A stretch of 22,860 bases of DNA from a virus: IMG/VR virus record IMGVR_UViG_3300025435_000639, positions 1-22,860 of that record; one strand, 5' to 3'. Of this stretch, positions 1 through 22,860 are shown piece by piece; positions within the stretch are counted from its first letter, which is position 1, and each line of letters starts with the position of its first letter. Under the pieces are notes generated by a model. The model saw only the letters and a list, made by a program, of their open reading frames with translations, searched no databases and was not told the DNA's origin. A program made the position numbers and the translations under genes.

Positions 1-472
1 TAGTTAATTCACTCTTACTTGGTAAGTTATCGATTAGTACTGCTACTCGTACATTGTTGCCCCAAACTTGTTCCCAAACTTCTGTAGCCTGCGGTAAGCA
101 ACTTGATTGCCAATCTTGTTTAATCCAGTTTAGAGTAGCACCTGTATCATTAATATCATCAACGATAAGAATATTTTTGCGTAGCTTTTTCTTAGAATAT
201 GATTCGTGATCTTTGCGGATTTCTAAGTTGACATACCCAAAGGCATCACTTGCCATTCCGCAATCACTTACACAATCTTGATCATCCCGTAATGATACTT
301 TAAGTGTTTGCATTGGCACGTCTAGATATTGGGATATAAGAACAGCTGGAAGTAACCCGCCACGAGTAAGTCCTACGACATAATCGGGTTTCCAGCCGTC
401 TTTCGTAATTTGACGTAGAATGTCTTGAGTTAAACATTCTACGTCTTTGTAAGTTAAATTAGTATGGTCCAT
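1..472 (-). CDS. Phosphoribosyltransferase, type I fold (3' end outside window)
   Basis: This reading frame starts at ATG 472 and runs off the left edge of the window after 157 codons, so it is partial. Residues 31-45 (YVVGLTRGGLLPAVL) match the N-terminal loop of purine phosphoribosyltransferases. Residues 101-113 (ILIVDDINDTGAT) are the classical PRPP-binding motif with two acidic residues followed by DTGAT. The family transfers phosphoribose from PRPP to a purine-type base in the cytoplasm; xanthine/guanine PRTases are the closest relatives I recognise. Substrate cannot be read from the sequence. In this phage it could salvage purines for DNA synthesis, or less likely handle a deazapurine. 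It follows the sugar block but has its own strong promoter, so it is probably a separate transcription unit. Confidence 0.85.
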   Translation of the reverse strand, partial: MDHTNLTYKDVECLTQDILRQITKDGWKPDYVVGLTRGGLLPAVLISQYLDVPMQTLKVSLRDDQDCVSDCGMASDAFGYVNLEIRKDHESYSKKKLRKNILIVDDINDTGATLNWIKQDWQSSCLPQATEVWEQVWGNNVRVAVLIDNLPSKSELT

Positions 473-495
473 ACAAGTATTATACACACTTGTAT
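471..495. promoter_or_regulatory. Inverted repeat around the -10 box of the phosphoribosyltransferase promoter
   Basis: The arms ATACAAGT (471-478) and ACTTGTAT (488-495) are perfect 8-bp inverted repeats separated by 9 nt. The -10 hexamer at 479-484 lies inside the spacer. This is the layout of a repressor operator, although no regulator is identified. Confidence 0.55.
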
Positions 496-507
496 TTAGG
501 TCGTCAA
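479..507 (-). promoter_or_regulatory. Sigma70-like promoter for the phosphoribosyltransferase gene
   Basis: On the minus strand the -35 box is TTGACG (507-502), the spacer is exactly 17 nt, and the -10 box is TATAAT (484-479). Transcription would begin near 472, so the mRNA would be almost leaderless. The spacer contains ACCTAAATA, an element shared with other promoters in this window. The -35 box begins just after the stop codon of the upstream epimerase gene. Confidence 0.75.
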
Positions 508-511
508 GCTA

Positions 512-1405
512 TTACGATAAAATTTGGCGAATACCTTCTTCAAACGACATTGGATTATAGTCAGGCATAATCGAACGAAGTTTAGTAATATCAGGACGAC
601 GACTAGCAACAGAACCTGGCATACTCGGTAACTGTTCAAATACTGCGTCTGGATGACCTAATTCGGTAGCAATAACTTTAACAGCATCACCAATTGAAAT
701 CTCGCGGTCATTGCCCACATTAACCAATTCACGAGTAGTGTTTTCGGCAACATAGATACTAGCACGGATAGCATCTGATACATGACAGAAGCTACGAGTT
801 TCTTGTGCGCCAATAACTGAAAAGATACCGTTTTTAATCTTGTTAATTTGGTCACCTAAAAAGTGTCCTTGCTTACTGTTTTCGCCATATACATTAAAGT
901 AACGAATCATAACATATGGTAAGTCTGAGTTAGCCAAATAGTTTTCACTAGTAATTTTAGCTAAACGATAACTCCAGCGAGCATTGTGTATATCTTTAAT
1001 AAACACATCTGAGTTTTCCGGTACTGGACTTGTAGGATCATCTGCTACAATTTCACTACTTGAAGCATATACTAAGCTCTTAAGATTAGTACATTTACGG
1101 GCAAAATTAAAAATGTTTAAATCGCAAACAAAGTTATTTTCCAACACTTTGTTAGGCATTTTGTAAAAGTTAGTTGTACCGTTAATAGCACCATAGTGAT
1201 AAATGTAATCAAAATCAGTTGGCAATAATTCATCAAACAATACTGTGTTATTTAAGTCAGCGGCAACAAACTTATCACAATCAGGAATACTTGAACTACG
1301 ACTATGATTATCTAGTGCCCATACTTCATTGCCAGCGGCTTTAAGTTGTTTACAAAATTCTGTGCCTAGCAATCCGCTAGCGCCTGTAATTAAAATTTTA
1401 GCCAT
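512..1405 (-). CDS. NAD-dependent epimerase/dehydratase (extended SDR), nucleotide-sugar enzyme
   Basis: This 297-residue protein has the glycine-rich NAD loop GASGLLG at residues 8-14 and the extended-SDR catalytic pair Y146 and K150 in YRLAK. The segment RYFNVYGENSKQGHF is typical of UDP-sugar epimerases and UDP-glucuronate decarboxylases. It overlaps the UDP-glucose-dehydrogenase-like gene by 8 bp, so the two are translated together. A plausible path is oxidation of UDP-glucose followed by decarboxylation or epimerisation, but the exact reaction is inferred from the neighbour only. It is the last gene of the six-gene sugar block. It acts in the cytoplasm as a soluble enzyme, probably a dimer like its relatives. 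Confidence 0.85.
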   Translation of the reverse strand: MAKILITGASGLLGTEFCKQLKAAGNEVWALDNHSRSSSIPDCDKFVAADLNNTVLFDELLPTDFDYIYHYGAINGTTNFYKMPNKVLENNFVCDLNIFNFARKCTNLKSLVYASSSEIVADDPTSPVPENSDVFIKDIHNARWSYRLAKITSENYLANSDLPYVMIRYFNVYGENSKQGHFLGDQINKIKNGIFSVIGAQETRSFCHVSDAIRASIYVAENTTRELVNVGNDREISIGDAVKVIATELGHPDAVFEQLPSMPGSVASRRPDITKLRSIMPDYNPMSFEEGIRQILS

Positions 1406-2174
1406 TTACAATTTTCTCATTATCTTTAATAGTTGCTTCAATCATAGCGAAGTCAAGTCCTAAGTTCTTAACTAAATTAGCCCACGCACTTGTATCCTTT
1501 GGTAAACAATGTCCGCCAAAGCCACGCAAGTTTTCATTACACATCAAATATGCTGGATTAATACAATCACGCTTGGTAATAGCATTGTAAACATTATTAT
1601 AATCTGCGCCTAATGCTTTACATACTTCATAAGCAATATTAGCAAAAATAATTTGTACAGAATGATTTACATTGTTGAAGTATTTGCTAACTTCTGCTTC
1701 TGCTGGCTTAACACAAGCAACATTTTGTGGCAAGTTACCATGGATAGCTTTAACAATAATATAATCTTCTTCGCGATTACTGCCAATTACTAATAAATCA
1801 TGATTGTACATAAAATCAGCTAATGCTGTTTTAGCACGAAGAAATTCTGGAACGGAGCAAATACGCAAGTTAGGGTATTGGGCAGATAGCTTATCGCAAG
1901 TACCAGGAACACAAGTACTTTTAAGTCCTACTAAACCTTTGTAGCCTGCTTGGTTTAATTCGGCCATTACACTTTCAACAATGCTTGTATCACAATCACC
2001 GTTTGGTGCTTGGTTAGTAGGAACACAAATGAATACACATTCTGTATCTAATACATCGTTAAGTGTTGATCCTTCATATGCTGGATCAAAGAAACTCATT
2101 TGGTGACCCAAATGATTTAATCCTTCATAAACTGCTTTGCCTACTGTGCCTTTTCCTATTAAACCAATCTTCAT
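1398..2174 (-). CDS. UDP-glucose/GDP-mannose dehydrogenase-like protein, short form
   Basis: This family oxidises the C6 hydroxyl of a nucleotide sugar to a carboxylate with two NAD. The NAD-binding domain starts with GLIGKGTVG (residues 4-12). The motif VPEFLRAKTALADF (108-121), the active-site lysine in EVSKYFNN (about K164) and the catalytic cysteine C223 in GFGGHCLPKD are all present. At 258 residues it is much shorter than the roughly 390-450 residues usual for the family: the protein ends soon after the catalytic cysteine and lacks the C-terminal nucleotide-sugar-binding domain. Its stop is followed by an orderly overlap with the next gene, so this looks like a natural short form and not an accidental truncation. 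The start follows directly on the SDR stop codon with GGAG upstream. Confidence 0.8.
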   Translation of the reverse strand: MKIGLIGKGTVGKAVYEGLNHLGHQMSFFDPAYEGSTLNDVLDTECVFICVPTNQAPNGDCDTSIVESVMAELNQAGYKGLVGLKSTCVPGTCDKLSAQYPNLRICSVPEFLRAKTALADFMYNHDLLVIGSNREEDYIIVKAIHGNLPQNVACVKPAEAEVSKYFNNVNHSVQIIFANIAYEVCKALGADYNNVYNAITKRDCINPAYLMCNENLRGFGGHCLPKDTSAWANLVKNLGLDFAMIEATIKDNEKIVNG

Positions 2175-2771
2175 TCAATTCTCCTCTGGATATTTCATAT
2201 CAACTAGTTGATTACTCTGAGCTGACGCCATGCTTAATATTTCTTGTGCCACATCTTCGGGTTCTAAACAAATAGCCGAAGTTTTCATATCTATCATTTT
2301 AGTGCGTGTGCGTACTGGATTAATTAATCCTAATGTAACTTCACTGCCTTTAAAATACTCACAGGCACCTTGCCATACATTATATAGTGCTGCTTTACTG
2401 GCGGCGTATAAAATGTAGTCTTTGCGTCCTGACTTATACGCACTAGATCCAACCATAATAATCTTTACAGGTTTCTTAGTACCGTTACTAATGTAATGAC
2501 GAATAATGGACCAATTCGATCCAATGTTTATATCAAATGTATTTGAATGTGTTTCGTTATTAGTTTTATCGAAATGACCTACACAATTTACAATAACATC
2601 TGGATCATTACTTGATAACATTTCTTGTATTTTAATATCGCTATCTAAATAAACAAAATTTACTTGATTTTTGCTAATAGGTTTGACAATATAGCCGGCT
2701 CGAGTGAAGGCTTCACAGGTAGCTTGACCGATGCCGCCATTAGATCCAAATATAACTGCTCGTTTAATCAT
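2175..2771 (-). CDS. Short-chain dehydrogenase/reductase (SDR)
   Basis: This 198-residue protein is a classical SDR. The cofactor loop GSNGGIGQ is at residues 9-16, NCVG at 62-65 stands for the usual NNAG, and the catalytic serine (S109 or S110), Y122 and K126 (YAASK) are in place. SDRs of this size reduce or oxidise ketone/alcohol groups with NAD(P). In this block a nucleotide-sugar keto group is the natural guess, with specificity unknown. It is somewhat shorter than the usual 240-260 residues, with a reduced C-terminal substrate lobe. It overlaps the cupin gene by 8 bp and abuts the dehydrogenase gene, which supports one operon. Confidence 0.85.
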   Translation of the reverse strand: MIKRAVIFGSNGGIGQATCEAFTRAGYIVKPISKNQVNFVYLDSDIKIQEMLSSNDPDVIVNCVGHFDKTNNETHSNTFDINIGSNWSIIRHYISNGTKKPVKIIMVGSSAYKSGRKDYILYAASKAALYNVWQGACEYFKGSEVTLGLINPVRTRTKMIDMKTSAICLEPEDVAQEILSMASAQSNQLVDMKYPEEN

Positions 2772-3177
2772 GTTTTGGTAAAATAGAATCTACACGGAAT
2801 GTATCATTCTCGTAATCTTCGCCACCGCGTGGGCCTTCAGCAAAAGCAATAAACACACAGCCATCGCTACCAGCTTCCATACCGTGGATCTCATTAGGTT
2901 CGCTAATAACCATATCCCCGGGACCGGCAGTGATTCCAACGGCTGGCTCATCACTATCAGCCGGTTTAGAGTAATAGTGTAAAGTACCAGCTAACACATA
3001 GGTATACTGCGTAGTAAGTTTGTGATAATGATTAGCACGAATAGCACCAGGAGCGTTAGTAATAATACAAGCATGATTCATATTTGCTTTGTAAAAAATA
3101 TCGGTAATCGAACCACGGTCGTCTGCGTGTTTGCCTAAACCTTCTTCTGTATTGTTATAAATGTTGTAATGTCTCAT
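2764..3177 (-). CDS. Cupin-fold protein, WxcM/FdtA- or RmlC-like sugar isomerase/epimerase
   Basis: This 137-residue single-domain cupin has the first motif at residues 48-61 (RANHYHK, with H50 and H52 as likely metal or catalytic ligands) and the second around ISEPNEIHGMEA (H98). The N-terminal segment ADDRGSITDIF resembles the start of dTDP-sugar 3,4-ketoisomerases and 3,5-epimerases. The expected role is ketoisomerisation or epimerisation of a nucleotide 4-keto sugar. No 4,6-dehydratase of the RmlB type is visible beside it, so its substrate would come from elsewhere. ATGA overlap with the methyltransferase gene upstream and an 8-bp overlap with the SDR downstream place it firmly in the sugar operon. 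Confidence 0.7.
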   Translation of the reverse strand: MRHYNIYNNTEEGLGKHADDRGSITDIFYKANMNHACIITNAPGAIRANHYHKLTTQYTYVLAGTLHYYSKPADSDEPAVGITAGPGDMVISEPNEIHGMEAGSDGCVFIAFAEGPRGGEDYENDTFRVDSILPKHD

Positions 3178-4403
3178 TGTGATATAAACCTTGTGTTAGG
3201 GTTGATGCTTAATAGAGCTTTCTTTAGTGGCTCTCCGATATTCCAGCTTAGTACTAATGCGTATGGTTTTTCGTGTTTAGCAAACTCGTCATCGCTACGA
3301 ATAGGAATACGAGTTAATGGGGTGTATTTGCCTTGTTTAAATTGACTAGCATCTGTAATACAGTTTAATACTGTTTTATCTAATTTGTGCCAGTTTAACC
3401 AAGTGTTAGCTTTGGCCGCCGCACCTACTCCAATAATAACAGCATCAGGTTCGTCTGCTAAAATTTGATAAAAGTTAAGTAACCACGCATTGCGTTGTTT
3501 TTCAAACTTGTCTTGTAATTTGGTATAGAAAGTAGTATCAAACAAACCCATAGCAGTTTCGTTTTCAATAGCACCGCGAACCAAGAATGGCATTCCGTTG
3601 TTAGTAGTATGTTTAGTAATAACTCTAATACTGCCGCCATGATAATCAACTACATCGAAGTCTACAATATCTAAGCCAACTTGTTGTAACAAGTTCCACG
3701 CACTTTTAATAGTAAAGTAAGAAATATGCTCATGATAAACCATATCTACGAAACGCCCACTTTCTATCATGCTTGCCCAATACGGTAACTCAAATACAAA
3801 TATACCATCTTTATCTAATAGCTGTGAAACTCCTGAAGCAAAGTTAACAGGATCATTGGCATGATTGAATACATTGTTAGCTATAATTACAGAAGCCTTA
3901 CCATGCTCCTCGGCAACTTCTACGGCTGTATCAATATTGAACAAAGCGGCTAACGAATCAACACCTTTTTCCTTAGCAATGTCACACATAGTTTGTGAAG
4001 AATCAATACCGAGAACTTTAGTATCAGTATCTTGAAATTGTTTAATCAAGTAAGCATCGTTACTGCCAATCTCTACAACTAAACCTTTTGTATTGTATTT
4101 GCCTTTGATAGTAGAAGCATATTCGTCCCAGTGGTCTCTAGCAGTTTTTGAATTTGAAGATGTATAACTATAACTGTATAAGTTATAACGATCCTCTGCG
4201 TCACTAACATATCCTAATTGGATTTGTCCAGAGCTAGGATTTAAATGTAGCTGTAGTGGAAATACTGGTTCAGACATATGAAGCTGATCTTCGGCGATAA
4301 ATGTATCAGCGTAAGCGTGTTGCCCAAAGTCTAAAATTTTTGTAACAAATTCGCCTGTAATTAAACAGCGATCTAAGTGGGTGCTTTCAGTTATTTTGCT
4401 CAT
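3174..4403 (-). CDS. SAM-dependent sugar C-methyltransferase (NovU/TylC3-like three-domain architecture)
   Basis: At 409 residues this matches the three-domain C-methyltransferases of deoxysugar pathways. The N-terminal segment (about 10-65) corresponds to the zinc-binding domain, the middle (about 105-210) is a Rossmann SAM domain with VVEIGSNDAYLI and VLGIDSSQ, and the C-terminal third contains GGSIRVITKH, typical of the C-methyltransferase tail domain. These enzymes usually methylate C3 of a nucleotide-linked 4-keto sugar. The zinc domain looks degenerate: family members normally carry four cysteines, but only C13 is visible here, so it probably does not bind zinc in the usual way. It starts within a TAATG junction after the glycosyltransferase gene. 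Confidence 0.8.
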   Translation of the reverse strand: MSKITESTHLDRCLITGEFVTKILDFGQHAYADTFIAEDQLHMSEPVFPLQLHLNPSSGQIQLGYVSDAEDRYNLYSYSYTSSNSKTARDHWDEYASTIKGKYNTKGLVVEIGSNDAYLIKQFQDTDTKVLGIDSSQTMCDIAKEKGVDSLAALFNIDTAVEVAEEHGKASVIIANNVFNHANDPVNFASGVSQLLDKDGIFVFELPYWASMIESGRFVDMVYHEHISYFTIKSAWNLLQQVGLDIVDFDVVDYHGGSIRVITKHTTNNGMPFLVRGAIENETAMGLFDTTFYTKLQDKFEKQRNAWLLNFYQILADEPDAVIIGVGAAAKANTWLNWHKLDKTVLNCITDASQFKQGKYTPLTRIPIRSDDEFAKHEKPYALVLSWNIGEPLKKALLSINPNTRFISQ

Positions 4404-5230
4404 TATCTTTGTACCGGAGTTTGTACCATTTGTTTATTGATGTCATTCTTTTTAAGTTTTTCCCAAGGATCTTGTTGGCCTAATTTTACATTTTGCCAAA
4501 ATGAAAGATCTTTGCCTTTTGATACTAGATAGGAAGCAATCTTTTCAGCGTCAACCAATCTGCCATTGCCGTATGAAGGATGATGGAAGTCTTTTGGACT
4601 AGAAGGATTGCCTTCTAATATTTCACGATTTTTAAATGTAAGGTCTGCGTTGCTACCAGTTAAGTCATGTCTGTCGTGTGTAGCATAAATTTCTACAATT
4701 TCCATAATGTCAAGCATATAAGCAATTTGACTTAACTCAGCATCAATCATTTGATGGCGTGAGAAAAATCCAAATAAGTCATACCATTCTTTAGGAACAA
4801 TAGGGAAAATAGAATATGGATGTTCGCGATGAACATGAATTTTAAGTAGTTTAAATTCGCCAGTATGGTCAGTGATAATTTTATCCCAACCTGTAGTTTC
4901 CATCAAAGCATCGTCATTCCAAACAAACAACCAATCAGCTGATGCTTGTGCGGCTAAGCCATTATAGTAACGATTTAATCCAACATAACCCATTGGTTCA
5001 AATACCATTACAGTATAATGAATTCCTTTTTGTTCCATCCAAGGCTGGATTGATTCGGAAAAATATTTTAATCCAACTTCATCATCATTATCAAATGCTA
5101 ATAATAATTGGACCCCGTCAATATCAAGTACTCTGTTAAAAACACTAATAATACTTAATTTTAATGCTGTAGTTCTGCCTCTTGTAGGAAGCATTACCGC
5201 TATTTTATAATCGTTTTTGGACTGGGCCAT
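4403..5230 (-). CDS. GT-A fold glycosyltransferase (GT2-like)
   Basis: This 275-residue protein opens with AVMLPTRGRTTALKLSIISV, the nucleotide-binding start of GT2-type glycosyltransferases, and has LLLAFDNDDE followed by ADWLFVWNDDALM, where NDD is the likely DxD-type metal/nucleotide-sugar site. It should transfer a sugar from a nucleotide donor to an unknown acceptor. As first gene of the sugar block it could use the donor made by the five downstream enzymes. The acceptor may be a virion protein, a host surface polymer or modified DNA; nothing in the sequence decides this. The start ATG is preceded by AAGGATAA. A moderate promoter and a small palindrome lie directly upstream. Confidence 0.8.
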   Translation of the reverse strand: MAQSKNDYKIAVMLPTRGRTTALKLSIISVFNRVLDIDGVQLLLAFDNDDEVGLKYFSESIQPWMEQKGIHYTVMVFEPMGYVGLNRYYNGLAAQASADWLFVWNDDALMETTGWDKIITDHTGEFKLLKIHVHREHPYSIFPIVPKEWYDLFGFFSRHQMIDAELSQIAYMLDIMEIVEIYATHDRHDLTGSNADLTFKNREILEGNPSSPKDFHHPSYGNGRLVDAEKIASYLVSKGKDLSFWQNVKLGQQDPWEKLKKNDINKQMVQTPVQR

Positions 5231-5241
5231 TGTTATCCTTT

Positions 5242-5254
5242 GTACAGTTTGTAC
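5242..5254. promoter_or_regulatory. Short palindrome in the leader of the sugar operon
   Basis: GTACA and TGTAC form a perfect 5-bp inverted repeat with a 3-nt centre, between the predicted -10 box and the glycosyltransferase start codon. It could be an operator half-site pair; at this length it may also be chance. Confidence 0.3.
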
Positions 5255-5264
5255 TATTTACTGG

Positions 5265-5293
5265 ATAATATAGGTACTTAATAATTTTCTTAA
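5265..5293 (-). promoter_or_regulatory. Probable promoter of the sugar-nucleotide operon
   Basis: The minus strand has TTAAGA (-35, 4 of 6 consensus), a 17-nt spacer and TATTAT (-10). The spacer ends in ACCTA immediately before the -10 box, the same junction as in the promoter at 6606-6634. It is the only gap (59 nt) between MazG and the sugar genes, so a promoter is expected here. Confidence 0.5.
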
Positions 5294-5574
5294 TCTTTGT
5301 AGATTGTAGACCAAGTAACTAACTTAGCTGACTTTTTTAAAGTAGCGTCGTGGAGTTCTTTCTCAGTAAATAGTTCGTGAGCTTTGAGTAATTCAATTAA
5401 TAAAGTAACATCACCTAGTTCTTGTACCAGTTCTTCGCGCTGAGTGCGCCCAGATTTGAGATTTTCTCCTTCTATCCCAAATCTGCGGCACTTGCTAATA
5501 GCTTGAATAACTTCGGCACATTCCTCTTGAAGAATGTCTAAAATTTCGTTAATCTTAGGCGAAGAGGTCTTCAT
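5290..5574 (-). CDS. mazG: MazG-like nucleotide pyrophosphohydrolase
   Basis: The preferred start is ATG 5574, inside the queD 3' end, because AGGGA precedes it by about 8 nt and homology begins there; a longer frame upstream only shadows queD. The resulting 94-residue protein has the MazG metal signature: E17-E18-x-x-E21 followed by E52-x-x-D55 (QEECAE and ELGD). These all-alpha enzymes hydrolyse NTPs or dNTPs to monophosphates and pyrophosphate. In phages they are thought to adjust nucleotide or alarmone pools. Here it is coupled to QueD by a 20-bp overlap, so it might also act on nucleotides of the deazaguanine pathway, which is inference. Confidence 0.8.
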   Translation of the reverse strand: MKTSSPKINEILDILQEECAEVIQAISKCRRFGIEGENLKSGRTQREELVQELGDVTLLIELLKAHELFTEKELHDATLKKSAKLVTWSTIYKD

Positions 5575-6058
5575 TCCATTCCCTATGTCCTTCGCGATAT
5601 GCCATGTTAGACATTGTTTCACGAACTTCAACACGATAGCACCATAAACGGTCAGCTTCGGATTGTCCCCACATATCAGGTATGTAAACTCCGTTAACAT
5701 ATTTGTAAAGTTGATCAGCTAGGCCTTCACAACCTAATTTAGGAAGAATGGTTAGTTTAGCAAGATTGCGTTTTTCCATTTCTTTATAAAAGTCAAGTTC
5801 CGGATCATCTTCTGCTACTAACAATGTATGGTCAAACTGTGACTCTAATACCGATTTCAATTCTTTAAGTCCACCGTAATCGGCTGCCCAGTTGCGTACA
5901 TCTAAATCATTTGTACCAAAATAAAACTTCATACTAAATGAATAGCCATGAATTAAATTACAATGACTATCAGCTCTCCATTGACGATAAGCGCAAGGAA
6001 ATGCGTCATGATATTCTTTAGTACTTGTGTATTTGTATTGTATTGCTTGGTTTGCCAT
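5555..6058 (-). CDS. queD: QueD-like 6-carboxy-tetrahydropterin synthase
   Basis: QueD converts dihydroneopterin triphosphate to 6-carboxy-tetrahydropterin, the second step to 7-deazaguanine bases. The 167-residue T-fold protein shows the catalytic cysteine region at residues 33-39 (CNLIHGY, C33 as the likely catalytic Cys), FDHTLLV in the middle and the C-terminal VEVRET with the base-binding glutamate. The zinc site is unusual: the position of the first His ligand aligns with C22 (in FPCAYRQW) and HGH is HGY. I recall this FPCAYRQW/HGY variant from other QueD-like proteins, so it may be a subfamily and not a defect. It starts at ATG 6058 behind TAGGAGAAAT and has its own promoter. Confidence 0.8.
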   Translation of the reverse strand: MANQAIQYKYTSTKEYHDAFPCAYRQWRADSHCNLIHGYSFSMKFYFGTNDLDVRNWAADYGGLKELKSVLESQFDHTLLVAEDDPELDFYKEMEKRNLAKLTILPKLGCEGLADQLYKYVNGVYIPDMWGQSEADRLWCYRVEVRETMSNMAYREGHREWNEDLFA

Positions 6059-6066
6059 TTATTTCT

Positions 6067-6089
6067 CCTATGTTAGATTATAGCATAGG
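6067..6089. promoter_or_regulatory. Inverted repeat flanking the -10 box of the queD promoter
   Basis: CCTATG (6067-6072) and CATAGG (6084-6089) are perfect 6-bp inverted repeats separated by 11 nt that contain the -10 hexamer. The layout copies that at 471-495, though the arm sequences differ. Confidence 0.45.
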
Positions 6090-6105
6090 CAGCAGAATTT
6101 GTATA
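6077..6105 (-). promoter_or_regulatory. Extended -10 promoter for queD and mazG
   Basis: The minus strand reads TATACA (weak -35), a 17-nt spacer ending in TATGC, then TATAAT at 6082-6077. The TG one base before the hexamer makes this an extended -10 promoter, which would compensate for the weak -35. Initiation would fall near 6070, about 12 nt before the queD start codon, so the ribosome-binding site is at the very 5' end. Confidence 0.65.
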
Positions 6106-6135
6106 CCGGGATGATGCTCAAAAGACCGGTTGAAA

Positions 6136-6312
6136 CTATTTATTATCAGATTCTGGTGTAGCGGCAGGAGCTACTGGCTTTTCGTTAGTACCCATCTTTT
6201 TAGCAAGGTATGGATCAACATATGGTTTATTAACAGTTTCGTCCGCGACATTCCATCCAATAGCACTAACAAATCCTACAATTAACCAAGTTCCTATAAG
6301 TTCAATGATCAT
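6136..6312 (-). CDS. Small membrane protein, unknown
   Basis: From ATG 6312 this encodes 58 residues: one predicted membrane helix (about residues 2-20, IIELIGTWLIVGFVSAIGW) followed by a polar tail rich in proline, alanine and charged residues. No ribosome-binding site is obvious. An in-frame TTG at 6396 would give an 86-residue protein with a second hydrophobic segment in front, so the start is uncertain. I do not recognise a family. It lies between queD and the folE 3' end copy, so originally it probably followed folE in the same transcript. Confidence 0.5.
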   Translation of the reverse strand: MIIELIGTWLIVGFVSAIGWNVADETVNKPYVDPYLAKKMGTNEKPVAPAATPESDNK

Positions 6313-6322
6313 ATTTTTATTA

Positions 6323-6400
6323 TTAAGAAAAAACATATTGTATAAATGCAACAAACATAATCCAATATATATAAATTTCGTGTAAAATTTGATCAATCAT
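6323..6400 (-). CDS. Possible 25-aa hydrophobic peptide coupled to the folE remnant
   Basis: ATG 6400 overlaps the TGA of the folE-tail copy (ATGA), the junction style used by most genes here. The frame gives a 25-residue very hydrophobic peptide (MIDQILHEIYIYWIMFVAF and six more residues) ending at TAA 6323-6325. It overlaps the extended version of the downstream membrane ORF in another frame, so at most one of the two is real over this stretch. No homology is recognised. Confidence 0.25.
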   Translation of the reverse strand: MIDQILHEIYIYWIMFVAFIQYVFS

Positions 6401-6450
6401 CTTGGTGCGAAGTCCTGTTGTAATTTAATATTATCCATAAACTCTTTCTT
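6397..6450 (-). pseudogene. Copy of the folE 3' end (homing scar)
   Basis: Read on the minus strand from 6450, the frame gives KKEFMDNIKLQQDFAPR and a stop. The intact folE gene ends KKEFYDNIKLQSRNGK. Over the first 33 nt the two copies agree at 29 positions, and outside them similarity is lost. There is no start codon or upstream folE body, so this is an isolated gene end. The simplest reading is that it is the original 3' end of folE, displaced when the cassette at about 6451-7361 inserted with its own version of the folE tail. Confidence 0.7.
6418..6450. repeat. 33-bp imperfect direct repeat, copy 1 (folE tail remnant)
   Basis: Partner of 7362-7394, with 29 of 33 positions identical and in the same orientation. 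The two copies bracket the HNH cassette. Confidence 0.8.
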
Positions 6451-6574
6451 TAGATTTCTTTAAGTTTTCAAAAGCGTGTTCGTAGCAATACCCAACTGCC
6501 CACAACCTTAAAAACCGCTTGTGTTTGCAACCTTTATACTTACATTTTTGCTGACTTAGTGGAACTTTTCTCAT
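6431..6574 (-). CDS. Small Cys/His protein, probable zinc-binding, 47 aa
   Basis: ATG 6574 opens a 47-residue basic frame. C11, C16, C30 and H33 (KCKYKGCKHKRF and later GYCYEHAF) form a C-x4-C-x13-C-x2-H pattern suitable for one zinc ion. A GGATG about 10 nt upstream could serve as a weak ribosome-binding site. It lies directly downstream of a strong promoter. Its last codons and stop fall inside the folE-tail repeat but in another frame, so the gene apparently acquired its present C-terminus when the cassette inserted. Function unknown; zinc knuckle proteins of this size are often nucleic-acid-binding or antitermination-like factors, which is only a suggestion. Confidence 0.5.
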   Translation of the reverse strand: MRKVPLSQQKCKYKGCKHKRFLRLWAVGYCYEHAFENLKKSKERVYG

Positions 6575-6605
6575 TTGTCACAACATCCAGTTTAATCATA
6601 AAACT

Positions 6606-6634
6606 ATTATATAGGTTTAATAAAATAAAATCAA
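6606..6634 (-). promoter_or_regulatory. Sigma70-like promoter within the HNH cassette
   Basis: The minus strand has TTGATT (-35, 6634-6629), exactly 17 nt, and TATAAT (-10, 6611-6606). It points away from the HNH gene and towards the 47-aa protein, the membrane ORFs and perhaps queD. It may restore transcription of genes that the insertion cut off from the folE transcript. Confidence 0.65.
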
Positions 6635-6640
6635 CTAAAA

Positions 6641-6659
6641 CGGCTAAATAAAAGTGCCG
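6641..6659 (+). promoter_or_regulatory. CTAAATA element in a small hairpin upstream of the HNH gene
   Basis: CTAAATA at 6644-6650 is flanked by CGGC (6641-6644) and GCCG (6656-6659), a 4-bp inverted repeat sharing one base with the element. No plus-strand sigma70 hexamers are visible near it, unlike the minus-strand copies. It could be a late-type promoter for the HNH gene, resembling T4 TATAAATA, or a recombination-associated motif. Confidence 0.35.
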
Positions 6660-6713
6660 ATCGCGATACTGGACATATCCACCGGCTCTAACGATCAGGA
6701 AGGATCATCAGCA

Positions 6714-7361
6714 ATGATATTTATAGACAACAAATATACCCGTTGGTATTACAACATTATCAATCGAGCACAACTAAGAGTGCTTACTTGTTATACTGAA
6801 GAACATCACATTATACCAAAGAGTTTAACCGGCTCAAACAATCCGACGAACTTAGTATTACTTACTGCTCGTGAACATCTTATTTGCCATATGCTACTTA
6901 CTAAAATGGTAACTGGTAAACATTACAAAAAGATGATACATGCCTGGTGGGCTATGGCAACACTTAAGAGTGATTGTCAAGATCGACACAAACTCACTTC
7001 TCGACAATATGAATCTATACGAAAGCTATATTCTAACTATATGTCTGAGCACAATCCAATGAAGGATCCACTCTCTCAACAAAAAAGAGTCGATACTTGG
7101 AGAGCAAATAGAGCCGCACGAGATTACATTCCGCCGCGAGTCCTTAAGGACAAATTCATTACGCCAAGCGGCATATTCAAAACCAAAAAAGAAATACAAA
7201 AAGTTGTAGGTATTCCAGAATGGACACTAAACACTATCTACAACGATTTAGATGCTTACCCTGTTACAAACGGCAGGGCAAGCAAAAAAATCAATCACTT
7301 AAATATCGATCCAACAAAAACTTGGAGAGACAATGGGTTCGGATTACTTGCCGTTTCTTGA
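6714..7361 (+). CDS. HNH homing endonuclease (only plus-strand gene)
   Basis: This 215-residue protein begins at ATG 6714, preceded by GGAAGGA; an in-frame GTG at 6654 adds 20 residues unlike the family. The first 60 residues hold NKYTRWYYNIINRA and the HNH core: H31-H32, N46 and H55 or H59 within EHHIIPKSLTGSNNPTNLV and TAREHLICHML. This is the standard start of free-standing HNH endonucleases in T4-like phages, which cut a specific site in a related phage and spread by repair. The C-terminal part (about 140-200) has a helix-turn-helix-like stretch (TKKEIQKVVGIPEWTLNTIY) suited to site recognition. It runs against all neighbours and overlaps the folE 3' end by 18 bp tail to tail. Confidence 0.9.
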   Translation: MIFIDNKYTRWYYNIINRAQLRVLTCYTEEHHIIPKSLTGSNNPTNLVLLTAREHLICHMLLTKMVTGKHYKKMIHAWWAMATLKSDCQDRHKLTSRQYESIRKLYSNYMSEHNPMKDPLSQQKRVDTWRANRAARDYIPPRVLKDKFITPSGIFKTKKEIQKVVGIPEWTLNTIYNDLDAYPVTNGRASKKINHLNIDPTKTWRDNGFGLLAVS

Positions 7362-8141
7362 TTGTAGTTTAATATTATCGTAAAACTCTTTCTTAGTACC
7401 CATATCGCTATTAAAAGCCCCAAGTAGTACCGCTGTTTGTGTTAACGAACTATGAGCCATAATGCCCCTGTTAATGCAACAGCCATGCTCACATTCGATA
7501 TAAACACCTACATCCTTACTACCCGTTGCTTTCATTATTTCTCTTGCGATGTCGTTACACAATTCTTCCTGAAGAGTTCCACGACGGGCACACCATTGTG
7601 CAATCCTTGTATATTTTGACAAGCCGATAAGTTTTTGTGCGGCAATGATACCAATGTAGGCAACACCTGTGACAGGCTGATGATGATGACTACACATACT
7701 ACGCAACTCACTGCGTACAACCAACATACCTTCATATCTGTCCTTGCTATCATTAGGAAACGCTGTACAATCTGGCGCTTTGTCGTATCTGCCAGACATA
7801 ATTTCATTAAAGTACATTTTAGCTAATCGTTTAGCTGTGCCTTTACTATTGGGATCATTTTCGCGATCAATAAGCAATGCGTCTAGCACACCTTCAAATG
7901 CTATAGTGGCATTAGCAATTAATTCATCTCTGTGCCCGACTACATACTCACTAATGTTATCCCCAGCCCAGAAGCGTTTCTTATCGCGCTTCATATTAAA
8001 GCGAATAGCATCTGCTAAATTTGCTTCCTTATAATCTTTATCGCTCATGTTAATAGCCGCATCTTCGTACCCTGGATGATATGGAGCCTCATTAACTAGT
8101 TGTTCTGCTTTTTCTCTATCTTCTGTTGTAAATGATGTCAT
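7344..8141 (-). CDS. folE: GTP cyclohydrolase I
   Basis: FolE opens the GTP ring to give dihydroneopterin triphosphate, the entry step to both folate and 7-deazaguanine bases. The 265-residue protein carries the zinc/catalytic set: C150, H152 and H153 in CSHHHQPVTG, and H219 with C221 in ECEHGCCINRG. The LSKYTRIAQWCARR segment (174-187) is the conserved subunit-contact helix. Together with queD and dpdA in the same window, deazaguanine synthesis is the more likely role than folate. It begins in an ATGA overlap after an unknown gene. The last residues KKEFYDNIKLQ are duplicated at 6418-6450 on the far side of an HNH cassette, so this 3' end may have been replaced by homing. Confidence 0.93.
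   Translation of the reverse strand: MTSFTTEDREKAEQLVNEAPYHPGYEDAAINMSDKDYKEANLADAIRFNMKRDKKRFWAGDNISEYVVGHRDELIANATIAFEGVLDALLIDRENDPNSKGTAKRLAKMYFNEIMSGRYDKAPDCTAFPNDSKDRYEGMLVVRSELRSMCSHHHQPVTGVAYIGIIAAQKLIGLSKYTRIAQWCARRGTLQEELCNDIAREIMKATGSKDVGVYIECEHGCCINRGIMAHSSLTQTAVLLGAFNSDMGTKKEFYDNIKLQSRNGK
7362..7394. repeat. 33-bp imperfect direct repeat, copy 2 (intact folE 3' end)
   Basis: Same orientation as 6418-6450, with differences at one codon (three bases) and one silent third-site-like change. It starts immediately after the HNH stop codon. Confidence 0.8.
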
Positions 8142-8536
8142 TCGTTTTCCTCTGATAATCTGTCAATAATTTCTTGTTGTTCTTGTTCTTTCATTTGATT
8201 TATGTCTAACTTTTCAAATCTATAGCCATATCTCATCGATGGCATAAGCGCAATTTTTTCAAACATATCCATTTGGTCAGTTGTAACGCCATAGATATAT
8301 CCTCTTAGTTCTTCACCTTCTGTTTCTGTGTTAGCAAGTTTAGAACCTCTTTTAGAAGCGCCATGTAGTGTAGAACGCCAAGCATAGTATTCTTCATCGA
8401 TTGAATCAACAAACCCTTTTAATTTAGGATCATCCTTTTTAGCAACCCATACAATGTATAAGTTGTCAGATTCATATAACAAAGTATGCTCAGTTTCGTT
8501 AGAAGTTATACGCTCAAATTGTTCTGTTAGTATCAT
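8138..8536 (-). CDS. Unknown protein, 132 aa, upstream of folE
   Basis: The frame starts at ATG 8536 right behind a strong promoter and ends in an ATGA overlap with folE, so it is the first gene of the folE transcript. The protein is acidic, soluble and without membrane segments. The C-terminal 25 residues (MKEQEQQEIIDRLSEENE included) form a highly charged helix. The middle GYIYGVTTDQMDMFEKIA is not a motif I can name. I do not recognise the family. The tight coupling suggests it works with FolE or is simply co-regulated. Confidence 0.75.
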   Translation of the reverse strand: MILTEQFERITSNETEHTLLYESDNLYIVWVAKKDDPKLKGFVDSIDEEYYAWRSTLHGASKRGSKLANTETEGEELRGYIYGVTTDQMDMFEKIALMPSMRYGYRFEKLDINQMKEQEQQEIIDRLSEENE

Positions 8537-8546
8537 ATATGCTTTT

Positions 8547-8575
8547 ATTATAAAGGTTATTTAGGTTTAAGTCAA
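8547..8575 (-). promoter_or_regulatory. Near-consensus sigma70-like promoter of the folE transcript
   Basis: The minus strand has TTGACT (-35, 8575-8570), exactly 17 nt, and a perfect TATAAT (-10, 8552-8547). The spacer holds ACCTAAATAACC. Transcription would start around 8540, so the leader is only a few nt long. The promoter fills the 42-nt gap to the previous gene almost completely. Confidence 0.8.
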
Positions 8576-8578
8576 TTA

Positions 8579-9634
8579 CTATGTAATATTTTTTAACAGA
8601 TTTGTAGCCGAAAAGAAGTTTTCAGAAAGATCCTTGGCTTGTTTTTCGATATATGGAATTCGAACATCATATGATTCCATATCTTCCATAATCACTCCGC
8701 ACAAGTCTGGCCGATAAACATTATACGCTTCATAACTTTCAGTCCATATACTAGGATATTTGAAATGATTATAATACATTTCAGTATAACTTAGACGATC
8801 CGGAACTAAAGGAATGGCTCCTAGTAATGCGCCTTCATAACAGCTAATGCCAAGTGTTTCTTGTAAGTTAGCCGAGAATACAATCTTAGCTTCGCCTAAC
8901 AATGTATGATATTCGTGCTTAGTAAGTTCTTGTTCTTGACAAACAACAAATTCATACTGTGGCAAATGATATGCTAAGTCTTTAAAAATATCAACTTGTT
9001 TTTCTGGAGCAATTCTATGTGGGAATAAAATTAAGTCACGCTTTTTTAAATTCTTATACGGTGCTAGTTCAGACTCCATATATTCCATTGGCCACCCTGT
9101 TTGTGTTACATAAGGATTGGTGCCATCGTCATATATGTCAAACAAATTGCGGGCAAACATATCAATATGAAACTTGGTAGCAAAGTAGTTGTGATCATAC
9201 GAAAAGAAATAACTCTTTTCAGCGTGTCTGACCCAAGGCTTATCTCCGACTAAGCGTCCAAGAAAGTCTTGTGGGTCATAACTACCAGCATGCCATAAGC
9301 CATGTGTGACTACTGGAATATTCAGTAGCTCGCTCATGTACTTTAAGTTTATGATACCAGGATGCCAAGCATCGGTAAACAAGAAGTGATCGCCAGGCTG
9401 TACTGATCCGGAGCAAAATAGCCGCCCCATTTGTTCAACTTGACTAGACTTGTATATATTGGTGCCACCAAAATTAAGAAAAGCACCAGGAGTAGTGGCT
9501 GTAGGAATATCCTCAGGCCCAGATAGAATTTGAACATTGTGTCCTGCCTTGCGTAAAAGTGTTGGTAAGTGAGTTTTCCACTCGCAAGTATAACGAGTGG
9601 AAACACTTTCGAGATCGACTAAAAAAACGGTCAA
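8579..9634 (-). CDS. GT-B fold glycosyltransferase (GT4/DUF2827-like)
   Basis: This 351-residue protein has a GT-B layout. The C-terminal half has LILFPHRIAPEKQVDIFKDL (about 201-220), the donor-site start of GT4-like enzymes, and the EX7E motif E259-E267 (ETLGISCYE) followed by GALLGAIPLVPD. The N-terminal half has GHNVQILSG and DAWHPG. It should transfer a sugar from a nucleotide donor. It is the last gene of the clamp-dpdA run, so its acceptor could be the modified DNA, as T4 glucosyltransferases act on hydroxymethylcytosine, but a protein or glycan acceptor is equally possible. Start is TTG 9634 in a TTGA overlap with the upstream gene; the next methionine is too far inside. Confidence 0.75.
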   Translation of the reverse strand: MTVFLVDLESVSTRYTCEWKTHLPTLLRKAGHNVQILSGPEDIPTATTPGAFLNFGGTNIYKSSQVEQMGRLFCSGSVQPGDHFLFTDAWHPGIINLKYMSELLNIPVVTHGLWHAGSYDPQDFLGRLVGDKPWVRHAEKSYFFSYDHNYFATKFHIDMFARNLFDIYDDGTNPYVTQTGWPMEYMESELAPYKNLKKRDLILFPHRIAPEKQVDIFKDLAYHLPQYEFVVCQEQELTKHEYHTLLGEAKIVFSANLQETLGISCYEGALLGAIPLVPDRLSYTEMYYNHFKYPSIWTESYEAYNVYRPDLCGVIMEDMESYDVRIPYIEKQAKDLSENFFSATNLLKNIT

Positions 9635-9852
9635 ATTGGTCTACCTAAACGACGTGCATCTTCAACCCACATATTCTTAGCATTTTTGCCTTGAATAAAT
9701 TTGTTGTACTGTTGCCAAGCATAGCTCTTAAAGTTATACAAGTCTCCTTCGTTGAAACGATATCCGTAATCAACGCAGAAGTCTAGAAACTTACCAAGGT
9801 CATCTTGGACTGATAGTGCGCGAGCACTGGGTTTATATTGTTGCTTACCCAT
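9631..9852 (-). CDS. Small conserved-looking phage protein, 73 aa
   Basis: ATG 9852 is preceded by AAAGGAAAC. The protein is basic at both ends with an aromatic middle (FLDFCVDYGYRFNEGDLYNF, then YAWQQYNKF). I have seen similar short proteins annotated without function in marine T4-like phages, but cannot confirm it here. No domain, membrane segment or catalytic motif is visible. It sits between the T-fold-like 151-aa gene and the glycosyltransferase in the long operon. Confidence 0.7.
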   Translation of the reverse strand: MGKQQYKPSARALSVQDDLGKFLDFCVDYGYRFNEGDLYNFKSYAWQQYNKFIQGKNAKNMWVEDARRLGRPI

Positions 9853-9862
9853 TGTGTTTCCT

Positions 9863-10318
9863 TTAATATTTAATACTTAGGTTAGGGCGAGAAAGTTCAT
9901 ACTTAATGAGACAGCCGTTCTCACCATCTTCAGCTACTTCAATCCAAACAGCCCGTTCTGGATAACGAGCGGCTATTTGATCATACAAGTCATCTGCTAT
10001 CATTTCACATGACTTAAAATCTAATTCTAAAATATCTTTACTGTAAAGTCCTTCTAACCAGCGTTTAAATTGTATGAACTCCAAATCTCTATTCGAATGC
10101 CAAACATCAATCCATACACGAAAGTGAAAGATATGTCTGTGTGGACTAGCTAAAAAGCTAACATCATATTCGCCGGCTGTACACAAGTTAGGATCTGTGG
10201 CCGCTGCTGGATAACGATGGATACCTTCTCTACGGAAAGTACACCAAATTTTACGCTCGGCATTTTCTTTAATACGATTAGCTTGTTCTAATAATGCTTG
10301 TTGTCGTTGTTGATCCAT
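9863..10318 (-). CDS. Unknown 151-aa protein, possible T-fold (QueD/QueF-like) relative
   Basis: Residues 27-70 contain TFRREGIHRYPAA and FLASPHRHIFHFRVWIDVWH, and residues 100-140 contain ELDFKSCEMIADDLYDQI and AVWIEVAEDGENGCLIKYE. The order (beta strand with HxH-like histidines, helix, a conserved acidic helix start, then a final strand with an acidic ligand) resembles T-fold enzymes such as QueD, FolE or QueF. The QueF catalytic Cys/Asp pattern is absent. If the fold guess is right it could bind a pterin or deazapurine intermediate, but this is a pattern judgement only. It abuts neighbours on both sides in the dpdA operon. Confidence 0.6.
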   Translation of the reverse strand: MDQQRQQALLEQANRIKENAERKIWCTFRREGIHRYPAAATDPNLCTAGEYDVSFLASPHRHIFHFRVWIDVWHSNRDLEFIQFKRWLEGLYSKDILELDFKSCEMIADDLYDQIAARYPERAVWIEVAEDGENGCLIKYELSRPNLSIKY

Positions 10319-10319
10319 T

Positions 10320-10616
10320 TTAATGTTTCCAAAGTTCCATTGCTACAATTTTTCCGATTGTTTCTGCTACATCTGTCCCATCCGGAATAATATGGGTTGA
10401 ATAATTGTTACGACTGTTTTTATCATCGTACTTGCGGAGTTGTACAATAGTGCCACCTTGTGCTGGCATTACATTAAATGATAGTCCGTTAACATCAATC
10501 GATGGGCCGTTACCGTCTAAACAAACTTCAGTAGGATAGCAGTCATCTCTTTCAACAGTCATATAACCAGCACCTAGCCAGTTTAATATAGCAAGTCGCC
10601 ATTTTCTTGGTAACAT
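10320..10616 (-). CDS. Unknown 98-aa protein
   Basis: The start chosen is ATG 10616, one base after the stop of the upstream gene and 7 nt downstream of AAGGA. A longer frame from 10652 would overlap the upstream gene and lacks a ribosome-binding site. The protein starts with a basic helix (LPRKWRLAILNWLGAGY) and continues with beta-type sequence (SIDVNGLSFNVMPAQGGTIVQLRKY). No family is recognised. Placement in the clamp-dpdA run is the only hint about function. Confidence 0.65.
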   Translation of the reverse strand: MLPRKWRLAILNWLGAGYMTVERDDCYPTEVCLDGNGPSIDVNGLSFNVMPAQGGTIVQLRKYDDKNSRNNYSTHIIPDGTDVAETIGKIVAMELWKH

Positions 10617-10617
10617 A

Positions 10618-11196
10618 TTATTCCTTATTTCCGTAATCAAAAATTGATCCAAATGTAGATGAAGCCATTGCTTCTACTTTTTTCATTGCGCCACTAGCTG
10701 TTCTAAATACCCACGAATCTTTCGTGCCACGCTTGCGTTCAAAGTAACCCCATTTTGTGCCAGGTGCGGTGCCGCCCGGCGTAATATTACCATTGATAAT
10801 ATTTTGTCTAGCAGTTTCATATGCTTCTTCGTATAATTCAGATACATGAGCTTGTGAAAGATCATATACTTCATTTTCAACAATAACACCATCCTTAGTC
10901 TTAACTCTTAATTGATGTTGTAATTTTTCAAACACTATCGAATCTTTAAATGCTGTATTGCTGATATCACATTCACGCATAGTAGCAACTGAAAGTGGAC
11001 TAACAGCTTCGGTAGCACGAGTTTTTACTTCTAAATCATACTCGGGTCCGCCGTCAGCACCTTTGCCATTACTAATAGGAAATCCACTAGTCTTCATTTT
11101 TTCTTCAAATGCTCTACCAGCTCTTCCGCCCATGTGTGTAGGTAATTGTTCACCACGCCAATCAACTTTAATTTTTTTAACTTTGATTTTGCTCAT
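10618..11196 (-). CDS. Possible PD-(D/E)XK-type nuclease, 192 aa
   Basis: Residues 44-60 read GKGADGGPEYDLEVKTR. An acidic residue after a glycine-rich turn followed by D-L-E-V-K is the pattern of the PD-(D/E)XK nuclease core, with D48 or D54, E56 and K58 as candidate active-site residues; E31/E32 in GRAFEEKM could be the helical acidic residue. Similar arrangements occur in MvaI/BcnI- and MutH-type enzymes. The protein is basic at the N-terminus, as expected for DNA binding. It overlaps the 172-aa gene by ATGA. If it is a nuclease, an enzyme that spares modified DNA and cuts unmodified DNA would make sense beside dpdA. Assignment is tentative. Confidence 0.6.
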   Translation of the reverse strand: MSKIKVKKIKVDWRGEQLPTHMGGRAGRAFEEKMKTSGFPISNGKGADGGPEYDLEVKTRATEAVSPLSVATMRECDISNTAFKDSIVFEKLQHQLRVKTKDGVIVENEVYDLSQAHVSELYEEAYETARQNIINGNITPGGTAPGTKWGYFERKRGTKDSWVFRTASGAMKKVEAMASSTFGSIFDYGNKE

Positions 11197-11711
11197 TTTA
11201 TCGCTTCATCTTGAGTATACTGATCCCAGTATGTATATTTGTCTTTGGCCATTAAATCATGTAGCTGGTGTGTCCATACTCCAGGATTACTATGACCCCA
11301 TGTTGTGTCATCTAATTTAAGTGTAGCATTGTAATTAAATTGTTTAATGTAAGGTAATTTACAACTAATCATGGGTATAAATCTATCATACTCACAATAG
11401 CCAGATTCAATTACACCTTCTGCGTGTTTAATATCAAAATCTAATGTAACCCAATACCCAGTTTCCAGCAATGGCATAATAACTTCATCCCACGGCCTAT
11501 ATTCTGCTTGTGATATTTCTTTAGGATTGAAACTTTGACTTGTGCCGAAATAGATATGTTTACAATCGGTTTCGATTGCTTTTTCGAGAATTTCTCTTAC
11601 TGGCGGGGTACCGACTACAAATAATGTTTTCATACCATACGCAATAGTATGCTCGACTTCGTAGCCTGTAAAGTAAACTACATCTTGTCTTTGTTCAGTG
11701 TTTAATCCCAC
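11193..11711 (-). CDS. Unknown 172-aa protein
   Basis: Translation likely begins at GTG 11711, inside the end of the oxidoreductase gene (10-bp overlap). The sequence alternates strands and helices: VVYFTGYEVEHT, KTLFVVGTPPVREILEKA, then HIYFGTSQSF and YWVTLDFDIKHAEGV, which looks like a Rossmann-type alpha/beta protein. Conserved-looking tryptophan and histidine-rich segments (DTTWGHSNPGVWTHQLHDL) occur near the C-terminus. I recognise no family. It sits between MDR oxidoreductase and the nuclease candidate in the long operon. Confidence 0.65.
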   Translation of the reverse strand: MGLNTEQRQDVVYFTGYEVEHTIAYGMKTLFVVGTPPVREILEKAIETDCKHIYFGTSQSFNPKEISQAEYRPWDEVIMPLLETGYWVTLDFDIKHAEGVIESGYCEYDRFIPMISCKLPYIKQFNYNATLKLDDTTWGHSNPGVWTHQLHDLMAKDKYTYWDQYTQDEAIK

Positions 11712-12592
11712 TTGATATAACCTCTACTGTAGCCGCTTGGACGGTCCTTACCATCCGCAAACGCCTGATCCCACTCTATGTTACGATTATAACACTTAGT
11801 CCAGAACTTGTCAACATCAAGTTGTCCAGATTGAATCCAATATACTGCTTTCTTCATATGCCAAATAAATTCTGGATTACGAGGACTAGGGAATACCATT
11901 GTACAGGCTTTCCATAATAAATTGGCAAAGTCTGTCGTTACTTTCTTTTGTGCTCCAAAAATAATTAAGGCTTGGTTAGCTAAAAAGTCTTCATCAAATA
12001 CAGCAGAGCCAGAACTTAAATCGATAACAATTTCGTATTTCTTTTCTGGGATAGTAGGAACCATAATATCGCCCCATAAGTCTTTATTACTACGACCTAC
12101 TACAGTAATATCATTTTGTACCTTATCAATCTTAAGTGTGTTATACGCTACCCACGCTAAGAATCCACTACCAAGAATTAGTATGTTACCTTTGCGCTTG
12201 TCAATTTCGTGTTGAGCTTGACGAATCAAATTGATACCACAAGCTACAGGTTCTATAATATATTTAGGATCAGCTTGGGGAATAACTACAAATTCATCTT
12301 TACGAACATTGTAGTAATCAGCATAAGCAGGTTCGCCGCGAGTAGCCACATAGTCGCCTACTTGAACATCGGAAACATTGCTACCTACTTGGGTAACTCG
12401 ACCAACACCTTCGTGCCCGCTCATTTCAATAGGCAAAGGTCCAAACCCACCTGTCATCATGTCAATGTCCGAACGACAAACACCAGTCATTACAGCCTTG
12501 ACTTCGATTTCGTTTTCGGTGTTATTTGGTTTGTCCCACTCTAGCTCACTGAACGAACCTTTACCGTCAGTGGCTAATAATCTTACTTTCAT
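11702..12592 (-). CDS. Zinc-type alcohol dehydrogenase (MDR superfamily)
   Basis: The start is ATG 12592, which forms an ATGA overlap with the upstream oxidoreductase stop; a longer frame would lie inside that gene. The 296-residue protein has the catalytic-domain zinc ligands C39 (GVCRSD) and H60-E61 (SGHEGVGRVTQVG), then VGDYVATRGEPAYADYYNV, and a Rossmann loop ILILGSGFLAW. The structural-zinc lobe with four cysteines is missing. The family oxidises or reduces alcohols and sugars with NAD(P). It is coupled to a Gfo/Idh/MocA-type enzyme, and the pair probably acts on one sugar or cyclitol substrate. Nothing links it biochemically to dpdA beyond the shared transcript. Confidence 0.82.
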   Translation of the reverse strand: MKVRLLATDGKGSFSELEWDKPNNTENEIEVKAVMTGVCRSDIDMMTGGFGPLPIEMSGHEGVGRVTQVGSNVSDVQVGDYVATRGEPAYADYYNVRKDEFVVIPQADPKYIIEPVACGINLIRQAQHEIDKRKGNILILGSGFLAWVAYNTLKIDKVQNDITVVGRSNKDLWGDIMVPTIPEKKYEIVIDLSSGSAVFDEDFLANQALIIFGAQKKVTTDFANLLWKACTMVFPSPRNPEFIWHMKKAVYWIQSGQLDVDKFWTKCYNRNIEWDQAFADGKDRPSGYSRGYIKWD

Positions 12593-13500
12593 GCTAACTC
12601 GTAAATGTCGATGTTTTCGATAGTTTTGTGAATCCATACATCTAATTCTAGTTGTAGATCCCAAAACGCCGGTGTGTCTTTCATTTCTATAGCAGTACTA
12701 ATCATACGCTTATATGCATCTTCTGGACATAATCCAAGTTCGAAGTAGTAATGGCTACCATCTTCAAATGTCATTAAAATACTACGGTCATCACCAGTTA
12801 ATGTGCGCCAGTTAGATTCAATAATCCAATGGCAGCCATGTGTATCCACATAACTTAATTCCACTTGATCTTCTACATCATAGATACCGTTAACATCTAC
12901 ACGGCCATAATCTGTTTGTGTAAGTTCAGGTAATGTCCAAAAGCGTTCAGCCGATTCTGTAAGCATATTTGCTTGGTCGTAACTAAATCCAGATAATGAT
13001 TGGAATAAACTTAACAAATGCGGAAGTAAATCTCTACTGACTCCACCGTATGCTAAACTCTTAGTAGTAAACCATGTACCCGGATTAGGAACACGGTCAT
13101 TGTTGTTCCAAGTTAAGTTAATGATTTTTGCTTTGTGTGCTAGTTGTGTTAGTGTAGCAATATTTTCACGATACTGATTATTCTTAACCATCATGAAGCG
13201 TGTATCAGGATAATCGTCTACAAGATTATACCACGCTACTGCTGACTCTAGTCCTGGCTTCTCGATAAACACAATACGAGTATGATTTGCTATAGCACGA
13301 GCAATATCTTCGTGTGTAAAATTAGGAGTACAAATATGAGCAGTATCAAAACAAGCATGATCCTTGAATACTTCTTCCAATTCATAATAATCGGCGTCTT
13401 TACTTAAATCAGGATCGACTGTAACAATCTCATGACCAAGTTCAGTTAATACTTGTTTGTATAACTGCCCAATGCCCATTCCTACAATAAGACTTTTCAT
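12589..13500 (-). CDS. Gfo/Idh/MocA-family oxidoreductase
   Basis: This 303-residue protein begins with a NAD-binding fold (SLIVGMGIGQLYKQVL, glycine-rich loop at 7-12) and has the family signature EKP at residues 80-82, preceded by HICTPNFTHEDIARAI. The C-terminal half is a beta-rich substrate domain (NGIYDVEDQVELSYVD). Enzymes of this family oxidise or reduce sugars, inositols and bile pigments with NAD(P). The usual catalytic lysine in the EKP motif is K81. It overlaps dpdA upstream and the MDR gene downstream by ATGA junctions, so the three are strongly coupled. Confidence 0.85.
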   Translation of the reverse strand: MKSLIVGMGIGQLYKQVLTELGHEIVTVDPDLSKDADYYELEEVFKDHACFDTAHICTPNFTHEDIARAIANHTRIVFIEKPGLESAVAWYNLVDDYPDTRFMMVKNNQYRENIATLTQLAHKAKIINLTWNNNDRVPNPGTWFTTKSLAYGGVSRDLLPHLLSLFQSLSGFSYDQANMLTESAERFWTLPELTQTDYGRVDVNGIYDVEDQVELSYVDTHGCHWIIESNWRTLTGDDRSILMTFEDGSHYYFELGLCPEDAYKRMISTAIEMKDTPAFWDLQLELDVWIHKTIENIDIYELA

Positions 13501-15179
13501 GCTTCACTTTCAAGTGCGTCAAGTTTAGTTTCATCCAATCCAGAATCATCCATATGGTGTTCTTCTGGTTCCTCTGCTTCAAATAAATTACTAAACATAG
13601 TACTAGCATTAACTGTTTTCTTACCAGTAGCGCCACGAGTACCGATAATGCTTTGCCAAAACTTATCATACAAATCAATAATAGCAATAGCTGTTTCACG
13701 ATCCGGAGCAGCAAATATTGCTTCTACTACATCCTTAAAGTATACAGTATCAAAGCGTTCATCTACAAGCATATTGGGACATTTGCCCGCATCATACTCG
13801 CGATTAGCTCGTTGTACTGATTCTAAGTGTGTCCAAACATTATGTCCCATGAGTAATGCGTAAGAGAATGAATCCCAACTTGTTTTACCTTCTTTGCCTA
13901 CTTTATTTTTGTCGCCTGGTTTATATATGCAAATATCTTTAATCTGTAAGTTATTACTAACAGGACTATCGTCGAAGTGATGAATTAGTTTATCTTGTAA
14001 TACAGCATCGCTAAATTTGCGTGTATCTGTGGCATACTTTTTATCGTCAACGATAGCACTCATACGATAACACCACTTCTTACGATCTTCGATATCTATT
14101 TGATGGTAGACTTGTCCATTAGCGGTTGCTAAGAATGGACTAGCACAATCAAAACTAATAGTGAAAGCAGGATTAACATACTTACGAACAGCCCGTTGAA
14201 TATCAGTCAACAATAATGCCCATTCTAGTTTACTTGTACCCAAGAAGTGCATCCAATCTTGTTTACCTTCTTGTAGTAATCCATCGAACTTCAGTGCTAC
14301 TAGTCTACGCAATACTAAGTCAACGTCACACATATTCTGGCCACCCATAGCCCAACCATTAAATGCCTTATTGCCGTAAATGTTTGGATCGCAGAAGTCT
14401 TTCATCTGAGCATACCAGTCATCGGCCTGTGCGTGATTTTCACCTTGTAGTACATTTAAGAACTTACAAGCACCTGTGCGGTGTTTGATAAAATATTCGT
14501 TATTGTACTTGGTTGCTTCGACGGCCTGCTGATAAGATTCAATACCGGTAGCGGCACGACCAGCTGGACTACGCTCTACCCACGCTGGAATATCAAGTAC
14601 CATACCATAGTCCATAATACCGTCCATCCAAGCTAATACTTGGCTACGCTTTTTCTGTGCCGCATCTAATTTAGCTTGATATTCTTTTACATGGTCAATC
14701 TTAGTATATTTGGTGTTGCCGTTCTTATCATGTTTAGGTGTACCATCTGGCTTTAACGCAGGAACTTGTTCTATGCCTTTAGCTATAGCCTCAGCCATTT
14801 TAGCGGCTACTTCCGGGCCGTTAGGATCACGCCATTCACCTTCCCACACACCTTTACCAATTTGGAATCCGCCCGAATCGCCTAGAATGAAAGTGTTAGC
14901 ACGATCCCTGTTACGAATCATGTCTTCATTCCAGTCTTGTTTGTTAAGATCCAAGTTAGCGTGTCCTGCTGAATACAAACTCCACTTATATGTAAACAAA
15001 CCTTTTTGACTATTAAGCCAATTAAGCATTTCCATATCTTGGATATTAGTAGGCATACGGGCTTGGTCAACATATTGACTGCCTCGTTGTTTTCCTATGT
15101 AAGTACCGTAGAACCCCGACAATGCTGGCAAAAAGATAGCATAGTCGGATTGTTTAGCAGTTAAATTATCTTGCGCCAT
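13497..15179 (-). CDS. dpdA: DpdA-like DNA guanine transglycosylase (7-deazaguanine insertion)
   Basis: DpdA proteins are relatives of tRNA-guanine transglycosylase that swap guanine in DNA for a 7-deazaguanine such as preQ0. All TGT landmarks are here in order: D101-SGGFQ (base recognition), D196 in LDIPAW, Q245-G in NVLQG, G279-G280 in WAMGG, FLGTS near 312-316, and D344 in ISFDCASPF, the expected nucleophile. The TGT zinc site (CxCxxC and a distant H) is not evident. At 560 residues it is longer than TGT (about 375), with a charged insertion around 140-180 and an acidic C-terminal tail after 530. It lies two genes downstream of the sliding clamp in one overlapping run. With FolE and QueD nearby, DNA modification is much likelier than tRNA modification. 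Confidence 0.85.
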   Translation of the reverse strand: MAQDNLTAKQSDYAIFLPALSGFYGTYIGKQRGSQYVDQARMPTNIQDMEMLNWLNSQKGLFTYKWSLYSAGHANLDLNKQDWNEDMIRNRDRANTFILGDSGGFQIGKGVWEGEWRDPNGPEVAAKMAEAIAKGIEQVPALKPDGTPKHDKNGNTKYTKIDHVKEYQAKLDAAQKKRSQVLAWMDGIMDYGMVLDIPAWVERSPAGRAATGIESYQQAVEATKYNNEYFIKHRTGACKFLNVLQGENHAQADDWYAQMKDFCDPNIYGNKAFNGWAMGGQNMCDVDLVLRRLVALKFDGLLQEGKQDWMHFLGTSKLEWALLLTDIQRAVRKYVNPAFTISFDCASPFLATANGQVYHQIDIEDRKKWCYRMSAIVDDKKYATDTRKFSDAVLQDKLIHHFDDSPVSNNLQIKDICIYKPGDKNKVGKEGKTSWDSFSYALLMGHNVWTHLESVQRANREYDAGKCPNMLVDERFDTVYFKDVVEAIFAAPDRETAIAIIDLYDKFWQSIIGTRGATGKKTVNASTMFSNLFEAEEPEEHHMDDSGLDETKLDALESEA

Positions 15180-15760
15180 TATTTAAGACCCATTTGTTTT
15201 CTTATTTCAGTCGCTGAAATAGAGTGCGTATCCTCGTCGAATACTTCGTTTTCAATTTTATAACCAACATTACGACCATAGGTAATGTTTGTAATATTAG
15301 GAACGAATACAATAATATACTGTCCTTCATACTTTTCCTTTAAATCCGCATGGATGAAGTTTTCTACTTCTTCTTTTTTAAATGGATTAGAATCATTCCA
15401 ACCTTCGCAATCACGGATCATAATACAAACTTGACCTGTTTTAGCAATAGCACGGTCAAACAATGCTCTATGTCCGGCGTGCCATGGCTGCCAACGCCCT
15501 AGCATTTGAACAGTAGGCTTACGCCAATCAAATCCATCTGGATGTGCGGTTGGCTTAGTATGTCTGCCCCATTTAATTTTATTCCAAACTCTTTCATGAA
15601 ACCAAAATAAACATATTTTAGTTAACACTTCGATAGAAGCGATACTACCAGCAACTACTAGTTCTCCTGTAACAAGAAAACTAACAATAAATGTGTCGAT
15701 AGTACCAGTAAGGCGCCATGATAGCGCCTTAACTAAACTTCTAATATTAGTGTCAAACAT
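15179..15760 (-). CDS. DUF2061 membrane domain fused to an HxGH nucleotidyltransferase
   Basis: Residues 5-66 match DUF2061: RSLVKALSWRLTGTIDTFIV, a second hydrophobic stretch (about 34-55) and a terminal HERVWNKIKWGR. Residues 84-193 form a nucleotidyltransferase domain of the NMN/pantetheine adenylyltransferase superfamily with H94-A-G-H97 (GRWQPWHAGHRAL) and ISATEIR (181-187), the second nucleotide-binding motif. The domain activates a phosphorylated substrate with ATP or CTP. The membrane anchor is unusual for this activity. I recall similar fusions in marine phage genomes but cannot verify it. Substrate is unknown; NMN, a sugar phosphate or a lipid head group are possible. TAATG junctions couple it to the clamp and dpdA. 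Confidence 0.8.
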   Translation of the reverse strand: MFDTNIRSLVKALSWRLTGTIDTFIVSFLVTGELVVAGSIASIEVLTKICLFWFHERVWNKIKWGRHTKPTAHPDGFDWRKPTVQMLGRWQPWHAGHRALFDRAIAKTGQVCIMIRDCEGWNDSNPFKKEEVENFIHADLKEKYEGQYIIVFVPNITNITYGRNVGYKIENEVFDEDTHSISATEIRKQMGLK

Positions 15761-16482
15761 TATTTAGATTGAGCTGGTAGAATATAAGAATAAACAGCAA
15801 GTCCGGAATCAACAATAATCTGCATTGCGCCTTCATCACTAATACGCATTACTTTATCGCCATACAAGTCAAGAATGCCAATAACAGCTTTGACTGGCCA
15901 ACTCCATGCTCGCTTGAGATCACCTTGTACATCTGGTTGGAATACAAAGTTACCAGCGTGTGTTGAATGATCTCCAAAGAAGAACTTCAAATCACCGCCG
16001 TCTACTTTAACTTGGAAATTGTTTTCTTCGCTATTAGCTGTAGCTTGCATTTTCAAACGCTGAATAGCCGCTGCGCTTGGTTCAACCTCTAAGTTCCATT
16101 TAACACCTTTGAACTTAACAGTCTTAATCTTTTCATTAGCAACTTCGGCTGCCATAAAACGATATGAATTCTTAAAGTCGCCTGCTTTGTTCACAAAGTT
16201 TAACTGATCCGGCGCATTGTCGGCTCTGCGATTAATAGCAAGTGTAGCATCTTCTTTGTACTCTTGTAAGTTCAAAAGAATTTTAAGTTTGGCTAAATTT
16301 GGCATACCAAATGTACCAATAAATTCTGCTACTGGATTGATTGTTTTACCTTCTACAACAATCGAATTATCTTCAGCTTTGCCAAAGATATTTGTTTCAG
16401 TGTCAGTTCCAACTACACGAACTTGTTCAATACTGCCCAAGTCAAAAGTATGTGAAACTAAGTCTAAAAGATGATCACGCAT
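15760..16482 (-). CDS. 45: DNA polymerase sliding clamp, gp45-like
   Basis: The 240-residue protein is close in length to T4 gp45 (228). The features are KTINPVAEFIGTFGMPNLAK near 46-66, a predicted two-domain beta-rich architecture, and the ending GLAVYSYILPAQ characteristic of gp45 clamps. It forms a trimeric ring that tethers the gp43 polymerase and, in T4, also activates late transcription with gp33 and gp55. It is first in the long operon that contains dpdA, and its start is preceded by AAAGGAAA. The clamp loader genes 44 and 62 and regA, which sit between 43 and 45 in T4, are absent from this interval. Confidence 0.85.
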   Translation of the reverse strand: MRDHLLDLVSHTFDLGSIEQVRVVGTDTETNIFGKAEDNSIVVEGKTINPVAEFIGTFGMPNLAKLKILLNLQEYKEDATLAINRRADNAPDQLNFVNKAGDFKNSYRFMAAEVANEKIKTVKFKGVKWNLEVEPSAAAIQRLKMQATANSEENNFQVKVDGGDLKFFFGDHSTHAGNFVFQPDVQGDLKRAWSWPVKAVIGILDLYGDKVMRISDEGAMQIIVDSGLAVYSYILPAQSK

Positions 16483-16509
16483 TTAATATTTCCTTTAAGT
16501 AATGTTGAT

Positions 16510-16538
16510 AGTATAACAGGTTTATTTAGGTTTTACAA
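16510..16538 (-). promoter_or_regulatory. Sigma70-like promoter of the clamp-dpdA operon
   Basis: The minus strand has TTGTAA (-35, 16538-16533), exactly 17 nt, and TATACT (-10, 16515-16510). The spacer contains ACCTAAATAAACC. Initiation near 16503 leaves a leader of about 20 nt with AAAGGAAA. No other clear promoter is seen before 8575, so it may drive about 7.9 kb. Confidence 0.75.
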
Positions 16539-17447
16539 CTATTTTGAAACTATTTTCGCCAAAGGTTGTCCACCTTTAATCGAATCTAAAACGCCTGGCT
16601 TACGCAACTCTAGCCAAGTACTTGCTTCATACGTATTATAAGAATACGCAATTTCATATCCTATATTAATGGCTAAATTTTTGATAAATGAACCAGGGGT
16701 ATAGGATCTATGATTTTTTTCAGCTAATCGAACAGCACTAACTCGGTCACAATCATTAAATGTCATAATGAAAGTTCCTCCTGGTTTGAGCTTTTCGAAA
16801 ACTTCTTTTAAATATTTTTGAATCATTTCAAAAGGACGATAATCCAAATAATCATAGGCCAAGCACAATCCAATTTGATTATTAGGTATTTTACTTAAAA
16901 TTTCTCGATCAAAATCTTCGACAATAGTATAAGAGCGTAGTCGATTTTGATATTGAGTACTAAAAGTACTTAATGCTGGTAATAATAAATCATGTTTTAA
17001 ATCCACAATGTATAATGGATCATGCCCTACCATATCTTCAATAAAAGGTCCTGCGCTAGGTCTGATAATTAGTGCGGGCATACGCCAATCAGCATATAGC
17101 TTTACTCTACTACGGTATAGGTCCATGCTTATACGATTATTTGTACGGATCTTTAAGACTGTTGCGCTGTCCTCGTATAATTCCCATTCAAGTACATCGG
17201 TATAAGATTTATAACTTTCTTGAAATAGTGGTGGTTCAGCATCACTAATATCTTTATCTAACTGAGTTTTTAAATTATTAAAATCGCGTTCAAACATATC
17301 AAACGCATCGTTGATATCCTGTTGTCGTTTATTAAGACTAGCGGCTAGATATGTAATTTCATTTAATGACTGATTAGCAATATCTCTGGCAGGTACCGCA
17401 GATAATTTATCTAACTGATTTTTTAAGAATACGAGATCACTCAACAT
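16539..17447 (-). CDS. SAM-dependent methyltransferase-like protein with N-terminal coiled coil
   Basis: The first 75 residues are helical and heptad-like (LNKRQQDINDAFDMFERDF). The remainder has a Rossmann methyltransferase outline: a poor motif I around VDLKHDLL, IGLCLAYDYLDYRPF as the segment after strand 4, and LKPGGTFIMTFNDCD, the typical post-motif loop and strand. A glycine-rich SAM loop is not obvious, so catalytic activity is uncertain. Start ATG 17447 is 2 nt after the polymerase stop. It occupies the place between genes 43 and 45. Target could be DNA, protein or a small molecule; the sequence does not say. Confidence 0.6.
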   Translation of the reverse strand: MLSDLVFLKNQLDKLSAVPARDIANQSLNEITYLAASLNKRQQDINDAFDMFERDFNNLKTQLDKDISDAEPPLFQESYKSYTDVLEWELYEDSATVLKIRTNNRISMDLYRSRVKLYADWRMPALIIRPSAGPFIEDMVGHDPLYIVDLKHDLLLPALSTFSTQYQNRLRSYTIVEDFDREILSKIPNNQIGLCLAYDYLDYRPFEMIQKYLKEVFEKLKPGGTFIMTFNDCDRVSAVRLAEKNHRSYTPGSFIKNLAINIGYEIAYSYNTYEASTWLELRKPGVLDSIKGGQPLAKIVSK

Positions 17448-17449
17448 AA

Positions 17450-20110
17450 TTAGAACTCAAATAAATTTTGAAATGTATTTTCAGTATTAGTAGCACTAGC
17501 TAAGTCCCAATCTAATACACTTAATAAGTTATCAATCTTTTGGTCTACAATAGTAGCTTCCATTAAGGCATCATCAAATGGAAGTTCTTTAAACCAATCA
17601 GGCAAACGTTGCTCATCTGTAGGGTAACCAATACTAGTCCAACCCAATGGATTTGGCTTTAACTTACATACAATAGTTTTCATGCCGTCGACTACCGCAA
17701 TAGAATAATTGTCGCTATTCATACGACGTAGATTGTTCCAGTTTAGTGCCGCACGAACGTGTCCTGGCATATTAGCTTTGCCTGCTTTTTCTTCAGCCGC
17801 ACCATATTTGGTCAAGTTGTTTACACGTTTAGGTGTACCCTTTTCCCAAGCTGGACGCTCAGCAAACGCATACTTAAATTCTCTAATGCGCTCAACAATT
17901 TCTTCACGACCTGTACCAGTTAATACCTTTTCCAAAATCTCACTTAAAAACTCTTGAATTATTTTAGGAGTATCCGAACGCTTTAAGTCTAAGCCCATAG
18001 CTTTAATCTTGCCTGGCTTGCCTTCTACATCAAGTCGTTTGCCTTCTAAGTCATAAATTAATACAGCATAACGCTTCTTAGTAATAAACAAACTATTTGA
18101 CGCAACTAGTTCACGGCCTGCCTTAATAAGTTCCCCAGCTTCACGAGGACAATGAAATGCCTGTTCCATAAATGCTGGAAATGATTCGTTAACTTGATCT
18201 GCAATGCTATCATAGAGTTGAATACAAATTTCTTTACTCCACGGCATCTTTCCAGCCGCTACATCATCTTTGATAGCAGGCCAGGCAGTAAAATAACAAG
18301 AGTCGGTATCACCATAGATAATCGCTTGTCCTAAATGGTCTTTAACCCCAAAGATACATTCGTTAATATAACTAGCCATGTGTCGAGCAATACTACGACC
18401 CGATAGTGTAGTTGACTGTCCAATACGCTTGTCAAAGAAACGACAATGTGGATTTAAAATAGCACCGTATAACGAATTTAAGTTAATCTTCTTAACTAAC
18501 TGTCGCTTATCCCAGAACGCAATCATCTTAGGATCAGTAGCTTCTTTTTTCTTAGCTTGAAGTTCTTTACGTTCAGCATACCAACGCTCTAACAATCCTG
18601 GTACAACACCTTTACGCTCATATGTAACAATAGTGCCATTAGCGGTTAACATCCAAGGTTGGTTAGAATTAAACACCATGTCCCATATCTCTGCCGCACT
18701 ATGTACAGATGTTTCGCCATCTTGCCAATCAATAGTAATTTCAGTACCACGCTGTTGATCCATGACCGCTGTATATTCTAATGTGGCAAACATACCTTCC
18801 CACGCTGCCGCAAATGATTTGCCTTTGCTAACAATTTCATTAATATAACGGTCAGTCATAATAGGACGAAGTTGTCCTACTACAGTTTCCATTCCCATGT
18901 TCAACGCACGAATAGCAGATGGATAAAGTGAGTTAATATCCACAGCGCCAATCCACTCGTGAATACCTTTTTTAGGGTACGCAACATAAGCACCTGCGGC
19001 TGCCGTGTCTTCTTCGTCTGTTAATCGTTGTTTACGATTAGGTACAACAAGTCCGCGCTCATGTGCTTCGTTAATAATAGCTTGTTCAGTAACAGCTACG
19101 GCACCCATTGTAGTTGCTAACAATACAGTATTGGCGTGTGCGAGTTCGTTAGCTAAGTCCAAGAAGCGTAACTTCTTATCTAACTTGTCTAACAACAATG
19201 TATCTTGCCTGTTATACACAATAAACTGTTTAAAGTCTTGATTGTATAATTGATCCAATGTGCCTTCGTATTGTGTTTTACTTTCGCCTAGTTCATATTC
19301 AGAAATAGCATCCAATGAATAACTGTGTCGTTCTTCATAGGTGTACTTACGATATAATTGCATATAGTCCATGTGTACACGACCTACGATATCATAAGTT
19401 GTGCTAGTAGCACCATATCGCTCAAATTCACGCTCTTTAGGGAATTGACCCCACAAGCAGAATCTGCGTGTATCATCTTTAGACAATACTCGCTTGATAC
19501 GATTTACTGTGTATGGTATATCATAGCCTTCTGAGTTCCAACCTGAAATAACATCTGCGTCATCGATTAAGTCCAGGAATGTTTTTAACATATCCTCTTC
19601 TTTTTCAAACACAATACAGTTTTCAAAGTCTTTAGCAATATCATTAGCTGTTTCGATACTCATATGCTTGGGTGGCACAACCAATGTAACTAGTTGCTCC
19701 ATCCATTGTAAGTAAACAGAAATAGCTGTAATGCCGTTGAATGGATCAGTGGTAGGAGAGAATCCTTTCTCCTTGTGAAAGTCTACTTCAATGTCGAAGA
19801 ATGCCGCATGGAGTTCTGGAGCATCTTTATTTTTGTAATTTTCTTCTAAACAACGGAAGATAGGATTGATATCAGATTCATAAAGTTGTTTGCCTTTTTG
19901 AATGGCTACTTCCTTACGGAACTCTTTGCTGTTGCGACTAGAAAAGCGGGCTACTGGCGTGCCATAGATAGAAGTAAATTTACCTCTAGGATCATTGTAA
20001 TAAAAGATATAGTCAGCGGGATATTCTTTATAAATTCTTTCCCCGTTGATCCGTTCTACAACATGAATTCGATCGTGTTCTCTATCATACAAGGCATCAA
20101 CATAGGACAT
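17450..20110 (-). CDS. 43: Family-B DNA polymerase, gp43-like
   Basis: The replicative polymerase has 886 residues (T4 gp43 has 898). The 3'-5' exonuclease sites are intact: D106-I-E108 (Exo I), N192 and D197 in WNSEGYDIPY (Exo II), YNRQD with D303 (Exo III). Polymerase motifs follow: D391-INSLYPS (A), the KKINLNSLYG helix at 540-549 (B) and YGD601-TD603 (C), with KKRYAVLIYD downstream. It ends in a short clamp-binding-type tail (NTFQNLFEF). The start ATG 20110 is preceded by AAGGAG. The gene is a single uninterrupted reading frame without intron or split. An HNH gene overlaps its first codons on the upstream side. Confidence 0.97.
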   Translation of the reverse strand: MSYVDALYDREHDRIHVVERINGERIYKEYPADYIFYYNDPRGKFTSIYGTPVARFSSRNSKEFRKEVAIQKGKQLYESDINPIFRCLEENYKNKDAPELHAAFFDIEVDFHKEKGFSPTTDPFNGITAISVYLQWMEQLVTLVVPPKHMSIETANDIAKDFENCIVFEKEEDMLKTFLDLIDDADVISGWNSEGYDIPYTVNRIKRVLSKDDTRRFCLWGQFPKEREFERYGATSTTYDIVGRVHMDYMQLYRKYTYEERHSYSLDAISEYELGESKTQYEGTLDQLYNQDFKQFIVYNRQDTLLLDKLDKKLRFLDLANELAHANTVLLATTMGAVAVTEQAIINEAHERGLVVPNRKQRLTDEEDTAAAGAYVAYPKKGIHEWIGAVDINSLYPSAIRALNMGMETVVGQLRPIMTDRYINEIVSKGKSFAAAWEGMFATLEYTAVMDQQRGTEITIDWQDGETSVHSAAEIWDMVFNSNQPWMLTANGTIVTYERKGVVPGLLERWYAERKELQAKKKEATDPKMIAFWDKRQLVKKINLNSLYGAILNPHCRFFDKRIGQSTTLSGRSIARHMASYINECIFGVKDHLGQAIIYGDTDSCYFTAWPAIKDDVAAGKMPWSKEICIQLYDSIADQVNESFPAFMEQAFHCPREAGELIKAGRELVASNSLFITKKRYAVLIYDLEGKRLDVEGKPGKIKAMGLDLKRSDTPKIIQEFLSEILEKVLTGTGREEIVERIREFKYAFAERPAWEKGTPKRVNNLTKYGAAEEKAGKANMPGHVRAALNWNNLRRMNSDNYSIAVVDGMKTIVCKLKPNPLGWTSIGYPTDEQRLPDWFKELPFDDALMEATIVDQKIDNLLSVLDWDLASATNTENTFQNLFEF

Positions 20111-20627
20111 TATTTTTCTCCTTACAGTTTTTGCCGTGCCATCTATTGTAGTTTACATCATTCATACTTTTACTACAATGCTCACAAGTTATTTTTCTTT
20201 GAGCTCGTTTTTGTGCTGATATTTTCATTGATAATACTTGACTTTCTGATTTAGGAATACCACGCATAGCATTTCCTTGTTTTAATGCTACTTCCGGCCG
20301 ACGCATTGGATTTTTGTCACCCATCAAGTCTTCTCTCGGACCACCAATTAAAAAGTGATGGGTGCCGTTAGCTACTCTTGCTTTTGCTTGATTACTTGCT
20401 AAAGTTGATAATTCTGCGGGTGTAAGATTTAATCTCTGTTGGGCAATAGAATAACAAGCCCCCCAATCTTTTTGAGCATAGTGTATATTGTAATGCTCTC
20501 GAGGAGTTACAAGTTTTAGATTATTAATATCGTTATTTGATTTATCACCATCTATGTGATGTATATCGTATAACTGATCTTTTGGTATTGGCCCGTAGTG
20601 GGCCTCCCAAATTTTTCTATAACTCAA
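20097..20627 (-). CDS. HNH homing endonuclease overlapping the DNA polymerase start
   Basis: The 176-residue protein starts at TTG 20627, seven bases after GGAG. The HNH core is at residues 21-50: H23-H24 in DIHHIDGDKSNNDINNL, N36, and H45 or H49 in TPREHYNIH. The C-terminus carries a treble-clef-like zinc finger, C-x2-C then H and C, in CEHCSKSMN and RWHGKNC, common in phage homing endonucleases. The middle has NUMOD-like repeats (NPMRRPEVALKQGNAMRG). It ends 14 bp inside the polymerase gene. Both genes begin with M-S-Y after GGAGA-type sites, which hints that the endonuclease may have adopted a copy of the old polymerase start. Confidence 0.9.
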   Translation of the reverse strand: MSYRKIWEAHYGPIPKDQLYDIHHIDGDKSNNDINNLKLVTPREHYNIHYAQKDWGACYSIAQQRLNLTPAELSTLASNQAKARVANGTHHFLIGGPREDLMGDKNPMRRPEVALKQGNAMRGIPKSESQVLSMKISAQKRAQRKITCEHCSKSMNDVNYNRWHGKNCKEKNNVLC

Positions 20628-20628
20628 A

Positions 20629-20664
20629 TTAATCTCCGTTTATGGCCGGTAAGCCTTGTTTCAT
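20629..20664 (-). other. Possible 11-codon leader ORF before the second HNH gene
   Basis: ATG 20664 opens MKQGLPAINGD and a stop 1 base before the TTG start of the HNH gene. A hairpin (GTTCG/CGAAC, 20665-20679) sits directly upstream. No ribosome-binding site is clear. It may be chance. Confidence 0.2.
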
Positions 20665-20700
20665 GTTCGTTAAGCGAACGACTCTTACTGCTAACTATAA

Positions 20701-20708
20701 TATTTATA
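20701..20708 (-). promoter_or_regulatory. T4-type late promoter box
   Basis: The minus strand reads TATAAATA exactly, the T4 late -10 consensus recognised by gp55. It overlaps the stop codon of the DsbA-like gene and would start transcription around 20690, upstream of the HNH and polymerase genes. It is the only perfect copy in an intergenic position. Confidence 0.5.
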
Positions 20709-20964
20709 GTGTTTTGCCCACTTGAGTTAAAATTTGTTCTAGCAAGCTATGGTCATCTTGTGTACGGCCAAATTCAGCTTTGTGAGCAATCTTGATAGCT
20801 TTTTTAAGGATAGCTGGTTTAATTTCTAATTCTTCAGCAATAGCTTTAACTGTGTCATTCAATCCACCTTGTAGTGTTTCGATTTCCATAGTAACAGCCA
20901 TACCTTCATTGATAATTTGCTCTAGCTTTTTGGTTTGTTCTGCTGTGAATACGCGGTCTGACAT
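20704..20964 (-). CDS. dsbA: DsbA-like double-stranded DNA-binding protein
   Basis: This 86-residue, all-helical protein resembles T4 DsbA (89 aa) in length and layout. The central LNDTVKAIAEELEIKPAI followed by LKKAIKIAHKAEFGR corresponds to the part of DsbA that contains KDELGVDGKMFNRLLALYHK, and the protein ends in an acidic helix. T4 DsbA binds DNA near late promoters and assists late transcription. It is preceded by AGGAGA and a strong promoter. It is upstream of the HNH and polymerase genes on the same strand. Confidence 0.6.
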   Translation of the reverse strand: MSDRVFTAEQTKKLEQIINEGMAVTMEIETLQGGLNDTVKAIAEELEIKPAILKKAIKIAHKAEFGRTQDDHSLLEQILTQVGKTL

Positions 20965-20990
20965 TTAGTTCTCCTGTTAATAATGTTACA

Positions 20991-21019
20991 AGTATACAGG
21001 ATATTTTGGATGAAGTCAA
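20991..21019 (-). promoter_or_regulatory. Sigma70-like promoter of the dsbA-like gene
   Basis: The minus strand has TTGACT (-35, 21019-21014), exactly 17 nt, and TATACT (-10, 20996-20991). The spacer includes TCCAAAATATCC, a variant of the element at 8547-8575. The start near 20984 leaves a short leader with AGGAGA. Confidence 0.75.
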
Positions 21020-21031
21020 ATGGTATTTGAC
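21015..21031. promoter_or_regulatory. 17-bp palindrome over the -35 box
   Basis: GTCAAAT and ATTTGAC are perfect 7-bp arms around GGT. One arm contains five of the six -35 bases. This is a good operator candidate, with no regulator identified. Confidence 0.5.
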
Positions 21032-21038
21032 ACTTTTG

Positions 21039-21113
21039 GCTACACGGTAGCGAATCGCTTTACCAAGGCAGGGTCCGCCTACACCGGCCGTTTTACAACG
21101 GTCCTAAGGGTGT
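21039..21113. other. GC-rich folded element of unknown function
   Basis: About 57% of bases are G or C in a strongly AT-rich setting. Successive inverted repeats are GCTAC/GTAGC (21039-21051) or alternatively GGTA/TACC around GCG/CGC (about 21047-21064), AGGC/GCCT with a 7-nt loop (21066-21080), and an outer ACACC/GGTGT (21081-21085 with 21109-21113) enclosing CCGTT/AACGG (21088-21092 with 21097-21101). On the minus strand the inner loop is GUAA, a GNRA tetraloop. It is not a tRNA and lacks a U tract. It could be a structured RNA, a processing site or the end of a mobile element. Confidence 0.4.
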
Positions 21114-21116
21114 TCT

Positions 21117-21221
21117 TTACATATAAGTATTTACCGAAGTACAGTTTTCAAAATGCCAACGATTCATAGCATTTAACCCGCCTTCTTTATTAATAGCATT
21201 AGAGTAGTTGGATATCCCCAT
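21117..21221 (-). pseudogene. Decayed homing-endonuclease C-terminal fragment (34 codons)
   Basis: From ATG 21221 the frame ends at TAA 21117-21119 and contains NKEGGLNAMNRWHFENC. The stretch GG-x2-AM-x-RWHF-x-NC is typical of the second half of the zinc finger at the C-terminus of phage GIY-YIG and HNH endonucleases (compare RWHGKNC in the gene at 20097-20627). The first Cys pair is missing, there is no ribosome-binding site, and the in-frame sequence upstream is closed by TAG. It looks like the leftover of an endonuclease gene. Confidence 0.4.
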
Positions 21222-21241
21222 ATCGCGAACTACACTTTTAT

Positions 21242-21331
21242 TTATCTATAGATAACAGGTGCGTAAGGATTAAGTTTATAATCCTCATCACCGTGTTGTT
21301 CTGGAACCAATGGATATTGATTTTCATTCAT
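21242..21331 (-). CDS. Possible small ORF, 29 aa
   Basis: ATG 21331 opens a 29-residue frame with good codon use (MNENQYPLVPEQ, then DEDYKLNPYAPVIYR) and TAA at 21242-21244. It lies 8 nt after the stop of the asparagine-synthetase-like gene. No ribosome-binding site is seen and no family recognised. It may be a small protein or the truncated N-terminus of a gene disrupted by the element downstream. The rest of the interval up to 20991 holds the fragment, the folded element and the palindrome described separately. Confidence 0.35.
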   Translation of the reverse strand: MNENQYPLVPEQHGDEDYKLNPYAPVIYR

Positions 21332-21339
21332 ATTAATAT

Positions 21340-22434
21340 TTATTTAAAATCGTTGTTAGGTAGATAGTAGTCATCGATATTAACTTTTTGAACAATATTA
21401 AAATCAGAATCTATACCTTCAAATAACATACGCTGTAGGAACACAGTACGCAAACTAGGCTTTTTTAGCTTGGTATCGAAATAATTTTGATTTTTATCAA
21501 AATCAAATATTTCTATTTTAGCTTGTTTTTTATAGTCAATCCATCTTGTAATAGTTCTTGCTTCAACGGAATTAATACTCCAAAGCTGAAAGTCGGCTGA
21601 ATCATAAAAATGTTGTAAGTATGTATTGGTGAAATCTGCTGTTAAATTATGAATTAAGTTTGGCTCACATAATGCCAACAGTCTAAATTTTACTGCTTGC
21701 CATTTAAAACAAAAGTTCCACCACCAAAACCAATCAGAATTTTTTTCTATAGTTATTCCGTAAGTAGCAGCAGATTGGCATACTCCGTCGACTAATAGCA
21801 TAGTAACTTTGGGATTTTGTATGCGTTGATTCAAATACGAAAATATGATATCTTTAGACAAATTACTATTGTACGAATCTGCTTTTTCTAACATAAAGTT
21901 TTTTAACATATCGCTACCAAACAATTGGTCGTTATGTTCACCGGTTACTAATATGATACTTTTGTCAAATAACCAGGGAGTTGTTTCGCTGTTAATTATA
22001 GTCAGTTTCCCAGCAATATAGGTTCTAAAGAATTCTTGATTTTCTACTACACCATCGTAACTAGTTAATACTCTAATTCTTTCTTTAACTTCTGCTAGTG
22101 GAAAGTTTTCTAAAAAGCTAATTAACATTCTCGTACTATCTATGCCGCCGCTCCACATTATACCTAAAGGTTTTTGTAGTCGAATGCTAAGATCCCAAAG
22201 TTCAGCAGCTCGTTTGTTACAACAATCTCTGTAAGATAAAAAATTTGATGTTAATGGTGGTAACTCACTACCTGGATAGACCTTAGTGGAAATAGGTTGT
22301 TTAAATTGATTAGTTCTATCAACTAATCCAACAGTAAAATTAATTGCTTTGTATAATAGTTTCCAATCAGCTATGTCTGTTTGTGATTGATTAGGTTCTA
22401 TAGATATAGGATTAAAATAGTATAGAGATTTCAT
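21340..22434 (-). CDS. Stand-alone asparagine-synthetase-like PP-loop amidotransferase domain
   Basis: This 364-residue protein has the PP-loop pyrophosphatase motif SGGIDS at residues 95-100 and, further on, LVTGEHNDQLFGSDML (163-177), equivalent to the SGEGADELFGG segment of asparagine synthetase B. The enzyme class adenylates a carboxylate and couples it to an amine. The N-terminal glutaminase domain with its catalytic Cys2 is absent, so ammonia or a partner must supply nitrogen. QueC, also a PP-loop enzyme, is an alternative, but its Cys-rich zinc tail is missing. It overlaps the upstream gene by ATGA. Substrate unknown; a carboxyl-deazaguanine or a sugar acid is conceivable. Confidence 0.7.
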   Translation of the reverse strand: MKSLYYFNPISIEPNQSQTDIADWKLLYKAINFTVGLVDRTNQFKQPISTKVYPGSELPPLTSNFLSYRDCCNKRAAELWDLSIRLQKPLGIMWSGGIDSTRMLISFLENFPLAEVKERIRVLTSYDGVVENQEFFRTYIAGKLTIINSETTPWLFDKSIILVTGEHNDQLFGSDMLKNFMLEKADSYNSNLSKDIIFSYLNQRIQNPKVTMLLVDGVCQSAATYGITIEKNSDWFWWWNFCFKWQAVKFRLLALCEPNLIHNLTADFTNTYLQHFYDSADFQLWSINSVEARTITRWIDYKKQAKIEIFDFDKNQNYFDTKLKKPSLRTVFLQRMLFEGIDSDFNIVQKVNIDDYYLPNNDFK

Positions 22435-22860
22435 AATATAGCATTACCCCAAAATTCTATATACATTTGTGCTTTAACTTGATCCATATCTTCTTGAGTT
22501 ATTGCTTGATTAATTTTATCTTTAAATTTTTCAGCTAATGCCGTAATTCTAAATTTAGCTAAGTTTTCAGTTTCAATCTTTAATTTTAATTCATCAAATA
22601 CTTCAGCAACTGGCCGTTCACTGATACGAGCATACTCTGCTATCATAGGAGTAAAAATACCTTTATCGCTGTCGCATTGTTTTATTTCTGTTTCAGCTAC
22701 TGCGCTAAATGCTGGCCATTTTGTAGTGTCAACTCTAGCAAGAGCGTTAGAAGTATGTGAATCCCATACACTAAACAATATATGTCGTCTTTTTATAATT
22801 TCGCGATTTTTTAACCAATTTTCATTTACTTGAGATGGATCGACTGGCACTAAATTATAT
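22431..22860 (-). CDS. Unknown protein, probably partial at window edge
   Basis: The frame stays open to the right edge; an internal GTG at 22850 would give 139 residues but has no ribosome-binding site, so the true start is probably outside. The visible part is soluble and largely helical, with charged helices (KLKIETENLAKFRITALAEK, DQVKAQMYIEFWG). No domain is recognised. It ends in an ATGA overlap with the PP-loop gene, implying joint translation. Confidence 0.65.
   Translation of the reverse strand, partial: YNLVPVDPSQVNENWLKNREIIKRRHILFSVWDSHTSNALARVDTTKWPAFSAVAETEIKQCDSDKGIFTPMIAEYARISERPVAEVFDELKLKIETENLAKFRITALAEKFKDKINQAITQEDMDQVKAQMYIEFWGNAIL

Follow-up and report, generated by a model that had tools for sequence, protein, structure and literature searches.

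According to the available part of one report, up to 27% of the guanines are replaced in phage 9g, and the DNA of Vibrio phage nt-1, the home of a DpdA2 enzyme, contains dPreQ0 (PMC6884629). DpdB is described as a ParB-like ATPase in the accessible portions of two other papers (PMC12839542, PMC6392294). For phage T4, the text available from one study states that the C-termini of the polymerase, gp55 and gp33 bind the sliding clamp and are interchangeable (PMC2988020). A second study, likewise available in part, reports that T4 alpha-glucosyltransferase binds gp45 in vitro, and that the share of modification is set by expression and not by clamp binding (PMC13216743).

Here we analyse a 22,860-nucleotide stretch of viral DNA, hereafter the window, and we consider it likely that its DpdA is a transglycosylase that exchanges DNA guanine for a 7-deazaguanine while acting as a client of the phage sliding clamp, where both clamp binding and the DNA substrate are inferred. 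We found no report of DpdA-clamp tethering in the literature searched. The expression result for T4 alpha-glucosyltransferase is a point against an explanation that relies on a clamp tether.

The enzyme, its pathway and its neighbours

The features on which the argument rests are as follows, with positions given in the window.

5555..6058, minus strand: QueD, 6-carboxytetrahydropterin synthase (phrog_2389, E 4.6e-34)
7344..8141, minus strand: FolE, GTP cyclohydrolase I (PF01227, E 3.7e-38)
8579..9634, minus strand: glycosyltransferase-like protein, kept in the cluster (tblastn, 44% identity to a PA5oct gene)
10618..11196, minus strand: putative PD-(D/E)xK nuclease with a C-terminal clamp-binding-like FGSIF (D48, E56 and K58 invariant in 9 aligned rows)
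12589..13500, minus strand: Gfo/Idh/MocA oxidoreductase (PF01408, E 1.4e-6)
13497..15179, minus strand: DpdA-type base-exchange enzyme of TGT fold, 560 aa, related to DpdA2 (catalytic Asp residues, predicted fold, hhalign)
13500..13634, minus strand: DpdA residues 516-560, a tail predicted to be disordered (pLDDT <50 over 516-560)
13581..13595, minus strand: clamp-binding-like motif FSNLF, DpdA residues 529-533 (conservation and polymerase-end resemblance; no binding data)
15179..15760, minus strand: DUF2061 and NMN-adenylyltransferase-like (NadM-like) protein (PF09834, E 6e-22; phrog_10255, E 9.5e-26)
15760..16482, minus strand: sliding clamp, 240 aa, predicted PCNA fold (AlphaFold2 and Foldseek; phrog_12062, unknown function, E 4.2e-32)
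17450..20110, minus strand: family B DNA polymerase, 886 aa (phrog_262, E 1.5e-191)
17459..17473, minus strand: clamp-binding-like motif FQNLF at the polymerase C-terminus, residues 880-884 (protein end FQNLFEF)
20704..20964, minus strand: small conserved protein upstream of polB (phrog_639 transcriptional regulator, E 1.6e-9)

Searches of Pfam, NCBIfam, PHROGs and PDB sequences with the window DpdA returned nothing useful, with no Pfam match up to E 1, and the canonical TGT profile PF01702 had no match in the window (14 of 14 control genomes were positive). Scans of IMG/VR with the PA5oct DpdA alone or the Vibrio DpdA alone likewise gave no matches. Family libraries miss the enzyme; its identification relies on structure prediction (Z 20 to TGT) and on a profile match to DpdA2, and these bear out the DpdA identity that an earlier note had proposed. 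Specifically, all 50 PDB matches listed for its predicted model (pLDDT 84.6) are tRNA-guanine transglycosylases with Z of 18.6-20.0, the best of which has an rmsd of 4.7 over 314 aligned residues. Comparison of the window family with five DpdA2 sequences by hhalign gave a probability of 94.2 (E 1.2e-7, 190 columns); against the nt-1 DpdA2 sequence alone the value was only 14.6. Three residues named in the earlier note as catalytic landmarks, D101, D196 and D344, are invariant, as is DSGGFQ, in 25 of 25 aligned relatives, the full sample for this statement. The TGT fold and the catalytic residues are thereby established at the level of prediction and alignment. The zinc site of canonical tRNA TGTs is CxCxxC...H. 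This site is absent from the window DpdA as judged by the alignment of relatives, in which only C417 of the seven cysteines is invariant, along with H446.

The gene is encoded together with preQ0 pathway genes. The window itself encodes FolE and QueD, as the earlier note had stated, and its suggestion to look for QueC, QueE or QueF elsewhere was met in part: a 235.8-kb contig (G001) whose dpdA is identical to that of the window contains a QueE-like gene (phrog_2076, E 1.9e-53), and neither QueC nor QueF was found there, which leaves the identity of the derivative undetermined. We infer that the inserted base is preQ0 or 7-carboxy-7-deazaguanine, and the dpdA product probably swaps guanines in phage DNA for protected ones, although DNA as the substrate is itself an inference. 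A glycosylated 7-deazaguanine made with the product of 8579..9634 is no more than a lead, since the Pfam Glycos_transf_1 match is weak (E 0.03). In PA5oct, a relative of this glycosyltransferase-like gene lies directly 3' of dpdA.

The neighbouring clamp is likewise assigned by its predicted structure (pLDDT 91.8). All 50 PDB matches listed for the model are PCNA or PCNA-like clamps (Foldseek E 2.3e-11; VIA-align Z 18.7 to PCNA, 225 aligned), the model meets the two-domain fold criterion for PCNA/gp45 clamps, and relatives in PAC2 and Phosso carry a clamp annotation. As previously claimed, dpdA lies two genes after the clamp with overlapping junctions: the NadM-like gene overlaps each of the two by 1 base, dpdA overlaps the oxidoreductase gene by 4 bases, and the clamp, NadM-like and DpdA reading frames each run uninterrupted from ATG to stop. 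We compared 156 related loci, with PA5oct and Vibrio 2.275.O as members at 32% and 31% identity, respectively. The clamp gene is on the same strand and upstream of dpdA in 153, with a median gap of 195 bases, and all 150 loci in which polB was identified have the order pol-clamp-dpdA. These loci are kin to each other and are mostly the best-matching ones in IMG/VR. A NadM-like gene separates clamp and dpdA in only a minority (16), the oxidoreductase gene is present in 65 of the 156, many of these loci being cut short, and the small phrog_639-like gene precedes polB in 138.

A single promoter at 16510-16538 could not be upheld. The site at 16538-16510 scores 9/12 (with TG before the -10), which is not above chance, and the scanned region has 22 promoter-like sites compared with 28.1 +/- 5.4 in shuffles. 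One shared transcript is not general, because the interval that separates dpdA from the clamp gene in the Dp-1 record carries an annotated terminator and an annotated promoter. In the Phosso-type loci (L003, L084/L085), dpdA is away from the clamp gene and adjoins those for primase and helicase. A 240-aa neighbour in Phosso was considered as a second clamp and rejected.

A tail motif that resembles the polymerase end

The FSNLF motif falls inside the low-confidence tail (pLDDT <50) of the window DpdA and is present in 120 of 129 distinct related DpdA proteins. It occurs in 117 of 125 anchored tails, compared with 1.99 expected by shuffling. The 129 proteins share ancestry, which the shuffles ignore, so these counts are not independent. 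One tail (L125) was scored as lacking the motif because its anchor fell late, and it reads MFNNLF. Two types of replaced tail retain the motif at the extreme C-terminus, one ending in TTFDSLFE, NNFMDLFE or LNDSLFEF and the other in LNPSLFE, each directly before the stop. The tails of L109 and L047 are visibly of one type. A tree count of at least six C-terminal changes was rejected as a number of relocations and is not used, because the label ‘C-terminal’ mixes replaced tails with tails that end three or fewer residues past the motif. In three members of the window family (L111, L117, L131) the motif is degraded, and the Phosso-type proteins have only EGLF or GGIFS. Moreover, FxxLF in the last 45 residues is not rare, as it is found in 11 of 341 ORFs of a related contig. 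We make no claim for the QueD C-terminus, NEDLFA, as a clamp motif, which is found in 3 of 4 distinct tails, all from close relatives.

The window polymerase ends in FQNLFEF. Of 75 distinct polymerase tails left after filtering for an intact C-terminal region, 74 contain Fxx[LF]F. Against shuffled tails, the DpdA tail resembles the C-terminus of its own polymerase in the window (p 0.003), in PA5oct (0.0275), Vibrio 2.275.O (0.0005), ACP17 (0.0025) and Yut3 (0.0005), and in loci L047 (0.004) and L109 (0.0375). The resemblance fails in pf16 (p 0.17) and L143 (p 0.69). For the first five, the true pairing of DpdA and polymerase is the best of 120, but these pairs were chosen after the tails had been seen and pf16 was excluded from the permutation.

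We propose that the flexible C-terminal tail of DpdA holds an FxxLF that is equivalent to the end of its own polymerase and would dock in the ligand pocket of the clamp. Such docking would hold the enzyme on duplex DNA that has just been replicated, and the tether could make modification processive and phage-selective with no need for a DpdB-type partner. Physical targeting by the clamp had been inferred before, and the polymerase-like tail motif, with its retention in replaced tails and its counterpart in the unrelated 9g-type phages, now gives it support from sequence. Binding of the motif to the clamp and replication-coupled modification are still inferences.

The putative nuclease at 10618..11196 is possibly a second clamp client, judged from its sequence and without binding data. 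The C-terminal 24 residues contain [FY]xx[LIF]F in nine of 12 distinct relatives (0.17 expected), and no significant family or PDB match was obtained for this protein. A MutH match was not significant (E 0.038, 1 of 9), and none of the PDB profile matches was taken as real, the best being acetylglutamate kinase (E 0.01).

Other DpdA phages and competing explanations

A similar arrangement of clamp and dpdA is found in the unrelated 9g-type phages. We examined 12 of them, hand-picked from 226 hits and including 9g. In every one, a gene for a beta-like clamp lies no more than 0-4 genes away from dpdA, and the C-terminus of DpdA is a clamp motif of bacterial type, as inferred from sequence. The same proximity was found in 79 of 84 further loci, and among 66 additional distinct tails, 59 have L[FYW] at the end (0.88 expected). 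That count omits 13 distant genome-contig hits (L275-L287, <45% identity), most of which have no plain LF ending. In a wider set of 71 distinct tails that includes distant ones, 56 have L[FW] with at most two trailing residues (53 of 63 with a clamp match in the locus versus 3 of 8 without), and a motif shifted further inward was scored as a miss. The motif is mostly QELF, a deviation from the strict QL[S/D]LF consensus. Four 9g-type polymerases tested showed no such resemblance to DpdA (p 0.08-0.93), and their C-termini are without such a motif.

Among actinophages, five of five DpdA proteins encoded beside a ParB-like gene have no LF ending, and phrog_947 matched a clamp in none of these five genomes, compared with four of four clamp-type genomes. 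Since PF02195 was too insensitive for ParB (it found one of the five), a profile was built from the five ParB-like genes, which it recovers by construction. It found none in 20 other records, G001 included, although a more distant ParB could be missed, and it gave no ParB-like match in nt-1.

Our best reading is that many phage DpdA proteins are sliding-clamp clients, for which there are no binding data. A broader scheme is tentative and in our view less likely than not. It holds that the clamp-tethered mode evolved more than once (in window/PA5oct-type, ACP17/Yut3-type and 9g-type phages), each time with a motif suited to the clamp class, that a DpdB/ParB mode serves actinophages, with the clamp replacing DpdB elsewhere, and that nt-1-type enzymes, for which neither of these features was found, represent a third mode. 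In the window lineage the clamp would then also carry the putative nuclease of 10618..11196, which has the same motif, so that modification and cutting would travel as a pair with replication.

Conversely, dpdA and the clamp gene might be neighbours only through a shared replication module, with the motif a remnant or put to other use and DpdA acting on DNA alone. preQ0 and replication genes do adjoin in several phages that lack a clamp gene beside dpdA, and the Phosso-type dpdA lies by primase and helicase genes, as noted above. Furthermore, the nt-1 DpdA2 lacks the motif and nt-1 DNA has dPreQ0, so a DpdA2 phage can contain this base without an LF tail. However, mere proximity does not account for a motif that sits in a disordered tail, is kept when tails are replaced and resembles the phage's own polymerase end, nor for a different clamp-type motif in 9g-type DpdA, beside another clamp class and in reversed gene order. 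We therefore judge this explanation unlikely. Alternatively, the motif could bring DpdA to a different protein, the clamp loader or the polymerase for example, which would likewise place it at the fork. The identity of the motif is indeed inferred from the polymerase C-terminus and not from a complex, but work on T4 and RB69, as far as the accessible text goes, puts such C-terminal epitopes on the clamp (PMC2988020), and we see little chance that another partner is involved. We give scarcely any credence to a queuine-type tRNA TGT with an incidental clamp neighbour, which has the fold and the listed structural matches in its favour but must contend with the silent PF01702 profile, the missing zinc site, a profile relative that is DpdA2 and, by inference, a clamp tether that would be senseless for a tRNA enzyme.

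If clamp tethering is true, it would explain the processivity, timing and target choice of DpdA with few residues. Clamp motifs could then also reveal unknown DNA-acting enzymes, as the nuclease-like protein suggests.

Comparison with known systems

A parallel in arrangement is provided by DpdA of 9g, Seuratvirus and Iggy (PHROG 887), where dpdA is again beside clamp and polymerase genes, with a FolE-QueD cluster and a C-terminal clamp-type motif. These phages differ in having a beta-like clamp, a motif that is mostly QELF and forms the extreme C-terminus, and the order que-dpdA-clamp-pol instead of pol-clamp-dpdA, and hhalign detected no profile similarity between their DpdA and the window family.

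The DpdA2 of nt-1 and T4-like phages shares distant homology with the window enzyme over 190 columns, in which all three aspartates align, and has preQ0 genes nearby, whereas inserts and linkage of the gene to a clamp set the window family apart. Within this group, the proteins of nt-1, K566 and pf16 are without an LF tail, and those of the T4-like phages ACP17 and Yut3 have one that resembles their own polymerase end. In bacterial Dpd and actinophage DpdA-DpdB systems, DpdA exchanges bases into DNA, the reaction that we infer for the window enzyme, but the five actinophages checked have neither a phrog_947 clamp nor an LF ending.

Among T4 proteins, alpha-glucosyltransferase is a DNA modifier whose co-purification with the sliding clamp of its phage, according to the available part of the report (PMC13216743), parallels the clamp association proposed for DpdA, although it glucosylates hydroxymethylcytosine and does not exchange bases. 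T4 gp43, gp55 and gp33 are a polymerase and transcription factors, unlike DpdA, whose proposed role is DNA modification, yet they match its tail in that their flexible C-termini carry a short motif of hydrophobic and acidic residues, as described in the accessible portions of two papers (PMC2988020, PMC7892883).

Gene order and identity of the clamp and DpdA

We infer that the DpdA protein of this phage is a client of the sliding clamp through a motif in its C-terminal tail, although this inference rests on gene order and protein sequences, without binding or chemistry data. On the minus strand of the 22,860-base virus record, the order in the direction of transcription starts with a conserved small protein and an HNH endonuclease, continues with a family B DNA polymerase and a protein of 302 aa, and reaches the clamp. 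After it come a DUF2061/NadM-like protein and DpdA, then two oxidoreductases and some small proteins, and last a glycosyltransferase-like protein with FolE and QueD behind it. The features discussed are as follows.

21340-22434, minus strand: protein of 364 aa that contains SGGIDS, a PP-loop-like sequence, and is matched by no family model searched
17450-20110, minus strand: family B DNA polymerase
15760-16482, minus strand: sliding clamp, 240 aa
13497-15179, minus strand: DpdA, 560 aa
10618-11196, minus strand: unknown 192-aa protein
8579-9634, minus strand: glycosyltransferase-like protein
5555-6058, minus strand: QueD, sharing 146 bases with the following gene (5290-5700)

The overlapping junctions that the earlier note described from clamp to DpdA are present, with one shared base (TAATG) at both the clamp/NadM and NadM/DpdA boundaries, and a four-base overlap (ATGA) joins DpdA to the oxidoreductase. 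FolE and QueD, also claimed for the window, lie downstream of DpdA on the minus strand. The proposed promoter does not rise above chance: its sequence exists as a 9-of-12 match, but in the scanned region such matches are no commoner than in shuffles.

Profile searches with the clamp gave no informative match. Relatives in PAC2 and Phosso carry a clamp annotation, and the AlphaFold2 model, for which 25 rows of window and IMG/VR sequences were aligned, reaches pLDDT 91.8 and matches PCNA along its full length. The window DpdA is unmatched by Pfam, NCBIfam, PHROGs and PDB sequence profiles; its model (pLDDT 84.6) resembles tRNA-guanine transglycosylases (Z 20.0, 314 residues, rmsd 4.7), and the three catalytic aspartates singled out earlier are invariant in 25 of 25 aligned relatives. 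Transglycosylases of this kind usually have zinc cysteines, which the window DpdA lacks. When an eight-row family alignment (window, PA5oct, Vibrio 2.275.O, Phosso and IMG/VR relatives) was compared with five aligned DpdA2 proteins (nt-1, pf16, ACP17, Yut3, K566), the two matched at 94.2 probability (E 1.2e-7), the catalytic aspartates being in register. The nt-1 DpdA2 alone reached only 14.6 probability against the window family, and that family had no profile match to 9g-type DpdA.

By tblastn, DpdA relatives were found in 13 phage records and clamp relatives in 31. One small gene in PA5oct and two in Vibrio 2.275.O separate the clamp from dpdA, and in both phages the pair lies 3' of the polymerase. 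Two IMG/VR scans returned 513 encoding stretches and, with an alignment as query, 594; the best 80 of each were kept, and these sets share some stretches. The clamp lies upstream of dpdA on the same strand in 153 of 156 loci with dpdA (median gap 195 bases), and the order polB-clamp-dpdA holds at 150/150 loci where polB is present. The exceptions to linkage are of the Phosso type; in Phosso itself, dpdA lies before the primase and helicase genes.

A clamp-type motif in the DpdA tail

Residues 516-560 of DpdA, modelled with pLDDT below 50, contain FSNLF, and the last residues of this phage's polymerase are FQNLFEF. Fxx[LF]F stands at the polymerase end in 74 of 75 distinct tails passing an intact-end filter, Vibrio 2.275.O being the exception. 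Within the last 62 residues, [FY]xx[LF]F occurs in 120 of 129 distinct complete DpdA proteins. Among the nine without it, those from related loci L002, L109, L143 and L147 have other LF endings (LNPSLFE in the second tail type of L143/L147); the remainder are L003 and L084 (EGLF, GGIFS) and three degraded tails (L111, L117, L131).

Where an anchor is recognisable, 117 of 125 tails carry the motif, compared with 1.99 expected from shuffling. It lies seven residues past the anchor in 101 tails and 33 past it in 16, the latter having a different sequence (KAEEFGIP...) and ends such as TTFDSLFE or NNFMDLFE; the tail of L109 is similar to these and ends in LNDSLFEF. Six loci (L145, L152-L155, L016) encode proteins that stop no more than three residues past the motif. 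The motif is thus retained although its position and context vary.

At 112 scored loci, all five FF polymerases are paired with FF DpdA, whereas the 107 LF polymerases are paired with L DpdA in 102 cases and with F in five, ancestry not having been removed from this count. DpdA tails resemble the polymerase end in several lineages (polymerase versus DpdA): NNTDLFDW and NNNDLFGW in Vibrio 2.275.O, HFDSLFGW and NSFNSLFDVD in PA5oct, and, with DpdA2, PSLDDLFE and TTLDELFE in ACP17 and SSLEDLFGW and NSLDDLFG in Yut3. By 8-mer scoring, these four pairs and the window each do better than shuffled tails (p 0.0005-0.0275); of the 120 ways to match the five polymerases to the five DpdA proteins, the true one scores highest. 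These pairs, drawn from two DpdA families, were chosen after the tails had been inspected, and the test failed for pf16 (0.17), L143 (0.69) and four 9g-type pairs (0.08-0.93). In T4, C-termini of this kind in the polymerase, gp33 and gp55 bind gp45 and are interchangeable (PMC2988020, PMC7892883).

The unknown protein at 10618-11196 has an invariant, PD-(D/E)xK-like D48-x7-E56-x-K58, and 9 of 12 relatives carry a clamp-type motif at the C-terminus. Judged from these residues alone, it is possibly a clamp-tethered nuclease beside the modifier. Separately, QueD ends in NEDLFA, a possible clamp-type ending kept in close relatives only.

Other DpdA types

In phage 9g, the founding DpdA phage, the polymerase, clamp, dpdA, FolE and QueD genes are neighbours, the first three adjoining at L176 36-3960, and DpdA ends in RLQDLFDE. 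A 9g DpdA relative occurs in 226 records, of which 12 of the 9g type, 9g itself included, were examined. The clamp gene lies within 0-4 genes 3' of dpdA in 12 of 12 (in PSTCR7 and BcepGomr it is an unannotated protein, assigned by like length and N-terminus), and the polymerase is also 3' in all except Dp-1, whose stretch shows none. The other eleven ends are RVQELF, RVMELF, RIQELF, RAQELF, MIQGLF, TIMELF, QQGLFV, REQRLF, DQPGLF, KQSLW and RQRRLF. For the bacterial clamp motif, the consensus QL[S/D]LF has been revised to Q-aliphatic-x-[L/M]-[F/L], where the Q is not an absolute requirement (PMC13254535).

A further 84 loci of this type (the best 80 of 455 in IMG/VR and 4 of 17 genome contigs) include a clamp gene in 79; the remaining five stretches break off no more than 820 bases from dpdA. 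Exactly L[FYW] terminates 59 of their 66 distinct tails, against 0.88 expected, and [LMI][FYW] falls within the last eight residues of all 66. Conservation is concentrated at the end, with L at -2 in 92% (entropy 0.5 bits) and F at -1 in 86% (1.0 bits), compared with 2.7 to 3.6 bits at -7 to -15. In Edwardsiella phage ZHS, a gene annotated as nucleoside 2-deoxyribosyltransferase (L188 5218-5628) sits between dpdA and the clamp gene.

Five actinophages that served as controls (CRB2, Bipper, Sour, Finch and Hedgerow; L190, L288-L291) have a ParB-like (DpdB-like) gene instead of a clamp as neighbour, with dpdA directly 3' of it except in Bipper, where one small gene intervenes. None of the five DpdA proteins has an LF ending, and the phrog_947 clamp profile matched 0/5 of these genomes versus 4/4 of the clamp type. 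A ParB-like profile built from the five genes found none in 20 other records. In bacteria, DpdB is a ParB-like ATPase working with DpdA (PMC12839542, PMC6392294). Two observations count against a strict two-way split between the clamp and ParB-like types: the DpdA2 proteins of nt-1, K566 and pf16 lack an LF tail, and nt-1 has no match to the ParB-like profile.

The proposed modified base and known systems

The earlier note proposed a search of the rest of the genome for QueC, QueE, QueF or Gat-QueC. A 235.8-kb contig with an identical dpdA (L004) encodes QueD, a QueE-like protein and FolE adjoining dpdA, but QueC and QueF had no match in this possibly incomplete contig. Among 20 records, only Vibrio 2.275.O has a full-length QueC together with a QueF. 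The inserted base would be preQ0 if the host supplies QueC; the alternative is 7-carboxy-7-deazaguanine, a base that has been reported in phages. The glycosyltransferase-like gene, conserved in 96 of 156 loci and with a relative directly 3' of dpdA in PA5oct, leaves room for a sugar on the base, which its product might add.

Among the papers listed by our literature searches, none links DpdA to a clamp, although subscription papers were not covered and this is no proof; in a 2019 survey (PMC6884629), the phrase 'sliding clamp' is absent. The nearest precedent is the T4 alpha-glucosyltransferase, which binds gp45, yet clamp binding is not the main determinant of its share of modification. Given this precedent, a clamp-tethered DpdA would bring together a known enzyme class and a known manner of tethering in a combination that is apparently undescribed.
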